The position numbers and the translations under genes are program-made. From Micromonospora sp. HM5-17 (GTDB taxonomy: Bacteria > Actinomycetota > Actinomycetes > Mycobacteriales > Micromonosporaceae), in assembly GCF_003762835.1 (NCBI RefSeq), contig NZ_RJWA01000003.1, positions 558,001 through 622,000 of the forward strand: a stretch of DNA of 64,000 nt, in the 5' to 3' direction. Position 1 is the stretch's first letter. The number at the start of each line of letters is the position of its first letter. Shown here piece after piece: positions 1-64,000 of this stretch. The notes beneath the pieces were generated by a model that was not told where the DNA came from, did not search any database, and saw nothing but the letters and a program-made list of their open reading frames with translations.

Positions 1-2
1 AC

Positions 3-509
3 CCGGCACAGCGGCGCCGCGAGGTCGTCCTGGTCACCCAGGAGCACCACGTCTTCATGGGTACGCTCCGCGACAACCTGGCCTTCGCCGCGCCCGAGGC
101 CACCGACGAGCAGATGCGCGCGGCGCTGGTCGCGGTCGGCGCCGACTGGTACGCCGACCTTCCCCACGGGCTCGATACCGAACTCGGGGACGGGGCCCGG
201 GAACTCAACCCCGCCGACGCGCAGCAGCTCGCGCTGGCCCGGATCGTCCTCGCCGACCCGCACACGCTGATCCTCGACGAGGCGACCGCCGCCCTCGATC
301 CGACCACGGCGCGGCGTACCGAGCGGGCGCTCGGCGCGGTGCTCGCCGGCCGTACCGTGATCGCGATCGCGCACCGGCTCAACACCGCGCACGACGCGGA
401 CCGGGTGGCGGTCCTCGACGACGGCCGGATCACCGAGCTCGGCAGCCACGCCGAGCTGCTCGCCGCCGGGGGCGCGTACGCCGCTCTCTGGCGCTCCTGG
501 CACGGCTGA
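3..509 (+). CDS. ABC exporter ATP-binding domain, C-terminal part (5' end outside window)
   Basis: Only the last 168 residues are visible; the open frame runs from base 3 of the window. It is the nucleotide-binding domain of an ABC exporter, probably a membrane-domain/ATPase fusion. Seen: Q-loop VTQEHHVFMGTLRDN, Walker B LILDEATAALD with the catalytic Glu, and H-loop AIAHRL. The signature motif, normally LSGGQ, reads LNPADAQQLALAR and is degenerate. In heterodimeric exporters one half often carries a degenerate signature, so a partner subunit upstream is likely (inference). Walker A and the membrane domain lie outside the window, and the substrate cannot be told. Confidence 0.88.
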   Translation, partial: PAQRRREVVLVTQEHHVFMGTLRDNLAFAAPEATDEQMRAALVAVGADWYADLPHGLDTELGDGARELNPADAQQLALARIVLADPHTLILDEATAALDPTTARRTERALGAVLAGRTVIAIAHRLNTAHDADRVAVLDDGRITELGSHAELLAAGGAYAALWRSWHG

Positions 510-574
510 CCCGGCCGGGCCGCGGGCGCTGGTCCGGGAGGCGGGCCGCCGTGTCGTGCCGGCGGATCAGCCCT

Positions 575-623
575 GGGTAAGGTCTGCGGGATGGGAGATG
601 GGTAAGGTGTGCGGGATGGAGAT
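575..623 (+). repeat. Tandem duplication carrying a -10 box and start codon
   Basis: Two adjacent near-identical units (575-599 and 600-623) each read GGGTAAGGTSTGCGGGATGG. Each holds a TAAGGT hexamer (TANNNT, actinobacterial -10) 7 nt before an ATG. The second ATG (616) starts the acetyltransferase; the first (591) is out of frame with it. The layout fits a duplicated leaderless promoter/start. Confidence 0.6.
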
Positions 624-1215
624 CCGCCCCTACCGACCCGGCGACCGGGATGCCGTCCACGACATCTGCATCCGGACCGCTGACGCGGGACAGGACGCCT
701 CCGGGTCGTACGCCGACCCGGACATCCTGCCCACCATCTTCGCCCACCCGTACACCGAACTGGAGCCGGAGCTGGCGTTCGTCCTCGACCACGACGGCCG
801 GGCGGTCGGGTACGTTCTCGGCACCGCCGACACCGCCACGTTCGTGCGACGGTTCCGCACCGAGTGGCTGCCCCGGGTCGGCGACCGCTACCCGGCGCCG
901 GTGGGAGAGCCGGGCACCCCGGACGAGGTCATGGCGCACCTGCTGCACACCCCGGAGCGGATGATCCTGCCGGAACTCGCGGACTACCCGGCCCACCTGC
1001 ACATCGACCTGCTGCCGCCCTACCAGCGGGCGGGCTGGGGTCGGAAGCTGATCGACACCCTGGTCGCGGCGCTGCGCCGGGCCGGCGTCTCCGGCCTGCA
1101 CCTGGGGATGCTCACCGAGAACCGGGCCGCCCGCGCCTTCTACGACCGGCTCGGCTTCCACGTCATCGACGTCGCCGACCCCGGTCCGCTCACCTACCTG
1201 GGGCTGCGCCTCTGA
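616..1215 (+). CDS. GNAT family N-acetyltransferase
   Basis: A 199-aa cytosolic acetyl-CoA-dependent acetyltransferase. It opens with the usual beta-1 MEIRPYRPGDRDAV. The acetyl-CoA loop is in LLPPYQRAGWGRKLIDTL (Q-R-x-G-x-G/A type), followed by LGMLTENRAARAFYDRLGF, the typical motif B. The Trp/Pro-rich middle resembles the acetyltransferase-like domain family related to O-GlcNAcase C-termini. Start chosen at 616 because a TAAGGT -10 lies 7 nt upstream, which fits a leaderless mRNA; an in-frame ATG at 556 is possible but has no Shine-Dalgarno. Substrate unknown. It is a stand-alone gene, not coupled to its neighbours. Confidence 0.85.
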   Translation: MEIRPYRPGDRDAVHDICIRTADAGQDASGSYADPDILPTIFAHPYTELEPELAFVLDHDGRAVGYVLGTADTATFVRRFRTEWLPRVGDRYPAPVGEPGTPDEVMAHLLHTPERMILPELADYPAHLHIDLLPPYQRAGWGRKLIDTLVAALRRAGVSGLHLGMLTENRAARAFYDRLGFHVIDVADPGPLTYLGLRL

Positions 1216-1285
1216 CCCGCGGCATCCGGACGGACGGAGGCGCGTGGCCGTGGCACCGAGACGCGGGGCACTGCCACGCGCCGCC

Positions 1286-1291
1286 TATTCT
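1286..1291 (+). promoter_or_regulatory. -10 box (TATTCT) of leaderless nei-type gene
   Basis: TATTCT matches TANNNT and ends 6 nt before the ATG at 1298, so transcription should begin at or next to the start codon. No Shine-Dalgarno is visible. Confidence 0.55.
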
Positions 1292-1297
1292 TGACGG

Positions 1298-2104
1298 ATG
1301 CCCGAGGGCCACACCGTCCACCGCCTGGCGGCGCGGCACGCCGCGCTCTTCGCCGGGGACAAGGTGCTGGCCACGAGCCCGCAGGGCCGGTTCGCCGAGG
1401 GTGCCGCGCTGCTCTCCGGCGCCGCCCTCGACCGGACCGAGGCGTACGGGAAACACCTGCTGCACCACTACGACGGTGGCCAGATCCTGCACGTGCACCT
1501 GGGGTTGTACGGCCGGTTCACCGACGGCGACGGGGAGCCGCCGGAGCCGGTCGGGCAGGTACGGCTGCGCCTCACCAGTGACCTGCACTGGCTCGACCTG
1601 CGGGGGCCGACCGCCTGCGAACTGCTCACCCCGCCCGAGGTGGCGGCGCTGCGGGCGCGGCTCGGTGCCGACCCGCTGCGGTCCGACGCCGACCCGGAGG
1701 CGGCGTACGCCCGGATCCGTCGCAGCCCGACCCCGCTCTTCGCGCTGCTGCTTGACCAGTCGGTGGTGGCCGGGACCGGGTTGATCTTCGTGACCGAGGT
1801 GCTGTTCCGGGCCGGGCTGCGACCGACCGCTCCGGGGCGCACCCTGACGCCGGAGGGGTGGCAGCGGATCTGGGCCGACCTGTGCGCGCTGATGGCCGCC
1901 GCCGTCGTGTCCGGCCGGATCGACACCGTACGCCCGGAGCACATGCCGGAGGCGATGGGGCGGCCTCCCCGCGTGGACCGGCACGGCGGCGAGGTGTACG
2001 TCTACCGCCGCGCCGGCCAGCCCTGCCATCTCTGCGGCACCCCCATCCGCCGGGCCGGCCTGGCCGGCCGGAACCTCTTCTGGTGCCCGACCTGCCAGCC
2101 GTGA
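1298..2104 (+). CDS. Fpg/Nei family DNA glycosylase/AP lyase (endonuclease VIII-like)
   Basis: A 268-aa base-excision-repair enzyme that removes oxidised bases and cleaves the abasic site. After Met it begins PEGHTVHRLA; the N-terminal Pro2 and Glu3 are the catalytic nucleophile and acid of the family, so the ATG at 1298 is firm. The helix-two-turn-helix region lies at roughly residues 140-220. The C-terminus carries the DNA-binding zinc finger: CHLC near residue 243, then WCPTC at the end (CX2C...CX2C). The initial PEGH rather than PELP favours the Nei branch over Fpg/MutM. Monocistronic, leaderless; the downstream operon is convergent with only a 22-nt gap. Confidence 0.92.
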   Translation: MPEGHTVHRLAARHAALFAGDKVLATSPQGRFAEGAALLSGAALDRTEAYGKHLLHHYDGGQILHVHLGLYGRFTDGDGEPPEPVGQVRLRLTSDLHWLDLRGPTACELLTPPEVAALRARLGADPLRSDADPEAAYARIRRSPTPLFALLLDQSVVAGTGLIFVTEVLFRAGLRPTAPGRTLTPEGWQRIWADLCALMAAAVVSGRIDTVRPEHMPEAMGRPPRVDRHGGEVYVYRRAGQPCHLCGTPIRRAGLAGRNLFWCPTCQP

Positions 2105-2126
2105 CCGGGCCGCCGGACGGCCACCG

Positions 2127-2849
2127 TCAGGGGGTCGCCCGGCGGATCGTGAGATACCCGGCTCCGGCCATCGCCACGCCGATCACCAGCGGCCAGCCGG
2201 CGACCAGGCTCAGGCTCGGCTGGTCGACGATCCAGCGGCCGATCTCGTCCCACCAGCGCTGCCAGGTGATCAGCACGATGGGAAGGCCCACCGCGAGTAT
2301 CTTCACGATGGCCAGGACGTAGACCCCCGGCAGGTGCCAGCGCTGGTAGACGAGGGCGATGAACGAGCCCCAGAAGCCGAGGACGACGAACGGGACCGTG
2401 TAGACCAGGATCTGGAGCAGCGGGTTGTCTTGGTCGAGGAAGCCGAGGCCGAAGAACGTCAGGTTCAACCCCCAGCCGCCGGTCACGTCCTCGACGAGCT
2501 TGCAAAGGGTGAGCAGCACCCCGAAGAGCAGCGCCTGCCCCACCTGGAGGAGGGCGAAGGCGGTGTAGAAGGTCCGCCGGATCAGACTCAGCGACAGGGT
2601 GAAGGGGAAGACCTGGTTGATCGAGGAGATGGCGCCGACGAAGGTGATGATGTAGATCGACGCCAGGGCGCCCGTCTGCGGACTGGGTTCGTTGTCGTGG
2701 ATCGCGCCGAAGAGCGCGAGGTTGAGCAGGAAGACCAGGACCAGTGTGCCCCACGCCGCGCCCAGGGTGCTCGGCCAGCCGACGAGCTGGACCAGGACGG
2801 CCCTGCCGACCCGGCTCGGGCCGCTGGCGTGGCTGACTCTCTCGCTCAT
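2127..2849 (-). CDS. ABC-2 type transporter membrane protein (YtrC/D-like)
   Basis: A 240-aa polytopic membrane protein with about six hydrophobic segments (for example residues 37-52, 63-83, 104-125 and near the C-terminus). It has no catalytic motif. Its ATG at 2849 overlaps the TGA of the ABC ATPase by 4 bp, so it is translationally coupled as the last gene of a regulator-ATPase-permease operon. By analogy with YtrABCDEF-type systems it probably forms the pore with that ATPase. Substrate is unknown; cell-envelope or lipid export is a guess. The longer open frame upstream to 3461 lies over the ATPase gene and is a shadow. Confidence 0.82.
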   Translation of the reverse strand: MSERVSHASGPSRVGRAVLVQLVGWPSTLGAAWGTLVLVFLLNLALFGAIHDNEPSPQTGALASIYIITFVGAISSINQVFPFTLSLSLIRRTFYTAFALLQVGQALLFGVLLTLCKLVEDVTGGWGLNLTFFGLGFLDQDNPLLQILVYTVPFVVLGFWGSFIALVYQRWHLPGVYVLAIVKILAVGLPIVLITWQRWWDEIGRWIVDQPSLSLVAGWPLVIGVAMAGAGYLTIRRATP

Positions 2850-3778
2850 CGGATGGGTTCCTTTCCGGGGTCGGTGGCGCGGTCGGGCCGGGGTCGTGAG
2901 CCGCCGTCGGCCCGCGCGGTGGTGAGTCGGATGACGATGTCCTGGAGGGAGACCGGTTCGAGGTCGAGACCCAGCTGCTGCGCCCGGTCGCGTTCGGCCG
3001 GCCCGAACCTGCCGCGCAGCGTCGCCCGGGCGTACCGGCCCAGGGTCTCCCGGTGCAGTTCCTCGCTGCCCGCGGCGAACTCGTTCACCGCGGCCGCCGG
3101 TCCGGCGGCGGTGACGACCTGGCCGCGCAGCTCCTCGGCCGTGGTGTCGAGCAGGATCCGCCCCTGGTCGAGCAGGAGCACGTTCTCCAGCAGGTCGCCG
3201 ACCTCGTCGATCAGGTGTGTGGAGAGCACGATGGTGCGCGGGTGCTCGGCGTAGTCGGTGAGCAGGTGGTCGTAGAAGAGGTGCCGGGCGACCGCGTCGA
3301 GCCCGAGGTACGGCTCGTCGAAGAGGGTCAGGGGGGCCCGGGCGGCGAGCCCGATGACGATCCCCAGCATCGAGTGCATACCTCGGGAGAGCTTGCGGAT
3401 CTTGCGGTTCAGCGGGAGTCGGAAGTCCGCCAGCAGAGTCTGGGCGAACTCCTCGTCCCACCGGGGGAAGAGCAGCCGGGCCGCCTCTAGGGCGTGCCGT
3501 ACCTTGAAGTGCTGCGGGTACGTCAGGCTCTCCTTGATGAAGCAGACCCGGGAGAGGACCGGCTCGTTCTCGTACGGCCGCTCACCGAAGACCGTCAGCT
3601 CGCCGGAGCTGGCGAAGTTCTGGCCGGTCATGATCTGCATCAGCGTGGTCTTGCCGGCGCCGTTGCGGCCGAGCAGGCCGTGGATCCGGTTCTCGTGGAG
3701 CGTGAAGCTGACCTGATCCAGGGCGGCGACGTCCCCGTATCGCTTGGAGACTCCCTGGGCCTCTACCACGGTGCTCAT
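2846..3778 (-). CDS. ABC transporter ATP-binding protein (YtrB-like)
   Basis: A 310-aa ATPase. Walker A is GRNGAGKTTL near residue 38, the signature is LSRGMHS (a relaxed LSGGQ, usual in the YtrB branch), Walker B is LTLFDEPYLGLD and the switch His is in STHLIDE. The Q-loop position reads FIKES, with Lys replacing Gln. A 70-residue C-terminal extension ends in an Arg/Pro-rich tail. Start ATG 3778 overlaps the regulator stop by 4 bp, and the stop overlaps the permease start by 4 bp. It powers the adjacent ABC-2 permease and is probably repressed by the YtrA-like protein encoded just upstream. Confidence 0.9.
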   Translation of the reverse strand: MSTVVEAQGVSKRYGDVAALDQVSFTLHENRIHGLLGRNGAGKTTLMQIMTGQNFASSGELTVFGERPYENEPVLSRVCFIKESLTYPQHFKVRHALEAARLLFPRWDEEFAQTLLADFRLPLNRKIRKLSRGMHSMLGIVIGLAARAPLTLFDEPYLGLDAVARHLFYDHLLTDYAEHPRTIVLSTHLIDEVGDLLENVLLLDQGRILLDTTAEELRGQVVTAAGPAAAVNEFAAGSEELHRETLGRYARATLRGRFGPAERDRAQQLGLDLEPVSLQDIVIRLTTARADGGSRPRPDRATDPGKEPIR

Positions 3779-4137
3779 CGCTCCTGCTCCCATTGGTCGA
3801 TCATTCGCTTGAGCTCGTCGGCGCCGATGCCGAGCTTGCTCGCCTCCGCGAGCAGCGGATGCAGGTACTGCTGGGCGAACTGCTCGCGGCGTCGGTCCCG
3901 CAGCCGCGCCCGCGCTCCGGTGGCGACGAACATTCCGATACCTCGCTTCTTGTAGAGAATTCCGTCGTCGACGAGCTGATTGATGCCCTTGCCGGCAGTC
4001 GCCGGGTTGATCCGGTGAAAGGCGGCCAGTTCGTTCGTGGAGGGCACCTGGCTCTCCTCGGCGAGCGTGCCGTCGATGATCGAGTTCTCGATCATCTCCG
4101 CGATCTGGAGAAAGATCGGCCGCCCGTTGTCCATCAC
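3775..4137 (-). CDS. GntR family transcriptional regulator, YtrA subfamily
   Basis: A 120-aa regulator: an N-terminal winged helix (residues 5-75, with QIAEMIENSIIDGTL, VPSTNELAAFHRINPATA and ILYKKRGIGMFV, all typical GntR) and a short helical C-terminal dimerisation arm of about 45 residues, the mark of the YtrA subfamily. The start is GTG 4137 or ATG 4134. It heads a three-gene operon with the ABC ATPase and permease. A 24-bp palindrome 52 nt upstream is the obvious operator, so autoregulation is likely. The effector is unknown; YtrA relatives respond to cell-wall antibiotics. Confidence 0.9.
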   Translation of the reverse strand: MMDNGRPIFLQIAEMIENSIIDGTLAEESQVPSTNELAAFHRINPATAGKGINQLVDDGILYKKRGIGMFVATGARARLRDRRREQFAQQYLHPLLAEASKLGIGADELKRMIDQWEQER

Positions 4138-4188
4138 CCGGACCCGCCCGGCGGAGTGTTGGCGGGGACGGCGCCATCCCGCTTGGTT

Positions 4189-4212
4189 GGTTCATTACTC
4201 ATGTAATTAACC
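4189..4212 (-). promoter_or_regulatory. YtrA/GntR operator palindrome
   Basis: Half-sites GGTTCATTAC and GTAATTAACC flank a 4-bp centre TCAT and are inverted repeats matching at 9 of 10 positions. The site is AT-rich against a very GC-rich background. It lies in the promoter region of the regulator/ABC operon, with a TTGCAT hexamer directly upstream (minus strand 4218-4213) as a possible -35. Confidence 0.75.
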
Positions 4213-4412
4213 ATGCAAGCGATGAAGCTGGCTGTCAAGTGCGAAGCAGGGGTGGGGGGTGGCCCCGGCGGTGCGCGCTGGGGCGAGCGGCCGGCCGCCC
4301 GTCGTGCCGGGGCGGTGGTGTGGTCGGGGAGGCCGTGATGCGACCGATCGCGCGGTGGGGGTGGTTGCGCAACCGCCGGCGCGGTGGGTCTGCCTCTTGA
4401 TCAGTCGCGCGT

Positions 4413-4469
4413 GCGGTGGGTCCTGCCGGTCACCGCTGGAGCGGTGTGGTCCTGCCGGTCACCGCTGGT
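4413..4469. repeat. Short tandem repeat of about 28 bp
   Basis: Two units, 4413-4440 and 4441-4469, share GGTCCTGCCGGTCACCGCTG with one small indel; related partial units (GCGGTGGG) lie just upstream at 4351-4390. The array abuts and slightly overlaps the 3' end of the ArsR-type gene (stop at 4459). It is not CRISPR-like because there are no unique spacers. Confidence 0.55.
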
Positions 4470-5472
4470 GCGGTGGGGCGTCCTCGGCGGCCGCGCGGAG
4501 CAGGCTCCGGCCGGCCGGAGTCAGGACGTGCAGGGTACGGCCGGCCGTCCGATGGCTGCCCAGCAACCCGCTGTCGCGCAGTACCGCCACGTGATGACTC
4601 GCGGTGGCGGGGGAGACCCCGACGAGCCGGGCCAACTCGCCGGTGGTCGAACCGGCGGCGACGGCGTTCAGGACCGCCGCCCGGGTCGGTCCCAGCAGCC
4701 GGGCCAGGGGTGTCTGGTCGGCCCCGGGTCCGCTCGCCCGAGTGCCGGTCCCCGGCACGCCGTGGTCGACCGGATAGACGAGAACCGGCGCGAGTTGGGG
4801 ATCGGCCAGCGCCACCGGGCTGCCCCAGCAGAAGTACGAGGGAATCAACCGCAGCCCGCGTCCGCCCAGGTCGATGTCGAGATCGCCGGCGTAGTCCGCC
4901 TCCAGCACCGGCGGCTTCCACCGCAGGCGGGGCCGGAAACTGTGCAGCAGGCCGTCGATGCCGCCCTCCAGGAGCGCCCGGGTCCGCAGCACCCGATCCG
5001 CCTCGATCCGACCCTGGATGAGTTCCTCGACCGGCTTGATCGCCGTGGCGTGGTAGGCCCGCAGCACCCCCGCCAGGGCGACCCGCTCGCCGCGTTCGCC
5101 GACACGGTGCAGCCAGGCCGGGATGCCGTGCACCCGGTCCAGCTTGGCGAGCTCCCGCCGGACCCGCTCGTGCGGTGTGGCGAGGATCGCCTCGATTCCG
5201 GCGTCGAGCCCGAGTTCGCTCTCGGCCGGGGTGAGGAAGTCGGGAAAGTAGGCGGCACGGGGCAACAGCGGCAACAACAGGGAGCGGACCGCGCGGGCGT
5301 GTCCGGAGTCATTGAGCCGGGCCACCGTCGACCGGTGCCAGTCCCGGTACGTCCGCCATCCGTGCCGGGACTGGAAGCGGTGCAAACTGAGGGCGATCTC
5401 CCAGAACGGGTCGGGCTGGGTGGCAATCCTGGTCCGGGCCAGGTCCGAACTGTCGAACCGTATCCGCAACAC
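4459..5472 (-). CDS. ArsR-type winged-helix transcriptional regulator with long N-terminal domain
   Basis: A 337-aa protein. Residues about 250-325 are an ArsR/winged-helix DNA-binding domain: LLGPTRAAVLNAV, then TTGELARLVGVSPATASHHV and VLRDSGLLGSHRTAGRT. The first 240 residues are a conserved actinobacterial domain of unknown function (DUF5937-like, from memory) with no metal-binding Cys. The start is GTG 5472, giving MLRIRFDSSDLARTRI, the usual opening of this family. Single gene; target and ligand are unknown. Its 3' end runs into a short tandem repeat. Confidence 0.85.
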   Translation of the reverse strand: MLRIRFDSSDLARTRIATQPDPFWEIALSLHRFQSRHGWRTYRDWHRSTVARLNDSGHARAVRSLLLPLLPRAAYFPDFLTPAESELGLDAGIEAILATPHERVRRELAKLDRVHGIPAWLHRVGERGERVALAGVLRAYHATAIKPVEELIQGRIEADRVLRTRALLEGGIDGLLHSFRPRLRWKPPVLEADYAGDLDIDLGGRGLRLIPSYFCWGSPVALADPQLAPVLVYPVDHGVPGTGTRASGPGADQTPLARLLGPTRAAVLNAVAAGSTTGELARLVGVSPATASHHVAVLRDSGLLGSHRTAGRTLHVLTPAGRSLLRAAAEDAPPHQR

Positions 5473-5540
5473 GTAGCCGCCTCGAGAACGAGCGCCCAGA
5501 GCGATCCCTCGTCGACCCGGGTCCCCATGCTAGTCCGAGA

Positions 5541-6611
5541 TCACGTCGCCGGCGGAACGAAGCGGTAGAACCCGGACCCGTCGGAGGCGCTCGTCCAGAT
5601 GGCACGATCCGGGCCGACGAGCAGCAGCAACCCGGGTGTCGAGGACAGACCGTCCAGTCGGTAGTAGCGGGCCACCCGGTTGACCGGGTCGAACGAACCC
5701 ACCATCACCCGGGTCGCGCTGCCAAACCACAGGCGACCGTCCGGACCCGTCGTCACCGTGCCCACCTGGCCGACTCCGTCCAGGGCGTACACGCTGCTGG
5801 TACCGTCCGGGGCGACCTGGACGAGGGCCGGGGGCTGGCGGCGGGCGTACCAGAGATTGCCCAGCGCGTCGATGGTGGCCGCACTCGGGCCGATCGCCAC
5901 CCCCGGCGCCGGGAAGGTCCGGTGCTCGCCCGGAGCCAGCCGACCCACCTGGCCGCTGTCCGGCGCGGTGTACCAGACGGCCCCGCCCGGAGCGGCGAAC
6001 AGCGCCGATCGGGTGTCCAGGTGCGGAGCGTCGATCGTGTCCACCCTGCCGGCGCCGCTGATCCGGCCGATGACCTGGGAGCCGGCGAAGTAGACGGCGC
6101 CGTCGGTGCCCGCGGCGAGCGCGTGCGGGAGCAGCGTCTCCCGGGGGAGGTTCAGCCGGAAGAAGGTCTCGGCGCCGCCGGGGCTGAGCCGACCGACGTA
6201 GCCGCCGTAGATCGTGAACCACATCGCGCCGTCGGGACCGGCGGCCACCGCCGACACCCAGCGCGACGCCGACGCCGGCGGGTCGAAGGCAACCCGCCGC
6301 TGCCTGCCGGTCGCGGCCAGCTCGACCAGGGCGTTTCCGTTCAGGTTGACGTACCAGAGACTGCCGTTCGGTGCGACGGCGGCGTCCCGGGGCAGGATCC
6401 CGTCGGTCTCCGGATCCAGACCACTGTGGACCCACGTGACCGGCAGCGGTTCGGTCGGCGGGGGCCGCCGTTCCGGTTCCGACGCGCCACCGCACCCGGC
6501 GACCAGCGCCAGGACCACGGCGGTCGCCAGTGCCGCCGGCCGGCGCGGCGTCGCGCGCCCGGTGATCCGTTGCCCGGCGTGGCCGGTGGTCGTCGTCGAG
6601 ACAGCCGTCAT
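5541..6611 (-). CDS. Lipoprotein with Vgb/NHL-type beta-propeller
   Basis: A 356-aa exported protein. A twin-Arg-free N-terminus and hydrophobic stretch (residues 26-38) end in the lipobox LVAGC, so the mature protein is probably lipid-anchored outside the membrane. The remainder is a six- or seven-bladed propeller with recurring blades such as PNGSLWYVN, PDGAMWFT, LGNLWYAR, PDGRLWFGS and DRAIWTS, as in virginiamycin-B-lyase-like proteins. The lyase catalytic residues were not identified, so an enzymatic role is not claimed. It is the last gene of a five-gene operon; its ATG overlaps the preceding TGA by 4 bp. Confidence 0.8.
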   Translation of the reverse strand: MTAVSTTTTGHAGQRITGRATPRRPAALATAVVLALVAGCGGASEPERRPPPTEPLPVTWVHSGLDPETDGILPRDAAVAPNGSLWYVNLNGNALVELAATGRQRRVAFDPPASASRWVSAVAAGPDGAMWFTIYGGYVGRLSPGGAETFFRLNLPRETLLPHALAAGTDGAVYFAGSQVIGRISGAGRVDTIDAPHLDTRSALFAAPGGAVWYTAPDSGQVGRLAPGEHRTFPAPGVAIGPSAATIDALGNLWYARRQPPALVQVAPDGTSSVYALDGVGQVGTVTTGPDGRLWFGSATRVMVGSFDPVNRVARYYRLDGLSSTPGLLLLVGPDRAIWTSASDGSGFYRFVPPAT

Positions 6612-6868
6612 GGCAGCAGCACGGTGGAGCCGGCCGGAACGTCACCCACGCGCACGTCGAGTCCGAGCCCGGTCAGACCCGGCGGCAGGTGCAACTCGAT
6701 CGTGCGGACGGCGGCGGTCAGCTCCCGCCCCTCCGGAGTCCGCACCACGACCTCGTCGCCGACCCTGACGGTCTCGCCGGCCAGCCGGCCGACCAGGATC
6801 TGCAGGTGTCGGCTGGGCAACCGGTGCACGCTGTCCACCGTCATCTCGGCCCGATATCCACTAACCAC
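6608..6868 (-). CDS. Small stand-alone EF-Tu domain-II-like beta-barrel protein
   Basis: An 86-aa protein starting at GTG 6868. Its core (MTVDSVHRLPSR, then VGRLAGETVRVGDEVVVR, ending DVPAGSTVLLP) follows the pattern of the second domain of translational GTPases (F-x-I-x-G-R...G-x-V-x-x-G-D-x-V...G). No GTPase domain is attached. It overlaps the upstream peptidase gene by 8 bp and the downstream lipoprotein gene by 4 bp, so it belongs to the operon. Function unknown; it may be a small binding module. The domain assignment is by pattern only. Confidence 0.65.
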   Translation of the reverse strand: MVSGYRAEMTVDSVHRLPSRHLQILVGRLAGETVRVGDEVVVRTPEGRELTAAVRTIELHLPPGLTGLGLDVRVGDVPAGSTVLLP

Positions 6869-7568
6869 CTGTCGCCCTCTCCCTCTCCTCCTCCGCCGCC
6901 CTCTGCCACCTCTCCACGAACCCGTCCTCGGCGGCGTACGCCTCCTCCTCCAGCGCTACGACGTTCGAGTTGACCCGGTTGTCCCGCCACTGCTGGACAT
7001 GGATGCTCTCATGGCCGAGGGTCCGAACCAGGGTTTCCGCGTCGACGAAGGCCGCCGGACCCAGTTGGATCCCGAGATCGTCGGTACGAGCACAGGCTCC
7101 CATGAAATCGAAATAACGCAGGGTGTCCGTATCCTCGACGATTTCGACGTCCACGTCCTGGAGGTCGATGCCGGCCAGCTCGGCGTGGTGCAATACCGTC
7201 TCCATCGTCCTCGGCAGACCGATGCCCTGCCTGAGCACCTCCTGGTTGGTGATCGCGGTTCGCCGCGAGTGCAGCCCGACGGTGGCCGGCGGGGCCGGGA
7301 GGAGCGCGGCGAGAACCGCCCGGAACTCGGACCGCGACATCGCGCCGCTCAGGTAGCCGGCCACCGTGAGGGTGACGACGCCGATCGCCACTGCCGCCGT
7401 GACGGTGAGGGCGGCTGCGGTCGCCGTCCCGGACGAACACCCCGCGGGCTGCGGGATCATTCCCTGCTGATACACGAGCTCACAGGCGTGGGCGGTGCCG
7501 GGGAAGGCGAGCAGGAGCAGCGCCACGCCGACCAGCGTGCCGACGAGGCGGCCGAGCCGGCCGCTCAT
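6861..7568 (-). CDS. Secreted/membrane HExxH putative metallopeptidase
   Basis: A 235-aa protein with a signal peptide (residues 1-29, cleavage after AHA), a second hydrophobic segment (about 48-70) and an extracytoplasmic domain. The motif GHESIHVQQW near residue 186 is an HExxH zinc-peptidase signature of the type found in DUF4157-like domains; a Glu-rich EEEAYAAEDGF follows and could supply the third ligand. ATG 7568 overlaps the PrsW-like gene stop by 4 bp. Next to an intramembrane protease, it may act in envelope proteolysis (inference). Substrate unknown. Confidence 0.7.
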   Translation of the reverse strand: MSGRLGRLVGTLVGVALLLLAFPGTAHACELVYQQGMIPQPAGCSSGTATAAALTVTAAVAIGVVTLTVAGYLSGAMSRSEFRAVLAALLPAPPATVGLHSRRTAITNQEVLRQGIGLPRTMETVLHHAELAGIDLQDVDVEIVEDTDTLRYFDFMGACARTDDLGIQLGPAAFVDAETLVRTLGHESIHVQQWRDNRVNSNVVALEEEAYAAEDGFVERWQRAAEEERERATGG

Positions 7569-9016
7569 CGGCGCACCACCGTGGAGCGGTCCGACCACGC
7601 CTGCTTGAGCCGCAGTACCCGGTTCCGGAGCACGTCGACGTCCACCGTCGCGTCGGGATCGCCGTGGGCCACCCGGAGCCGACCCAGCGCCAGCTCGAGC
7701 TGTGCCGCCTGCACGCGTCGGACCTGCCGGTACGCGGCGAAGCCGAGCTCGCGCACGGTCCTGACCCGCATCCAGAGCCGGGTGGCGGGGTCCAGCAGGA
7801 CCGGCACCTCCACCGGGGTGACCGCCGGAAGACCGGTGCGGCTCTCCCGGTCCAGCTCGACCGCCAACCCCTGGGCCGCGGCCCGGCGCGCGATCCACAG
7901 CGTCGCCAGGTAGAGCGCCACGAACGGGCCCTGCAGGGCCACGAGCACGGCGGGGGTCACCACCAGGACGTCGAGCGGGCCGCCGGGGGTGAACCACTCG
8001 CGACGGACGGTGCTGTACCACGCGAAGATGGTGTTGTTCGCGAAGTGGCCACCGGCGGAGGCGAACAGCCCGGCACCGACGATGATCCACCGCCGGGCAC
8101 GATTGGGGGTGCCCCGGGCCAGCCCGATCCCGGCACCCACGACGGCGGTGAACGCGGTGTGCGCGGCCATCAGCCCGACGAACTGCCGCATCCAGTACTG
8201 GAACTCGCCCGTCGCACCGCTCGCGGAGACGTACTCGACGCTCTCGGTGAGATTGAATCCGAGGCCGACGGCCGCGCCGAGCACGACGCCGGAGACCACG
8301 CCGTGGACGTGCCGGCGGGCGAGCACGAATGCCAGCCACACCCCGGCGGCCTTGCCCAGCTCTTCCACGATCGCGCCGTGCAGGAACGCCCCGGTGGTGA
8401 CGGTGCCCGCCGGCACCAGGTCCGCCGGGTCGCCGAGGTAGGCGACCCCGTAGTTCATGAACCAGAGGTTGAGCGCACCGGCGAAGCCGGTCGCGACCAG
8501 CGCCCCCCAGCCCGCGGCGGCGAGCAGCAGCCAGCCGGGCATCCGCCGGTGGCGCGGCATCCGGTGTACGGCCCAGAGCGCGAACGCGGTGGTCGGCACG
8601 CAGCGCAGCAGCGCCGGAACGTGCTCGGCCATCAGCACGACCGGGTGCACCGAGAACGGCAGCAGGAGGACGACCGCGACCAGCAGCCGGTACCGCGACG
8701 GCCGGAGGGCCGGCGTGTCCGGAGCCATCCTGCGGGCGAGCCGGGCGACCAGCCACACGGTGGGTGCCGCGACCCAGCTCGCGACCACACACCAGAAGAC
8801 CACCCGGGGCAGGTCTGGCCACAGTGGTGAGAAGAGCCCGATCGCCGGCTCCGTCTCGTCGGGCCTCGGCCGGAGCACGTCGACGGCGAGTTCGGCGCCG
8901 TAGGCCAGCGACATCGCGCCGGCGACGGCCAGCAGTGCGGTCGCCGCCCGGTCACCGTCCAGCTGGCGCCGTGGCGGCCCGCCGGCCGGGCCGGTCTCGG
9001 TTGCCGGGTGGGTCAT
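7565..9016 (-). CDS. PrsW family intramembrane metalloprotease
   Basis: A 483-aa polytopic membrane protein with about nine transmembrane segments in residues 28-345 and a soluble C-terminal tail of about 130 residues. PrsW family motifs are present: IVEELGKAAGVW (EExxK), FNLTESVEY (FxxxE), MAAHTAFTA (conserved His) and SAGGHFANN (the HxxxD position, here HxxxN). The family cleaves membrane proteins such as anti-sigma factors; no sigma/anti-sigma pair lies nearby. ATG 9016 overlaps the upstream stop by 4 bp. The C-terminal extension is specific to this branch. Confidence 0.85.
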   Translation of the reverse strand: MTHPATETGPAGGPPRRQLDGDRAATALLAVAGAMSLAYGAELAVDVLRPRPDETEPAIGLFSPLWPDLPRVVFWCVVASWVAAPTVWLVARLARRMAPDTPALRPSRYRLLVAVVLLLPFSVHPVVLMAEHVPALLRCVPTTAFALWAVHRMPRHRRMPGWLLLAAAGWGALVATGFAGALNLWFMNYGVAYLGDPADLVPAGTVTTGAFLHGAIVEELGKAAGVWLAFVLARRHVHGVVSGVVLGAAVGLGFNLTESVEYVSASGATGEFQYWMRQFVGLMAAHTAFTAVVGAGIGLARGTPNRARRWIIVGAGLFASAGGHFANNTIFAWYSTVRREWFTPGGPLDVLVVTPAVLVALQGPFVALYLATLWIARRAAAQGLAVELDRESRTGLPAVTPVEVPVLLDPATRLWMRVRTVRELGFAAYRQVRRVQAAQLELALGRLRVAHGDPDATVDVDVLRNRVLRLKQAWSDRSTVVRR

Positions 9017-9363
9017 CGTCCGGTGACCGGAGAGAGCGACAGCTCGGAGTCCGGCAGGATGGGCAGGGTCGGCAGGGTCGACGGGGCTGGTGGCGACGGC
9101 GCCACCGACCGGGACGGCGGTGGGACGGGGACACCGCTCAGCGCGGGCGTCGGGACCGGGATGCCGGGTAGTCCCGGCGGCCTCGAGCCGGCCACCGTAC
9201 AGCCCACCAGCAGCCCGGTCCCGGTCATGACGACGCCGAGCACGCTCGTCGCGAGCACGTACCCACGCTGGCCGCAACGATCCGGGAACCGCCGGACCGG
9301 CGGTGCCGGCGGCCGGTCGGGCGGTTCCGGTGGATCCAGGTACGCGGCTCGGATCTGCAGCAC
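9013..9363 (-). CDS. Small single-pass, proline-rich membrane protein
   Basis: 116 aa: a cytoplasmic Pro-rich head (DPPEPPDRPPAPP), one hydrophobic segment at residues 36-55 ending LLVGC (a possible lipobox) and a Pro/Ser-rich tail. GTG 9363 is preceded by GGAGGG at suitable spacing. First gene of the PrsW operon, overlapping the protease gene by 4 bp. No family recognised; it could be a substrate or partner of the protease. Confidence 0.65.
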   Translation of the reverse strand: MLQIRAAYLDPPEPPDRPPAPPVRRFPDRCGQRGYVLATSVLGVVMTGTGLLVGCTVAGSRPPGLPGIPVPTPALSGVPVPPPSRSVAPSPPAPSTLPTLPILPDSELSLSPVTGR

Positions 9364-9451
9364 GGGCGGTCCCTCCGGGCGCCGAAGCTACCGGCGCCGG
9401 CGGCGCCCGCCCATCGCGTTCGACCTGGTTCGAAAGTCCCTGGTCAGGGCC

Positions 9452-9508
9452 GGTGACCCGGATCCACCCGTACCCGGTGACCCGGATCCGCCGGTATCCG
9501 GCGACCGG
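9452..9508. repeat. 24-bp tandem repeat (2.4 copies)
   Basis: Units 9452-9475 and 9476-9499 both read GGTGACCCGGATCC followed by RCCSGTAYCC, with a partial third unit GGCGACCGG. They lie between the flavoprotein stop and the PrsW operon promoter side. Confidence 0.6.
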
Positions 9509-9532
9509 CTAGGCCGAGGACGCGGCCGCGGT

Positions 9533-10903
9533 TCAGCGCAGCGCCTCGGCGGCCCGGCGGGCGGCGACCAGCACCGGGTCCCAGACCGGGGCATACGGCG
9601 GCGCGTACCCCAGGTCGAGGTTGGCCATGTCGTCCACGGTCATCTCGTTCCAGATCGCCACCGCCAGGACGTCGATGCGCTTCGCTGCCTCGGAGTGGCC
9701 GACGATCTGGGCGCCGAGCAGCCGGCCGCTCTGCCGCTCGGCGAGCAGCTTGACCGTCATCGGCTTCGCGCCCGGGAAGTAGCCGGCCCGGCTCGTCGAC
9801 TCGACCCGGGCCGTGACGAACTCGAACCCGGCCGCGGCGGCATCCCGCTCGCGCAGCCCGGTCCGCCCCACCTCCAGCCCACAGACCCGGGTTACCGCGG
9901 TCCCGACCACCCCGGCGAACGTGGCGTAGCCGCCGCCGATGTTGATCCCGGCGACCCGGCCCTGCTTGTTCGCGTGGGTGCCGAGCGGGACGTTGACGGG
10001 CTGGCCGGAGACCCGGTGCACCGACTCGACGCAGTCGCCCGCCGCCCACACCCCGGGGATCCCCGGAACCCGCATCCGCAGGTCGACCCGAATCGCACCG
10101 GTCGGACCGAGTGGCAACCCCGCCTCGGCGGCGAGCGCGGTGTTCGGGCGTACCCCGAGACCCAGGACCACGACGTCGGCCGGCAGCGTCCCGGCCTCGG
10201 TCTCCACCCCGACCACCCGGCCGTCCCGGCTCCGCAGGCCGACGACGCGGACCCCGCTGCGCACGTCCAGGCCCAGCTCGCAGAGGGTCTGGCGGACCAG
10301 GGCACCCATGTCCGGGTCGACGGTGGACATCGGCTCCGGGCTCCGTTCGACCAGGGTGACCGACAGGCCGCGCTGCATCATCGCCTCGGCCATCTCCACG
10401 CCGATGTAGCCGCCGCCGACCACCACCGCCCGGTGTGGGCGCGGGTCGCGCTCGAGCCAGCTCAGCAGGGCGGCGCCGTCGTCGAGGGTCTGCAACCCGA
10501 ACACCCCGAGGGCGTCGGTCCGGGCCCAGTCCGGGGTGATCGGCACGGATCCGGCCGCGTACACGAGCTGGTCGAAGCGCTCCCGGACCGTGCGCCCGCC
10601 CCCGCCCAGGTCGCGGACCACAACCTCGCGGCGCTCCAGGTCGATCGCCACCACCTCGTGCCGCGTCCGGACGTCGATCCGGTACGTGTCCCGGAAGGTG
10701 GCCGGGTCCCGGCTCACCAGCTTGCCGACCTCGTCGACCTGCCCACCGACCCAGTACGGGATGCCGCAGGCCGAGAACGACGTGCAGGTGCCGCGCTCGA
10801 AGGCGACGATCTCCAGATCGTCCGGGCCGCGTCGGCGACGGGCCTGGGAGGCGGCGGACATCCCGGCCGCGTCACCGCCGATCACGACCAGCCGTTCAGC
10901 CAT
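9533..10903 (-). CDS. FAD/NAD(P)-dependent disulfide reductase (CoA-disulfide reductase/NADH oxidase-like)
   Basis: A 456-aa flavoprotein. The FAD Rossmann motif VVIGGDAAGMSAAS is at residues 6-19. SFSACGIPYW near residue 45 places a single redox Cys as in CoA-disulfide reductases and NADH oxidases/peroxidases. The NAD(P)-binding motif VVVGGGYIGVEMAEA is mid-protein, and the second FAD motif GVWAAGDCVE lies near residue 290. A C-terminal dimerisation domain follows. ATG 10903 was chosen because MAERLVVIGGDAAG is the natural N-terminus; the longer frame adds a low-complexity leader. It reduces a disulfide or peroxide with NAD(P)H in the cytosol. Monocistronic. Confidence 0.88.
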   Translation of the reverse strand: MAERLVVIGGDAAGMSAASQARRRRGPDDLEIVAFERGTCTSFSACGIPYWVGGQVDEVGKLVSRDPATFRDTYRIDVRTRHEVVAIDLERREVVVRDLGGGGRTVRERFDQLVYAAGSVPITPDWARTDALGVFGLQTLDDGAALLSWLERDPRPHRAVVVGGGYIGVEMAEAMMQRGLSVTLVERSPEPMSTVDPDMGALVRQTLCELGLDVRSGVRVVGLRSRDGRVVGVETEAGTLPADVVVLGLGVRPNTALAAEAGLPLGPTGAIRVDLRMRVPGIPGVWAAGDCVESVHRVSGQPVNVPLGTHANKQGRVAGINIGGGYATFAGVVGTAVTRVCGLEVGRTGLRERDAAAAGFEFVTARVESTSRAGYFPGAKPMTVKLLAERQSGRLLGAQIVGHSEAAKRIDVLAVAIWNEMTVDDMANLDLGYAPPYAPVWDPVLVAARRAAEALR

Positions 10904-11263
10904 GGCCGCCGGTGTCCCGGGTCCGGCGCGTCCAGTCGGCGAGGAGCAGCGTCCCAACCTCGGTAACCGGCCACGCCGGCACGGACAGCCCACCGCGCAT
11001 CATCACCATCACCGTCTCGTCGCCTCCGCCCGCCGTACCGAGGCGTTCGCCGGTGGGCGGTGTGCCCGTTCTCCCAGTCCCGGCTACCCCGGCGATCGCG
11101 CCTGTCTCTTACCCCCGACGATGCCGACCGGAAACGCCGTTTCGTCACCCGTCGTGATCCTGGCTCGTGGCCCTGTTCGTCACGTTCCGTGATCGCCGTC
11201 CCGGCAGGAGTGGACGCCCTCGGTGGTGCTCCCAGGGACGGAAACCGCGCCACAGACCGGTTG
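10904..11263. other. Intergenic region without a recognisable gene
   Basis: The divergent region between the flavoprotein (-) and the LacI-type gene (+). Open frames on both strands here are Arg-rich and lack start signals or family features. I see nothing more than GC-rich spacer until the operator/promoter complex beginning at 11264. Confidence 0.5.
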
Positions 11264-11277
11264 CTAATGCGCATTAG
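11264..11277. promoter_or_regulatory. LacI-family operator O1
   Basis: Perfect 14-bp palindrome CTAATGCGCATTAG with the CpG centre typical of LacI/GalR operators. It lies upstream of the promoter; its centre is 99 bp from that of O2. Confidence 0.72.
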
Positions 11278-11314
11278 GTCACGCACGTATCACCGGCCGA
11301 TGACGGAACGCCTC

Positions 11315-11344
11315 TTGACACGGTCGTCCGGCGAGGCGCAAGAT
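11315..11344 (+). promoter_or_regulatory. Promoter of the amino-sugar operon
   Basis: TTGACA (11315-11320) and CAAGAT (11339-11344) are separated by 18 bp, between the two operators. A Shine-Dalgarno GGAGAGAGG (11383-11391) precedes the GTG start at 11402. Confidence 0.5.
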
Positions 11345-11363
11345 CCCAGAACATCACACGCGT

Positions 11364-11375
11364 TAATACGTATTA
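11364..11375. promoter_or_regulatory. LacI-family operator O2
   Basis: Perfect 12-bp palindrome TAATACGTATTA, matching O1 in the consensus TAATRCGYATTA. It sits just downstream of the predicted transcription start, the usual place for a repressor roadblock. Confidence 0.72.
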
Positions 11376-11401
11376 GTTGGTCCGGAGAGAGGTAACCCAA
11401 C

Positions 11402-12469
11402 GTGGCCTCCGTGTCGAAGCGGGTCACCCAGCGCGACATCGCGCGTCTGGCCGGGGTGAGCCAGGCAACCGTGTCGCTGGTGCTCAACAACCGCGCGGAC
11501 ACCGACGTGCGGATCGCCCCGGAGACACGCGAGCGGGTGCTGCGGGCGATCGAGGAGACCGGCTACGTCGCCGATCCGATCGCCCGCCGGCTGGTCTCCC
11601 GGTTCAACCGCATCATCGGCGTCTTCACCTACGAACCCGCCTTCCCCAGCGGCACCCGGGACTTCTTCCACCCGTTCCTGGTCGGCATCGAGGAGTACGC
11701 CGAGCGCGTCGGGTGCGACCTGCTGCTCTTCACCAGCGCGCCGGTGGTCGACGGGCGACGCCGCATCTTCCACCGGGACAACCGGCTGCGCCTGGCCGAC
11801 GGGTGCCTGCTTCTCGGCCGCGAGATCGACGCCGCCGAGCTGGCCCGGCTCAACCGCGAGGGCTACCCGTACGTCGCGGTCGGGCGGCGGGACGACGCCG
11901 ACGGTCCGGTCCGGTACGTCGGCGCCGACTACGCCACCGCGGTGCGCCAGCTCGGCGAACGGGCGCAACAGCTCGGGCACCGACGGCTGGCCTACCTCGG
12001 GACCGGCCTGGTCGCCGAGTCGTCGGCTGACCGGCGCCGGGGCTTCGCCGCCCAGGCGGGGAGCGCGGAACACGCCGTCGAACTCGTCGGCACCGGCCGC
12101 AGCGCCGACGAGGTGCTGGACGACGTCCTCGGTGCCGGGGCCACCGTGGCCTTCGTCGAGGACTTCGCCACCGCGGTCCAGCTCCGAACCGCCGCGCTGC
12201 GACGCGGCCTCGCCGTCCCCGGCGACCTCTCGGTGCTGACCCTCGGCGACCCGACCACCCCGGTCCCCACCGACATCACCTTCACCGGCTTCCACATCCC
12301 CCGCGAGGAGATGGGACGGCAGGCGGTCGAGCTGCTGACGGCGGTGCTGGAGGGGACCGCACCGGCCGTGTCGCAGCGACTGCTCGCCTGCGAACCGGTC
12401 GAGGGGACCACCCTCGGTCCGCCCGTGCCCCGGCCACCCGCCGGGCCCGGAGCGGGCCCGGGGCGGTGA
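11402..12469 (+). CDS. LacI family transcriptional repressor of the amino-sugar operon
   Basis: A 355-aa repressor. The N-terminal LacI helix-turn-helix is at residues 8-60 (TQRDIARLAGVSQATVSLVL, then hinge VADPIARRLVS). A periplasmic-binding-protein-like effector domain covers 68-340. GTG 11402 follows a good Shine-Dalgarno. Two matching palindromes flank its promoter, so it most likely represses itself and the downstream transport/catabolic genes. The effector is probably a sugar, or sugar phosphate, of the pathway encoded downstream. An Ala/Gly/Pro-rich tail follows the effector domain. Confidence 0.9.
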   Translation: MASVSKRVTQRDIARLAGVSQATVSLVLNNRADTDVRIAPETRERVLRAIEETGYVADPIARRLVSRFNRIIGVFTYEPAFPSGTRDFFHPFLVGIEEYAERVGCDLLLFTSAPVVDGRRRIFHRDNRLRLADGCLLLGREIDAAELARLNREGYPYVAVGRRDDADGPVRYVGADYATAVRQLGERAQQLGHRRLAYLGTGLVAESSADRRRGFAAQAGSAEHAVELVGTGRSADEVLDDVLGAGATVAFVEDFATAVQLRTAALRRGLAVPGDLSVLTLGDPTTPVPTDITFTGFHIPREEMGRQAVELLTAVLEGTAPAVSQRLLACEPVEGTTLGPPVPRPPAGPGAGPGR

Positions 12470-12525
12470 GCCGTGGGGCGGAGCGCGGTGGGACAGCGAA
12501 CAGAGCAGCGAGTGGAAGGAAGCAA

Positions 12526-14130
12526 GTGACACAGATGCGTGCGGACGTCCTCGTCGTCGGCGGCGGCCTCGGCGGGGTCGCGGCCGCGCTGGCGGCGGCC
12601 CGGGCCGGCCGGTCGGTCGTGCTGACCGAGGAGTACGACTGGCTCGGGGGGCAGCTCACCAGCCAGGCCGTCCCACCGGACGAGCACTCCTGGGTCGAGC
12701 GGTTCGGGGTGACCGCCAGCTACCGGGCGCTGCGCAACGGGATCCGCGACTACTACCGGCGGTACTACCCGCTGACCGAGCGATCCCGGGCCTGGACCGA
12801 CCTGAACCCGGGCGCCGGCTGGGTCAGCCGGCTCTGCCACGAGCCCCGGGTCGCGGTCGCGGTCCTCGACCAGATGCTCGCGCCGTACCGGGGGTCGGGG
12901 CGGTTGACCGTGCTCCAGCCGTACCGGCCGGTGGCGGCCGAGACCGACGGCGACCGGGTCGTCGGGGTGGTGGTGGAGCACCGCGACGGTGGCGGCCGAA
13001 TCGAGATCACCGCGCCGTACGTGCTGGACGCCACCGAGACCGGCGAGCTGCTGCCGCTGACCGGCACCGAGTACGTCACCGGCTTCGAGTCGCGCGCCGA
13101 GACCGGCGAGCCGAGCGCCCCGGACGTCGCCCAGCCGATGAACATGCAGGCGATCTCGGTCTGCTTCGCCATCGACCACGTCGACGGCGACCACACCATC
13201 GACCGGCCCGCCGAGTACGACTTCTGGCGCACCTACCAGCCGGCGTTCTGGGGCGACCGGCTGCTCTCCTGGCGCTCTCCGAACCCGCGCACCCTGGAGA
13301 TCGTCGAGCGCAGCTTCACCCCGAACCCGGACGACGACCCGCTCACCGTCGACGCCGACCAGCGGGTGAACCCCGGTGACGGCAACCTCTGGACGTTCCG
13401 CCGGATCGCGGCCCGGCGCAACTTCGTCGACGGCGCGTACCCCAGCGACATCACGCTGGTGAACTGGCCGATGATCGACTACTTCGAAGGCCCGGTCATC
13501 GACGTCCCGGACGCGGCCGAGCACCTGGCTCGGGCCCGGGGCCTGTCGAAGTCCGTCCTGTACTGGCTCCAGACCGAGGCACCCCGCCCCGACGGCGGCA
13601 CCGGCTTCCCGGGCCTGCGACTGCGCGGCGACATCACCGGCAGCGCCGACGGGCTCGCCCAGGCGCCGTACATCCGCGAGTCACGGCGGATCCGGGCCGA
13701 GTACACGGTGGTCGAGCAGGACCTCTCGCTCGCGGTCCGCGGCGACAGGGGCGCGGTGCGGTACCCCGACGCGGTCGGGGTCGGGATGTACCGGATCGAC
13801 CTGCACCCCTCCACCGGGGGCGACAACTACATCGACGTCGGCTCCTGCCCGTTCGAGATCCCGCTCGGGGCGCTGATCCCGCGCCGGATGGAGAACCTGC
13901 TCCCGGCCGGCAAGAACATCGGCACCACGCACATCACGAACGGCAGCTACCGCCTGCACCCGGTCGAGTGGAACGTCGGCGAGGTCGCCGGGCTGCTCGC
14001 CGACTTCTGCCTGGCCCGTGGCACCTCGCCGCGCGCCGTACGCAACAGCCCCGGCCTGCTGGCCGACTTCCAGCGCCGCATCACCGCCGCCGGCGTCGAG
14101 ATCCGCTGGCCGGAGATCGCGGGTTACTGA
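12526..14130 (+). CDS. FAD-dependent oxidoreductase (FAD_oxidored family)
   Basis: A 534-aa flavoprotein. The FAD motif DVLVVGGGLGGVAAALAAAR is at the N-terminus, with VVLTEEYDWLGGQLTSQAVP as the conserved second block of this family. The C-terminal part has NLLPAGKNIGTTHITNGSYR and RLHPVEWNVGEVAG. GTG 12526 lies 5 nt after GGAAGGA and is preferred to the longer in-frame start. It probably oxidises a sugar-derived hydroxyl group; its substrate is unknown. Its position between the LacI-type gene and the sugar transporter ties it to the operon. It has no counterpart in the textbook Nan pathway. Confidence 0.82.
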   Translation: MTQMRADVLVVGGGLGGVAAALAAARAGRSVVLTEEYDWLGGQLTSQAVPPDEHSWVERFGVTASYRALRNGIRDYYRRYYPLTERSRAWTDLNPGAGWVSRLCHEPRVAVAVLDQMLAPYRGSGRLTVLQPYRPVAAETDGDRVVGVVVEHRDGGGRIEITAPYVLDATETGELLPLTGTEYVTGFESRAETGEPSAPDVAQPMNMQAISVCFAIDHVDGDHTIDRPAEYDFWRTYQPAFWGDRLLSWRSPNPRTLEIVERSFTPNPDDDPLTVDADQRVNPGDGNLWTFRRIAARRNFVDGAYPSDITLVNWPMIDYFEGPVIDVPDAAEHLARARGLSKSVLYWLQTEAPRPDGGTGFPGLRLRGDITGSADGLAQAPYIRESRRIRAEYTVVEQDLSLAVRGDRGAVRYPDAVGVGMYRIDLHPSTGGDNYIDVGSCPFEIPLGALIPRRMENLLPAGKNIGTTHITNGSYRLHPVEWNVGEVAGLLADFCLARGTSPRAVRNSPGLLADFQRRITAAGVEIRWPEIAGY

Positions 14131-14146
14131 TGGTGAGGAGAGAGAA

Positions 14147-15433
14147 GTGAGAATAGGACGGAGCCTACGGCTGACCGCCGTGGCGCTCGTCGGCACGGTC
14201 GCACTCGCCGCCTGTGGCGGCGGTGGCGACGACGCCGGCGACGGCGGCCCGGCCAGCCTGCGGATGACGATCTGGACCGCGAACGAACAGCACCTCGCGC
14301 TGTTCAACCAGATCGCCGAGGAGTACCGGAAGAGCCACCCGAACGTCACCGAGATCAGGTTCGACCCGCTGCCGTTCGACACGTACACCACCAGCCTGAC
14401 CACCCAGATCGCCGGTGGCAACGCGCCGGACCTGGCCTGGATCTTCGAGAGTTCGGCCCCGGACTTCGTCTCCTCCGGCGCGCTGCTGCCGCTGGACGAG
14501 ACGTTGCGCGGCACCGACGGCTACCAGTTCGACGACCTGGCGCCCGGGCCGCTGAAGCTCTGGCAGCGGGACGGCAAGCTCTACGCCTACCCCTTCTCCA
14601 CCTCGCCGTTCGGGGTCTTCGTCAACACCGACCTGCTGAAGCGGGCAAAGCAGAAGACGCCGGCCGAGCTGATCGCCGCCGGGCGGTGGGACTGGTCGAC
14701 CGTGCTCGCCGCGGCCGCCGCCGTGCAGCGGGAGACCGGCAAGGCCGGTCTGGTGATCCGGGACTTCGACTACAAGGGATGGGACAACCTGTCGACGTTC
14801 TGGACCGGCTGGGGTGCCCGGGCGTGGAGCGAGGACGGCAAGACCTGCGGCTTCACCGCGCCGGAGATGGTCGAGGCGATGACCACCCTGCACCGGGCGA
14901 TCTTCGTCGACAAGGCTCTGCCCGGCCCGGGCACCACCGCCGACTTCTTCGCCGGGGACGCCGCCATGACGATCACCCAGATCTCCCGCGCGTCGCTGCT
15001 CAAGGAGGACGGTTTCGGCTGGGACCTCGTCCCGCTGCCGGCCGGGCCGAAGGGGAGGTACGCCGTCATCGGCCAGGGCGGCCTCGGGGTTCTCAAGCAG
15101 GGCAAGCACCCGAAGGCGGCGCTCGACTTCCTGGCGTACCTGACCAATCCGGAGAACTCGGCGAAGCTGGCCCAGTTCTTCCCGCCGCCGCGTCAGTCGC
15201 AGCTCACCGCCGAGACGCTGGCCAAGACGAACCCGAAGCTCACGCAGGAGCAGTTGCAGCAGGTCGTCATCGACGGCATCACCACCGGCGTGGTCAAGCC
15301 GAACCACACCGGCCAGGCCGAACTCAGCCAGCAGGTGCGGGCCGCACTCGACCCGCTCTGGAAGCCGGACGCGGACGTCAAGGCGGTGCTCGACGGCGTC
15401 TGCGCCACGATCCAGCCACTGCTCGCGAAGTAG
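14147..15433 (+). CDS. Sugar ABC transporter substrate-binding lipoprotein
   Basis: A 428-aa family-1 extracellular solute-binding protein. The signal peptide ends in lipobox LAAC (Cys near residue 23), anchoring it on the outer face of the membrane. Typical features include MTIWTANEQHLALFNQIAEE near the mature N-terminus, GNAPDLAWIFESSAP, and KAALDFLAYLTNPENSAKLAQ near the C-terminus. GTG 14147 follows GAGGAGAG; the longer frame overlaps the previous gene. It captures a sugar or oligosaccharide for the two permeases downstream. No ATPase is encoded here, as is usual when a shared MsiK-type ATPase serves several importers. Confidence 0.9.
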   Translation: MRIGRSLRLTAVALVGTVALAACGGGGDDAGDGGPASLRMTIWTANEQHLALFNQIAEEYRKSHPNVTEIRFDPLPFDTYTTSLTTQIAGGNAPDLAWIFESSAPDFVSSGALLPLDETLRGTDGYQFDDLAPGPLKLWQRDGKLYAYPFSTSPFGVFVNTDLLKRAKQKTPAELIAAGRWDWSTVLAAAAAVQRETGKAGLVIRDFDYKGWDNLSTFWTGWGARAWSEDGKTCGFTAPEMVEAMTTLHRAIFVDKALPGPGTTADFFAGDAAMTITQISRASLLKEDGFGWDLVPLPAGPKGRYAVIGQGGLGVLKQGKHPKAALDFLAYLTNPENSAKLAQFFPPPRQSQLTAETLAKTNPKLTQEQLQQVVIDGITTGVVKPNHTGQAELSQQVRAALDPLWKPDADVKAVLDGVCATIQPLLAK

Positions 15434-15445
15434 GGACGCCGCACC

Positions 15446-16438
15446 ATGTCCCAGACGGAGGAAGCGGCGGGCCGGGGCGCCAACCGGCCCGCCGGCGGGG
15501 CCGGCGGGCCGGCGCCTGTCCCGGTTGACGGCTCGGGCGGCTCCGCGCGACGGCCGTTCTGGACCAGCCGCCGTCGTGACCAGCTGACCGGGTACGTCTT
15601 CATCGCCCCGCAGCTGTTCGGCAGCGCCGTCTTCGTGCTGCTGCCGCTGGCCCTGGTGGTCTGGTACAGCCTGCACGAGTGGAACGTGCTCGCCGGCACC
15701 TTCGACTACGTCGGCGCGGAGAACTACCGGGCGCTGGCCGAGGACCCGACGCTGCCGTCGGTACTCCGGGCCACCGCGCTCTTCTCGGTCGGGCTGGTGC
15801 TGTGCAACCTCAGCCTGGCCCTGCTGCTGGCCGTCCTGCTCAACCAGCGCCTGCGTGGCACCGTCGTCTTCCGCACCCTGTTCTTCTCCCCGGTGGTGGT
15901 CTCGCTGGTCGCCTGGACCATCGTCTGGGGCTTCCTGCTGCAGGACAACGGGGGCATCAACGGCCTGCTCGACACGATCGGGGTGGACGGGCCGAACTGG
16001 CTGCGCGGTGAGGCGACGGCGATGGTCTCGGTCGTGGTCGTGCAGGTGTTCAAGAACGTCGGCCTCAACATGGTGCTCTTCCTCGCCGCCCTGCAGGGGG
16101 TCCCGGCCGAGCTGTACGAGGCCGCCGAGGTCGACGGGGCGAGCCGGGCGCGCCAGTTCTGGCGGATCACCGTACCGCTGATCAGTCCGACGATCCTGCT
16201 CACCTCGATCATCACCGTGGTCGGGTCGTTGCAGGTCTTCGCGCAGATCGCGGTGCTGACCCAGGGCGGGCCGGGCACCTCCACCACGGTGCTCGTCTAC
16301 TACCTCTACCAGCAGGCGTTCCAGTTCCACCACTTCGGGTACGGCGCCACCCTGTCGGTCCTGCTCTTCGTCATCGTGCTCGCGCTGACCGTCCTCCAGT
16401 GGCAGATGCGCAGGAGGTGGGTGTTCCATGAGTCGTAG
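15446..16438 (+). CDS. Sugar ABC transporter permease (MalF/UgpA-like)
   Basis: A 330-aa inner-membrane permease with six transmembrane helices after an Ala/Gly-rich 45-residue N-terminus. The EAA loop that contacts the ATPase is visible as LYEAAEVDGASRARQFWRIT near residue 225. It lies 12 nt after the binding-protein gene and overlaps the second permease by 11 bp. Together they form the heterodimeric channel of a carbohydrate-uptake transporter-1 type importer. Confidence 0.92.
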   Translation: MSQTEEAAGRGANRPAGGAGGPAPVPVDGSGGSARRPFWTSRRRDQLTGYVFIAPQLFGSAVFVLLPLALVVWYSLHEWNVLAGTFDYVGAENYRALAEDPTLPSVLRATALFSVGLVLCNLSLALLLAVLLNQRLRGTVVFRTLFFSPVVVSLVAWTIVWGFLLQDNGGINGLLDTIGVDGPNWLRGEATAMVSVVVVQVFKNVGLNMVLFLAALQGVPAELYEAAEVDGASRARQFWRITVPLISPTILLTSIITVVGSLQVFAQIAVLTQGGPGTSTTVLVYYLYQQAFQFHHFGYGATLSVLLFVIVLALTVLQWQMRRRWVFHES

Positions 16439-17270
16439 GCTGTCCCGGCGGGCGAGGCTGACGCTGTACGGCGTCCTGCTGGTGCTCTGCGTGCCGTTCG
16501 TCTTCCCGACCTGGTGGATGGTCACCTCGTCGCTGAAGCCGGTCTCGGACATCTTCGCGTTCCCGCCGAAGCTCGTGCCGACCAGCGTGAGCCTCGACGC
16601 GTACCAGCGGGTCTTCGAGGTGCAGCCGTTCGAGCGGCAGTACCTGAACAGCCTCTACATCGCGTTGGTGGTCACCGCCGGCACCCTGGCGGTCTCGGCG
16701 CTCGCCGGGTACGCCTTCGCCCGGATCCGCTTCCGGGGCCAGAACCTGCTCTTCCTGGTCGTCCTCGTCGGCCTGCTGATCCCGAGTGAGGTGACGATCG
16801 TCCCGCTGTTCCAGATGTTCCTGAAGCTGGATCTGGTCGACACCCACTGGCCGCTGATCCTGGTGCCGATCCTCGGCGCGCCGAGCGTGCTGGCGACGTT
16901 CATCATGCGGCAGTTCTTCATCAGCCTGCCGAACGAGCTGGAGGAGGCGGCGCGGGTGGACGGGCTGGGGCGGTTCGCCACCTTCTACCGGATCGCCCTG
17001 CCGCTGGCCCGGCCGGCCCTGGGCGCGGTCGCCATCTTCACCTTCCTGCACAGCTGGAACCTGTACCTCGAACCGATCGTCTACCTCTCCACGCCGGAGA
17101 AGTTCACCCTGCCGCAGGCGCTGACCCAGTTCGTCGACGCGTACGGCGGTCCGATGTGGAACGTGCAGCTCGCCGCCGCGTCGCTGACCGCGATCCCGGT
17201 GCTGCTGGTCTTCGTCATCGCCCAGAAGCAGTTCGTCGAAGGGCTCGCCCACACCGGCCTGAAGGGCTAG
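16428..17270 (+). CDS. Sugar ABC transporter permease (MalG/UgpE-like)
   Basis: A 280-aa inner-membrane permease with six transmembrane helices; MVTSSLKPVSDIFAFPPKL after the first helix is typical of MalG-type subunits. The EAA loop is ELEEAARVDGLGRFATFYRI near residue 175. It starts at ATG 16428 inside the end of the first permease gene. Partner of the upstream permease. Confidence 0.92.
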   Translation: MSRRLSRRARLTLYGVLLVLCVPFVFPTWWMVTSSLKPVSDIFAFPPKLVPTSVSLDAYQRVFEVQPFERQYLNSLYIALVVTAGTLAVSALAGYAFARIRFRGQNLLFLVVLVGLLIPSEVTIVPLFQMFLKLDLVDTHWPLILVPILGAPSVLATFIMRQFFISLPNELEEAARVDGLGRFATFYRIALPLARPALGAVAIFTFLHSWNLYLEPIVYLSTPEKFTLPQALTQFVDAYGGPMWNVQLAAASLTAIPVLLVFVIAQKQFVEGLAHTGLKG

Positions 17271-17333
17271 CGGGCGTCCGCCCCCGTCCCCTCATCCCCC
17301 GAGGAAACCCCCACCGGAAGAAGGAGCACGCTC

Positions 17334-18722
17334 ATGAGAGTCTCCTGCGTGACGCCGTTACGTACCGCGGGCGCGGCGATCGGCGCCGCGGCGCTCGTCG
17401 CCGCGCTGGCCGGGCCGTCCCCGGTCCGGGCGGCCGCACCGGCCGGAACCGCCGCGCTGGTCGCGGCCACCGGGTTCGACTTCCCCGCGTTCACCTACCG
17501 GGACAACGCGTTCGACAAAAGCACCCTCGCCTACAACCCGACGAACGAGTTCATCTTCCCCAGCGTCATCCGGGCCGCCGACTACTTCGCGAACCCGCTC
17601 GGCACCTACTACCTCTACTACGCCCCGCACGAGCGGCCGGGCGGGATCGCCCTGGCGTACGCCGACTCGATCGACGGCCCGTGGACCGAGTACCCGCTCA
17701 ACCCGCTGATCTCCAACACCTGGCTGCCGCACTATCCCACGGTCAGCCACGTCTCCTCACCGCACGCCGTCTGGATCGAGGAGGAGCGGAAGCTCTTCCT
17801 CTACTTCCACGGCGAGAACTCGATCACCCGGTACGCCACCTCCACCGACGGCATCCACTTCGAGTACGGCGGCACCGCGGTCAGCCGGGACGCCAGCACC
17901 GGTGGCGAGACGTCGTACGCCCGGGTCTTCGAACAGGCGGTGCCGCGGCTCGGCACCCGCTACCTGATGCTCTTCATGGACAACCCGACCGCGGCGCCGC
18001 CCGGGCCGACCGGACCGGTGTCGCGGCGGATCCGCTGGGCCGTCTCGAACGACGCCCGGAACTGGGTCATCCAGCCCCAGCCGATCGTGACCCCGCAGGG
18101 CGTCGAGGGTCCGAACGCCTCCGGCCCGTTCTTCCTCCGCTGGCAGGGACGCAACCTGGTGATCTTCCACGCCGCCGACGGGAACATGCACGCCGTCGAT
18201 GTCGGGGAGGACTTCGACCAGGAGATCCACCTCGGGATCGTGCACGACTCGATGTCCACCGCTCCCGACCTGGGACGTTCGGCGGCGCCGACGTTCTATG
18301 TGGACGGCCGGACGATGCACATGTACTACGAGGCCGGTGGACGGCTCGCCGCCACCATCGGACACGCCGTGGCAACCCTCGACGAGCCGGTGCCGACCCG
18401 GGAACTCGACTGCACGGTCGACCGGCCGGTGCTCTGGCCGCCGAACCACCGGATGGTCGAGGTGAACGTCCGTGTCGACCTGGTCGACGGCGTCCTCGGG
18501 CCGTACGCGTTCACGCTGGCCGAGGTGACCGGCGGCGACCCTGAGGACGTCGCCGGGTTCACCGTCGGCACGCCGTCGCTGCGCGGCAGCCTGCGGGCGG
18601 AACGCGCCGGCAACGGCGGGGACCGGGTCTACACCCTCCGGTACGCCGGGCACGACGAGATCGGCCGCCCCGTCGGCTGCACCGTCACCGTCACCGTCCC
18701 GCACGACCGGGGCGGCGCGTGA
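17334..18722 (+). CDS. Secreted five-bladed-propeller glycosidase-like protein
   Basis: A 462-aa secreted protein. The signal peptide covers residues 1-33 (cleavage after VRA). Residues 45-360 look like a GH43/GH32-type five-bladed propeller: FIFPSVIRAADYF, YYLYYAPHERPGGIALAYAD, GPWTEYPLNPLI, TSTDGIHFEYGG, EGPNASGPFFLRWQGRNLVI. A C-terminal beta-sandwich carries VLWPPNHRMVEV and ends TVTVPHDRG, a module common on actinobacterial secreted proteins. A strong Shine-Dalgarno (GAAGGAG) precedes ATG 17334. It may release the imported sugar, but the exact glycoside family and catalytic residues could not be fixed by eye. Confidence 0.75.
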   Translation: MRVSCVTPLRTAGAAIGAAALVAALAGPSPVRAAAPAGTAALVAATGFDFPAFTYRDNAFDKSTLAYNPTNEFIFPSVIRAADYFANPLGTYYLYYAPHERPGGIALAYADSIDGPWTEYPLNPLISNTWLPHYPTVSHVSSPHAVWIEEERKLFLYFHGENSITRYATSTDGIHFEYGGTAVSRDASTGGETSYARVFEQAVPRLGTRYLMLFMDNPTAAPPGPTGPVSRRIRWAVSNDARNWVIQPQPIVTPQGVEGPNASGPFFLRWQGRNLVIFHAADGNMHAVDVGEDFDQEIHLGIVHDSMSTAPDLGRSAAPTFYVDGRTMHMYYEAGGRLAATIGHAVATLDEPVPTRELDCTVDRPVLWPPNHRMVEVNVRVDLVDGVLGPYAFTLAEVTGGDPEDVAGFTVGTPSLRGSLRAERAGNGGDRVYTLRYAGHDEIGRPVGCTVTVTVPHDRGGA

Positions 18723-19609
18723 CCGCGACGTACCTCGGGATCGACATCGGGGGCACCAAGACCCTCGCCGTGCTGGTGACCCCGGACGGCGATGTGGTGG
18801 GGCGTACCCAGGCCCCGACCCCTGCCCGGAAGGGCCCGGCGGCGGTGCTGGACACCGCCGCCGGGCTCGTCGACCGCCTCCTGCCCGCCGGCGCCGGCCC
18901 GATCGGGGTCGGCGCGGCCGGCACCGTCGATCCGGCCGACGGCACCGTCCGGTACGCCACCGACCACCTGCCCGGCTGGGCGGGCACCCGGATCGGCGCC
19001 GAACTCGGCGCCCGGCTCGGCCGCCCGGTACGGGTCGACAACGACGTCCGGGTCGCCGCGCTCGGCGAGTCCTGGCGGGGTGCCGGGCGGGACCGGCGAC
19101 ATCTGCTCCTGGTCGCGGTCGGCACGGGCCTCGGGGCCGGGATCGTCGCCGACGGGCGGATCGTCCCCGGCGCCCGGGGCGCGGCCGGCGCGGTGGCCCA
19201 CCTGCCCACCCCGGGTGCCGAGCGGCTCCGTTGCTCCTGCGGCCGGTACGGTCACCTGGAGGCGCTGGCCTCCGGCACCGGGCTCGCCGCCGCCTACGCC
19301 CTCGCCACCGGCGAGCGGATCAGCGGGCGGGAGGTGGCCCGGCGCGCCGAGCAGGGCGACGTCGCCGCCGAGACGGTGGTGGAGCGGGCCGGTCGGGCTC
19401 TCGGTCGGGCTCTCGCCGGGCTCGTCGCCCTGGTCGACCCACAGGTCGTGGTCCTGGCCGGTGGGGCGGCCGGGGCGCTGCTGCCCGCCACCCGGCTGGC
19501 GTACGCGACCGCACTGCTCCCGGCGTGGTCCGACGTACCGCTGCTGCCCGCCGCGCTCGGCGACGACGCGGTCGCCGTCGGGGCGGCCCGACTCGCGATG
19601 GAGGTCTGA
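18719..19609 (+). CDS. ROK family sugar kinase (putative N-acetylmannosamine kinase)
   Basis: A 296-aa kinase. It starts at GTG 18719, overlapping the upstream stop by 4 bp. The ATP phosphate loop is YLGIDIGGTKTLAVLV, the second phosphate-binding region is VAVGTGLGAGIV, and the ROK zinc region reads CSCGRYGHLEALASG, in which the usual third Cys (GCxE) is His. The adenosine region is VVVLAGGAAGALL. Because the next gene is an N-acetylmannosamine-6-phosphate epimerase, the likely substrate is ManNAc, giving ManNAc-6-P. ROK kinases of neighbouring specificity (GlcNAc, glucose) cannot be excluded. Confidence 0.87.
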   Translation: MTATYLGIDIGGTKTLAVLVTPDGDVVGRTQAPTPARKGPAAVLDTAAGLVDRLLPAGAGPIGVGAAGTVDPADGTVRYATDHLPGWAGTRIGAELGARLGRPVRVDNDVRVAALGESWRGAGRDRRHLLLVAVGTGLGAGIVADGRIVPGARGAAGAVAHLPTPGAERLRCSCGRYGHLEALASGTGLAAAYALATGERISGREVARRAEQGDVAAETVVERAGRALGRALAGLVALVDPQVVVLAGGAAGALLPATRLAYATALLPAWSDVPLLPAALGDDAVAVGAARLAMEV

Positions 19610-20304
19610 TGAGTCTCCTCGACGTGTTCCGGGGCGGGCTGGTGATCTCCTGCCAGCCGCTGCCGGACGAGCCCGACGATCCGATGCGGGACCCGTACGT
19701 CCAGGCCCGGGTCGCGGCGGCGGCGGTGCGCGGGGGAGCGGTCGGGATCCGGGCGAACGGCACCGCCGACATCGCCGCCATCCGGCAGACGGTGCAGGTA
19801 CCGGTGATCGGGCTGGTCAAGGCGGGGACCGCGGGCGTCGTCATCACCCCGACCGCCGCACACGCGCTCGCGGCGGCCGAGGCCGGGGCGCAGGTGGTGG
19901 CGGTCGACGCGACCGACCGGCCGCGCCCGGACGGGCGTACGTTCGCCGACACGGTCCGGGCGGTGCACGGCGAGACGGCGGCCCTGGTGCTCGCCGACGT
20001 CTCGACGGTCGCGGAGGGAATCGCCGCGGTCGAGGCCGGAGCGGACGCGGTCGCGACCACACTCTCCGGGTACACGCCCACCAGCCCGGCCGGCGACGGG
20101 CCGGACCTGGACCTGCTGGCCCGGCTCGCGGTCGAGGTGCCGGTGCCGGTGTTCGCCGAGGGACGCTACCGGAACGCCGACCAGGTCGCGGCGGCCTTCG
20201 CGGCCGGCGCGCACGCCGTGGTGGTGGGGAACGCGGTCACCTCGCCGCTCTGGCTCACCCGGCGCCTCGTCGCGGACGTCCGCGCCGCCACCGCGCCGCG
20301 GTGA
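19609..20304 (+). CDS. nanE: N-acetylmannosamine-6-phosphate 2-epimerase
   Basis: A 231-aa TIM-barrel enzyme converting ManNAc-6-P to GlcNAc-6-P. Diagnostic stretches are GGLVISCQPLPDEPDDPM, GAVGIRANGTADI, VPVIGLVKAG (with the catalytic Lys), GAQVVAVDATDRPRP and TTLSGYTP. ATG 19609 overlaps the ROK stop by one base (TGATG), so translation is coupled. It follows the kinase, completing a ManNAc to GlcNAc-6-P route; NagA and NagB, needed next, are not in the window. Last gene of the operon. Confidence 0.92.
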   Translation: MSLLDVFRGGLVISCQPLPDEPDDPMRDPYVQARVAAAAVRGGAVGIRANGTADIAAIRQTVQVPVIGLVKAGTAGVVITPTAAHALAAAEAGAQVVAVDATDRPRPDGRTFADTVRAVHGETAALVLADVSTVAEGIAAVEAGADAVATTLSGYTPTSPAGDGPDLDLLARLAVEVPVPVFAEGRYRNADQVAAAFAAGAHAVVVGNAVTSPLWLTRRLVADVRAATAPR

Positions 20305-20321
20305 GGCGTGCTCGTGCCGGC

Positions 20322-20327
20322 TAGTCT
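20322..20327 (+). promoter_or_regulatory. -10 box (TAGTCT), leaderless
   Basis: TAGTCT fits TANNNT and ends 7 nt before ATG 20335; there is no Shine-Dalgarno. It separates this gene from the preceding operon. Confidence 0.5.
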
Positions 20328-20334
20328 GGGTCCC

Positions 20335-20682
20335 ATGTCGGGGATGTCGAGGGTGGGTACCGGCCGGGCGTTCGGGCTCGGCGGGGTGGCCCTCCTGCTC
20401 GGCTGGGCGGCGCTGCCGCTCATCCAGCTCGGCACCCGGCTTTCGGCCGGCCAGGCCGGCGAGTCGCTGGCCGGTGCCGCCGTGGCCGCCGCCGCGGTCC
20501 TGCTCCTCGCCGCGCTCGTCGGCCGGTTGCCGCTCGGTCGGGGGAGCACCGCCGCCCGGGTACGCCTCGGCGCCGCGCTGCGGCAGCGGGCCCGCCGGTG
20601 CCGGACACCACGACAGCTCGACCCGGACGCCGCCGGCCGACCCCGACCCCGGGCACCCTCGCCCCACCCCTCGGCCGGGTAG
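20335..20682 (+). CDS. Small two-helix membrane protein (DUF6412-like)
   Basis: A 115-aa protein with two hydrophobic helices (residues 13-32 and 43-62) and an Arg/Pro-rich cytoplasmic tail. I recognise it only as the small protein often found beside actinobacterial YidC-like insertases (DUF6412-like, from memory). The start at 20335 is set by the -10 box 7 nt upstream. It may assist or regulate the insertase encoded 340 bp downstream. No catalytic features. Confidence 0.65.
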   Translation: MSGMSRVGTGRAFGLGGVALLLGWAALPLIQLGTRLSAGQAGESLAGAAVAAAAVLLLAALVGRLPLGRGSTAARVRLGAALRQRARRCRTPRQLDPDAAGRPRPRAPSPHPSAG

Positions 20683-21020
20683 CGACGGGCTCGTCGCCGC
20701 CCCGCCGGTTCCGTTCCCTGCTCCCGTCCCTCCCCGGGCCACGGCGCACGTGACACCGCGACTCCGGTCGCCGGCGGCGTCGCCCCGGGTCGCGACCGTC
20801 CTCGCCAACCGCTGACGCACGCCACGTCAGCGGCGCCCCGCCATCGCGGTGTCCGCGCCGGTCACCGCGTCGCCGTCGGTCGTGTCCTCCTCGGTCGTCG
20901 CGCCACCGCCGGTCGCGGTGCCCACGCCGGTCGCCCGTGTGCCGCAGGTCGCGGGCGGGAGCCTCCCGGACGGCTCGGTGCCGTCCACCGTCACCGGAAT
21001 CGCACCCGAGGGGTCTCCAC
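20683..21020. other. Intergenic region, no supported gene
   Basis: GC-rich sequence between the small membrane protein and the YidC-like gene. A 70-codon frame on the minus strand (20827-21039) is Thr/Gly-rich, has no Shine-Dalgarno and overlaps the insertase start, so it is not annotated. No clear terminator or promoter was seen. Confidence 0.45.
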
Positions 21021-21779
21021 ATGTCTGCCTTCGCACCACTCGCCGGCGCCGTCGGCGTCGCCGCCCACCTGGTCACCCTGCTCGCCACACTGGTTCAACC
21101 GGCCGTCGGCACCGCGGCCACCGCCGCCGCCGTCGTCCTCTTCACCGTCCTGGTCCGGCTGCTGATCTCGCCGTTGAGCTGGGCGCAGATCCGGGGCCAG
21201 CAACGCAGCGCCGCGCTCGCGCCGCGGATCCGCGAACTTCGGCGGCGGTACGCCGACCAGCCCGACCGGTTCCGCATCGAACTGGTCGAGCTGTACCGCT
21301 CGGCCGGCGTATCACCGGTCGCCGGATGTCTGCCCGCGCTGGCCCAGTGGCCGTTCTTCCTCGTCATGTACCAGCTCTTCGCCGTGCCCGGCGGAGCCGG
21401 CGACCAGAGCGGACTGCTCGCCGCGGAGCTGTTCGGCGTACCCCTCGGCCACCGCGTCGGGGACGGACTCCCCGGGACGGCGGGGCCCCTCTTCGGCGTA
21501 CTGCTGATCCTGCTGGTGCTGCTGGCCTGGTGGTCGTCGCGGCGGATGCGGAAGGCGGTGGCCATGCCGGGCGCGGCACCGGCGGAGGGCGAGGCGGTGC
21601 CGGGGGCGGGCCTGCTGACCCGGGTGATGCCGCTGCTGCCGTACGGGACGGTGGTGGTGGCCCTGGTGGTGCCGTTGGCAGCCGTGCTCTACCTGGTGAC
21701 CACGACGGCCTGGACCGGCGCGGAGCAGGCGGTGCTACGTCGCGTCGCCGGTCGTGACCGCGCGACCTCCCCGAGGTAG
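21021..21779 (+). CDS. YidC/Oxa1 family membrane protein insertase
   Basis: A 252-aa polytopic protein, short like Gram-positive or paralogous YidC forms. It has the family core: VRLLISPLSWAQIRGQQRSA after the second helix, then LAPRIRELRRRYADQPDRFR (the cytoplasmic hairpin), ELYRSAGVSPVAGCLPALAQ and WPFFLVMYQLF. Five hydrophobic segments. The hydrophilic-groove Arg is probably in the VRLLISPL helix. It inserts and folds membrane proteins. Unlike the main yidC it is not beside rnpA/rpmH/jag, so it is likely a second copy. Confidence 0.85.
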   Translation: MSAFAPLAGAVGVAAHLVTLLATLVQPAVGTAATAAAVVLFTVLVRLLISPLSWAQIRGQQRSAALAPRIRELRRRYADQPDRFRIELVELYRSAGVSPVAGCLPALAQWPFFLVMYQLFAVPGGAGDQSGLLAAELFGVPLGHRVGDGLPGTAGPLFGVLLILLVLLAWWSSRRMRKAVAMPGAAPAEGEAVPGAGLLTRVMPLLPYGTVVVALVVPLAAVLYLVTTTAWTGAEQAVLRRVAGRDRATSPR

Positions 21780-21800
21780 CGGCTGCCGAGCCAGGTCTGG

Positions 21801-21829
21801 ACATAAACAGTTAACAGTCCTAATAATTG
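21801..21829 (+). promoter_or_regulatory. AT-rich promoter island of the chitinase gene
   Basis: A 29-bp AT-rich stretch with repeated ACAG/TTAACAG words and TAATAAT (21821-21827) as a probable -10. It lies about 50 bp upstream of ATG 21877, which has GGAG 6 nt before it. No catabolite or chitin-box consensus was recognised. Confidence 0.45.
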
Positions 21830-21876
21830 GCGAACAGTCGATGGCTGTGGATGTCGGACCGTCGGTGGAGAATGCC

Positions 21877-23265
21877 ATGAGACGCCGCAGAAGCCTTGTC
21901 CTGTCCGTCGTCGCCGGCCTGCTGGCCGCGGTCGGCGCGGTCTGGGCCACCAACCCCGCATACGCCGCCGGGCCGACGGCCACCCTCGTCAAGACCTCCG
22001 ACTGGGGCTCCGGCTGGGAGGGGAGGTACACCATCACCAACGGCGGCTCGACCACGATCAACGGCTGGTCGCTGACGTTCGAGCTGCCCGCCGGCACCAC
22101 CGTGGGGACGTACTGGGACGCACTGCTGACCTCCTCCGGCCAGCGGTACACCTTCACCAACCGGTCCTGAAACGGCACCATCGCGCCCGGCGCGTCGGTT
22201 TCGTTCGGCTTCATCGCCGTCGGCTCCGGCACGCCGACCACCTGCACCCTGAACGGCGCCGCCTGCGGCGGGGCCCCGTCAACCACCCCGCCCACCACGA
22301 CCAGGCCCCCGACCACCCCGCCGACCACGCCCCCCACCACGCCTCCAACCAGCAACCCACCCACCGGCCTCCCCCGGCACTTCCTCACCGGGTACTGGCA
22401 CAACTTCGACAACGCCGCGGTGGAACTGCGGCTGCGTGACGTACCCGCGGAGTACGACGTGATCGCGGTCGCCTTCGCCGAGGCGACCAGCACCCCCGGC
22501 GCGGTCACCTTCGGCATCGACCCCGGACTGTCGGCCTCGCTCGGCGGCTACACCAATGCCGACTTCAGCGCCGACGTCCGGACGGTCCAGTCCCGGGGCA
22601 AGAAGGTCATCCTCTCGGTCGGCGGCGAGACCGGCCGGGTCGTGGTCAACGACGCCGCCTCGGCCACCGCGTTCAGCAACAGCGTGTACGCCCTCATCCA
22701 GCAGTACGGCTTCGACGGTGTCGACATCGACCTGGAGAACGGGCTCAACCCGACGTACATGGCGCAGGCGTTGCGCGCGCTGCGGAGCCGGGTCGGCCCG
22801 AGCCTGATCATCACCATGGCGCCGCAGACCATCGACATGCAGTCACCGTCGGTCTCCTACTTCAAGCTCGCCCTCGACATCCGGGACATCCTCACCGTCG
22901 TCCACACCCAGTACTACAACTCCGGCTCGATGCTCGGCTGCGACCAGTCCTTCGCGTACAGCCAGGGGACCATCAACTTCCTGACCGCGCTGGCCTGCCT
23001 CCAACTCGAGGCCGGGCTCCGGCCCGACCAGGTGGCGCTCGGCCTCCCGGCCGGACCCGGGGCCGCCGGGGGCGGCGTGGTCCCCCCGACGATGGTCAAC
23101 CAGGCGCTCGACTGCCTGGCCCGGGGCACGAACTGCGGCAGCTTCCGGCCGCCGCGCACCTACCCGGGGATCCGGGGCGCGATGACCTGGTCGATCAACT
23201 GGGACGTGGCGAACGGCAACGGATTCGCCCGGACCGTCCGGCCGCACCTCGACACGCTGCCGTGA
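21877..23265 (+). pseudogene. CBM2-GH18 chitinase interrupted by an in-frame TGA
   Basis: A single reading frame of 462 codons is broken only by TGA at 22168-22170. Before it: signal peptide (residues 1-30, ending AYA) and most of a CBM2 cellulose/chitin-binding module (WGSGWEGRYTITNGGSTTIN, INGWSLTFELPAG). Directly after it the CBM2 continues as NGTIAPGASVSFGFI, so TGA replaces the conserved Trp (TGG) of the W-N-G motif. A Thr/Pro linker follows, then a GH18 domain with KKVILSVGGE and the catalytic FDGVDIDLENG (Glu near residue 287). The rest looks intact and under no obvious decay, so this is a recent mutation, a sequencing error or stop readthrough. Confidence 0.85.
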
Positions 23266-23285
23266 GGCGCTGACCCGGCCACCCG

Positions 23286-23326
23286 GGCCGCCGGCCTCCG
23301 CCACGACGCCCGGCGGGCCGGCGGCC
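23286..23326. terminator. Hairpin between convergent genes
   Basis: Arms GGCCGCCGGCC (23286-23296) and GGCCGGCGGCC (23316-23326) pair over 11 bp around a 19-nt loop, 20 bp after the chitinase stop and before the convergent gene end at 23406. There is no U-run, as usual in actinobacteria. Confidence 0.55.
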
Positions 23327-23405
23327 GGTGTTGGCGTCTGCGGAGCCGCCGCACCACGCCCGGGTACGACGGGTCTCCACCCGGTCGCCCCGGCCCGGCA
23401 CCCGC

Positions 23406-24005
23406 TCAGGCGGTATCGCCCGGGGTGGGGGATGCGGCGTCGGAACGGGTCCGACGCAGCCAGAGCAGGCCGACAACCGGCAGCACCAGCGGGACGTACC
23501 CGTAACCGCCGCCGAAATCCGACCAGACGGTGTCGTCCGGGAAGAGCGCCGGATCGAGCAGGCTGAGCGCTCCCACGGCGAGCACCCCGGCGAACTCCAC
23601 CGAGCAGCAGATAACGGCCGTCCGGCGTCCGACGGCATCGCCGCGGGCCAGCCCGACGGTGGCGACGATGTAGATCACCGCGGCGAGCGCGCTGAGCAGG
23701 TACGCCACCGGCGCCTCGGAGAACCTGGTGGCGATCTGCACCGTCGCCCGCGAGGTGGCGGCGATCGCGAAGAGGATGTAGACCGCGACCAGGGCCCGCC
23801 CGGGACCACTGTTGATCCGCCGCTGCCCCGGCCGCGCGGCCGTCCGATCCTCGCCCGGGCCGGTGGACCGGTCCCCACCCGGATCGGCCGTGCGCGCCCC
23901 GCCACGGCCGATCGGCGGCAGCCCGCCGGCGCCGCTGGGCCGTGCTTCACCCGCGTCATGCGCCCGGTCTTGCGAGCCGGTCGGCGGGGGCGCGGGCTCA
24001 GACAC
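23406..24005 (-). CDS. Integral membrane protein of unknown function
   Basis: 199 aa: a 70-residue Gly/Arg/Pro-rich disordered head followed by four transmembrane helices (about 73-90, 100-118, 130-148, 168-183). The SDFGGGYGYVPLVLPVVGLLW region is typical of a conserved actinobacterial membrane-protein family without an assigned role. It starts at GTG 24005, overlapping the upstream membrane-protein gene by 8 bp, so the two are coupled. Confidence 0.7.
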   Translation of the reverse strand: MSEPAPPPTGSQDRAHDAGEARPSGAGGLPPIGRGGARTADPGGDRSTGPGEDRTAARPGQRRINSGPGRALVAVYILFAIAATSRATVQIATRFSEAPVAYLLSALAAVIYIVATVGLARGDAVGRRTAVICCSVEFAGVLAVGALSLLDPALFPDDTVWSDFGGGYGYVPLVLPVVGLLWLRRTRSDAASPTPGDTA

Positions 24006-24363
24006 CGGGCACCTGCCAGGTCTGCTGGAGGCGGACCACGACCACGGGGATGACCAGGCAGACCACGGTGACGATCACCGAACCCCAGCGGGTCGGCTCC
24101 ATCCGGGCCAGCACCCCCGCCAGCGGCGGCAGGCAGACCAGCGTGACCAGGTAGCCGGCGAAGGTGCCGGCCTCGGCGGGCTGCTCGCCGCCGACCCAGG
24201 CGACCAGCGCGGTGACGGCGAGCGCGAGCAGCGCCAGTTCCACCACGGCCAGGCCGGCGAGGTGCGAGCGGTCCGGCGGCCGGTTGCGGATCGTGGTCAC
24301 CAGGCTCCAGACCGCGAGGACGAGCGACAGTGTGATCGACAGCGTGACGAGGAGGTCGTTCAT
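23998..24363 (-). CDS. Small membrane protein of unknown function
   Basis: 121 aa with four hydrophobic helices (about 3-22, 35-53, 63-80 and 94-113) and a short polar tail. ATG 24363 was chosen; the longer frame adds an Arg/Asp-rich leader that crosses an inverted repeat and lacks membrane character. It is the first gene of a two-gene operon with the downstream membrane protein (8-bp overlap). Confidence 0.65.
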   Translation of the reverse strand: MNDLLVTLSITLSLVLAVWSLVTTIRNRPPDRSHLAGLAVVELALLALAVTALVAWVGGEQPAEAGTFAGYLVTLVCLPPLAGVLARMEPTRWGSVIVTVVCLVIPVVVVRLQQTWQVPGV

Positions 24364-24428
24364 CGGCCGGCCCGCCAGGTCGGCCAGGGCGTCGGCATGC
24401 CGGTCCGCGACTCGTTCACCGGCGCAGT

Positions 24429-24447
24429 CTACTAACCGGCGTAGTAG
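24429..24447. promoter_or_regulatory. Inverted repeat CTACTA-N7-TAGTAG
   Basis: Perfect 6-bp arms around ACCGGCG, 66 bp upstream of the membrane-protein start. The arms resemble BlaI/MecI-type operators (TACTA...TAGTA), so a winged-helix repressor site is possible. No such repressor is in the window. Confidence 0.45.
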
Positions 24448-24568
24448 GACGTCGACCGGGCCATGGGCGGCCACCCGCGCCGGCCCGGGTCGTCCCTGGC
24501 GAGCGGCGGCGGCCCGCCCCGGCTCCGGGCCGGGTCACGCGCGCCTGGGCTGGACAATCAACCTCTTC

Positions 24569-24574
24569 TATGAT
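24569..24574 (+). promoter_or_regulatory. -10 box (TATGAT)
   Basis: TATGAT is a strong -10 in a short AT-rich patch. Transcription would start near 24581, which rules out the ATG at 24570 as the start of the next gene. Confidence 0.5.
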
Positions 24575-24614
24575 TGGCCGCACCTGCACCGACGCGTACT
24601 CCGGGAGACGCGGC

Positions 24615-25523
24615 GTGGTCGTGACGGAGGTCTGGGCACTGCTGATGGTCGGTGCCCTGGTGCTGTTGGCCCTCGTCGGGCTCGCGGTACTGGCCGACCG
24701 CCCCCGTACCCCGCGACCGGACCCGGTCCGGCTGCGCGCCGCCGCCGCGGAGCTGACCGCACACGCGGTACGGATCCGGACCGAGGCCGGCCGGGCGGCC
24801 GCGGTGGCGAGCGACGCCCGGGCCGCGCTGCTGGCCGCCGAGCACACCCGGGACGAGGCATGGGCGGCGCAGGAGGAGGCCGAGCGGCACTACGACCAGG
24901 TACGCCGGGCGGTCGCGGCCGCCCGGGCGGCGGCCCGGCGGGCGAACGCCCCGGTGACGGTTCCCGTCGACGGCCCCGGCCCGGCAACCGTCCACGGACC
25001 AGCCCCGGCGGCCCGCGAGGCAGGGGCTCCGGCAAGCCTCGCCGCGCAGCCCGGCCGCCACCACGGAACCGTTCCGGGGTACGCCGCCGCGCCGCCGGTG
25101 GTGGCCGCCGCTTCCGTCGGCGGTGCCGAACGCGACCGGGTGGTGTCCCGGGCCGCGCTGTCGGCGTACCGGCGGGGCGACATCTCCCTGGCGCAGCTCC
25201 GCGAGGTGTTCCGGCGTATCGGGGACTGGGATCCGCTGCGCGAGGAGCGGGAACGGCAGCTCGACCAGGCGCGGATCCGGCTCATGGCGGCCCGTCGCGA
25301 GTACGACCGGGCGGCGGTGGCGGCCCGCCGGGCCGCGCGGGCGGCCTGGGTCGCCGAGGTCGCGGTTCGGGCGCTGCTGGAGGAGGCGGAGCAGTCCGCC
25401 GTCGAGGCCGACGAGGCGATTCAGATGGCGCAGCGGTACAGCCGGCGCCGCGACCGGCGCCCCCGGGCACCCCGCCGGGGGCGGGGCCGCCGGACCGGTG
25501 GCCGGGAGCGTCCCCACCGGTGA
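24615..25523 (+). CDS. Membrane-anchored coiled-coil protein of unknown function
   Basis: 302 aa starting at GTG 24615 (GGGAG upstream; GTG 24621 also possible). One transmembrane helix (about residues 6-25) is followed by two long Ala/Arg/Glu-rich helical blocks with heptad character (about 38-112 and 190-280) separated by a Pro/Ala linker. The second block contains DISLAQLREVFRRIGDWDP and EERERQLDQARIRLMAARRE. No family or catalytic site recognised. It could be a scaffold or envelope-associated protein. Independent promoter; followed by 178 bp of spacer. Confidence 0.6.
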   Translation: MVVTEVWALLMVGALVLLALVGLAVLADRPRTPRPDPVRLRAAAAELTAHAVRIRTEAGRAAAVASDARAALLAAEHTRDEAWAAQEEAERHYDQVRRAVAAARAAARRANAPVTVPVDGPGPATVHGPAPAAREAGAPASLAAQPGRHHGTVPGYAAAPPVVAAASVGGAERDRVVSRAALSAYRRGDISLAQLREVFRRIGDWDPLREERERQLDQARIRLMAARREYDRAAVAARRAARAAWVAEVAVRALLEEAEQSAVEADEAIQMAQRYSRRRDRRPRAPRRGRGRRTGGRERPHR

Positions 25524-25701
25524 CGGGCGACTCCGGGGCCGCGGCCCGCCCACGCCGACGATCCGCGGCTCGCCCGGCTCGCGGCGCTCGCCCGGAGGCC
25601 GTTTTGGGCGTCCTCACCCCGCCGGACACCGGCACGCCGAGCCGGATCGATGTGCTACGAAGGAGCCTCTGTCCCGCAGCGCCAGGAGAGAGGGCCAGCT
25701 C

Positions 25702-26607
25702 GTGCTCACGTTCGGACTCTTCGGTACCGGTCACTGGGCCGCCGAGGTACACGCCCCGGCCCTCGCCGCGCACCCCCGGGTACGGCTCGCCGGCGTCTGG
25801 GGTCGCGACCCGGCCAAGGCCCGAGCCCTGGCCGAGCGGTACGACGTACCGGCCTTCGACGACGTCGACGCGCTGATCGAGGCGGTGGACGCGGTCTCCG
25901 TCGCGCTGCCCCCGGACGTACAGGCCGACATCGCGGTGCGGGCCGCGACCGCCGACCGGCACCTGCTGCTGGACAAGCCCCTCGCCCTGAGCCTGCCGGA
26001 CGCCGACCGGGTCGTCGCCGCGGCGGACCGGAGCGGGGTCGCCTCGATCGTCTTCTTCACCCGCCGGTTCCAGCCCGAGGTCGCCGGCTTCCTCGCCGCC
26101 GCGGCGGCCACTGGCGGCTGGCACGGCGCCCGGGGCGTCATATACGCGTCGATCTTCCAGCCCGGCAGCCCGTACGCCGGATCGGTCTGGCGGCGGACCC
26201 ACGGCGCACTCTGGGACGTGGGCCCGCACGCACTGTCGCTGCTGCTGCCGGTGCTCGGCCGGGTCACCCGGGTCGCCGCGATGGACGGCCCCCGGGACAG
26301 CGTCCACCTGATGCTGGCGCACGCCGAGGGGGCGACCAGCACCCTCTCCCTGACCCTGGACGCCCCGCCTTCCGCGGTGACCTCCGAGTTCGCCTTCTAC
26401 GGCGACAACGGCATCGACGTCGTGCCGGAGGGAACGGGGACGCGGGTCGAGACGCTCGGCCTCGCCATCGACCAACTCCTGGCCGAGATCGACGCCGGCA
26501 CCCGGGACCACCGGTGCGACGTGCGGTTCGGCCGAGAGGTGGTGGCGGTGCTGGCCGCCGCCCAGACGGCCCGGGAGCAGGGGCGTACCGTCACGGTCTC
26601 CCCCTGA
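25702..26607 (+). CDS. Gfo/Idh/MocA family NAD(P)-dependent oxidoreductase
   Basis: 301 aa. The N-terminal Rossmann fold has FGLFGTGHWAAEVHAPAL and LAGVWGRDPAKARALAERY; the conserved Lys motif is LLLDKPLALS near residue 95 (EKP in most members). The second domain has FFTRRFQPEV and ALWDVGPHALSLLL with the conserved DVGPH. GTG 25702 is preceded by GGAGAGAGGG. These enzymes oxidise or reduce sugars and cyclitols; the substrate cannot be told. Monocistronic and convergent with ltrA. Confidence 0.88.
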   Translation: MLTFGLFGTGHWAAEVHAPALAAHPRVRLAGVWGRDPAKARALAERYDVPAFDDVDALIEAVDAVSVALPPDVQADIAVRAATADRHLLLDKPLALSLPDADRVVAAADRSGVASIVFFTRRFQPEVAGFLAAAAATGGWHGARGVIYASIFQPGSPYAGSVWRRTHGALWDVGPHALSLLLPVLGRVTRVAAMDGPRDSVHLMLAHAEGATSTLSLTLDAPPSAVTSEFAFYGDNGIDVVPEGTGTRVETLGLAIDQLLAEIDAGTRDHRCDVRFGREVVAVLAAAQTAREQGRTVTVSP

Positions 26608-26679
26608 TCGGTCACTCGCCGAGAGCCCGCCGGCACCGGATGTCGGGCGCCGTCCGGCACGTCGACCCCGAAGCGCCCG

Positions 26680-27996
26680 CTACACCTCGTCCGGGTGGTC
26701 CCCGCGGATCTGCGCCTCCGCGTGCTCCAGCGCCCGCTGCTCGGCGAGGTGGCCCTGGCGAATCTTCTGACGCTGCTGTCGGGTGCGCAGGGACTGCCCC
26801 GCCGTGCCGAGCACGACGGCCCCGGTGAGCAGGGCGAGCGTGGCCAGCGCCGGGAGCTGGCCGGCGATCGCGACCAGCCCGGTCAGCACGATGACGACGA
26901 CCACCGAGTACGGGTCGAGCCGCCGTATCGTGCGGACCTGGAAGGCGAACAGGGCGACCAGGTAGATCACGACCCCGCCGTAGAGCACGTACGGGTCGAT
27001 CCCGTGGGCCGCCACCCGGGTGTTCGCCGCCGCCGGGTCGGCGATGGCGGCCAGGAGCCGCTTGATGCCCAGGGCGAGCAGGATGATCCCGAAGACCATC
27101 AGCAGGTGCAGGTAGGTGTACGCGTCGCGGGCGAGCGCGGCGCGGGTCGCTCCCCGCGCGCGACGCAGGACGCGTTCGGCGGCGATGGCGCGGACGTCGA
27201 AGTACGCCCACCAGAGTGCGGCGAGCAGCGTGATGCCGAGGGCGACCGCACCGAGGACCGGCCAGGTGATCGGCAGTTCGGCCTGCAGACCCGGCCCGAT
27301 GCCGAGGGCGATCACCGACTCGCCGAGGGCGACCAGGATGATCTGGGCGTGGCGGTCCGCCCAGTGGCTGGCCGAGACGACGGTCGATCCCCGGACCGGC
27401 AGGATCAGCGCGGCGCCGTACACGACGACGACGGCGAGCACCCAGAGCCCGTACCGGATCGTCGTCCCGAGGGGCCCCTCACCCCCGAACAGCGCGGCCA
27501 GGAAGAGGAGGGCCGTGGCGGCCAGCGGCGCCGTCGCGAGCTTCCCCACGTTCGCCCACCGGTGCGGGGCGCCCTGGGTCGCGTACCGGAAGGCGGCGAG
27601 CTGGAGAACCTGGACCACCAGGTAGCCGGCGGCGAAGACCAGGTCGCCGGGCGGCCCGGGCGGCCCGGGGGGCCGCTCCATGAACGCCTCCGGGATGGAA
27701 ACCGCGGCCACGAAGACCGCCGCCGTGGTCGCGAACGCGAACAGCGACAACGGGCCCTGGTCGATCCGGACGGTGTTGCCGAGGAGGCTGAAGCTGCTCC
27801 AGGCGGACCAGAGCAGGGCCAGCAGCACGAAACTGGCCAGCAGGGCCTGCCCGCCGAAGTACGTGGCCGAGGTGGTGGTGACCTTGAGGAAGGCGAAGAC
27901 GTAGACCAGGTCGAAGAAGAGTTCGAGCTGCGTGACCCGGGCCCCGGGCGCGGCCGGTTCGGGCTGCGTCTGGCGGCGCTGCTGGTCAGCCTTCAC
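26680..27996 (-). CDS. ltrA: Low temperature requirement protein A (LtrA) family membrane protein
   Basis: A 438-aa protein with about twelve transmembrane helices. The family signature VTQLELFFDLVYVFAFLKVT is at residues 21-40, and the conserved ADRHAQIILVALGESVIALG is mid-protein. LtrA was named for Listeria low-temperature growth; the molecular role is unknown. A charged C-terminal tail of about 45 residues is cytoplasmic. GTG 27996 has a CAGACT box 7 nt upstream, suggesting a leaderless mRNA. Monocistronic. Confidence 0.9.
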   Translation of the reverse strand: MKADQQRRQTQPEPAAPGARVTQLELFFDLVYVFAFLKVTTTSATYFGGQALLASFVLLALLWSAWSSFSLLGNTVRIDQGPLSLFAFATTAAVFVAAVSIPEAFMERPPGPPGPPGDLVFAAGYLVVQVLQLAAFRYATQGAPHRWANVGKLATAPLAATALLFLAALFGGEGPLGTTIRYGLWVLAVVVVYGAALILPVRGSTVVSASHWADRHAQIILVALGESVIALGIGPGLQAELPITWPVLGAVALGITLLAALWWAYFDVRAIAAERVLRRARGATRAALARDAYTYLHLLMVFGIILLALGIKRLLAAIADPAAANTRVAAHGIDPYVLYGGVVIYLVALFAFQVRTIRRLDPYSVVVVIVLTGLVAIAGQLPALATLALLTGAVVLGTAGQSLRTRQQRQKIRQGHLAEQRALEHAEAQIRGDHPDEV

Positions 27997-28003
27997 CTCG
28001 CAT

Positions 28004-28009
28004 AGTCTG
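28004..28009 (-). promoter_or_regulatory. -10-like box (CAGACT) of ltrA
   Basis: On the minus strand CAGACT ends 7 nt before GTG 27996. The same hexamer precedes the histidine kinase start at the same kind of spacing (30571-30576). Confidence 0.4.
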
Positions 28010-28140
28010 GCAGTATTTAAGCCGACTTGGGTCGATTAGGGTTCCCAGCTGCTCCAGGCCAGGCGGCCGGTCGTCGAGCCGCCTCCGCCCCAGCCTCTCC
28101 CAGCCGGACCAGGGTCAGGCCTGGCCAGGGCGGGTCAGGA

Positions 28141-29694
28141 TCAGGCCTGGCCCAGCCGGGCCAGCAGTTCGGGACCGCGCCGGGCCAGCCGCCGGTGGGC
28201 GAGGCGGCCCAGCCCCCAGGCCAGCAGGACCCCGCTGGCCACGCCGACCGGGGTCGCCGACCAGAGCAGGGTCGGGCTGCCGGCCCGGACGCCGTACCAC
28301 AGCAGGGCGGTGGTCGGGGCCGAGACCACGGCGAGCAGCCCGAGGGTCAGCCAGATGAGCCCGCCGATCGGTCCGCCATCCGAGCCGGGGTTGCCGCCCC
28401 GGCGGTGCGGGTCGGCCATCCGCACCGGCACCAGCACCGAGACCAGCACGATCAGCCCGGCTCCGCCGCCGAGGACGACCGGCAGCAGCGCCGTCACCCA
28501 GGGCAGGGTCCACCAGTGCACCGCACCGACCAGGCCGGCGAGGGTGAACAGCACGGCGACCGGCGCGGCATGGAGCAGCCAGGCGACCTGCCGACCCCGC
28601 ACGTCGGCCCGCTCCGCCCCGGGAACCATCAGGGTCAGCCACAGTCCCGTCCCGTCCGAGCTGTAGAGGTGCGCCGAACAGGAAACCAGCATGGTCGCGG
28701 CGACCAGCCCGGCGAGCGGCAGCAGGTCGCTGAGGCCGACCAGCAGCGGCATCGACACGAAGACCAGCCCGTACGTCAGGGCGAAGCCGAGGTAGTGGAT
28801 CCGGACCAGGTCACGCCACCAGGTACGCAGCTCCTTACGGACGACCGCGCCGAACGCGGACCCGCCGGTCCGCGCCGGCCGGCTGAGCGGGAGACGCCGG
28901 CGCAGGTGGGTCACCGGCGCGGTGGCGGGCCGGTCCAGCAGCCCGGCCCAGCCGAGCACGGCGACGACGATCAATCCGGCCAGCCCGGCCAGTGCCCCCA
29001 CCGCCGGCAGCCCGGCACCCCGACCGGCCGCCTCCACCGCCACCAGCGGCCAGCCCGACGGCAGGATCCGCAGCACCCGGGCGACGCTGGCCGGCACCCC
29101 GGCGCCGAGCGGGTTCGTCCCGCCGCCCAGCGCCAGGAACACCACCCAGCACTGGGCCATGGCGGCGGTCAGCACCGCCCAGGGCAGGGCGGCCAGGACC
29201 GCGCGGATCCGCCCCCCGAGCACGACCCCGAGCGCCGTCACCACCACCCGGGCCAGCACCACCAGCAGGACCGTCAGCAGGATCGCCCCCGGCACGCCGA
29301 CCAGCGCCGCGGCCGGACCGAGCCGGGCGCCGTAGGCGACCAGGGCGGCCAGCCCGACCAGGGTGGTCAGCGGTCCGACCCCGACCAGCGCCGCGCCGAG
29401 CAGTCCGAGCACCAGCCGACCGCGCCGGACCGGGAGGAGGGCGAGGTGCTCCCCGCGGATCCCCGGGTCACCGCCGCCGACCACCGGCCCGACCAGCCAG
29501 CCGACCAGCGTGCCGGCGAGGGCGAGGGCGAGCAGGTCGCCGCTGTGGGCGACGTCGTACCGGACGGCGTGCCAGAACATGCCGGCCGCCCCGGTGAGGC
29601 CACAGAGCGCACCGAAGCCGAGGGCGAAGCCCTGGGTGCCGGAGAACGACCGGCGCAGCAGGGTCCCCCGCAGCCCGATCAGGACGCCAACCAC
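28141..29694 (-). CDS. ABC-2 type exporter membrane subunit
   Basis: A 517-aa polytopic protein with about twelve to fourteen hydrophobic segments arranged as two similar halves, each starting with a cytoplasmic Arg-rich amphipathic region. No soluble domain. It begins inside the 3' end of the ATPase gene (16-bp overlap), so the two form one transporter. A divergent two-component system adjoins the operon, which suggests signal-controlled export, perhaps of an antimicrobial or envelope compound (inference). Confidence 0.82.
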   Translation of the reverse strand: MVGVLIGLRGTLLRRSFSGTQGFALGFGALCGLTGAAGMFWHAVRYDVAHSGDLLALALAGTLVGWLVGPVVGGGDPGIRGEHLALLPVRRGRLVLGLLGAALVGVGPLTTLVGLAALVAYGARLGPAAALVGVPGAILLTVLLVVLARVVVTALGVVLGGRIRAVLAALPWAVLTAAMAQCWVVFLALGGGTNPLGAGVPASVARVLRILPSGWPLVAVEAAGRGAGLPAVGALAGLAGLIVVAVLGWAGLLDRPATAPVTHLRRRLPLSRPARTGGSAFGAVVRKELRTWWRDLVRIHYLGFALTYGLVFVSMPLLVGLSDLLPLAGLVAATMLVSCSAHLYSSDGTGLWLTLMVPGAERADVRGRQVAWLLHAAPVAVLFTLAGLVGAVHWWTLPWVTALLPVVLGGGAGLIVLVSVLVPVRMADPHRRGGNPGSDGGPIGGLIWLTLGLLAVVSAPTTALLWYGVRAGSPTLLWSATPVGVASGVLLAWGLGRLAHRRLARRGPELLARLGQA

Positions 29695-30452
29695 GACAGC
29701 TCCGTTCCGCTCGGCCCGGGCGCGCCGACCAGCTCGACGAAGGTGTCCTCCAGGCTCCGGGTACCGCGGACCGTGTCCAGCGGGCCGACGGCGGCGACCC
29801 GGCCCCGGTGCAGCACCCCGACGTGATCGCAGACCTGCTCGACCAGCGTCATCACGTGACTGGAGAGGATCACCGAGCCACCGGCCGCCACGAACCGACG
29901 CAGGATCGCGCGGATGGTGGCGGCGGACACCGGGTCGACCGCCTCGAACGGCTCGTCCAGGACCAGCAGCCGGGGCGCGTGCAGCAGCGCGGCGGCCAGC
30001 CCGATCTTCTTGCGCATCCCGGCCGAGTAGCCGAGGACCAGGGTCCGGTCGGCGCGCTCCAGGTCGAGGACCCGCAGCAGCTCGTCCACCCGGTCGGCCA
30101 GGAGGTCCGCGGGCATGCCGCGCAGCCGGCCGAGGTAGCCGAGCAACTCGCGACCGGTCAGCCGCTCCGGGAAGGCCAGGCCGTCGGGGAGAACCCCGAC
30201 CTGCCGCTTCGCCTCGACCGGGTCGCGCCAGACGTCCACCCCGAAGATCTCTGCCCGGCCGGCGTCCGGCCGGAGCAGTCCAACCGCCATCGCCAGGCTG
30301 GTGGTCTTGCCGGCGCCGTTCGGGCCCACCAGGCCGAAGAAGGAACCCGCCGGCACCGTCAGGTCGACGTGATCCACCGCGACGGTGTCGCCGAAGCTCT
30401 TGGTCAGGCCGGCGAGGCGCAGTGCCGCCGGCTGGTCGTCGTTCGTGGTCAT
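29679..30452 (-). CDS. ABC-2 type exporter ATP-binding subunit
   Basis: 257 aa. Walker A GPNGAGKTTSLA near residue 41, Q-loop VGVLPDGLAFPERLTG, signature LGYSAGMRKKIGLA (SAGM in place of SGGQ), Walker B LLVLDEPFEAVDP, switch His in SSHVMTLVEQ. A TAGCGT box lies 6 nt before ATG 30452, so the mRNA is probably leaderless. Drives the 517-aa permease encoded downstream. Divergent from the histidine kinase/response regulator pair. Confidence 0.9.
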   Translation of the reverse strand: MTTNDDQPAALRLAGLTKSFGDTVAVDHVDLTVPAGSFFGLVGPNGAGKTTSLAMAVGLLRPDAGRAEIFGVDVWRDPVEAKRQVGVLPDGLAFPERLTGRELLGYLGRLRGMPADLLADRVDELLRVLDLERADRTLVLGYSAGMRKKIGLAAALLHAPRLLVLDEPFEAVDPVSAATIRAILRRFVAAGGSVILSSHVMTLVEQVCDHVGVLHRGRVAAVGPLDTVRGTRSLEDTFVELVGAPGPSGTELSWLAS

Positions 30453-30458
30453 GCCGCG

Positions 30459-30464
30459 ACGCTA
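30459..30464 (-). promoter_or_regulatory. -10 box (TAGCGT) of the ABC operon
   Basis: Minus-strand TAGCGT (TANNNT) is separated by 6 nt from ATG 30452; no Shine-Dalgarno. It is part of the 130-bp divergent promoter region shared with the two-component system. Confidence 0.5.
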
Positions 30465-30514
30465 TGGAGCGGTACGGGGTGACCGGTATGTGTCCGGCTG
30501 CCGGATCAGGGTGT

Positions 30515-30547
30515 AGCTAACCCCACCCCTCTCGGCAGCTAGCCCCA
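30515..30547. promoter_or_regulatory. 22-bp-spaced direct repeat AGCTARCCCCA
   Basis: AGCTAACCCCA (30515-30525) and AGCTAGCCCCA (30537-30547) are repeated exactly two helical turns apart in the divergent promoter between the ABC exporter and the two-component genes. This is the usual geometry of a LuxR-type response-regulator dimer site. Confidence 0.55.
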
Positions 30548-30570
30548 TGTTGCCCGGCGACGCCACGGGC

Positions 30571-30576
30571 CAGACT
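30571..30576 (+). promoter_or_regulatory. -10-like box (CAGACT) of the histidine kinase gene
   Basis: CAGACT ends 6 nt before ATG 30583 and favours that start over the ATG at 30547, which would lie upstream of the transcript. Confidence 0.4.
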
Positions 30577-30582
30577 TGCCGC

Positions 30583-32517
30583 ATGGCACTCGACCCGATA
30601 CGCCGATGCGGGCTGGCCCTGCTCCGGGGGCTGGCGCTTGCCGGGCTGGGTGTCGCCACCGCCGTCTCGTTCGTCGTCCACCTGGCGTTCCTGGTCGTCG
30701 GGTTCGGCCTGGGCCTGCTCGTCCTGCCCCCACTGGCGATCCGGGCCGGCCGGCCGGTGACCAACCTCGCCCGGCGTCTCGCCGGGACGTGGTCGGGCGT
30801 ACCGGTCGAGGTGCCGTACCAGCCCCGCCCGGCCCCGCCGGCGCCGGACGCCGAGGGCCACTACCCGCGGGACAACCGGCTCTACCGGCGGCCCTGGGTG
30901 CCGGCGGCGCTCAACTGGTTCGACTGGCTGCTCGGCGACCCGGCGACGTACCGGGACCTCGCCTGGTTGGCGCTCAACCCGGTGGTCGGGACGCTCCTCG
31001 GCGGGGCACCGGCCGCGCTGGTCGGCGTCGGACTGTGGTACGCGGCCAGCCGGGCCGGCACCGACTGGTGGGCGCTGCCGGCCGGGCTCGCGGCGGTGGC
31101 CGCCGGCCTCGCCCTGGCCCCGGGGCTGGTGCTGCTGCACGGCCGCTGGACCCGGCTGCTGCTGCGTCCACCCCGACCCGAGCCCGGACGGCTCCGCGTC
31201 TGGTACGCCCGGCTGCTGGTGACCCTGCTCCGACTGCTCTGCCTCCTCGGCCTGAGCCTGCTCGCCCTGCCCCTGGCCGCGCTCGGCGCCCTCGGTCTGC
31301 TCCTCGGGTACGGCCTCGGGATCGTGGCCGTGCTCCCGCCACTGATCGAGAACGTGCGCCACCTCGCCGAGCTCCGCCGACGGCTGGCCGGGCGGTGGTC
31401 CGGGGTGGAGGTGCCCAGCCCGTACCTGCCCCGACCGGAGCTGCCGCCCCGGCGCCCGGACGGTCGGTACCGGGTGGGTGCCCACCTGTACCGGACCGAG
31501 CGGTGGGCCGGCTACCACCTGCGGCTGCGGTGGTTGACCCGGGACGGGGCGACCTGGCGGGACCTCGTGTGGCTGCTCCTCGACCCGGTCGTCGGCGGGC
31601 TGATGCTGGCGGTACCGCTGGCCGCACTCGGGTACGGGCTGTTCGGGCTGGCCGTACCCCGGTTCTGGATGCTGCTCGGGGTCACGCCGGAGGGCGACGC
31701 CGCCGCCTGGTACGCCGCCGTCGCCGGCTCCGGGGCGGCGGCGATCCCGGTCGGGCTGGCGCTGGCGGCGTTCGGCGTGTTCGCCGCCCCCCGGGTGCTG
31801 CGCGGGAACGGCCGGTGGGTACGGCTGCTGCTCGCCCCGACCGCGCGGGCCCGGCTCGCGCTACGGGTCCGGCGGCTCACCGAGACCCGGGCCGACGCCA
31901 CCGCGGCGCAGGCCGCGGAGCTGCGCCGGATCGAGCGCGACCTGCACGACGGGGCACAGGCCCGGCTGATCGCGATGGGGATCAACCTCGGCCACGTCGA
32001 GTACCTGCTGGACCGGGATCCGGCGGCGGCCCGGGCGCTGCTGGCCGAAACCCGGGAGGCGTCGGCGAAGGCCCTCGCCGAGCTGCGCGACCTGGTCCGG
32101 GGCATTCACCCGCCGGTGCTGGCGGAGCGGGGACTCGCCGACGCGATCCGGGCGCTCGCGCTGGACCTTCCGGTCCGGACCGAGGTCGGCATCGAACTGC
32201 CCGGCCGGGCCGAGCCGCCGATCGAGTCGGCGGTCTACTTCGCGGTCAGCGAGTTGCTGACGAACGTGGTCAAGCACGCCCAGGCGGAGCGCGCCGCCGT
32301 CGAGCTGCGGTACGTCGACGGCCGGCTGCGGGTCGTGGTCCGTGACGACGGGCGGGGTGGGGTGGACCCGGCGCGGGGCAGCGGGGTACGCGGTATCGAA
32401 CGGCGGCTCGGTACATTCGACGGGGTCGTCGAGGTGAGCAGTCCGCCGGGCGGCCCGACCGTCGTGACCCTGGAGGTGCCGTGCGCGTTGTCCTCGCCGA
32501 GGACCTCTACCTCCTGA
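30583..32517 (+). CDS. Sensor histidine kinase (NarL-type partner) with duplicated membrane sensor
   Basis: 644 aa. Two tandem copies of a membrane sensor module (about residues 1-190 and 205-415) share RRLAGTWSGV/RRLAGRWSGV, a Pro-rich loop and TYRDLAWLALNPVVG/TWRDLVWLLLDPVVG. The HisKA_3 box IERDLHDGAQARLIAMG gives phospho-His about 455. The ATPase domain has SELLTNVVKHAQAE (N box) and VVRDDGRGGVDPARGSG. It phosphorylates the response regulator encoded by the overlapping next gene (37-bp overlap) and probably controls the divergent ABC exporter. The signal is unknown. Confidence 0.9.
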   Translation: MALDPIRRCGLALLRGLALAGLGVATAVSFVVHLAFLVVGFGLGLLVLPPLAIRAGRPVTNLARRLAGTWSGVPVEVPYQPRPAPPAPDAEGHYPRDNRLYRRPWVPAALNWFDWLLGDPATYRDLAWLALNPVVGTLLGGAPAALVGVGLWYAASRAGTDWWALPAGLAAVAAGLALAPGLVLLHGRWTRLLLRPPRPEPGRLRVWYARLLVTLLRLLCLLGLSLLALPLAALGALGLLLGYGLGIVAVLPPLIENVRHLAELRRRLAGRWSGVEVPSPYLPRPELPPRRPDGRYRVGAHLYRTERWAGYHLRLRWLTRDGATWRDLVWLLLDPVVGGLMLAVPLAALGYGLFGLAVPRFWMLLGVTPEGDAAAWYAAVAGSGAAAIPVGLALAAFGVFAAPRVLRGNGRWVRLLLAPTARARLALRVRRLTETRADATAAQAAELRRIERDLHDGAQARLIAMGINLGHVEYLLDRDPAAARALLAETREASAKALAELRDLVRGIHPPVLAERGLADAIRALALDLPVRTEVGIELPGRAEPPIESAVYFAVSELLTNVVKHAQAERAAVELRYVDGRLRVVVRDDGRGGVDPARGSGVRGIERRLGTFDGVVEVSSPPGGPTVVTLEVPCALSSPRTSTS

Positions 32518-33137
32518 GGGACGGTCTGGCCCGGATGCTGACCGCCCACGGTTTCGAGGTGGTGGCGGCGGTGGAGACCGGCCCCGAACTGCTGGAGGCG
32601 CTGCTCGGGCTCCGCCCCGACGTGGCCGTGGTGGACGTACGACTGCCGCCGACCCGGACCGACGAGGGGCTCCAGGCGGCGCTCGTGGCCCGTCGGGAGA
32701 TCCCCGGGCTGCCGGTGCTGGTCCTCTCCCAGCATGTCGAGCAGCTCTACGCCCGGGAACTGCTCGCCGACGGCAACGGCGGGGTGGGGTACCTGCTCAA
32801 GGACCGGGTCTTCAACGCGGAGCAGTTCGTCGACGCGGTACGGCGGGTGGCCGGCGGCGGGATGGCGATGGACCCGGACGTGATCGCCAAGCTTCTCGTG
32901 CGGAGTGAGCGGGAGGAGCCGATCAGCCGGTTGACCCCCCGGGAGCGGGAGGTGCTGGCGCTGATGGCCGAGGGGCGCTCCAACCTCGCCATCGGGCAGC
33001 GGCTCTTCCTCAGCGAGAGCGCCGTCAGCAAGCACACCGCGAGCATCTTCGCCAAGCTCGACCTCGCCCCATCGGACGACGACAACCGCCGGGTGCTGGC
33101 GGTGCTGGCGTACCTCAACAGCGCAACCACCCGCTGA
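32481..33137 (+). CDS. LuxR/NarL family response regulator
   Basis: 218 aa. Receiver domain with acidic pocket AEDLYLLRDG, phospho-acceptor Asp52 in VAVVDVRLPP and Lys in YLLKDRV; LuxR helix-turn-helix at about 150-210 (LTPREREVLALMAEGRSNLA, FLSESAVSKHTASIFAKL). GTG 32481 lies inside the kinase gene. Its likely DNA target is the direct repeat in the divergent promoter 2 kb upstream. The stop codon abuts copy A of the dyad repeat. Confidence 0.93.
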   Translation: MRVVLAEDLYLLRDGLARMLTAHGFEVVAAVETGPELLEALLGLRPDVAVVDVRLPPTRTDEGLQAALVARREIPGLPVLVLSQHVEQLYARELLADGNGGVGYLLKDRVFNAEQFVDAVRRVAGGGMAMDPDVIAKLLVRSEREEPISRLTPREREVLALMAEGRSNLAIGQRLFLSESAVSKHTASIFAKLDLAPSDDDNRRVLAVLAYLNSATTR

Positions 33138-33197
33138 GGTGTAAGGAAGGGCCCCTTTATAACGCTTTTTGTATAAGAAGGGCCCCCTCCTAACACC
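33138..33197. repeat. Dyad repeat element, copy A (REP-like)
   Basis: A 60-bp element framed by GGTGTAAGGAAGGGCCCC and, inverted, GGGCCCCCTCCTAACACC, around an AT-rich centre CGCTTTTTGTATAAG. It begins at the base after the response-regulator stop codon and ends 3 bp before the DUF2795 stop. It can fold into two GGGCCC-centred hairpins and may act as a bidirectional terminator. Confidence 0.75.
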
Positions 33198-33199
33198 TG

Positions 33200-33391
33200 T
33201 CAGGAGAGCGCGATGATCGCGTTGCCGACCTCGGCGGGAGACTGGAACTGGTCGGCTGGCAGGGAACGCAGCATCTGGAGGGTGTCGGTGTCGAGGCCGG
33301 TCTCCTGACCCCAGCGGACAAGATCCTCCTTCGATACCGGGTAGTCGAGCCTGGCGAGATACTCCTGTAGCTCCATCGCGTCCAGCGTCAT
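33200..33391 (-). CDS. DUF2795 domain protein
   Basis: A 63-aa protein that is almost entirely one DUF2795 domain: LQEYLARLDYPVSKEDLVRW, then LQMLRSLPADQFQSPAEVGN. Members are small helical actinobacterial proteins of unknown function, often in several copies per genome. The start is 33391 (GTG/ATG region, MTLDAMELQEY); an internal Met at residue 6 could also serve. The gene is bracketed by two direct copies of the 60-bp dyad element. Confidence 0.85.
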   Translation of the reverse strand: MTLDAMELQEYLARLDYPVSKEDLVRWGQETGLDTDTLQMLRSLPADQFQSPAEVGNAIIALS

Positions 33392-33425
33392 GCCTCGTCG
33401 GTACCCCGTTTCTCCGACCCGATGT

Positions 33426-33483
33426 GTGTGAGGAAGGGGCCCTTCCTATCGCTTTCTGTTGTAGCGGGGGCCCTTCCTAACAC
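33426..33483. repeat. Dyad repeat element, copy B (REP-like)
   Basis: A 58-bp copy in the same orientation as copy A, with GTGTGAGGAAGGGGCCC at the left, CGCTTTCTGT in the centre and GGGGGCCCTTCCTAACAC at the right. It lies between the DUF2795 start and the erythromycin-esterase-like gene. Confidence 0.75.
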
Positions 33484-33528
33484 GCGGGGCGCCGGGTTTG
33501 TCCGGGGCGGCGCCGGGTAGCCCTGGGC

Positions 33529-34785
33529 ATGCTGGTTCATCGGCTCGGCGCGCCGAGCGACTTCGATCCGCTGCTGGAGCGGATCGGATCGGCTCGAGTG
33601 GTGATGCTGGGCGAGGCCAGCCACGGGACGTACGACTACTACCGGATCCGGGAACAGATCACCCGGCGCCTCGTCGCCGAGTGTGGCTTCTCGTTCGTGG
33701 CGGTGGAGGGGGACTGGCCGGACTGCGACCTGGTGCACCGGTCGGTGACCGCCGCGCCGGGCGGCGACGCCGACCCGCAGACCGCCCTGGAACGCTTCGA
33801 CCGGTGGCCGACCTGGATGTGGGCGAACGCCGAGGTCGCCCGCTTCTGCCGTTGGCTGCGCGCGTGGAACCTGAACCGGCCGGAGCCGGAGCGGGTCGGA
33901 TTCCACGGGCTCGACGTCTACAGCCTCTGGGAGTCGATGCAGGCCATCCTCGACTACCTGGGCGAGGAGGACCCGGCGTCGCTGGAGGCGGCCCAGGAGG
34001 CGTACCGCTGCTTCGAGCCGTACGGCAGCCGGATCGAGGAGTACGGCGTGGCCAGCCGCTTCGTCTCGGCCCGGTGTGAGGACGAGGTCGTACGCCTGCT
34101 GGCGCGGATGCGCGAGCGGGCCGCGCGGGACGGCGCCGACGCCTTCTCCGCATGGCAGAACGCGGAGGTCGTCGCCGGGGCGGAGAAGTACTACCGGGCG
34201 ATGGTCGGCGGTGGACCGCGGTCGTGGAACGTCCGGGACACCCACATGGCCGACACCCTGGACCGGCTGCTGGAGCGGTACGGCGCGGAGGCGAGGGCGG
34301 TCATCTGGGCGCACAACACCCACGTCGGCGATGCCCGGGCCACCGACATGGCGCCCGACGGCATGGTCAACATCGGCCAGCTCGCCCGGGAGCGGTACGG
34401 GGCCGGGAACGTGGTGCTGGTCGGCTTCGGCAGCTACGAGGGGACCGTCGTCGCCGCGGACCGCTGGGGCGCGCCGTACGAGGTGATGGCGGTGCCACCG
34501 GCCCGGGCCGGCTCGCTGGAGGAGCGGCTGCACACCCTGCTGCCCGACCGGGCCCTGCTGATCCTCTCCCACGGTGACAAGCCGGACTGGCTCGTCGAGG
34601 AGGCGGACCACCGGGCGATCGGGGTGGTGTACGACCCGTCGTTCGAGGCGTGGGGCAACTACGTCCCGACCCGGCTCGGCGACCGGTACGACGCCTTCGT
34701 CTGGTGCGACCACACCACCGCGCTGCATCCGCTGCCCGCGTCGGTCGCCCCCGGTGAGCTGGAGACCTACCCCTCCGGGGTGTAG
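33529..34785 (+). CDS. Erythromycin esterase family hydrolase
   Basis: A 418-aa protein of the Ere/succinoglycan-biosynthesis-like hydrolase family. Conserved blocks: VVMLGEASHGTYDYYRIREQ (E and H of the catalytic site), FVAVEGDWPDCDLVHR, RVGFHGLDVYSLW, VIWAHNTHVGDARATDM and SYEGTVVAADRWG. Members hydrolyse esters, including macrolide lactones in Ere proteins, but most chromosomal homologues have unknown substrates, so resistance is not claimed. Monocistronic, following a dyad repeat; its 3' end abuts a decayed regulator gene. Confidence 0.88.
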   Translation: MLVHRLGAPSDFDPLLERIGSARVVMLGEASHGTYDYYRIREQITRRLVAECGFSFVAVEGDWPDCDLVHRSVTAAPGGDADPQTALERFDRWPTWMWANAEVARFCRWLRAWNLNRPEPERVGFHGLDVYSLWESMQAILDYLGEEDPASLEAAQEAYRCFEPYGSRIEEYGVASRFVSARCEDEVVRLLARMRERAARDGADAFSAWQNAEVVAGAEKYYRAMVGGGPRSWNVRDTHMADTLDRLLERYGAEARAVIWAHNTHVGDARATDMAPDGMVNIGQLARERYGAGNVVLVGFGSYEGTVVAADRWGAPYEVMAVPPARAGSLEERLHTLLPDRALLILSHGDKPDWLVEEADHRAIGVVYDPSFEAWGNYVPTRLGDRYDAFVWCDHTTALHPLPASVAPGELETYPSGV

Positions 34786-35621
34786 CCCTGGCACGGCGGG
34801 TCGGCGAGCCGCCCGGCGAGGACCAGCCGCTCGTACGCCCACCGCGTTGCCCTGCGCGGCGAGATGGCGGGGTGGATGGCGCTGGACAGCGGCTCCAAGG
34901 AGGCCGCCCAGCGGCACATGACACGGGCCGGGAGACTCGCGGCGGCCAGCGGTGACACCCAGCTGACCGCCCAGAGTTACGCGAGCCTGAGCCACGTGGC
35001 GCGGCTGCGGGGCAACGGCGCGGAGGCTCTGGCCCACGCCGAGACCGGCTACGACACCTCCGGAGCGGCCCACCACATGGGCCACTTGCGGCTCGGTTGC
35101 TCATCATGCGTGCGTGTGGCCTGGCGGCATCGGGAGATCCGGCCGGGGCCGTCGCGGTGACAGCGGAAGCGGAGCGGGAGTTCACCAACGGCGGTGGAGA
35201 TGGGTTACCGTGGCCGAGCCCTTTCGACGCGGCATCGTTCGCGTCCGAGGCGGCCTGGTGTTTCCTACGCATTGGCGACCATCCGACGGCGGTCACCTGG
35301 CTGGATCAGGCACTCGTGTACCGAGACGCGAGCCGGATACGGAGTCGTGCCCTCGCACAGCTCATGCTCGCTGTGGCGTTGCTCGGCCAGGGGCGGGTCG
35401 ACCAGGCGTGCGCCCTGGTGGACGAGGCGCTGGAAGCCACCACGAACCTCGGTTCGGCCCTGCTCCTGGAGCATCTACACCATGTCAACGTCCTCCTCGG
35501 ACCCCATCTCCACCGGGTTACCGGAGTTTCGGACACAGCTGCCCGGCTCTCCGAGGCGATCCGGGACCGGACATGGATCGCCACCGCAGCCGTGGTCCAC
35601 GAGGTGTCGGCAACATCCTGA
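34786..35621 (+). pseudogene. Remnant of a TPR-type (NsdA/XRE-like) transcriptional regulator
   Basis: TPR-like helices are readable in two frames: 34837-35090 (YAHRVALRGEMAGWMALDSG, then HMTRAGRLAAASGDTQLTAQ) and 35097-35621 (LIMRACGLAASGDPAGAVAV, HPTAVTWLDQALVYRDASR, RSRALAQLMLAVALLGQGRV). A frameshift near 35090-35100 joins them. The N-terminal helix-turn-helix is absent: the similarity starts just after the esterase stop codon. This is the usual C-terminal half of actinobacterial XRE/TPR regulators. The truncation plus frameshift indicates a dead gene. Confidence 0.72.
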
Positions 35622-36185
35622 CCGCCAGGCCGAGTGACGACATTCCCCTTTACGAACGCGACCGCGCCGCTTGGCACAGGTACCTCGCCGAGGGCAACGC
35701 CAGGCAGGCACGAAAGCGTGTCGGTGCTGACGTCCTCATCCGGGACGAGCGGGGAAGAGTCTTGCTGGTCGACCCGAGCTACAAGCCCGACTGGGATCTC
35801 CCCCGGCATGGCCGAGGCCAACGAGGCGCCACACCGTGCCGCCGAGCGGGAGCTATGGGAGGAACTGGGACTCCACGTACGGCTGCGGACCATGCTCGTC
35901 GTGAACTGGGTCGCCGCGCACGGCCCGTGGGACGACAGCCTCATGTTCATCTTCGATGGAGGAGTCCTCGGTCGCGAGCAGATCCCCAGGCTGCGAATTC
36001 TCGACGAGGAGATCAGCGACTTCCGGTTCTGGACACCCGAGCAGGCGGCCGACCTGCTTCGGCCGTACGTGTGGGCGAGCCTCGAGCAGGCACTTGCCGC
36101 AGTCACGGACGGGAGGCCGCGTTGCCTCCAGACGGCGCGAGACCAGACGGCGTCACCACCGACCGGCCCGGACATCCGACACTGA
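35618..36185 (+). pseudogene. Frameshifted NUDIX hydrolase
   Basis: Frame 2 from about 35618 encodes RPSDDIPLYERDRAAWHRYL and VGADVLIRDERGRVLLVDPS, ending KPDWDLP; the continuation is in frame 3 as GMAEANEAPHRAAE-RELWEELGL, a perfect Nudix box (GX5EX7REUXEEXGU), and ISDFRFWTPEQAADL. The shift falls in a C-run at 35800-35804. The only in-phase start at the expected NTGA overlap with the preceding gene is CTG 35618, not ATG/GTG. The pair TPR regulator-NUDIX is common in actinobacteria and both members are damaged here. Confidence 0.78.
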
Positions 36186-36302
36186 CCACGATCGGCAGCG
36201 GTTGGCCCTCGCCGCCGCCGAGAGGACCGCGGCTGGTCCGAGTCGGTGATGTCGGAGCCGGGTCCTGGCGGGCCGGGCAGGCTCGCCGGTGACGGGGCGG
36301 GG

Positions 36303-36776
36303 TCAGCGGCCCGGGTTGCGGGCCGCGATCGCGGCGTTCAGCGCGGTGGCGAAACCGGTCCAGGCCAGGTACGGCAGCAGCGCCACCCCGGCCAGCCGGT
36401 CGGCCCGCCAGGCCCGGCGGGCGAGGTCGACGTTGGCCGCGTTCAGCGCGACGATCCCGGCCAGGGCCAGCAGCGGGCGCCGGACCCGGAAGAACAGCGC
36501 CGACCAGCCGGCGTTCAGGACGAGGTCGACCCCGTACGCGTACCGGAGGCGGCGGCGCCGGTCGGCCTCGGCGCTGGCGTCCAGCGCCCGGGCGCCGGCG
36601 AGGGCGACCAGCGCGTAGAGCGGGGTCCACACGACCGGGAACGCCGCCCGGGGCGGCTGCCACCGGGGCTTGTCCAGCGACCGGTACCAGGCGGAGTCGG
36701 GGTTGGTGGCGACCGCGCCCGCGGCGGCGGTGACCGCGGTGGCCAGGCCCGTCTTGAGCAGGGTTGAACGGTTCAC
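36303..36776 (-). CDS. tspO: TspO/MBR family membrane protein
   Basis: A 157-aa five-helix membrane protein (tryptophan-rich sensory protein/translocator family). Diagnostic stretches: DSAWYRSLDKPRWQPPRAAF in loop 1, VVWTPLYALVALAGA, and LVLNAGWSALFF in helix 3. It binds porphyrins and related molecules and takes part in tetrapyrrole and oxidative-stress responses in bacteria. Monocistronic; convergent with the decayed NUDIX gene. Confidence 0.9.
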   Translation of the reverse strand: MNRSTLLKTGLATAVTAAAGAVATNPDSAWYRSLDKPRWQPPRAAFPVVWTPLYALVALAGARALDASAEADRRRRLRYAYGVDLVLNAGWSALFFRVRRPLLALAGIVALNAANVDLARRAWRADRLAGVALLPYLAWTGFATALNAAIAARNPGR

Positions 36777-36899
36777 CCGGGTGCGATACCCCGTCCTGGG
36801 CCGACCATCCCTGGCCGGCCGTCCCCGGCCGCGTCCGGCAGGGCCGCCGCCCGATTCGCCGGCCGGTGACGACCAGGCCGAGCCGGCGCGCGTCCGTGG

Positions 36900-38105
36900 T
36901 CACCCGCGTACGCCGCCCACCGGATCGTCGGAGCCGCTAACCGGGTTGTCGTACCGGAACTCGGGTGGGTCGTGCAGCAGGAAGTCGCGGTGGCTGATGT
37001 TCCAGGCGTACGCCCCGGCCATGCCGAACGCGATCCGGTCGCCGACCGCGATCCGGCGTGTCGCGGTGCCGGCGAGCGGGCGGTCGGCCGGTACCCGGGC
37101 CAGGACGTCCTTCGGGGTGCAGAGCTGCCCGACGATGGTCACCGGCCCCGGGCCGGTCGCCGGCCGGGGGTAGGGCCGGTCCCACCGCGCGCGCGGCAGC
37201 ACGGTGAACGGCTGGGAGTGCTGCTTCGCCGCCGGGGTACGCAGGTGGTGCGTGCCGCCGGCCACCACCACGAACCACTCGTCACCGGACGCCTTCACGT
37301 CCAGCACCTCGGTGACGTACCAGCCACAGTAGACGGTCAGGGCGCGGCCCGGCTCGATGCGCAGCACCCGCCCCGGGTACTCGACGCACAGCTCGCCCAG
37401 GGCGGCGCCGTACGCCGGCCAGTCGAACCGGGCGGCCGGGTCGGCGTAGTCGACCGCCATCCCGCCGCCGACGTTCACCTCGGCGGCGTCGAGCGCCTCG
37501 ACCGCCCACGCCACGACCGCCCGTGCCACCCGGGCCGCCTCCGGCGCGGCCAGGCCGCTGCCCAGGTGGGCGTGCACCCCCCGGATCCGGACTCCGGGCA
37601 GGTTGAGGGCGGCACACTCCCGGGCCTGTTCCGGCGACATCCCGAACGGGCTCGGCCGGCCGCCCATCACCAGGCTCGCGGCCCCGAGCACCGGCGCGGA
37701 GTCGGCCGGCACGGGCAGGTTGACCCGGAGCAGGACGTCGGCGACCCGCTGCCGGGCGGTGGCGAGCAGGGCGAGCCGGCGCAGCTCGGTCGGGGACTCG
37801 ACGTGGAACCGGCGTACCCCGGCGGCGAGACCGGCGGCGAGCTCGGCGTCCGTCTTGCCCGGTCCGCCGAACGCGGCCGGGGTGGTGCCCGGCAGAACCT
37901 TGGCCAGGTGCCGTAGCTCCCCGCCGCTGGCCACCTCGAAGCCGGAGACGTACGGCGCCAGGGTCCGCAGGATCTCCGGGTCGGGGTTCGCCTTCATCGC
38001 GTACAGCAGCTCGACACCGGCCGGCAGCGCGGCCCGGACCGCCGCGGCGTGCCGCGCCAGGTCGGCCAGGTCGTAGTGGTACCTCGGCCGGGGCCCGTCG
38101 CTCAC
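36900..38105 (-). CDS. PLP-dependent fold-III decarboxylase of siderophore pathway (PvsE/SbnH-like)
   Basis: A 401-aa alanine-racemase-fold enzyme of the LysA/ornithine-decarboxylase group. PLP Lys38 is in LLYAMKANPDPEIL, the phosphate-binding Gly loop is VNVGGGMAVDY, and the C-terminal barrel has RIEPGRALTVYCGWYVTEVL and CTPKDVLA. GTG 38105 overlaps the adjacent synthetase stop by 4 bp, so it is the last gene of the siderophore operon. In vibrioferrin (PvsE) and staphyloferrin B (SbnH) pathways such enzymes decarboxylate an amino acid or intermediate to make the amine part. It is not the cell's DAP decarboxylase, judged by context. Confidence 0.87.
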   Translation of the reverse strand: MSDGPRPRYHYDLADLARHAAAVRAALPAGVELLYAMKANPDPEILRTLAPYVSGFEVASGGELRHLAKVLPGTTPAAFGGPGKTDAELAAGLAAGVRRFHVESPTELRRLALLATARQRVADVLLRVNLPVPADSAPVLGAASLVMGGRPSPFGMSPEQARECAALNLPGVRIRGVHAHLGSGLAAPEAARVARAVVAWAVEALDAAEVNVGGGMAVDYADPAARFDWPAYGAALGELCVEYPGRVLRIEPGRALTVYCGWYVTEVLDVKASGDEWFVVVAGGTHHLRTPAAKQHSQPFTVLPRARWDRPYPRPATGPGPVTIVGQLCTPKDVLARVPADRPLAGTATRRIAVGDRIAFGMAGAYAWNISHRDFLLHDPPEFRYDNPVSGSDDPVGGVRG

Positions 38106-39670
38106 CGGCGTCCTCCGATCGGGTTGGGAAACGGCAGGTACTCGGCGTGCCGGTCGGCGGCGCGCCGCCAGCGCAACAGCAGGTTCGCCTTGGCCGGCAA
38201 CGGCGCCCCGGCGAGCAGGGCGCGCAGCGGCGGCGGGTCGCCGAGCCGGGCCGACGTCTCGGCCACCACCTCGCGCAGCACCGCCCAGAGCGTCGACTCG
38301 ACCCCCGAACGGGCGTCGGCGAGCGCCCCGGCCAGCTCGACCAGGTGGTTGACGAAGAGGCAGTAGGCGATCCGCTGGAATGCCCGCTCGGGCCCGTACC
38401 CGACCTCCGCCGGCAGCCCGGCCAGCCAGTCGGCCCGACGGCGCCGGTCGAGCTTGACCCCTTCCAGGTCGCGCAACAGCATCCGGACGGGCCGCCGGTC
38501 GGCGTCGAGCACCACGACCACGTTCTGCAGGTGGGTCTCGTGTACCACCCCGTACCGCCACCAGAGGTCGAGCACCGCCGGCACCAGCAGCCGGACGTAG
38601 GCGGTCCACCAGCCGACCGGGTCGGGGACCGCCAGCGGCCCGGCGGCCAGGGCGGCGGCGAGCAACGGCGTCTCGCCGGGGGCGAGGTGTGGGCGGAGTC
38701 CGCCGCGCAGGATCACCCCGTACGTCTCGTCCGGCCCCGGCTCACCGACGGTCCGGTACGCCGGCTCCGGCAGCAGCGCCACCCCGGGCGGCAGCGGCAG
38801 CGTGCCGAGGAGCCGGGTCAGCGCCACCGCGCCGGTCAGCTCGTACCGGGCGTTCTTCCGCAGGCAGTTGGTGATCCGGACGTGCAGGCTGGTCTTGACG
38901 AAGAGGTCGGCGGCGGGGGCGTACAGGGTGCGGACGCTCGCCGTCGGGCGGAGCGGTACGCCGCCGACGCCGAGGTCGCGCAGCCGGGGATCGAGCGGTC
39001 CGGTCAGCGTGAACTGCCACGGGTGCACCGGCAGCGCCACGTGCCCGGCGGGCGGGGCGGGTGGTTCGAGCCGGGCGACCAGCTCGTCGACGGGTCCGGC
39101 CTCGGCGACCAGTGACCGCGGTACGCCGATCCAGCGCAGCCGCAGGCTGGTCCGCAGCTCCGGGGCGTACGCGTTCCAGTCCGCGACGTCGCCGCTGCGC
39201 CACTTCGGCGCCGGGTGCCGGGGGTGCCCGTACACCAGGGACTGCTCCGACGCCACGTACGCGTCGATCGCGGCGTCCCCGGTCGGTGCCGGGTCCGCGG
39301 GCGGACGGAGCGCCAGGATCCGCTCCAGCGCGTCCCGGCTGGCGGTGACCTGCCCGACGAACTCCTCGTTGGCGGCCCCGGTACGCATGGTCAGCTCGGT
39401 GGCGACCAGCCGGGCCAGGTCGACCGTGTCGACCGGCGTCCAGGTCCCGCCGGAGCGCCGCTGCACCGGCCCGGTGTACCGGTGGGCGCCGACCGTCGAG
39501 ACCCGGGCCACCGCGCAGCGCAGCAGGACGTCGCTGTGGGCGAGCCGTACCAGCGCGTACCCGTCGGCGAGCTCGACCCGGTGCTCCGGGCCGGCGACCT
39601 CCCGGGCGACGCAGCCGAGCAGGGTGTGCGCGCTGGCGAGGTCGGCGGCGGAGGAGACGGCGGCGGTCAT
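38102..39670 (-). CDS. IucA/IucC family NRPS-independent siderophore synthetase (second)
   Basis: 522 aa. Family motifs in order: SEQSLVYGHPRHPAPKWRSG, VALPVHPWQF, RPTASVRTLY, KTSLHVRITNCLRKN (substrate/ATP loop), HETHLQNVVVVLD and RDLEGVKL. A C-terminal ferric-reductase-like (FhuF) domain continues to the end. It condenses a carboxylate (citrate or a derivative) with an amine or alcohol using ATP. ATG 39670 overlaps the first synthetase by 4 bp. By gene order it corresponds to PvsD of vibrioferrin clusters (inference). Confidence 0.9.
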   Translation of the reverse strand: MTAAVSSAADLASAHTLLGCVAREVAGPEHRVELADGYALVRLAHSDVLLRCAVARVSTVGAHRYTGPVQRRSGGTWTPVDTVDLARLVATELTMRTGAANEEFVGQVTASRDALERILALRPPADPAPTGDAAIDAYVASEQSLVYGHPRHPAPKWRSGDVADWNAYAPELRTSLRLRWIGVPRSLVAEAGPVDELVARLEPPAPPAGHVALPVHPWQFTLTGPLDPRLRDLGVGGVPLRPTASVRTLYAPAADLFVKTSLHVRITNCLRKNARYELTGAVALTRLLGTLPLPPGVALLPEPAYRTVGEPGPDETYGVILRGGLRPHLAPGETPLLAAALAAGPLAVPDPVGWWTAYVRLLVPAVLDLWWRYGVVHETHLQNVVVVLDADRRPVRMLLRDLEGVKLDRRRRADWLAGLPAEVGYGPERAFQRIAYCLFVNHLVELAGALADARSGVESTLWAVLREVVAETSARLGDPPPLRALLAGAPLPAKANLLLRWRRAADRHAEYLPFPNPIGGRR

Positions 39671-41475
39671 CGGCCCGGCCGGAGGTAGTTGGGCCCGGTA
39701 CGCAGGTAGTACTTGTTGACGTCGGCGCAGCCGGTACGCGACTTCGGCAGCAGCGTCCCGGCGGTGACCATCGCCTTGATCGGCAGGTGGTCGGCGTCCA
39801 GGATCCGCGCGGTGAGCATCCGGGCGGCGGCATCGACGTCCCAGCCCGCGACCCCGGGGGATCCGCCGGCCCAGCGGTCCCGGGTGGCGACCAGCCGGGG
39901 GCGCAGCGCCGCGCCCGGCGACGGCAGCGGCATTCCCCGTGCCGCGAGGTCGCGTAGTGGCGCCGCCGCGGCGAGGTGCAGGGTGATCGTGGTGAAGACG
40001 TCGGCCAGCTCCCCCGGGTCGGTGACCCACATCCGCCCGTCGCGCAGCGTCGGCCCGGGGCGCTGGACCAGCCGGGCCCCGTCGTTGTCCTGGTAGAGCA
40101 GCCGGAGCCGCGCGCCGTCCCGGTCGGTCGGGTCGAGCACCAGGTGCAGGTTCTGCTGGTGCGCCTCCAGCGCGATGCCGTGCCGCAGCCAGAGGTAGCC
40201 GTGCCAGTCGAGCAGCAGGTCCAGGTAGGACGCCAGCAACGGCCACGGGTCCCGGCCGCCGACGCGCTGGGCGACCGTACCGGCCGTCGGGTCGGTGGCG
40301 GCCAGGGCGGCGACCGGCACCACCCGACAGCCGGCCAGCTCGGCCGGGAAGCGGCGGAGCAGGAAGGCCCGAGCGTCGTCGACGTGTCCGTGGACGCTCT
40401 CGTCGGCGTGCAGGATCCGGCCGGCGAACGCCGGTTCCGCGGCGGCGATACCGGTCAGCAGGCGGTGCATCGTGGCCCCGTCATCCAGCGTGCCGGGGGC
40501 GATCGTCCGGACGTTGCGGGCGCCGAGGGTGGCGGTGGCCAACGGCAGCTTCAGGCGGACCTCCGGGGCATGCGCCAGCGCCACCGTCCGCATCGACAAC
40601 GTCGGCCGGACGGCGATCTCGGGCACGTCGGCGGCCACCGGCATGCCCCGGCGGGCGGCGGTGACCGGGTGCACCGGCAGCAGTACGCGGTCGGGGGTCG
40701 GGGCCGCGGGCCACCAGGACGGCAGCGGCCCGGTCAGCGCGAGCGCGGTACGGGGCACCGGTGACCAGCGCAGCGCGAAGGTCGGGGCGTGCTCCGGGGC
40801 GTACCGGAGCAGTTCCGCCTCGGTGAGGCCGTGTCGGCAGCGGCTGGTCGGATAGACCGGATGATCGAGCCGCGCGGCGAGGACGTCGTCGCGCAGCGCT
40901 CCCGCCATCCCGTCCGGGTGCGCCGGGCGGCCGGCGACGATCTCGGCGTGGACCCGGGACGCGGTCCGGGCGGCGAGCCGCCGGGCGATCAGGTCGTCCC
41001 GGCACTCGGCCCGGAACTCCGCCCACCCGGCCTCGGCCTCCGGGTCGCCGACCGGGGTCAGCAGGTCGAGGAGCCCGTCGAGGGTGCGGACCCGCCGACC
41101 CGGGCGGTCGCCCGCCCCGGCACGGTCCTGCCGGTCGGCCGTCCCGGCGCTGTCCGGCTCGGGGTCGACGGGCCGGTCGTCCGATGCGCCGGTCCCGGGT
41201 GCGGCATCGCCGGGGCGCCGGTGGTCCGGCTCGGCGCCGTCGGGCTGGGGGCCGGCGGACCGGTCGAGCACCACGACCTCGGGTCGGGAGCTCCGGACGG
41301 CGTGCTGGAAGCCGTCCGGCTCGACCGGGATCCGCAGCGTCGCGGTCGGGGTGTGGGTCAGCCACCAGCCCGGCTCGGTCAGGCGTCCGTTGCGGGACAG
41401 TCCGAGGTGGTCCTCCCGGAGCAGTGCGTCGAGCACCCGCCGGAAGACGACCCGTTCCGCGTCGTCCACGGTCAT
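39667..41475 (-). CDS. IucA/IucC family NRPS-independent siderophore synthetase (first)
   Basis: 602 aa. Motifs: HPVYPTSRCRHGLTEAELLR, RVLLPVHPVTA, RPTLSMRTVAL, KLPLATATLGARNVRTI, LEAHQQNLHLVLD and YQDNDGARLV. A 60-residue Asp/Arg/Gly-rich insert (residues about 75-135) near the N-terminus is unusual and probably a surface loop. ATG 41475 overlaps the ATP-grasp stop by 4 bp. Position matches PvsB in the vibrioferrin order. It and the second synthetase differ enough to act on the two ends of the molecule. Confidence 0.9.
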   Translation of the reverse strand: MTVDDAERVVFRRVLDALLREDHLGLSRNGRLTEPGWWLTHTPTATLRIPVEPDGFQHAVRSSRPEVVVLDRSAGPQPDGAEPDHRRPGDAAPGTGASDDRPVDPEPDSAGTADRQDRAGAGDRPGRRVRTLDGLLDLLTPVGDPEAEAGWAEFRAECRDDLIARRLAARTASRVHAEIVAGRPAHPDGMAGALRDDVLAARLDHPVYPTSRCRHGLTEAELLRYAPEHAPTFALRWSPVPRTALALTGPLPSWWPAAPTPDRVLLPVHPVTAARRGMPVAADVPEIAVRPTLSMRTVALAHAPEVRLKLPLATATLGARNVRTIAPGTLDDGATMHRLLTGIAAAEPAFAGRILHADESVHGHVDDARAFLLRRFPAELAGCRVVPVAALAATDPTAGTVAQRVGGRDPWPLLASYLDLLLDWHGYLWLRHGIALEAHQQNLHLVLDPTDRDGARLRLLYQDNDGARLVQRPGPTLRDGRMWVTDPGELADVFTTITLHLAAAAPLRDLAARGMPLPSPGAALRPRLVATRDRWAGGSPGVAGWDVDAAARMLTARILDADHLPIKAMVTAGTLLPKSRTGCADVNKYYLRTGPNYLRPGR

Positions 41476-42659
41476 CCGCGGATCTCCCAGCGGTGGGCGG
41501 CCCGGAGGTCGCGGAGGGCGCGGGCGACGGCCGTGGCATCCGGGCCGATGGCGTGCAGCGCCGCCAGGTAGTCGCGGTTGGTGCCGGTCAGTGGGGCGGT
41601 CACCCCGAGCGGTCGGAGCGGTCGGATGCCGAGCCGGGTGCCGTCCGGGGCGACCGCGTCGAGTCGGTCCGGGGCGGCCACCAGCGTGCCGGGGCGGTCG
41701 GCGCAGACGTACTCGACCCGGGCGTGCCGGTCCACCGACCCGGGGTCGGGCAGCGCCGGCAGCGGCGCGCCGGCGTGCACCTGGATGACGTACTCGAAGA
41801 GCGGGACGTCGAGGAGCTCGGCGAGGACGAGGTCCATCCGGTCGCCGATCAGCCGGTAGTTGACCTCGATGATCCGGGCCCGGCCGTCGGCGACGACGAA
41901 CTCGGTGTGGCAGGCGCCGAAGCCGACACCGAGCGCGGCGAGCTGGGCCAGCACCTGGTCGCGTACCGGTCGGGGCAGGTCCGGGGCCCAGTCGAGGCTC
42001 GCCTCGACGAATGTCGGCGGCGAGCCGAGGCCGGTCCGCCAGCCGCCGACGACGGCCAGTTCGCGACCGTCGCCGAGGGTCTCCAGGGTATGCAGCTCGC
42101 CCGGCAGGTACTCCTCGACCAGCAGGGGCAGGCCGGGCCGGCGGTCCCGGATCTCGCCGATCCGGCGGCGCAGCTCGGCCGGGCTCTCCACCAGGTAGAC
42201 GTCCTCGCTCGCCACGCCCTCCCGTGGCTTGACCACCGCCGGGAACGGCACGCCGGCGGCCCGGTCGGGGTCGTCGTCCGGGCCGAGCGCGACCGCCGCC
42301 ACCGTGTCCAGGCCGGCGTCGGCGAGGGTACGCCGGGTGAGGCGCTTGTCCTTGCTCCGCAGGGCGGCCCGCCAGTCCTTGCCGGGCAGGCCGAGATACT
42401 CCGCGACCAGGGCGGTGGGGGTCTGCAGATGGTCGCTGTTGGAGAGCACCGCCATCGGTGGTTCGCCCGACTGCACCACGTCCAGGACTGCCCGGACGTC
42501 CCGGACGTCGGCGCCGACGACCGTGACCCCGGGGCGCTCGGGCCAGGCGGCGGGCTGGTCGGTCAGCACCGTCACCGGTAGCCCGAGCCGGGCGGCGGCC
42601 GGCAGGAAGCCGTCGAGTACCGCGTCGGTCGGGTTGAGCGCGGTCAGGTAGAGCCGCAC
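41472..42659 (-). CDS. ATP-grasp ligase of siderophore pathway (PvsA-like)
   Basis: A 395-aa ATP-grasp enzyme forming an amide bond through an acyl phosphate. Seen: LRSKDKRLTRRTLADAGLDT (before the fold), PFPAVVKPREGVASEDVYLV (ATP-binding Lys), LLVEEYLPGELHTLETL, and TEFVVADGRARIIEVNYRL (metal-binding Glu/Asn). GTG 42659 follows GGAGGAGG at 6 nt and is preferred to the longer frame from 42701. It heads the ATP-grasp/NIS/NIS/decarboxylase set, all joined by 4-bp overlaps. In vibrioferrin biosynthesis an ATP-grasp protein (PvsA) activates one building block. Confidence 0.85.
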   Translation of the reverse strand: MRLYLTALNPTDAVLDGFLPAAARLGLPVTVLTDQPAAWPERPGVTVVGADVRDVRAVLDVVQSGEPPMAVLSNSDHLQTPTALVAEYLGLPGKDWRAALRSKDKRLTRRTLADAGLDTVAAVALGPDDDPDRAAGVPFPAVVKPREGVASEDVYLVESPAELRRRIGEIRDRRPGLPLLVEEYLPGELHTLETLGDGRELAVVGGWRTGLGSPPTFVEASLDWAPDLPRPVRDQVLAQLAALGVGFGACHTEFVVADGRARIIEVNYRLIGDRMDLVLAELLDVPLFEYVIQVHAGAPLPALPDPGSVDRHARVEYVCADRPGTLVAAPDRLDAVAPDGTRLGIRPLRPLGVTAPLTGTNRDYLAALHAIGPDATAVARALRDLRAAHRWEIRG

Positions 42660-42882
42660 GGACAACCTCCTCCGCCGGCCGGAGCACCGGCCGGTCGTCA
42701 CCGGTCACCGAGGTCAGATCGATGTGGGCGGGCGAGCACGCCGGGCGTACCCGGGGTCGCACCCGACGACGCCGACCGGCGGTCGTGCGGGGCCGACGGG
42801 ACACCGCCCGGATCGCCGGGCGCGGCAGGGCGTCGCGGCGCGCGGGGTGGTCGCTCCTGCACCGGGTCGCGACCCGTGGTCG

Positions 42883-43875
42883 CTACTTCGCCGGGTCGAC
42901 CTGGAAGGTGCTGGCGAGGTCGTCGAGGACGAAGTGGGCGCCCTGCACCGAGACGGAGGTCATCCAGAGCTCGTCCTTGACCTCGTGCAGGCGGCCGGCC
43001 TGGACGGCGGAGAGCCGCTTCCACAGCGGGTTGGCCTCGAACCGCTGCTTGTACTCCTCGCCACCGGAGTACGTGGTGACGAAGATGTGGTCGGCGTCGG
43101 CCAGCTCGATCTGCTCCTCGCTGATCTCGGTGGCGAACTCGTCCTTGTCCTGGGAGGGCGGCCGTCGGAGCCCGGCGTCGGCCAGGATGATGCCGATGAA
43201 CGAGGCGCGCGCCATCAGCCGGGTGGGGCCGTCCACGAACCGGACCACCGAGATGGTCGGGTTGTTGGCCTTCGCGTTGATCTCGTCACCGATCTGCTTG
43301 GCCCGGGCCTCGTACCGGGCGAGTTCCTGCGCGGCCCGGGTCTCCTCGCCGAGGGCCTTGCCGAGCAGGGTGATGTTGTCCTTCCAGATCGGGCCGGTGG
43401 TCTTGACGAAGACGGTCGGGGCGATCGCGGAGAGCTTGTCGTACAGCGCGTCGTGCCGGATGGTCGCCGAGACGATCAGGTCGGGGCGGAGTGAGGCGAT
43501 CAGCTCCAGGTTCGGGTTGTCGAGCGGGCCGATGTCCTTGGTGTCCTTGACCGCGTCGCCCAGGTAGTCCGGGAACGTCTTCAGGTTTCGGTAGCTGGCG
43601 ATGCCGCCCACCAGCGGCCGGCCGAGCAGCACGACCGCCTCCACCAGGCTGTTGTCCAGCGCCACGATCCGCTGTGGCTTGGCCTTGATCTCGGTGCTGC
43701 CCTTGTCGTGGACGATGGTGCGCGGCCAGCCGGCCGCTGTCCCGACCTCGCCGCCGCGGGAGTCCCCGGCCGGGTTCGACGTGCCGCAGGCGGAGGCCCC
43801 GACGACCAGGGCCAGCCCGGTGAGGCCGGCCGCGAGCCGGAGGGCCAGGCCGCGGCCGCGGGCGAATCGAGACAT
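42883..43875 (-). CDS. Ferric-siderophore substrate-binding lipoprotein
   Basis: A 330-aa FecB/FepB-type binding protein. Signal peptide with lipobox GASAC (Cys near residue 30); class III binding-protein fold with IVHDKGSTEIKAKPQRIVAL, LRPDLIVSATIRHDALYDKL and a long rigid helix. It binds the iron-loaded siderophore at the outer membrane face. Two iron boxes lie directly upstream (43896-43941). The biosynthetic genes follow in the same direction after 223 bp, so they may share its iron-regulated transcript. Confidence 0.92.
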   Translation of the reverse strand: MSRFARGRGLALRLAAGLTGLALVVGASACGTSNPAGDSRGGEVGTAAGWPRTIVHDKGSTEIKAKPQRIVALDNSLVEAVVLLGRPLVGGIASYRNLKTFPDYLGDAVKDTKDIGPLDNPNLELIASLRPDLIVSATIRHDALYDKLSAIAPTVFVKTTGPIWKDNITLLGKALGEETRAAQELARYEARAKQIGDEINAKANNPTISVVRFVDGPTRLMARASFIGIILADAGLRRPPSQDKDEFATEISEEQIELADADHIFVTTYSGGEEYKQRFEANPLWKRLSAVQAGRLHEVKDELWMTSVSVQGAHFVLDDLASTFQVDPAK

Positions 43876-43895
43876 GTGGGTTCCTCGCTTCTGGG

Positions 43896-43914
43896 TAAGG
43901 TAAGGCTGTCCTAC
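43896..43914 (-). promoter_or_regulatory. IdeR/DmdR iron box 1
   Basis: TAAGGTAAGGCTGTCCTAC matches the consensus TTAGGTTAGGCTAACCTAA at 14 of 19 positions by eye. It lies 20 bp upstream of the binding-protein start. Confidence 0.7.
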
Positions 43915-43922
43915 TTCGCAGG

Positions 43923-43941
43923 TTAGGGTAGCCTTACTTCC
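43923..43941 (-). promoter_or_regulatory. IdeR/DmdR iron box 2
   Basis: TTAGGGTAGCCTTACTTCC matches the iron-box consensus at about 13-14 of 19 positions. Its centre is 27 bp from that of box 1, and it overlaps the last codons of the ATPase gene. Confidence 0.65.
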
Positions 43942-44752
43942 CCGCCGAGGGAAACCCGGCCCCACCGCGGCGCGGCCGTCCCTCGGGCACGACGATCGGC
44001 GTCCCGGCCACCGGGCAGGTGATGATCCGGCACTCCAGGCCGAACACCTCGCGTACCAGCTCCGGGGTCACCACCTCGGTCGGCGGTCCCGCCGCGATCA
44101 CGGTGCCGGCCCGCATCGCCACCAGGTGGTCGGCGTACCGGCACGCCTGGTTCAGGTCGTGCAGCACCATCACCACCGTCGTCCCGTTCCGCTCGTTCAG
44201 CTCGGCGACCAGTTCCAGGACGTCGACCTGAAAGGCCAGGTCCAGATAGGTCGTCGGCTCGTCGAGCAGCAGGACCGGGGTCTCCTGCGCCAGCGCCAGG
44301 GCGATCCAGACCCGCTGCCGCTGACCGCCGGAGAGCTCGTCGAGATTCCGGTCGGCCAGTTCGGCGGTGCCGGTGGCGGCCAGGGCCCGCTCCACGATCT
44401 CCTCGTCGGCCCGGGACCACTGCCGCCACCAGCGCTGGTGCGGCGTACGGCCCCGCGCCACCAGGTCGCGCACCGTGATGCCGTCCGGGGCGATCGGAGA
44501 CTGTGGCAGCAGCGCGAGCCGCCGGGCCAGTTCCCGGTGCGAGAAGCCGGTGATCGGCGCGTCACCGAGGTAGACCGCGCCGGCCGTCGGCGTGAGCAGC
44601 CGGGCCAACGCCCGCAACGCCGTCGACTTCCCGCACGCGTTCGGCCCCACCAGGACGCTGACCTTTCCCGCGGGCAGCGCGATGTCGAACCCCTCGGCCA
44701 CCACCCGGTCGCCGTAGGACAGCCGGAGCCCCTCCCCGAGCAGCGCGGTCAT
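43934..44752 (-). CDS. Ferric-siderophore ABC transporter ATP-binding protein (FecE/FepC-like)
   Basis: 272 aa. Walker A GPNACGKSTALRAL near residue 37, Q-loop LLPQSPIAPDGITV, signature LSGGQRQRVWIALAL, Walker B VLLLDEPTTYLDLA and switch His in VLHDLNQACRYADH, all typical of iron-chelate importers. ATG 44752. It lies between the permease pair and the binding-protein gene. Third transport gene of an iron-regulated run beginning at 47006. Confidence 0.93.
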   Translation of the reverse strand: MTALLGEGLRLSYGDRVVAEGFDIALPAGKVSVLVGPNACGKSTALRALARLLTPTAGAVYLGDAPITGFSHRELARRLALLPQSPIAPDGITVRDLVARGRTPHQRWWRQWSRADEEIVERALAATGTAELADRNLDELSGGQRQRVWIALALAQETPVLLLDEPTTYLDLAFQVDVLELVAELNERNGTTVVMVLHDLNQACRYADHLVAMRAGTVIAAGPPTEVVTPELVREVFGLECRIITCPVAGTPIVVPEGRPRRGGAGFPSAGK

Positions 44753-44814
44753 CCCATCCTCCCACCGTACGTCGGGGTCGTCGCGCCGCCCGGCGCACCG
44801 ACCCCGGTCGACAC

Positions 44815-45933
44815 TCAGCCCGCCCGGCCAACCCGGTTCGCGCGGACCAACAGCCACATCAGGTACGGCGCCCCGACCACCCCGGTCACCACCCCGACCG
44901 GCAGTTCGATCGGCGCGAGCAGCAGCCGGGCCGCCAGGTCGGCGAGGAGCAGCAGAGCCGCTCCGACCGCCCCGCTGGTCAGCAGCGGCAGGTTCGCGGT
45001 GCCGGTGAGCCGGCGGGCGACCTGCGGCGCGGCCAACGCGACGAACCCGATCGGACCGGCCGCCGCGGTGGCCACCGCCGCCAGGACGACCGAGGCGAGC
45101 AGCAACAGCATCCGGGCCCGGTCCACCGGCAGCCCGAGCGCCCGGGCCGTGTCGTCGCCGTACTGGAGCAACTGGTACGGCCGGATCAGCGCCAACACCA
45201 GCGGGACGCAGCAGAGCAGGGCCAGCCCCATCCACCAGGCGTGCTCGAATCCGCGCCCGTTCAGGCTGCCGGTCAGCCAGACCATCGCCCGGGACGCCTC
45301 GTTGATGTCGGCACGGGCCAGCAGCCAACTGGTCAGCGCGGTGAGCGCCCCCTGCACGCCGATCCCGACCAGCACGAATCGGAAGCCGGTGATCGTACCG
45401 TCGCGGAACGCCATCCCGTAGCAGACCGCCGCCGCGACGAGCGCGCCGGCCAGGGCACCGAACGGCACCGTCGGGTACGAGCCCGCCCCCGCCGCGGTCG
45501 CCCCGCCGATCAGCATCGCGGCCACGCCGCCGGTGCTCGCCCCCGCCGAGATGCCGATCAGGTCGGGGCTGGCGAGCGGATTGCGGGTCACCGCCTGCAT
45601 CAACGCCCCGGCGAGCCCGAACGCGACACCGACCAGCAGGGCGGTGAGGGCCCGGGGCAGCCGCAGTTCGCGGACGATCAGCGTGGCGTCCGCCCCACCG
45701 GTCCCGGTGAGGGCCCGGACGACGTCGTCGACGGGGATCGCGAACTGGCCGATCGAGACCGAGGCGACCAGCGCGGCGGTGGCGAGGCCGAGGACGGCCG
45801 CGAAGACGCCGAGCGCCCGGGGTCGGACCAGCCCGCCGAACGGCGGAAGTTCCCACCCGTACCGGCGAACCCGGCGTGCCGGGGCCGGGGTGGCGAGCCG
45901 GTCCGGCGCCGGACGTACCGTGTGGACGCTCAT
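44815..45933 (-). CDS. FecCD family iron-siderophore permease (second)
   Basis: A 372-aa permease with nine to ten transmembrane helices. FecCD hallmarks: RELRLPRALTALLVGVAFGL, AGALMQAVTRNPLASPDLIG, and the C-terminal GFVALAAPQVARRLTGTANL. ATG 45933 overlaps the first permease by 4 bp. It forms the heterodimeric channel with that protein. Confidence 0.93.
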   Translation of the reverse strand: MSVHTVRPAPDRLATPAPARRVRRYGWELPPFGGLVRPRALGVFAAVLGLATAALVASVSIGQFAIPVDDVVRALTGTGGADATLIVRELRLPRALTALLVGVAFGLAGALMQAVTRNPLASPDLIGISAGASTGGVAAMLIGGATAAGAGSYPTVPFGALAGALVAAAVCYGMAFRDGTITGFRFVLVGIGVQGALTALTSWLLARADINEASRAMVWLTGSLNGRGFEHAWWMGLALLCCVPLVLALIRPYQLLQYGDDTARALGLPVDRARMLLLLASVVLAAVATAAAGPIGFVALAAPQVARRLTGTANLPLLTSGAVGAALLLLADLAARLLLAPIELPVGVVTGVVGAPYLMWLLVRANRVGRAG

Positions 45934-47006
45934 CGGGGCCGCTCCCGGAACCGGCCGCGCTTGACCAGCGTGATGAGGAAGGGCGCCCCGATCATCGCGG
46001 TCACCACGCCGGCCTGCACCTCGCCGGGATGGTCGAGCAGCCGGCCGAGGGTGTCGGCGCCGAGCAGCAGGGCCGCGCCGGCCAGGCCGGAGCCGGGGAG
46101 CAGCCAGCGCAGGTCCGGACCGGTGAAGGACCGCACCAGGTGCGGGACGACCAGCCCGACGAAGGTCACCGGCCCGGCGGCGGCCACCGCCGCGCCGGTC
46201 AGCACGATGACCGCGACGGCACCGAGGAGCCGGGTGGTGCCGACCCGTACCCCGAGGGAACCGGCGAGGTCGTCGCCGAGGGCGAGGGCGTTCAGCCGCG
46301 GGGTGAGGACAGCGGTGAGGAGCAGCCCGGCCAGCACGAACGGGCTGAGCTGGCCGGCGAGCGCGCCATCGCGGCCGGCGAGCGAGCCGACCGCCCAGAA
46401 CCGGTACTGGTCGAGGGTGCGGATGTCGAGGAGCACCAGCGCCTGGGTGAGGCTCATCAGCAGGGCCGTCACCGCGGCGCCGGCGAGGGCGAGGCTGACC
46501 GGTGACGCCCCGCCGCTGCGGGCCGAGGCCCGGGCCGCGCCGCCGACCAGGTAGACGAGGACGCCGGCCAGCGTGGCGCCGAGGAAGGCGAACCAGACGT
46601 ACTGGTAGGGCGAGGTCAGGCCGAGCACCCCGATACCGGCGGCGACCGAGACCGCGGCGCCGGCCGAGACGCCGAGCAGCCCGGGATCGCCGAGCGGATT
46701 GCGGGTCAGTTCCTGGGCCAGGGTGCCGGCCACCCCGAGGGCGACCCCGACCAGCAGGCCGAGCAGGGTACGCGGGAAGCGCAGCTCGGCCACGAGCAGC
46801 GCGTCTCCGTCGCGGTCGCCGGTCAGCGCCCGCAGCGCCTCGCCCGGCGGTACGTGCTTGGCGCCGATCAGCACGCTGGCCAGGCAGGCGAGGGCGACCG
46901 CGGCCAGCAGCGCCAGGACAACCGCGGTACGCCTGGCGGTCGGACGCGGGGTCGAGCCGGCCGGAGCCCGGCCCGGCGGCGCGGTCTGCGAGGTGGTTAG
47001 GGGCAC
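45930..47006 (-). CDS. FecCD family iron-siderophore permease (first)
   Basis: A 358-aa permease of the same family: AELRFPRTLLGLLVGVALGV, AGTLAQELTRNPLGDPGLLG, TFVGLVVPHLVRSFTGPDLR. It starts at GTG 47006, 6 nt after a TATCTT -10 box inside an iron box, so its mRNA should be leaderless and iron-repressed. First gene of the transporter operon. Confidence 0.93.
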   Translation of the reverse strand: MPLTTSQTAPPGRAPAGSTPRPTARRTAVVLALLAAVALACLASVLIGAKHVPPGEALRALTGDRDGDALLVAELRFPRTLLGLLVGVALGVAGTLAQELTRNPLGDPGLLGVSAGAAVSVAAGIGVLGLTSPYQYVWFAFLGATLAGVLVYLVGGAARASARSGGASPVSLALAGAAVTALLMSLTQALVLLDIRTLDQYRFWAVGSLAGRDGALAGQLSPFVLAGLLLTAVLTPRLNALALGDDLAGSLGVRVGTTRLLGAVAVIVLTGAAVAAAGPVTFVGLVVPHLVRSFTGPDLRWLLPGSGLAGAALLLGADTLGRLLDHPGEVQAGVVTAMIGAPFLITLVKRGRFRERPR

Positions 47007-47011
47007 CTAAG

Positions 47012-47030
47012 TAAGATAAGCCCCACCTAA
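47012..47030 (-). promoter_or_regulatory. IdeR/DmdR iron box 3 overlapping a leaderless -10
   Basis: Minus-strand TTAGGTGGGGCTTATCTTA matches the iron-box consensus at 14 of 19 positions. The -10 TATCTT (47018-47013) lies inside it and ends 6 nt before GTG 47006, so a bound repressor would cover the promoter. Confidence 0.72.
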
Positions 47031-47281
47031 CCAGCCCCTTCGGCCGCGGTGACCTGCGCCGACGACCGTGCTCTCTGCCGCCCGCCGTTCGTCGGGATCG
47101 TCGGCTTTCCGCCCGCTGGTGCCCGGCTCACCGACTTCCCGGTCGGGGCCGTACCGGTTTCCCGGCGGCGGGACCGGTCGAGGCCTCGCGGTCGGGTGTC
47201 GGCGGCATAACCGGTACTGCGTCGGGTAGCCAGCGCCGTCGGTGGTTTCACCGAACGACGCGGAGAGCTGAGGGGCTTGTG

Positions 47282-47953
47282 ATGACGCAGAGTGCAAGCA
47301 CCGGCGCGACCGGCGACGGGCACGGGTCGAAAACCCAGGTTGCCCGGCAGGGTGCCGCCGAGACCGGCCAGCGGATCTCCCAGGCGGGCAGCGGGTTGGC
47401 CCACAGCGCGGCCGACCGGGGTCGGGGCATCGCCAGGGAGGCCGGTCAGCAGGCGCAGAACCTGATGGGCCAGGCCGCGGCCCAACTGAGGGAACAGGCC
47501 GGCGCGCAACAACAGCGCGCGGCCGACGGACTGCGGAGCCTGGGCGACCAGTTGCGGGCGATGTCCGACCGCACCGACCAACCGGGCCTCGCCACGGATC
47601 TGGTACGCCAGGCGGCCGACCGGGTACAGCAGGCGGCGCAGTGGCTGGACCAGCGGGAACCCGGCATGGTGCTGGAGGAGGTACGCGAGTACGCCCGACG
47701 CCGGCCCGGCATCTTCCTGGCCGGGGCGGCGCTGGCCGGCGTCATCGCCGGTCGGCTCACGCGCAGCGGGGGCGGCATGCCGGGCGGTGCGGGAGCCGAG
47801 GGTCACCCCGACGGCATGCGGCAGGCGGCGCCCTCCGGCACACCGCCGACCGGTCAACTGTCCGATGCCGCCCAGCGTCGGCTGGGCGAGATGGAACAGG
47901 TGCGGCCCAGCGAGCCGGTGGGGGACGGTCGCGTGGGCGAGGTGCGGCGATGA
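47282..47953 (+). CDS. Gln/Ala-rich envelope protein with one membrane segment
   Basis: 223 aa from ATG 47282 (GTG 47279 is also possible). Residues 20-110 are Gln/Ala-rich amphipathic helix (AREAGQQAQNLMGQAAAQLR), then EVREYARRRPGIFLAGAALA leads into a single membrane helix near 145-160, and a Gly-rich tail follows. It overlaps the holin-like gene by 4 bp. No defined family; the composition resembles stress-linked LEA/apolipoprotein-like proteins. First of three genes that probably modify the envelope under stress (inference). Confidence 0.65.
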   Translation: MTQSASTGATGDGHGSKTQVARQGAAETGQRISQAGSGLAHSAADRGRGIAREAGQQAQNLMGQAAAQLREQAGAQQQRAADGLRSLGDQLRAMSDRTDQPGLATDLVRQAADRVQQAAQWLDQREPGMVLEEVREYARRRPGIFLAGAALAGVIAGRLTRSGGGMPGGAGAEGHPDGMRQAAPSGTPPTGQLSDAAQRRLGEMEQVRPSEPVGDGRVGEVRR

Positions 47954-48450
47954 GTGCGTCGGACGGTCGGGGCCCCGGTCGGGAGTGGGAGTCGGCGTCG
48001 ACCTCGACCCGGGAGCGGGAGTCGATCCGGACGCCGTTTCGGGAGCGCGACCTGTCGCAGGCCTCGATCGGTGAACTGATCACCTCGATCACCCGTGACA
48101 CCTCGACCCTGGTCCGTCAGGAGATCCAGCTGGCCAAGGCGGAGCTGCGCCAGGAGATGCGGACGGCGGCCAGGGTCGCCGGCATGTTCGGCGGGGCCGC
48201 CCTGGGTGGGCTGATGGTGCTGCTGTTCCTGTCGTACGCCGCGTGGTGGGGTCTGGAGAACGTGCTCGACGAGGGTCTGTCCGCTCTGGTCGTCGCGGTG
48301 GCCTGGGCGCTGATCGCCGCCCTGCTGGTCTCGGTGGCCCGCCGCCAGGCGAAGAGGCTGCGTCCCCTGCCACAGACGACCGAGTCCGTACGGCGGACAC
48401 CGGCCGCCGTCCGGGGCCGGGTACATCGGGAATCGGGGGGAGAACGATGA
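47950..48450 (+). CDS. Phage-holin-family (DUF1469-like) membrane protein
   Basis: 166 aa. IGELITSITRDTSTLVRQEI, then QLAKAELRQEMRTAARVAGM is the conserved amphipathic stretch of the actinobacterial holin superfamily 3-6 (PF07332-like). Two transmembrane helices follow (about 78-98 and 108-128) and then an Arg-rich tail. Despite the name, the context is chromosomal and not phage. ATG 47950 and the stop at 48450 overlap both neighbours by 4 bp. Confidence 0.82.
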   Translation: MSASDGRGPGREWESASTSTRERESIRTPFRERDLSQASIGELITSITRDTSTLVRQEIQLAKAELRQEMRTAARVAGMFGGAALGGLMVLLFLSYAAWWGLENVLDEGLSALVVAVAWALIAALLVSVARRQAKRLRPLPQTTESVRRTPAAVRGRVHRESGGER

Positions 48451-49154
48451 GTACCGAGCCGAGTCGGATCCGGGCTGAGATCGAGCGCACCCAGGACGAC
48501 CTGGGCGACAACGTGAACGCCCTGACCGAGCGGGTGCACCCGCGCAGCGTCGCGCGGCGGCAGGGCGGCCGGATCCGGGACATCTGGCAGCGGATCCGGG
48601 AGCGGGTGATGGGGAGCGCGCAGCAGGCCCGTCACACCGTGATGGGCACCGCCCAGCACGCCCGGGAGGGCGCGATGGGGGGCACACAGCAGGCTCGGGA
48701 GGGGCTCCAGCACGCCGGGGGTGGCATACGGCACGCCCGGGAGGCCTCCCAGGCGCGACTCTCCGCGGCCTCCTCCATGGCGGGCGAGCGGATCCACGCG
48801 GTGGGCCAGGGCGCCCGCCAGCAGACGGAGGGGCACCCCCTCGCCGCCGGCCTGGTGGCGTTCGGGCTCGGCGTCCTCGTCTCGGCCCTGGTGCCGCCCA
48901 GCCCGCCGGAACGCCGGGCGGTGGGGCAGCTACGGAACCGGATGTCCGAGCACGCCGACCAGATCAAACAGCAGGCGTCCGGGGTCGCGCAGCAGACCCG
49001 GGAGAACCTGCGCGAACCGGTACAGCAGGCCGCCCAGTCGATCCGGTCGCGGGCGGGCCAGGAGGCGTCCGGGATTCGCGACGAGGCCCGCACCTCCGCC
49101 CAGGATCTGCGCGGGCAGGTGCAGGAGCGGGCGAGCGAGCTGCGCCACCGCTGA
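48447..49154 (+). CDS. DUF3618 domain protein
   Basis: 235 aa. The N-terminal DUF3618 motif reads PSRIRAEIERTQDDLGDNVN followed by ALTERVHPRSVARR. A long Gln/Ala/Arg helix, one membrane segment (about 130-150, LAAGLVAFGLGVLVSAL) and a second Gln-rich helix follow. Repeats such as AQQAR/AQHAR/TQQAREG suggest internal duplication. Commonly encoded after a holin-like protein in actinobacteria; function unknown. Followed by a strong hairpin. Confidence 0.85.
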   Translation: MSTEPSRIRAEIERTQDDLGDNVNALTERVHPRSVARRQGGRIRDIWQRIRERVMGSAQQARHTVMGTAQHAREGAMGGTQQAREGLQHAGGGIRHAREASQARLSAASSMAGERIHAVGQGARQQTEGHPLAAGLVAFGLGVLVSALVPPSPPERRAVGQLRNRMSEHADQIKQQASGVAQQTRENLREPVQQAAQSIRSRAGQEASGIRDEARTSAQDLRGQVQERASELRHR

Positions 49155-49184
49155 GGAGGCGGGGGCTACCGCGCCGAGGACCCG

Positions 49185-49236
49185 CACCGAGGGACCCTGC
49201 CGGTCGCGTCACCGACGGGTACGGGTCCCTCCGGTG
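49185..49236. terminator. Bidirectional hairpin terminator
   Basis: CACCGAGGGACCC (49185-49197) pairs with GGGTCCCTCCGGTG (49223-49236) with one unpaired base, around a 25-nt loop. It lies between the DUF3618 gene (+) and the convergent CBM2-like gene (-). Confidence 0.6.
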
Positions 49237-49256
49237 TCTCGGCGAGCCTCGCCGGA

Positions 49257-50009
49257 TCAGTGGTCCGCGGCTTCCGGCGCGCGCCGGCAGGGCGCCCCGT
49301 TGATGGTGCACGCCGTGGGGGCGGCGTCCAGCAGCGCACCGTCGACGCGGAATCGCACCTGCACCGCGCCACCGGCCGGCACCCGGCGGGTCTTCGCGCT
49401 CGGCACGAAGGTCCAGGTGGCCCCGTCCCGGCTGGTCTCCGCCCCCTCCACCTGGGCGACCGCCTGGGTCCGCCGGGGCAGCGTGATCACCAGGGTCCAG
49501 TCGCTGACCGGACCCCTGCCCGGGTTGCTGATCGTCACCGCGACGGTGTAGTTGAGCAGCGTCACGTTCTCGGTGGCGTAGCTGGCGACCAGGGCGGCCG
49601 GCGAGGCCGGCGGCGGTGCCGTCGGCTCTCGGGTGTCGCGTGGCGGGTCCGTGGTCCGCTTCGGCGTGGGCGGCAGCGGCGACGTGGCGGGGGGCGTCGC
49701 CGCGGCGCCGGCCGGCTCCGGTCCACCGTCGGGGATGGCCTCGGCGGGCGGGCTCGGTGGGGCCGCCACCCCCAGCGGAGCGAGCTGGTCCGGGGCCCGC
49801 AGCAGCGCGACGACGAGGAGGCCGGTGCCGACCAGAACGCCCAGCGCGGTGCCGACGACCACGACGGCGAGGAGGCGCTCGCCGAGTCGGCCCGGCACCA
49901 CCCGGGCCAGCCGCCGGATCGATCCGCGGACGGCCGCCACCGCGGCCAGTAGCAGGTCGAGCAGGGCGACCGGCAGGGTACGCGGCGGACGTTGTCGAAC
50001 TTTCTGCAC
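49257..50009 (-). CDS. Membrane-anchored protein with C-terminal CBM2-like domain
   Basis: 250 aa: an Arg-rich cytoplasmic start, one transmembrane helix (residues 46-69), a Pro/Thr-rich linker (75-140) and a C-terminal beta-sandwich (145-240) resembling CBM2: NYTVAVTISNPGRGPVSDWT, LVITLPRRTQAV, VPAGGAVQVRFRVDG, and CTINGAPC with the usual Cys. GTG 50009 follows GGGAAGG. It lies where the GTPase of a conservon is normally found, 67 bp after the DUF742 gene. It may display a polysaccharide-binding domain outside the membrane. Confidence 0.75.
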   Translation of the reverse strand: MQKVRQRPPRTLPVALLDLLLAAVAAVRGSIRRLARVVPGRLGERLLAVVVVGTALGVLVGTGLLVVALLRAPDQLAPLGVAAPPSPPAEAIPDGGPEPAGAAATPPATSPLPPTPKRTTDPPRDTREPTAPPPASPAALVASYATENVTLLNYTVAVTISNPGRGPVSDWTLVITLPRRTQAVAQVEGAETSRDGATWTFVPSAKTRRVPAGGAVQVRFRVDGALLDAAPTACTINGAPCRRAPEAADH

Positions 50010-50076
50010 TTACCTTCCCTTCACTGCGCGGGTGACGCCGTCGGACGGGGGCGCCGTCGTCCCCCGGGCACGTGGC

Positions 50077-50460
50077 TCAGAGCGCCCGCAGACCGGCGAG
50101 TACGGCCTCCAGCAACTCGTCGGAGGGCGCGTCCATGATCGGCGGGGCGTGGCTCTCGATCAGCCCCAGCTCCAGCAGGTCGCCGAGGAGCACCCGGACG
50201 GTCCCCACCGGCAGGTCCAGTTCGGCCGAGATCTCCGCGACCGAGAGCGGCCGTACACACCGGGCGAGGATCGCGGCCTGCTCGGGGCCGAGGTCCGGCG
50301 GCGGTGTCGCCGACCGTCGTGCCAGCACGAGGGAGATCAGGTCGAAGTCGCCCCGGACCGGCTGGGTACGGCCCCGCGTCACCGCGTACGGCCGCACCAC
50401 CGGCCCGGCGTCCTGGTCGTACCACACGTCCTCCCTGCGGCCGTCCAGACCGGTGTGCAC
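50077..50460 (-). CDS. DUF742 protein (conservon CvnC-like)
   Basis: 127 aa. The family pattern is clear: VVRPYAVTRGRTQP, then FDLISLVLARR, LGPEQAAILARCVRPLSVAE, LDLPVGTVRVLLGDLLELGL and a C-terminal LLEAVLAGLRAL. The helix-turn-helix-like middle suggests a winged-helix fold. In conservons, proteins of this type work with a sensor kinase, a roadblock protein and a small GTPase at the membrane. It lies 6 bp after the roadblock gene. No GTPase follows. Confidence 0.9.
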   Translation of the reverse strand: MHTGLDGRREDVWYDQDAGPVVRPYAVTRGRTQPVRGDFDLISLVLARRSATPPPDLGPEQAAILARCVRPLSVAEISAELDLPVGTVRVLLGDLLELGLIESHAPPIMDAPSDELLEAVLAGLRAL

Positions 50461-50466
50461 GCCGGA

Positions 50467-50889
50467 TCACCCCCCGGCCGGGCCGTCGTCGGCCGGTACG
50501 GGGAAGGTCGGCAGGTGCAGGTTCGCCCGGCAGGCCGCCAGCGCCACCTCGTACGCCATGGCGTCGACCTCGGCGTCGCCGGCGAACCGTACGGCGAGGA
50601 TCGCCCCGCCCCGGGTCGCGGTGACGAAGAGGAACGCCCCGTGCATCTGCACGATCACCTGACGTACGCCGCCCGGGCCGGAGTACCGGGCGGCGGCCAG
50701 GGCCAGCGCCTGCAGCCCGGCGATGATGCTGGAGAGCTGCTCGGCCTCCTCGCGGTCCACCCCATGCGAGACGGCGAGCAGCAGCCCGTCGGGGGAGAGC
50801 GCCACGGCGTGCTGGGCGGCCGAGACACGGTTCACGAACTCGTCGAGTATCTCAACCAGGTTGTCCGTCGTGACCACTGCGTGCGTCAC
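50467..50889 (-). CDS. Roadblock/LC7 domain protein (conservon CvnB-like)
   Basis: 140 aa. LVEILDEFVNRVSAAQHAVA, LSPDGLLLAVSHGVDREEAE, and VRQVIVQMHGAFLFVTATRG are hallmarks of bacterial roadblock/LC7 proteins, which act as GTPase-activating or scaffolding partners of small GTPases. GTG 50889 lies inside the 3' end of the kinase gene (38-bp overlap). Confidence 0.92.
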   Translation of the reverse strand: MTHAVVTTDNLVEILDEFVNRVSAAQHAVALSPDGLLLAVSHGVDREEAEQLSSIIAGLQALALAAARYSGPGGVRQVIVQMHGAFLFVTATRGGAILAVRFAGDAEVDAMAYEVALAACRANLHLPTFPVPADDGPAGG

Positions 50890-53326
50890 CTGTCGTCCTC
50901 TCCGTGCTGCTGGGGTGATCGCCGGGCATCGGCAGAGTAACCGGCAGCTCCATCGTCGTCGACCAATCGGGTTCGGCGGGGTGGGCCGGAGCACCGTTCT
51001 GGTGCGGGCCGGCGACCCGGTTCGGTGCGGCCGCCGCCAGACCCTGATGGGGCTGGCGTACCCGGACCGGAAGTGCGGTCGGTTCGCCTGCGGGCGCCGG
51101 GGCGTCCGGACGGCCGACAGCGGTATCGACCGGGATGGTTGTCGGGCCATTGTCCTCCGGTCTGTCCAGTGCGCCACCCCCAACGTCGGGCGTGTCGGGC
51201 GATGCGACCGGATCGGCGCCGACGGGCCGGATCAGTAGGGTCGCCGGCACCAGCACGGTGGCGGTCGTCCCGCCGCGCGGTCCGGCGGCGAGTTCGACCG
51301 TGACACCGTGCCGCCGGGCAAGCCGGCCGATCAGGTAGAGGCCGGCCCGGCCGTGCAGCGGAGCGTCGGTGGGTGTGCCCTGGATCAGCGCGTTGATCGT
51401 CTGGAGTTCGGCGGGTCCCCGCCCGACGCCGTCGTCGCTGACCAGGATCGCCTGGGCGTCGCCCCGAACCTCCCCGCTGACCCGTACGGTGGTGGTCGGC
51501 GGCGACGCGGCCAGCGCCGTCTCGACCACCTCCGCGAGCAGGTGGACCAGGTCGGGCAGGGCGCGTCCGGCGACCTCCCCCGACCAGGTCGGCGCCACCA
51601 GTACCCGGGCGTAGTCCGACACCTCGGCCACCGCGCCCCGCACCACGTCCACCAGGGGCACGGGCTTGCGCCAGCGCCGGCCCGGGGTGCCGCCCGAGAA
51701 GCTGATCAACTGCTCCACGTTGCGGCGGATCCGGGTGGCGAGGTGGTCGAGTTGGAACAGCTCGGCCAGGGCGGCGGTGTCGGTCTCCCGCCGCTCCAGC
51801 GTGTCGAGCAGGCCGATCTGCCGGTGCAGCAGGCTCTGGTTCTCCCGGGTCAGCCGGACGAAGACCTCGCGGGCCCGCTGGTGCGCCGCCAGCCGTGCCG
51901 CCACCTGTGCGGCCCGTTCCGTCGCCCGTTCGGTCTGGGCCTGCCGCCGCGCGGTCTGGGCCTCCAGGCGCTCCCGCTGCGCCGCGAGTTCCCGGCGCTG
52001 GGTCGACATCTGGCCGGCCTGGGCGGCCAGCTTCGCCGCCCGTTCCGCCTGCACCGCCACCCGCGCCGCCAGCTCGTCCCGGGCCGCCCGCAGCTCCGCG
52101 TGCTCGGCCCGCAGCCGGTGCAGGTCGCCGACGAGCCGTCGCGCGGAGCGGAAGGCCAGCGCGACCGTGCCGATCACCGCGACGAGGCCGAGGCCACCGA
52201 CCAGGCCGAACCGGAGGACGACGCCGGCGGCGCCGGGCGCGGCGTGATCGACACTGCGGGTGACCCCGGTCCGCACCAGGTCGTGGAGTTCGGCGAGCGC
52301 CGGCTCGACAGCGGCCCGCCAGTCGTCGGCGCCGATCGGCGGGACGGTGTCCGGTGTGGACGCGGTCCGCCCGGCGACGAGCAGCTGCTCCTCCACGACG
52401 CGGAGCCGGGCGAAGACCGGGCCGGCCGCCAGCTGGTCGTAGGCGGCCCGCTCGGACGGGGGCAGCCCGGCCACCGCCTCGGCGCGGGCGAACCGCTGAA
52501 CGGCGACCAGCTCGGCGAACGCGGCGTGGTCGGCCTCGGTCATCCGCTGGGCGGCGAGTGCCCCGGCGACCAGCGCGTCCTCCCGGGCGAGGAGCTCGAT
52601 CGCCCGCGCCAGGGCCACGAACGCGTCGCTCTGTTCGGTCAGCTCGGCGTGCCGACTGGTCCACTGTGCCCCGTACACCGCGAAGCCGGCGTCGATGACC
52701 TCGGCGTACGCCGTCGCGACGGCGTCCCGGTCAGCCCGGCCCCGGTCGACGTCGGCGCGGAGCGGCGGCAGGGTCTCCGCGCGCCGGACCAGTTCGGCCG
52801 CCCGATCCCGGGCCGATCCGGCGGTCAGCAGCCGAAGGCCGTCGTCCTGGACGAATCGGCGCAGCGCCGTGATCGCGGCGTCGGTGCGGGACCGCTGCGC
52901 CGCCAGGGCGGCGCGGTGCCGTCCCGGCTCGACGAGCGCGACCAGGCTGAGCCGGCGCTCGGCCTGGAGATCGGCCAGGAGCGTCTCGGTCGGTCGTCCG
53001 AGCCGTTCGGTGAGCGTCCGCAGGGCGAGCAGGTCCAGGACGTCCCGGGCGGCCAGGAAGGAGGCGTACCCCCAGAGCAGGGTGAGGACGACGAGGACGG
53101 CCGCGGTGAACCGCCGGAGCCGCTCGGGCGTGACCGGCGACGCCGCCCGGTCCGGGTCGTCCGACCTGGTGGAGGGTGGTCCCGGTGGCCGGCCGGCCCC
53201 GTCCGGGCCGGTGGCCGAGGACTCGGCTACGCCGTCCGTGCCGGCGCGCGCTCCGTCCGGCTTCCGCGTCAGGCGCCGTCCCACCCGGCCGAGCTGGTCG
53301 AGCCGGCGCCGCACCGCCGCCCTCAC
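50852..53326 (-). CDS. Nitrate/nitrite-sensor-type histidine kinase (conservon CvnA-like)
   Basis: 824 aa. TM1 at about 72-93; a NIT-type extracellular helical sensor (about 95-355, DLQAERRLSLVALVEPGRHR and RSRTDAAITALRRFV); TM2 near 372-392; a coiled coil (400-490); a kinase core with ENQSLLHRQIGLLDTLERRE and FQLDHLATRIRRNVEQLI; ATPase motifs VSDDGVGRGPAEL and GRAGLYLIGRLARRHGV. A 150-residue Pro-rich tail ends the protein. Such kinases lead conservon operons. The next two genes are roadblock and DUF742; the upstream regulator gene overlaps by 4 bp. Confidence 0.88.
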   Translation of the reverse strand: MRAAVRRRLDQLGRVGRRLTRKPDGARAGTDGVAESSATGPDGAGRPPGPPSTRSDDPDRAASPVTPERLRRFTAAVLVVLTLLWGYASFLAARDVLDLLALRTLTERLGRPTETLLADLQAERRLSLVALVEPGRHRAALAAQRSRTDAAITALRRFVQDDGLRLLTAGSARDRAAELVRRAETLPPLRADVDRGRADRDAVATAYAEVIDAGFAVYGAQWTSRHAELTEQSDAFVALARAIELLAREDALVAGALAAQRMTEADHAAFAELVAVQRFARAEAVAGLPPSERAAYDQLAAGPVFARLRVVEEQLLVAGRTASTPDTVPPIGADDWRAAVEPALAELHDLVRTGVTRSVDHAAPGAAGVVLRFGLVGGLGLVAVIGTVALAFRSARRLVGDLHRLRAEHAELRAARDELAARVAVQAERAAKLAAQAGQMSTQRRELAAQRERLEAQTARRQAQTERATERAAQVAARLAAHQRAREVFVRLTRENQSLLHRQIGLLDTLERRETDTAALAELFQLDHLATRIRRNVEQLISFSGGTPGRRWRKPVPLVDVVRGAVAEVSDYARVLVAPTWSGEVAGRALPDLVHLLAEVVETALAASPPTTTVRVSGEVRGDAQAILVSDDGVGRGPAELQTINALIQGTPTDAPLHGRAGLYLIGRLARRHGVTVELAAGPRGGTTATVLVPATLLIRPVGADPVASPDTPDVGGGALDRPEDNGPTTIPVDTAVGRPDAPAPAGEPTALPVRVRQPHQGLAAAAPNRVAGPHQNGAPAHPAEPDWSTTMELPVTLPMPGDHPSSTERTTGDARSGHDGQPG

Positions 53327-55977
53327 CGGGCCGCCCGCGCGCGCGTCCAGGACGCCCCGTTCGGCTGACCGGCGGGACGTTCCTCGGTGATGGCCCGTAG
53401 CCGGGCCAGCAGCTCGCCGCGGCTTGCGCAGTTGAGCCGCTGCCGCATCCGGGCCACGTGGTGTTCGACCGTCTTCGCCGAGATGAAGAGCCGGTCTCCG
53501 ATCTGCTTGTACGTCAGGCCACCCAGCACCAACTCGGCGACCTCCCGTTCCCGTTCACTGAGTTGTCCTTCGGTCTGGGCCGCGGCCGGGTCCCCGACCG
53601 ACGGTGCTCCGGCGGCATTCGCCCGGCCGGCCCCGCCGATGGGCCTGCCCTGCAGCATCCGGGCGCAGTCCAGCAGCGCCGTCATGGCCCGACGGTCGGA
53701 GGTGCGGATCGCCGCCTGCCCGGCGAGCCGGGCGGCGTCCCAGCACAGCCCGATGCCGTGCAGGCCGCGGGCCGCCTCCTCCACCCGGTCCGGATCGACC
53801 TCGCCGCGCAGCACCTCGACCCAGCGCTGTCCGGCGGCGGCCAGCACCCCGGCGTACGGGCTGTGGTCCGCGGCGGCGGTCAGGGCCGTGACGTGCGCGT
53901 CCGCCACCGCCGGGCGGTCGGCCAGGATCGCCGCGTGCAGGGAATTCCAGTGCAGCGGGGTCGTCCACAGCGGAGGGTCGCCGAGCCGGGCCAGCAGGGC
54001 GCGGGCCTCGTCGAGGTGGGGCGTCAGCCGGTCCAGCTCGCCCAGCCGGGCGGCGGCGATGGCGAACTCGCCCAGCGGCAGCAGCGTGAACAGGTCCACC
54101 GGGTGTCGGACCACGGCCTCGCGGGCCCGGAGCCAGCCCCGTTGCAGTCCGGGCAGGTCGCTGGTGCGCCGGGCTATGCCGAGGTCGAGTGCGGCCGCGA
54201 AGACCAGGTCACGGGACTCCAGCGGGGTGCTGCCGGCGGTCACCGCGGCCAGCCGGGACGCGGCCTCGGCGACCCGGCCGCGCACCATCAGCAGCCAGGT
54301 CTGGAGCAGCCGGTGCCGGCGGGCGGTGAGTGCCGCCCCCAGGTGGGCGGCGACCGCGCGGTCGAGGACGCGTTCGCCGATGTCCAGCTCGCCACAGTGC
54401 AGCGCGACCAGCGCGGCGAGCGCCGCCGGGCTCTCCGGGAGCAGGACCGCGCGTCCGGCCGGCTCCAGCAGCGTCGCGGCCTGCACCAGGGTGGAGAGTG
54501 CGGCGGTCGGCGGGCCGGACAGCGTCTCCCGCAGCCCGCGGGCCATCAGCAGCGCGGCGCTGGCCAGCAGCGTGGGCGGGCCGTCGGCCGGCGGGTCGGC
54601 GAGCAACTGGTCGAGCTGCGCCACCTCGCCGGTCCCGACCGCGCCGAGGGCGGCGAAGGCCAGCGACGACGGCGTACCCGCCCAGCGGTAGAGCTCGACG
54701 GCCCGGTCGGGATGGCCCCGGTGCACCAGGGCGGTCGCGGCGATCGCCGCCCCCTCGGCCCGGTACGGCGACTCCGCGCTGGCGACGAGACGGTCGGCGA
54801 GGCGCAGCGCGGAGTCCAGGTCGGCGGCGAGGGCTGCCGCCGTCGCCCGGCGAGCCGCGGTCGGCCGCCCCGCCGCCTCGGCGGCGGCGAAGAGGCGGGC
54901 CGCGAGTGCCGGGTCCTCGGCCAACGCCTCGTCGCCGGCGGCCTCGGCGACCTCACCCGGGCAACTACCGCCGAGACCGCTGTCGATCATCGACCGGACC
55001 AGCGGCAGGACCCGGCCGCCGCGCTGTAGCTGCAGCTCGGCAAGGCGCCGCCAGACCGCGGCGCGCTGGCTGGCCGGGCTGAGCGTGGTGATGGCGCGCC
55101 GGACGAGCGGGGCGAGCCGGTCGTCCGGGCCGAGCAGTCCGCTGGCCCGGGCCGCCGCCAGTGGCCGGTCCACCTCCTCGGGGCCGCGGGACAGCAGCAC
55201 GCCGAGCAGGTCGGTGGGGACACCGGCCCCGGCCGCCAGGGCGAGCAGCAGCCGGCGGACCTCGAGGTCCAGGCTCTCCAGTTCCGGAACGAACTGGAGC
55301 AGCACCGACCGGGGGATCTCCAGCAGCGGCCCGGCGGCGCGGTCCGCCCCTGGCGCCGGGCCGCCGCTGGCCCGGGTGCCGGCCGGCCCGGCCTCGCGCT
55401 GGGCACCGTCGGCGGCCACCGGCAACGCCCGGGCCAGCCATTCGACGAACCGGGGTACGCCGCCGGTCTGCTCGTGCACCAGCCGGGTGACGGCCGGCGC
55501 GACCGGCGTTCCGCGAACGCGGCCGAGGTACGTGGCGGTCCGCTGCTCGGTGAACGGCCCGAGCAGCACCGGCGGTCCGCCCCGGTGCAGGAGGTCGGCC
55601 AGGTCCGCGAGGCCGGCCGGCCGGGGCCAGGGGCGGAACGCGACGACGAGTCGGGCCCGACCCGCCTCGGCGAGCCGGCACAGCTCGCCGAGCGAGGCGG
55701 TGTCGAGCAGGTGCGCGTCGTCGACCAGCACCGCACAGCCCGGGTCGGCGGGGTCGGCGGCGTCCCGCCAGTGGTCGAGTACGGCGATCCCGGCCTGCTG
55801 GAAGCTGTGGCGCAGCCGGCCGAGCACGGCGGTCTTGCCGTGGCCCCCGGCGGCCTGGACTGCCGTGCTGAGCGGGGCTCGGGGGTCGGCGTCGACCCGG
55901 GCCAGGAACGCCTCGGTCTGTTCGTCGAGGACGAGTGGGGAAACGGTGTCGGTCCGGAGCATCGGCGGCACGCTCAC
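53323..55977 (-). CDS. Large LuxR-family ATPase regulator (LAL/IniR-like)
   Basis: 884 aa from GTG 55977, which overlaps the Hsp70 stop by 4 bp (Met 55962 is an alternative). The N-terminal ATPase has a relaxed Walker A AAGGHGKTAVLGRL and Walker B CAVLVDDAHLLD. Residues about 350-800 are helical TPR-like repeats. The C-terminal LuxR helix-turn-helix is LSEREREVAELVLGGLTYKQ followed by FISAKTVEHHVARMRQRLN. Mycobacterial iniBAC is controlled by IniR, also a large regulator; the divergent IniBAC-like set here makes a similar role likely (inference). Confidence 0.87.
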   Translation of the reverse strand: MSVPPMLRTDTVSPLVLDEQTEAFLARVDADPRAPLSTAVQAAGGHGKTAVLGRLRHSFQQAGIAVLDHWRDAADPADPGCAVLVDDAHLLDTASLGELCRLAEAGRARLVVAFRPWPRPAGLADLADLLHRGGPPVLLGPFTEQRTATYLGRVRGTPVAPAVTRLVHEQTGGVPRFVEWLARALPVAADGAQREAGPAGTRASGGPAPGADRAAGPLLEIPRSVLLQFVPELESLDLEVRRLLLALAAGAGVPTDLLGVLLSRGPEEVDRPLAAARASGLLGPDDRLAPLVRRAITTLSPASQRAAVWRRLAELQLQRGGRVLPLVRSMIDSGLGGSCPGEVAEAAGDEALAEDPALAARLFAAAEAAGRPTAARRATAAALAADLDSALRLADRLVASAESPYRAEGAAIAATALVHRGHPDRAVELYRWAGTPSSLAFAALGAVGTGEVAQLDQLLADPPADGPPTLLASAALLMARGLRETLSGPPTAALSTLVQAATLLEPAGRAVLLPESPAALAALVALHCGELDIGERVLDRAVAAHLGAALTARRHRLLQTWLLMVRGRVAEAASRLAAVTAGSTPLESRDLVFAAALDLGIARRTSDLPGLQRGWLRAREAVVRHPVDLFTLLPLGEFAIAAARLGELDRLTPHLDEARALLARLGDPPLWTTPLHWNSLHAAILADRPAVADAHVTALTAAADHSPYAGVLAAAGQRWVEVLRGEVDPDRVEEAARGLHGIGLCWDAARLAGQAAIRTSDRRAMTALLDCARMLQGRPIGGAGRANAAGAPSVGDPAAAQTEGQLSEREREVAELVLGGLTYKQIGDRLFISAKTVEHHVARMRQRLNCASRGELLARLRAITEERPAGQPNGASWTRARAAR

Positions 55978-57281
55978 CCGCGACCGGCGGCTCGGCGGGA
56001 CAGGACACGCATCGGCAGCTCCAGCGGGGTGATCCGGATTGGTGGACGGGGTGGCAAAAGGTCCCGGGCGTCGTCGTACCGGCCGACGCCGTCGGAATCG
56101 GGTGCGGACCGGGCGCGCCCCCGCCGGGCCGCCGGGTCGGGACGACCGAACCCGGGCCGGGGTGGGCGCATCACCGGCGGGCGGGGTGGCGGCCGGTTGC
56201 CCCGCTGTCGGTCGAGGATCTGGCTGCCGGCGACCGCGGCGCCGAGCGCGACCGTGAGCTGCGGGTCGGCCCCGGTCTCGATCGGCACCGGAAACCGGGC
56301 GGCGAGCAGGTCCCGGAGCAGTGGGATCCGGGCCGAGCCGCCGGCCAGCAGGACGCCGTCGAGGTCCTCCGGACGCAGGCCGCGGGCGCGGACCGTCCGG
56401 GCCAGTTCGTCGACGGTCCAGGCGACGGCGGGGCGGATCAGCCCCTCGAACTCGGCCCGGGTGACGCTGCGGCGCAGCTCGCGGTGGGGCAGCCGGACGC
56501 GGATCTCGACGCTGCGGGCGCCGCTCAGCTCCACCTTGGCCCGGCGGCACTCGCGGCGTAGCTCGGCCAGGGCCGACCGTACCGCCGGGTCGGCGAGTGC
56601 GGAGAGGTCCCGGGCCCACCCGGTCCGGAGGTGTTCGACCAGGAGGTCGTCGAAGTCGGCTCCGCCGAGCGGCTCGGGTTCGGGGTGGACGCCGCGTAGC
56701 GTGTAGCCGAGTGGTTGCGCGCGGTCGACCACCGCCGGCTCGAACGTGTCGCCGCCAAGGGTGTGTACGGCGAGGGTCCGGCCGCCGCGACCCGCGGCGG
56801 CGTGTGCCGCGGCGACGGCGACCGGGCCGGGGAGGAGGCTGACCTCGGTGAGCCCCACCTCCCACAGCGCCTCCTGGAGCAGATGCCGGCGGTACGACCC
56901 CCAGCCCGCCGGGTGGCTCAGCACGATCCAGTCCGGACGTTCGCCCTCCCGGGCGACGACGCGCTCGACCACCCACATCGCCAGCGTCGCGGTGAGCGCC
57001 TGGGCCGGGCACAGCTCGCCGCCCACCAGCAGCGGCACGTCGTCACCGACCCGGCGGAAGAAGCCGCGGGCGACCCAGCCGGGATCGACGCGTTCGTCCT
57101 GGTCGTCCGGATCGGCCACGGTGAGGGCGCGGTTCGGCGACATCAGCAGCACGGACGGCACCGGGTGGGCGGTGGGGGAGAGCGGAACGGCCTCGGGGTG
57201 CTCCCAGGTCGAGCCCCGGGGGCGGATGACAGCGGCGGCGGTGCTGGTGCTGCCGATGTCGACACCGAGGACGTAGGGCAT
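55974..57281 (-). CDS. Hsp70-family ATPase-domain protein with degenerate phosphate loop
   Basis: 435 aa. Only the actin-like nucleotide-binding domain of Hsp70 is present (residues 1-355), followed by an Arg/Pro-rich disordered tail in place of the substrate-binding domain. Phosphate-1: YVLGVDIGSTSTAAAVI. Phosphate-2 reads TLGGDTFEPAVV where DnaK has DLGGGTFD, so key Asp/Gly residues differ. Adenosine motif: LDGVLLAGGSARIPLLRDLL. No DnaJ/GrpE nearby. It starts the minus-strand operon regulator-kinase-roadblock-DUF742 and faces IniB. A sensory or scaffolding role is more likely than general chaperoning (inference). Confidence 0.85.
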   Translation of the reverse strand: MPYVLGVDIGSTSTAAAVIRPRGSTWEHPEAVPLSPTAHPVPSVLLMSPNRALTVADPDDQDERVDPGWVARGFFRRVGDDVPLLVGGELCPAQALTATLAMWVVERVVAREGERPDWIVLSHPAGWGSYRRHLLQEALWEVGLTEVSLLPGPVAVAAAHAAAGRGGRTLAVHTLGGDTFEPAVVDRAQPLGYTLRGVHPEPEPLGGADFDDLLVEHLRTGWARDLSALADPAVRSALAELRRECRRAKVELSGARSVEIRVRLPHRELRRSVTRAEFEGLIRPAVAWTVDELARTVRARGLRPEDLDGVLLAGGSARIPLLRDLLAARFPVPIETGADPQLTVALGAAVAGSQILDRQRGNRPPPRPPVMRPPRPGFGRPDPAARRGRARSAPDSDGVGRYDDARDLLPPRPPIRITPLELPMRVLSRRAAGRG

Positions 57282-57294
57282 CCGATCAGTCCTT

Positions 57295-57313
57295 CACCAC
57301 GTGTGGTCACCAC
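57295..57313. promoter_or_regulatory. CACCAC/GTGGT inverted-repeat cluster
   Basis: Two CACCAC copies flank GTGTGGT; the right half is an 11-bp palindrome GTGGTCACCAC (57303-57313). It lies 14-32 bp upstream of the Hsp70-like start, within that gene's promoter/leader. Confidence 0.45.
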
Positions 57314-57383
57314 GAGGCAGCGCATTGTCTGCGCAGGTCGTGCCGGGTGCGGGCGCGCGGGGTGGGCATTGCCCGGTGGGCTG

Positions 57384-57466
57384 TTAGGGGAGTCATCTTT
57401 TCGTACCAGAGATCTATCCGCCATCGGGACCCTAACTACTGCGGAGCAAATCCCCTAAGCCCCTAA
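57384..57466. promoter_or_regulatory. Clustered CCC(C)TAA/TTAGGGG repeats in divergent control region
   Basis: TTAGGGG (57384-57390), CCCTAA (57430-57435), CCCCTAA (57452-57458) and CCCCTAA (57460-57466) occur within 83 bp, with 22-bp and 8-bp offsets between successive plus-strand copies. The stretch is AT-richer than its surroundings and lies midway in the 352-bp divergent region (57282-57633) between the Hsp70-like and IniB-like genes. Binding sites for the encoded LuxR-type regulator are the natural guess. Confidence 0.55.
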
Positions 57467-57633
57467 TCAGAATTTCAGATTCGGCCCTAGCGCGGGCGGT
57501 GCGGGAATCGGGCGCCTTCCCCGATGTCTGGCCCGGATGCCGCTGGCTAGGGTCGAGCACCAGATCCGAACAGCGCCTCCGGGTCGGCCTCGGCCGGCAT
57601 CCGGGCCGCGGCTCGTCCGAGGAGACCGGCACG

Positions 57634-58569
57634 ATGGGTTCGCCCCAGACACTGCACGACTTCGTGCTCAACCTGCTCACCAACCCGGATGCGCGTTCGG
57701 CCTTCGAGCTCGACCCCGAGGGCGCCCTACGGGAGGCGGGCCTCACCGACATCACCGTGGCGGACGTGCGGGACGTGATTCCGCTGGTGGTCGACTACGC
57801 GCCGGTCCAAGGGCTCGGCTCACTCGTGCCCGCCGGCGACGACCTCGGGCTGGCGGAGTTCCAACCCGACCCGGCGGCCGTCATCAACCAGTTGCAGACC
57901 GTCACACAGCAGCTCGCCGTCGGTCCACACCCGACCGGGCCCGACCTCAACACCGCCGCGCTGGGCGCCATCACCGCCGTCGCGCCGGCGAGCCTCGGGG
58001 TGGCGGGTTCCGGGCTGACGGGGCTGGGGATCGGCGGCGAGACCCCCGACCCGTCGACCTCGCTGGACGCCGCCACCCCGGCCGAGGTCGACCGCGACGA
58101 GACCTCCGACACCGCCGTCGGGGCGCCGGCGGTGTCGGAGCCGGCGGACGGCCTCGAAATCTCCGCCGCTCCGGCCGACGCCTCGGGCGACCCGCTGGGT
58201 GTGGTCGACTTCGCCGGTGACACCCTGACGGGGACCCTCGACCAGGTGACCGGGCTGGTCGACGCGCTGGGCGGACCGAAAGGTCTTGGCGGTGTCGGTG
58301 AGTCCCTGGGGGTGGGCGACACGGTCGCCGGGCTCACCGACACCGTCGACGGCGTCACGGACGTCCTCGACGTCAGCCCGCTCCACGCCTCGGATGCCTC
58401 TGCCCCCGACGACCTGGGTGCCACCTCGGCTGTGCGTGGTCTCACCGCTGACGTCGGGGACGTGGTGCGCGGGACCACCTCTGGCCTTCTCGGAGACACC
58501 GGCCCGACCGGAGCAGAAAACGCCTCCACCTCCGGCGGCCTCCTGGGCATCACGGATGAACTTCTCTGA
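57634..58569 (+). CDS. IniB N-terminal domain protein
   Basis: 311 aa. The first 60 residues (MGSPQTLHDFVLNLLTNPDA, then FELDPEGALREAGLTDITVA and DVRDVIPLVVDYA) match the conserved N-terminal domain of mycobacterial IniB. The rest is low-complexity Gly/Ala/Thr/Asp with repeats such as DQVTGLVDALGG, TVAGLTDTVDGVTDVLDV and GLTADVGDVV. No signal peptide. ATG 57634 has GAGGAG 9 nt upstream. First of three plus-strand genes with two dynamin-type GTPases. It may be a secreted or envelope partner of them. Confidence 0.85.
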   Translation: MGSPQTLHDFVLNLLTNPDARSAFELDPEGALREAGLTDITVADVRDVIPLVVDYAPVQGLGSLVPAGDDLGLAEFQPDPAAVINQLQTVTQQLAVGPHPTGPDLNTAALGAITAVAPASLGVAGSGLTGLGIGGETPDPSTSLDAATPAEVDRDETSDTAVGAPAVSEPADGLEISAAPADASGDPLGVVDFAGDTLTGTLDQVTGLVDALGGPKGLGGVGESLGVGDTVAGLTDTVDGVTDVLDVSPLHASDASAPDDLGATSAVRGLTADVGDVVRGTTSGLLGDTGPTGAENASTSGGLLGITDELL

Positions 58570-58592
58570 GCGCGGGAAGCCCGTGTAGCCCG

Positions 58593-58630
58593 CCGAAGGC
58601 CGGACTGTGGTCCCACGGTCCGGCCTTCGG
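58593..58630 (+). terminator. Strong hairpin between IniB-like and IniA-like genes
   Basis: CCGAAGGCCGGAC (58593-58605) and GTCCGGCCTTCGG (58618-58630) form a perfect 13-bp stem with a 12-nt loop, 24 bp after the iniB-like stop. It may terminate or attenuate the transcript, leaving the dynamin genes with lower or separate expression. Confidence 0.68.
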
Positions 58631-58680
58631 TCTACTCCGCTCCTCTTGATAATTCCGGCGTAATCGGCACACTTGGTGCG

Positions 58681-60993
58681 GTGATGGCGCCCAACTGGCT
58701 TGACGTCCTCGACGACATCGTCCGGGTCTCGGGCAGACACGGACGCGACGACCTCATCCAGTGGCTCCAACGCCGGCGCGCCCAGCTGCTGGATCCGAGG
58801 CTGCGGGTGCTGATCGTCGGTGAGCCCAAACAGGGCAAGAGTCTCCTGGTCAACGCGTTGCTCAACGCGACGGTCTGCCCGGTCGGGGAGGGGATCGACA
58901 CCACGATCCCGACCGTGGTCGGGCACGCCGAGACCCCCACCGCCGCGCTCGTCTGGACCCCGTTGCCGATTCGGGCGCGCCCCAACGAGCCGGCTGCTGG
59001 GCGGCGGCCCGAGCGGTCCGGGTCGGAGCGGGTGGGGCGCGCCGCGCCCACCTCGCCCGGCCCGCAGCGTCGGCCGCCCGGCGGTTCCGGCGCGGAGACC
59101 TGGCCTCCGGACGGTCGCGGCCCGAAGCCGTGGGCGCCGACCTCGGGCACGCCACCGTGGCCGGCGACGGATGCCGACCCACCACCATGGTCGGCGGCGG
59201 GCTCCCCCGCGGAGAGCTGGTCGGTCTCGGGCGCCGGACCGTGGCCGCCGACGTCGCCGGGCGGGTCGTCATGGGCGCCGAACGAGCCCGGCGGGTCGGC
59301 ACCGGGGAGGATGCCGGCCGGCCCCGGGGCAGGGCAGCGTGGCCGGGGGGCCGCCGCGGGCGGCGTGCCCGGCACGGAGACGGTGGGGCCGGCCCGACGG
59401 ATCGCCGTACCGCTGGAGCGGATCGCGGCCCGGATCAGCGGTCGTACCAGCGTGCTCGTCGACGAAGGGGCGTCGGCCGGCGGCGACGCGGTCGGTGACG
59501 ACCTCGCCGATGCCCCGTCCGGAGCCGGGGTCGAACACGCCGAGATCGGGATACCCCGGGCACTGCTCGCCTCCGGCCTGGTGCTGGTCGACACACCGGG
59601 GCTGGACGCCACGAACCCGCGCCGCACGATCAGTCCGGCCGCGTCCCCCGGACAGGCCGATCTGGTGCTGCTGGTGTCGGACGTGACCCGGGAACTCTCC
59701 GTCGCCGAACTGAACCTGCTGCTGCACATCGCGCAGTCACACGCCAACGTGGCGGTGGTGCAGAGCAAGATCGACCTGGTGCCGGACTGGCGCAGTGTGG
59801 TCGAGCGCAACCGCCGTCACCTGGCCGACGCCGGGGTCTCCGCCGCACTCATCCCGGTCTCGGCGACGCTGCGGCTGCTGGCGGCCCGGACCAACGACAG
59901 AGAGCTCAACGCCGAGTCCCGGTTTCCGGAGCTGATCAGCCGGCTGCGTCGCGACCAGGCGGGCAAGGCCGACGGGCTGGCCCGGGCGGCGGTGGCGCTC
60001 AGCGCACGCACCGTCCTCGAACAACTTGCCGCGCCGCTCCGGGCCGAACTCGCCGTCACGACCGCCGCCAGCACATCCGGGCCGGTCTCGAAGCTGCACG
60101 CCGCCCAGCGGGAGGTGGACGAGCTGCGGCGCTGCTCGGTGCGCTGGCAGAACACCCTGAACGACGAGATGGCGGACCTCATCTCCGACATCGAGTACGA
60201 CCTGCGGGACCGGACCCGGCAGATCCTGCGCAAGGTCGACGAGGCGTTCGACACCGCCGACCCGCTGACCGGCTGGGACACCTTCCAGGAGTGGCTGACC
60301 GAGAACCTGACCGAGGCGGCGGAGGCGAACTACGCGTGGCTGGCCGAGCGCTGCGGCTGGATCGCCCAGCGGGTCGCCAGCAACTTCGAGCGGTACGGCT
60401 TCGACGCGGTGCCGAGCTGGTCGGTGCGCGTGCCGGAGAACCTGGGGGACCGGATCCAGGTGATGGAACAGCCCACGGTCGAGCGGTTCACCCCGACCCA
60501 GAAGCTGGTCACCGGGCTGCGCGGCTCGTACGGCGGTCTCCTGATGTTCGGCCTCGCGACCACGCTGGCCGGACTGCCGCTGATCAACCCCATCTCGCTC
60601 GGCGCCGGTGCGCTCTTCGGCGGCAAGAGCGTCCGGGACGAGAGCAAGGCGTTGCTCAAGCGACGCCAGGCGGCGGTCAAGACGGCCACGCAACGGCACG
60701 TGGACGACTTCTTCCTGCGGCTCAGCAAGGACACCAAGGACACCGCCCGGCAGGTGCAGCGAATGCTTCGTGACCACTTCACCGGGCTCACCGAGGAGCT
60801 CCAGGAGGGGATCATTCGGTCGTTCCGCAGCGCGAAGCAGGCGGCGGAGGTCGACGCGGCGCAACGCGACCAGCGCCAGCGGAGGATCGCGGAGGAGATG
60901 AAGCGCCTGGCCGACCTCTACGAGCGGGCCCAGGCACTGGTCGGGGTCACCGCCGTCACGCCCGGCCGCACCGGGCTCGAGGCGGGGGTGTGA
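58681..60993 (+). CDS. IniA-like dynamin-family GTPase
   Basis: 770 aa from GTG 58681 (ATG 58684 also possible). GTPase motifs: G1 IVGEPKQGKSLLVNALL (about 45-58), G2 IDTTIPTVVGH, G3 LVDTPGLDA near 304 and G4 VVQSKIDLVPDW near 360. Between G2 and G3 is an insert of about 140 residues, Pro/Gly/Trp-rich (WPPDGRGPKPWAP-like repeats). A helical stalk follows, with a hydrophobic membrane-paddle candidate at about 610-640 (LLMFGLATTLAGLPLINPIS). IniA of mycobacteria is a membrane-remodelling bacterial dynamin; the same action is inferred. Confidence 0.87.
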   Translation: MMAPNWLDVLDDIVRVSGRHGRDDLIQWLQRRRAQLLDPRLRVLIVGEPKQGKSLLVNALLNATVCPVGEGIDTTIPTVVGHAETPTAALVWTPLPIRARPNEPAAGRRPERSGSERVGRAAPTSPGPQRRPPGGSGAETWPPDGRGPKPWAPTSGTPPWPATDADPPPWSAAGSPAESWSVSGAGPWPPTSPGGSSWAPNEPGGSAPGRMPAGPGAGQRGRGAAAGGVPGTETVGPARRIAVPLERIAARISGRTSVLVDEGASAGGDAVGDDLADAPSGAGVEHAEIGIPRALLASGLVLVDTPGLDATNPRRTISPAASPGQADLVLLVSDVTRELSVAELNLLLHIAQSHANVAVVQSKIDLVPDWRSVVERNRRHLADAGVSAALIPVSATLRLLAARTNDRELNAESRFPELISRLRRDQAGKADGLARAAVALSARTVLEQLAAPLRAELAVTTAASTSGPVSKLHAAQREVDELRRCSVRWQNTLNDEMADLISDIEYDLRDRTRQILRKVDEAFDTADPLTGWDTFQEWLTENLTEAAEANYAWLAERCGWIAQRVASNFERYGFDAVPSWSVRVPENLGDRIQVMEQPTVERFTPTQKLVTGLRGSYGGLLMFGLATTLAGLPLINPISLGAGALFGGKSVRDESKALLKRRQAAVKTATQRHVDDFFLRLSKDTKDTARQVQRMLRDHFTGLTEELQEGIIRSFRSAKQAAEVDAAQRDQRQRRIAEEMKRLADLYERAQALVGVTAVTPGRTGLEAGV

Positions 60994-62489
60994 GCCGGGC
61001 GGTCTCCGGGATCGCCGAGGCGTCCTGGGAACTGCTGACCGAGGCGGTGGAGCTGTACCGGACCGACCAGCGCGCGGTGCGCCGGCTGCACCGCCAGCTC
61101 GAGCGGTACGCCGAGCCGCTGCGAATCGCCGTCGCCGGCCCGTGGCGGTCGGGCAAGTCCACCCTGCTCAACGCCATCATGGGCGAGGAGGTCGCGCCGG
61201 TCGAGGTCGCCGACGGCCGTCAGGTCTTCACCTGGTACGAGGACGGCGCCCAGCCGCGGGTCACCGCGTACGCGGCCAGCGGCTCGCCGCGGGAGCTGGC
61301 GGTGACCCGGACCGCGCGCGGCATGCGGGTCGATCTGGGCGGCTGGCGGTGGGACCAGGTTGACGACATCGTGGTGCAGTGGCCCACCCGCGCACTGCGG
61401 CACGCCGTCCTCATCGACACTCCGGCGATCTCGCCCGAACTCGACCCGGTGGGCGGTCCGGACCGGACGCCGCCGGAGCTGCCCGACGCCGGGGCGTCCG
61501 TGCTCGGCCGGGTGGTCCGGGAGGCGGATGCCGTGCTCTACCTGAGCCGGGACGGCCGCGGCGACGACCTGGGGTCCCTCCGGGCGGCGGAGCCGGACTC
61601 GGTGGCCGGTGCGGCCCCCGTCAACGTGCTGATGGTGCTCTCCCGGGTCGACGAACTCGCCGGCGGCCGGATCGATGCGCTGTTGACGGCCCGACAGCTC
61701 GCCCGCCGGTACCGGCGGGACCCGGCGATCAGCGCCCGCTGCCTGAGCGTCGTCGCGCTCGGTGGCCTGGTCGCGCTGGCGGGTCGGGTGCTGACCGAAC
61801 CAGAGTACGCCGCGCTGGCCGTGCTGGCCCGGCTGCCGAAGGCGGAGAACGACCGGCTGCTCCTCTCCACGGATCGGTTCACCGCCCCCGACGCCCCGGT
61901 CGCGGTCGACGTCGCGACCCGGCGCGCGCTCCTCGACCGGCTGGGCATCTTCGGGGTACGCCTGTCGATCACGTTGATCCGTACCGGCTGCGACACCCGG
62001 GCCCGGCTCGCCACCGAGCTGGTCCGGCGCAGCGGCCTGGCTGAGCTCCGCGAGTCGATCACCCGGTACTTCGTGGACCGCACCCCGCTGCTCAAGGCCC
62101 GGTCGGCGTTGGCGGCGCTGGAGTCGCTGCTGCGGACGGAGCCGCGCCCGGGGACGAAGGAACTTCTCGCCCGGCTGGAGCACGTGCTCGCCACGGCGCA
62201 CGAGTTCCGGGAGCTGCGGCTGCTGGCCGCGCTGCTCGGCGGCCGGATCCGGTTCGAACCCGAACTGCTGGCGGAGGCGAACCGGCTGCTCGGCGGCGAC
62301 GGCACCAGTCTGGCGGCCCGACTCGGCATCGAACACGACGCCACCGCGGACGAGCTGTGGGAACGGGGTTGCGTCGCGGTGCGGCGGTGGCAGGAGTTGG
62401 CCGAGGACCCGGCGTACGGGGCCGAGCAGCGGCGGGCCGCCCGGGTCGTGGTACGCAGTTGCGAGGGGATGCTGGCCGAGCTGACCTGA
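60990..62489 (+). CDS. IniC-like dynamin-family GTPase
   Basis: 499 aa, close to mycobacterial IniC in length. GTG 60990 overlaps the IniA-like stop by 4 bp. G1: AVAGPWRSGKSTLLNAIMG near residue 48; G3: LIDTPAIS (the usual Gly of DTPG is Ala); G4: VLSRVDEL. The C-terminal two-thirds is helical, without an obvious transmembrane segment. Likely a hetero-partner of the IniA-like protein. Compared with it, the GTPase domain is compact and has no Pro-rich insert. Confidence 0.86.
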   Translation: MSRAVSGIAEASWELLTEAVELYRTDQRAVRRLHRQLERYAEPLRIAVAGPWRSGKSTLLNAIMGEEVAPVEVADGRQVFTWYEDGAQPRVTAYAASGSPRELAVTRTARGMRVDLGGWRWDQVDDIVVQWPTRALRHAVLIDTPAISPELDPVGGPDRTPPELPDAGASVLGRVVREADAVLYLSRDGRGDDLGSLRAAEPDSVAGAAPVNVLMVLSRVDELAGGRIDALLTARQLARRYRRDPAISARCLSVVALGGLVALAGRVLTEPEYAALAVLARLPKAENDRLLLSTDRFTAPDAPVAVDVATRRALLDRLGIFGVRLSITLIRTGCDTRARLATELVRRSGLAELRESITRYFVDRTPLLKARSALAALESLLRTEPRPGTKELLARLEHVLATAHEFRELRLLAALLGGRIRFEPELLAEANRLLGGDGTSLAARLGIEHDATADELWERGCVAVRRWQELAEDPAYGAEQRRAARVVVRSCEGMLAELT

Positions 62490-62503
62490 GCCGGCGGTGC
62501 CGG

Positions 62504-63202
62504 TCAGAAGTCGAGGAACCCGAGCCGGATCGCGGCGTCCCGGGCGATCAGGAAACCGGCGATCCCGATGATCCAGCCGGTGGTGCTGCCACCCTTCTCG
62601 ACGATCCAGGTGTTGAGCCGGCCCAGCAGCCGTTCCGTCGGGCCCGGGACGGCGGCCCGGGTCGCGAGCAGGACCCCGGCCGGCAGGACCATGACCAGGC
62701 AGTAGCCGGCCAGCAGCACCGGCACCGTCCAGTCCGCGAGGTCCGCGGTGGCCATCAGCCCGATCGCCCCGAGGTACGGCAGCATGGTCGCGACCTCGGC
62801 CAGCGCCGCCAGCAGGGCGAGCCCGACCAGCCAGCCGGCCGAGGCGGTGCCGCCGGTGACCCGGTCCCGCCACCGGGCCGCCGGGCCGGGCCCCCGCCGC
62901 CGCCTGCCGTCGAAGCGGAAGCTCAGCACGAGCAGGCCGACGCCGACCGCGAGCTGGACGTAGTCGAGGATGACGGAGCTGCCCGCCCGGTCGAGCGCGG
63001 TCATGAGTCGCCCACCGCCGTAGACCAGCAGCAGGCCGACGCCGAAGTAGAAGAGCGCGATGGTGCCGAGGTAACCCAGGACACGTCCGACGCTGATCCG
63101 CTTGGGCGACAGGAGCAGCCAGACCGGGATGAAGAGGGTGCCGATGCTGGTGCTGTCCAGCAGCGCGAGGCCGGCGAGCGAGAGCAGGAGGGCGGCGTTC
63201 AC
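62504..63202 (-). CDS. GAP/Sap family (LysE-like) membrane protein
   Basis: A 232-aa protein with six transmembrane helices in two sets of three around a basic loop (RFDGRRRRGPGP). LLSLAGLALLDSTSIGTLFI at the N-terminus is the hallmark of the sulfolipid-1-addressing (Sap/GAP) family, related to LysE exporters and linked to transport of lipid or small molecules. It starts at GTG 63202 and is convergent with the IniC-like gene, with a 14-bp gap. Confidence 0.83.
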   Translation of the reverse strand: MNAALLLSLAGLALLDSTSIGTLFIPVWLLLSPKRISVGRVLGYLGTIALFYFGVGLLLVYGGGRLMTALDRAGSSVILDYVQLAVGVGLLVLSFRFDGRRRRGPGPAARWRDRVTGGTASAGWLVGLALLAALAEVATMLPYLGAIGLMATADLADWTVPVLLAGYCLVMVLPAGVLLATRAAVPGPTERLLGRLNTWIVEKGGSTTGWIIGIAGFLIARDAAIRLGFLDF

Positions 63203-63568
63203 GACCGGGGCGTCCGACGCCGGGCCGCGACATCACGGGCGGGACTGACCATGCGGCCAGTCTCACCGGCCACGGGGCGGGCCACCTCGGCGTCGGGGAG
63301 GAAAGCCGGGTACATCGTTGGACGCACCCGACCGGCCGGGGGCGACCTGGCGGCCGGGACAGGGCGGAGCGGCCACCCGTACCGGGTGGCCGCTCCGCCT
63401 CGCCGGCCGGGTCGCCGGCGGGTTCGGGCCACGGAACCGTTCTCGCGCGTGACCGCGCGGCGCTCACGCACCGCGTCCGACCGGGTCGACCGCCGGATCG
63501 CACGGGGAGGCGGAGAATAATCCCCTCATCCGCGTCACGGCGTCGGTCGCCCGCCCGGCGCGGGTTGC
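63203..63568. other. Intergenic region with a strong hairpin, no supported gene
   Basis: 366 bp between the SPFH gene end and the membrane-protein start. A 90-codon Arg/Pro-rich frame on the minus strand ends at the membrane-protein start but has no family features or Shine-Dalgarno. The only clear structure is the hairpin at 63363-63399. Confidence 0.5.
63363..63399 (-). terminator. 17-bp perfect hairpin terminator
   Basis: GGCGGAGCGGCCACCCG (63363-63379) pairs perfectly with 63383-63399 around the 3-nt loop TAC. It lies 170 bp downstream of the SPFH gene stop (minus strand). There is no U-tract. Confidence 0.65.
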
Positions 63569-64000
63569 TCACTTGCCGCCGGTCACGATGCCCGGGTTGA
63601 TGCAGAGTCCCGGGTTGGTGCCGTTCTTCTCGGCGATCTCGAGGCAGCGGGCGACCTTGTCGACCTTGGCGTTCTTCTCGGTCACCGCCTTTTGCTTCTC
63701 GGCGTTGACCAGATCCTGGTCGAGGTTGCGACCCTGCGCCAGCTTGTCCTGGAACACCTTGATGTTGGCTTCGGTTTTTTCGTCGTGATTGACCCGGATG
63801 ATGGTGACCGAGAGGATCTCGATGTCGGAACCGAGGCGTTCCTGGGCCGAGGCCTTCACCTTCTCGGCGTACGGCCTCAGGTCGACGTTGAGGTTTCCGG
63901 TCTTCGCGTCGATGTTCGCCAGCGGGTTGTAGCTGGCGAAGGCGTCGTTCACCGCGCCGTCGAGTTGGACTCCGACCCGCTGGCCCCGGAAGGCCTCGAA
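63569..64000 (-). CDS. SPFH/band-7 domain protein, C-terminal part (5' end outside window)
   Basis: The last 143 residues are visible. FEAFRGQRVGVQLDGAVNDA, then NVDLRPYAEKVKASAQERLG and IEILSVTIIRVNHDEKTEAN form the end of an SPFH (stomatin/prohibitin) domain. A Lys/Asn-rich helix (QDLVNAEKQKAVTEKNAKV) and a short tail with two Cys follow. SPFH proteins organise membrane microdomains. Its Lys/Asn content is unusual for this GC-rich genome. The start is beyond base 64000. Confidence 0.8.
   Translation of the reverse strand, partial: FEAFRGQRVGVQLDGAVNDAFASYNPLANIDAKTGNLNVDLRPYAEKVKASAQERLGSDIEILSVTIIRVNHDEKTEANIKVFQDKLAQGRNLDQDLVNAEKQKAVTEKNAKVDKVARCLEIAEKNGTNPGLCINPGIVTGGK

Follow-up and report, generated by a model that had tools for sequence, protein, structure and literature searches.

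Genes and Features of the Locus

Two divergent sets of genes face each other in the window, which is the whole stretch of 64,000 nucleotides of the soil actinomycete Micromonospora sp. HM5-17 that was analysed and whose numbering is used here. The plus strand encodes an IniB-type protein (57634..58569) that passes the IniB_NTERM model NF038175 (68.9 bits, cut-off 40), an IniA-type dynamin GTPase (58681..60993) and an IniC-type dynamin-like protein (60990..62489), whose start overlaps the end of iniA by 4 bases. The IniA-type GTPase matches the solved M. smegmatis IniA 6j72 (1.7e-83) as well as Dynamin_N (2.5e-12), conserves the G1, G3 and G4 motifs and contains a low-complexity region of 178 residues. 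The IniC-type protein has altered G3 and G4 motifs and matches Dynamin_N (8.1e-5) with 23.1 bits, under the Pfam cut-off of 27; its position identifies it, as does the 35–37% identity that it shares with the dynamin gene coming second in three mycobacteria-like loci. The likeness of these three genes to iniB, iniA and iniC, proposed in an earlier sequence-only reading, is thereby borne out.

The minus-strand operon opens with an Hsp70-like protein reduced to the nucleotide-binding domain (55974..57281; PF00012, 9.8e-26), followed by an IniR homologue composed of an NTPase, a helical-repeat domain and a LuxR DNA-binding domain (53323..55977; NF038181, GerE). Next come a CvnA-like NIT-domain sensor kinase with HATPase (50852..53326; PF08376, 8.7e-39; PF02518, 6e-10), in which hydropathy indicates two hydrophobic segments, a CvnB-like roadblock/LC7 protein (50467..50889, with the start re-placed at 50889; PF03259, 3.3e-16), the genome having 9 roadblock matches in all, and a CvnC-like DUF742 protein (50077..50460; PF05331, 4.5e-34). 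The last gene encodes a CBM2-type protein (49257..50009; PF00553, 2.4e-9) with a hydrophobic segment by hydropathy. The kinase GTG shares 4 bases with the IniR stop, and the IniR GTG (55977) shares 4 bases with the Hsp70-like stop. A LuxR open reading frame of 1229 amino acids (53323–57012) was rejected as over-long; the gene most likely starts at 55977, the site of the latter overlap. All the minus-strand families named in the earlier reading are present with family matches; the block that it delimited is real, but the kinase, roadblock and DUF742 genes fall outside its limits and the operon reaches about 49257.

Relation to the Mycobacterial ini System

We identify the large LuxR ATPase as a homologue of IniR, short of a certified equivalog: NF038181 matches it along its whole length (2.1e-145, residues 22–864 of 884) with 486.1 bits, below the equivalog cut-off of 750. 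Its model has a pLDDT of 86.9, and it has the MalT-like STAND layout of Walker motifs, helical repeats and LuxR domain. In an alignment of the window protein with those of the 61 loci kept after a frame and length filter, Walker A has Lys in 51/62 and Arg in 11/62 sequences, and the DD of Walker B is found in 62/62. E. coli MalT has the same layout, NTPase, helical repeat and LuxR domain, and MalT boxes are arrays of short direct repeats upstream of the controlled genes, a feature also seen here. Nevertheless, the regulon is another one, the ligand probably too, and the fold match is weak: the search gave mostly generic helical-repeat matches, together with 8bob_C (E 2.3e-4, TMq 0.16), a chain of a maltose-system entry.

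The mycobacterial iniBAC genes form a drug-induced system that remodels membranes. In mycobacteria, IniR (Rv0339c/MMAR_0612) activates iniBAC, binds directly ahead of it in ChIP-seq and is encoded next to it with conserved synteny, according to PMC5760070. The earlier reading had not recognised the arrangement as a described one; its core is in fact known, and the locus is a variant of the ini system. Both have an IniR-type activator gene beside and divergent from iniB-iniA-iniC, an IniB_NTERM domain and an IniA homologous to 6j72. They differ in that here an Hsp70-like gene, coding for a protein without membrane segment, lies between iniR and iniB and opens the iniR operon, that a kinase, roadblock, DUF742 and CBM2 tail follows, and that IniR scores below the equivalog cut-off. 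As there is one IniB_NTERM gene at the locus, no iniB* stands alongside, unlike in mycobacteria.

For comparison with relatives, the best 80 of 121 confirmed loci were fetched, of which 73 extend for 3.5 kb or more upstream of their best IniA match. The Hsp70-like and IniR genes lie in the same orientation, divergent from iniBAC, in 72 of these 73; the arrangement exceeds chance. The expected synteny of the two arms was found, and the dynamin genes with the facing Hsp70-like/LuxR-ATPase arm are one conserved divergent block, of which the conservon-type genes do not regularly form part. One locus with sufficient flank, L004, has the box described below and iniBAC with neither iniR nor an Hsp70-like gene beside them.

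It could be argued that this is an ordinary iniR-iniBAC locus with the Hsp70-like gene as a neighbour of no importance. The published mycobacterial synteny agrees with this, and M. smegmatis is alone in being credited by PMC5760070 with a dnaK-like gene next to iniR, so that in other mycobacteria IniR seems to act without such a neighbour; beyond that remark, we found no Hsp70-like partner in the part of the ini literature available to us. However, the gene is kept in 72 of the 73 loci and also lies close to the ini genes of two genomes from outside the class (L119–L121), and we think that an incidental neighbour is rather doubtful.

Proposed Promoter Boxes and a Hairpin

Three boxes were spotted by eye between the two arms and then counted; the shuffle figures therefore follow selection, and it is the whole-genome searches that test the boxes independently. 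The box counts refer to 72 regions from the best 80 of 121 loci, leaving out L003, L011, L022 and L080 (no IniB start found) and L004, L024, L032, L037 and L052 (no Hsp70-like gene). Box A, TTCGTACCAGAGA (57400..57412), lies about 120 bases ahead of the Hsp70-like start, has one exact copy in the genome and occurs in 45/47 Micromonosporaceae and 0/25 Pseudonocardiaceae regions. Box C, CCCCGATG, with the −10-like hexamer TAGGGT 29 bases on (57519..57553, plus strand), is the proposed iniB promoter; this combination, a pattern set after viewing the regions, was found in 71/72 against 0.00 expected from shuffles.

Box B (57452..57466, plus strand) is the direct repeat CCCCTAAGCCCCTAA, of the form CCCCTAA-N-CCCCTAA, upstream of iniB. 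The 6.17-Mb genome holds 2 matches, against 0.16 expected from base composition, and they precede the only two IniB_NTERM matches in the genome, at both sites with a spacing of 66–67 bases to Box C and of 29 bases from there to the −10-like hexamer. Exact matches number 13 in 81 family genomes (including the 2 of this genome) and 8 in 121 order genomes, and all 21 precede an IniB-type gene. The exact repeat is absent from 70/81 family and 115/121 order genomes, irrespective of whether these carry an ini locus, and in many Micromonospora the box has diverged. A reversed-pattern control gave 1 and 4 matches, in genomes whose repeat itself holds the reversed word, so that the control is not independent. 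The association of repeat and IniB appears to be new here, although the box may have been reported earlier.

We predict that the repeat is the likely IniR operator, to which IniR would bind; the accessible part of PMC5760070 gives no IniR operator sequence, mode of DNA recognition or silencing. Among the six order-level genomes with the repeat, three have an IniR over the NF038181 cut-off. The DNA-binding helix ISAKTVEHHVAR is identical in the window, L114–L118 and L121, and slightly different in L119 and L120. Another regulator might use the repeat, since HpoR is reported at iniBAC in PMC13413693; its motif, CAGACN7TGTCTG, differs from the repeat, however, and both the repeat and the IniR recognition helix are constant, which makes this explanation quite improbable.

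Between iniB and iniA there is an attenuator-like hairpin with an 18-bp stem (58592..58631, plus strand), whose conservation after iniB is new here. A stem run of at least 8 was found in 73/74 regions from the best 80 of 121 loci, skipping L003, L011, L022 and L080 (no IniB start) and L032, L037 and L052 (no IniB match). The z-scores were obtained from 40 plain base shuffles each. The L033 hairpin fails both measures and the L054 region contains N's; covariation, tested on 23 regions, contributed a small term.

The Hsp70-Like Protein

This protein has the fold of the Hsp70/DnaK nucleotide-binding domain, its model (pLDDT 87) matching DnaK 2v7y in Foldseek with E 1.8e-24 and TMq 0.72. Unlike Hsp70/DnaK, it has no substrate-binding domain by Pfam or in the model, and the catalytic Lys and Asp are lost. 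Of the 435 residues, the Pfam match covers none beyond 352, and the remainder, mostly below pLDDT 70, is a Pro-rich, mostly disordered tail carrying PPRPPIRITPLELP. The tail motif was found in 66/73 sequences by a pattern written after viewing the tails, a narrower first pattern having found 16/73.

Lys70, Glu171 and Asp194 of DnaK, catalytic residues of Hsp70, are F, G and T in the window protein. Residues were counted in 73 sequences, those of the window and of 72 among the best 80 of 121 loci; truncated L006, L020 and L023 were left out, and L004, L024, L032, L037 and L052 gave no Hsp70-like match. The Lys is kept in 0/73, the Asp194 equivalent in 1/73 (L079) and Glu171 in 29/73, while the Asp8 equivalent is kept in 71/73 together with the GG motif. 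Relatives outside the class retain all catalytic residues, and mycobacteria-like relatives have lost another set (Asp8 and Lys) and kept a membrane segment. The loss of catalytic residues, which is new here, rules out a plain DnaK-type chaperone. The sequence-only reading spoke of an actin-like ATPase; with the hydrolysis residues lost, the label may overstate.

Alternatively, the protein might work on IniA or IniB as an active chaperone or ATPase whose catalytic residues have shifted, which the retained Asp8 and GG motif and the intact relatives outside the class would favour; R77, the neighbour of the lost Lys, is invariant in a 48-sequence alignment and could stand in for it. We regard this alternative as rather unlikely in view of the missing substrate domain, the loss of Lys in 73/73 and of Asp in 72/73 sequences, and the different set lost in mycobacteria-like relatives. 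A tentative reading, to which we give somewhat more weight, is that a hydrolysis-dead Hsp70 was captured as a dedicated nucleotide- or peptide-sensing switch of the MalT-like activator that controls the dynamins. The ancestor would have been intact, often membrane-anchored with an exterior tail, and would have decayed separately in the mycobacteria-like and the Micromonosporaceae/Pseudonocardiaceae lines. In the latter, Lys and Asp194 would have gone, leaving mostly soluble proteins with the conserved tail PPPRPPVxITPLxLP; similar to the DnaK linker LLLDVTPLSLG, this tail might be what docks on IniR.

Proposed Mechanism

The divergent block is probably an envelope-stress unit, and we consider it likely that the whole is an ini-type module with an IniR operator repeat and a dedicated Hsp70-like partner. 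IniR, a MalT-like ATPase activator, would be co-produced with this partner and, once envelope damage is sensed (the stimulus that we infer), would multimerise on the CCCCTAA repeat, which lies some 100 bases ahead of the iniB −10-like hexamer. Bound IniR would switch on iniB-iniA-iniC and the second, unlinked iniB gene of this genome. The dynamin-type IniA and IniC might then remodel or mend the membrane, and the hairpin could keep IniB in excess over both. The Hsp70-like protein probably binds nucleotide without Hsp70-type hydrolysis and may serve as a switch or dedicated partner for IniR, or for the Ini proteins, rather than as a general chaperone. Streptomyces DynA/DynB are likewise paired dynamin-like proteins of an actinomycete, with a function in sporulation septation according to PMC6428758; the comparison covers the proteins.

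The box precedes IniB genes wherever it is found across the order, so that the regulon can be predicted, unlinked iniB genes included. In a response linked to drugs against the cell wall, the conserved Hsp70-like partner, its catalytic residues lost, suggests a level of control that has gone unexamined, and actinomycetes that are not pathogens are safe hosts for studying it.

Conservon-Type Genes behind iniR

Streptomyces conservons consist of cvnA-D, and the order of NIT kinase, roadblock and DUF742 is common to them and to the present locus, where this trio is present. In contrast to conservons, the genes are attached to the IniR operon, are followed by that of a CBM2 protein and lack the ATP_bind_1 GTPase: the genome has 4 of these GTPases, each within about 1 kb of another roadblock gene, and none near C23:608587. 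A complete conservon is ruled out, as no CvnD-type GTPase lies nearby.

Tail genes were counted among the best 80 of 121 loci, setting aside 15 with IniR absent or at the edge; absence means no tblastn match at 1e-4 to the window proteins in a flank of about 5 kb, or shorter in some loci, by which diverged genes can be missed. In 36/40 Micromonosporaceae loci, one or more conservon-type genes come after IniR, and the CBM2 protein is matched in 24/40 Micromonosporaceae loci with IniR clear of the edge. None of the four tail genes was matched in 25/25 Pseudonocardiaceae and 4/40 Micromonosporaceae loci, and another 12 Micromonosporaceae loci lack the kinase. The Pseudonocardiaceae absence rules out the whole block as one conserved unit, and the conservon genes do not hold as the constant member that they had been taken for. 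That dynamin, Hsp70-like/IniR and conservon-type genes form one signalling unit with the kinase as sensor would agree with the overlapping or near-touching genes, which suggest a single transcript from Hsp70-like to DUF742, and with the 36 Micromonosporaceae loci; it is unlikely in the face of these absences and of the lacking GTPase. The sensor-kinase genes look like a lineage-specific Micromonosporaceae addition, through which the kinase, roadblock and DUF742 proteins may feed in another signal.

In the 17 loci viewed, a GGDEF-EAL gene was seen behind iniR in Lentzea L060 and, by its last letters, in L055.

Conservation of the Divergent Locus

In the window, the plus operon is formed by iniB (57634-58569), iniA (58681-60993) and iniC (60990-62489). 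The minus operon begins with the gene of an Hsp70-like protein (57281-55974), which is followed by those of a LuxR-type ATPase homologous to the activator IniR (55977-53323), a NIT kinase (53326-50852), a roadblock protein (50889-50467), a DUF742 protein (50460-50077) and, last in the listed order, a CBM2 protein (50009-49257). The Hsp70-like gene overlaps iniR by 4 bases, iniR overlaps the kinase gene by another 4, and the kinase and roadblock genes share 38 bases. Relatives were gathered by IniA, taking the best 80 of 121, and the window's proteins were then mapped onto them; within this best 80 the window IniA is closest to three Plantactinospora (78-80% over the best segment).

The sequence-only reading had joined iniBAC, the Hsp70-like/IniR arm and the conservon-like genes (kinase, roadblock and DUF742) in one divergent block. 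Its two arms, iniBAC and Hsp70-like/iniR, prove syntenic in relatives, one of the two points on which that reading was to stand or fall: of the 73 loci whose sequence extends 3.5 kb or more ahead of the best IniA match, all contain IniB and IniC, and 72 contain the Hsp70-like and IniR genes, both in minus orientation. The sole exception is Micromonospora deserti (L004, 1-2400), without an Hsp70-like or iniR gene beside iniBAC; a PfpI-like gene (by eye) occupies their place, and the box and predicted promoter described below are retained despite their absence. The conservon-like part does not extend so far. Leaving out the loci in which IniR is absent or at the edge (14 from Micromonosporaceae, 1 from Pseudonocardiaceae), the kinase is present in 24 of 40 Micromonosporaceae loci, roadblock occurs without kinase in 12 and none of the kinase, roadblock, DUF742 and CBM2 genes is found in 4, while the 25 Pseudonocardiaceae loci give no match to any of the four. 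The CBM2 gene is matched in 24 of the 40. The conservon-like genes thus look like a family-level addition. In the window's own genome, roadblock is matched 9 times and the conservon-type GTPase 4 times; each GTPase gene has a roadblock gene within about 1 kb, and these four roadblock genes do not include the window's.

Facing iniC there is a gene for a Sap/SfLAP-type membrane protein (62504-63202; PF11139, 2.6e-28), without a tblastn match across any of the 80 relatives' loci. In a Lentzea locus (L060:2733-5138), a PAS-GGDEF-EAL protein may begin 4 bases inside the iniR stop; passages of PMC13413693 report HpoR as a route for c-di-GMP action on iniBAC in BCG.

The CCCCTAA Repeat and a Proposed iniB Promoter

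The stretch between the operons contains TCCCCTAAGCCCCTAA and, 67 bases further on, CCCCGATG, with a -10-like hexamer another 29 bases downstream. When 72 such regions were scored, 34 of the 47 from Micromonosporaceae and 21 of the 25 from Pseudonocardiaceae had a strict two-unit repeat, where shuffles predict 0.05 of 72. A looser repeat was counted in 46 of 47 and 24 of 25 (0.95 predicted), and the combination of CCCCGATG with the hexamer in 46 of 47 and 25 of 25 (0.00 predicted). These patterns were chosen after looking, and the whole-genome search is the independent test. Across all 6.17 Mb of the genome, which is 96% complete, CCCCTAANCCCCTA has 2 matches, against 0.16 expected from base composition. 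The second site, on contig C12, precedes a second IniB_NTERM gene and is spaced from CCCCGATG and the hexamer as the window site is, and the genome's only two IniB_NTERM matches both have the box ahead. This second, unlinked IniB-type gene (8789-10084 of L113, the C12 stretch) is flanked by acyltransferase-like and transporter-like genes, both recognized by eye.

In the family set, the longer box pattern has 13 matches in 11 of 81 genomes, the own one included (2.1 expected by base composition), and none in the other 70; in the order set, CCCCTAATCCCCTA has 8 matches in 6 of 121 genomes and none in 115. All 21 matches, two of them in the own genome, have an IniB-type gene downstream, as found by tblastn for the 13 family-set matches and L142, by NCBIfam for L135, and for the remaining six order-set boxes by a search with NF038175, the IniB_NTERM model, whose domain lies 150-180 bases downstream. 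The eight genomes searched with this model, picked for carrying the box, gave 19 IniB_NTERM matches, 12 with the box ahead. Six of the other seven, in order-level genomes, sit just upstream of a box, in a position like that of the published iniB*, which precedes iniBAC; the seventh (G456:C23:476395) has no exact match to the searched box pattern ahead.

On the side of the minus operon, TTCGTACCAGAGA (57400-57412) is nearly invariant in Micromonosporaceae, with one exact copy in the own genome and another with a mismatch, and may serve the Hsp70-like/iniR operon as promoter or operator.

IniR and Its Putative Partner

The NCBIfam IniR model NF038181 matches the window protein over residues 22-864 (E 2.1e-145) with 486 bits, below the cut-off of 750, which is passed in only 3 of 296 genomes of the phylum; 269 of these have any match, most showing only a short LuxR-type stretch among the matches listed. 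Walker motifs are conserved across 62 aligned sequences. The predicted structure (pLDDT 86.9) consists of an NTPase, helical repeats and a LuxR domain, and the maltose-system entry among its fold matches is weak. Mycobacterial IniR has the same three-part layout according to passages of PMC5760070, in which it is a direct activator placed by ChIP-seq in front of iniBAC. For M. smegmatis, the same paper mentions a dnaK-like gene next to iniR.

We think that IniR oligomers on the CCCCTAA repeat would recruit RNA polymerase to the predicted iniB promoter. The Hsp70-like protein, encoded by a gene overlapping iniR, is in our view a putative dedicated partner of IniR. To our knowledge, there are no grounds to expect mycolic acid production in the window's organism. 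The published cue in mycobacteria is trehalose, as stated in passages of PMC5760070.

The Hsp70-like protein is predicted (pLDDT 87) to have a DnaK nucleotide-binding domain (Foldseek to 2v7y, E 1.8e-24, TMq 0.72) and a mostly disordered tail, with no substrate domain in the model. Aligned with DnaK, 73 sequences keep the equivalents of Asp8 in 71 cases, Glu171 in 29, Asp194 in one (L079) and Lys70 in none, and the GG motif glycines in 73 and 72. In L114-L116, termed mycobacteria-like because their IniR passes the NF038181 cut-off, Asp8 is replaced by Ser and the Lys by Val, with Asp194 kept; L119-L121, from two genomes outside the class, keep all four residues. One of these genomes (G086) carries two IniR/IniA/IniC/Hsp70-like clusters, L119 and L120.

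In six of the nine added Hsp70-like proteins (L114a, L115, L116, L118a, L120, L121), the domain is followed by a hydrophobic segment and then by a Pro/Thr-rich or other tail, which is taken to be exterior. L114b and L118b also have the segment, but their frames are untrimmed, and L119 is without it. It is likewise absent from 67 of the 73 Micromonosporaceae and Pseudonocardiaceae proteins; three Plantactinospora proteins carry it behind the tail motif, and in L003, L011 and L022 hydrophobicity scores only within the domain's last helix. This motif, PPPRPPVxITPLxLP, is matched by 66 of 73 (16 with an earlier, narrower pattern), with near misses in L002, L011, L029, L031 and L079, and is missing in L078 and L080. 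By eye it resembles the DnaK linker, which we take to be LLLDVTPLSLG. Since the motif is not seen in the tails of L114a, L116 and L121, this likeness could possibly be convergence. In two order-level relatives, a second Hsp70-like match lies beyond the other side of iniR (L114:14917-15435, L118:6852-7157).

The Hairpin after iniB and the Dynamins

Downstream of iniB there is an 18-bp hairpin. A stem run of at least 8 is found in 73 of 74 regions after iniB, and in 70 of the 74 the folding beats that of shuffled sequence (z below -1.5). Across 23 of the 74, both sides change at 9 of 12 pairs, each pair is broken in 0-6 sequences, and the covariation term is small; the hairpin has no clear T run. 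A partial stop here would explain high IniB relative to IniA and IniC, a ratio that the RNA data in passages of PMC5760070 might favour.

In 81 aligned rows, IniA keeps G1, G3 and G4 in nearly all, and IniC keeps G1, with the G3 Gly replaced by Ala in 52 and the G4 Lys by Arg in 78. Because of these replacements, IniC looks, from its sequence, like a partner whose GTP binding is altered. The window IniA has 178 residues between G1 and G3, a gap of 97-113 residues in the three Plantactinospora and about 30 in most others.
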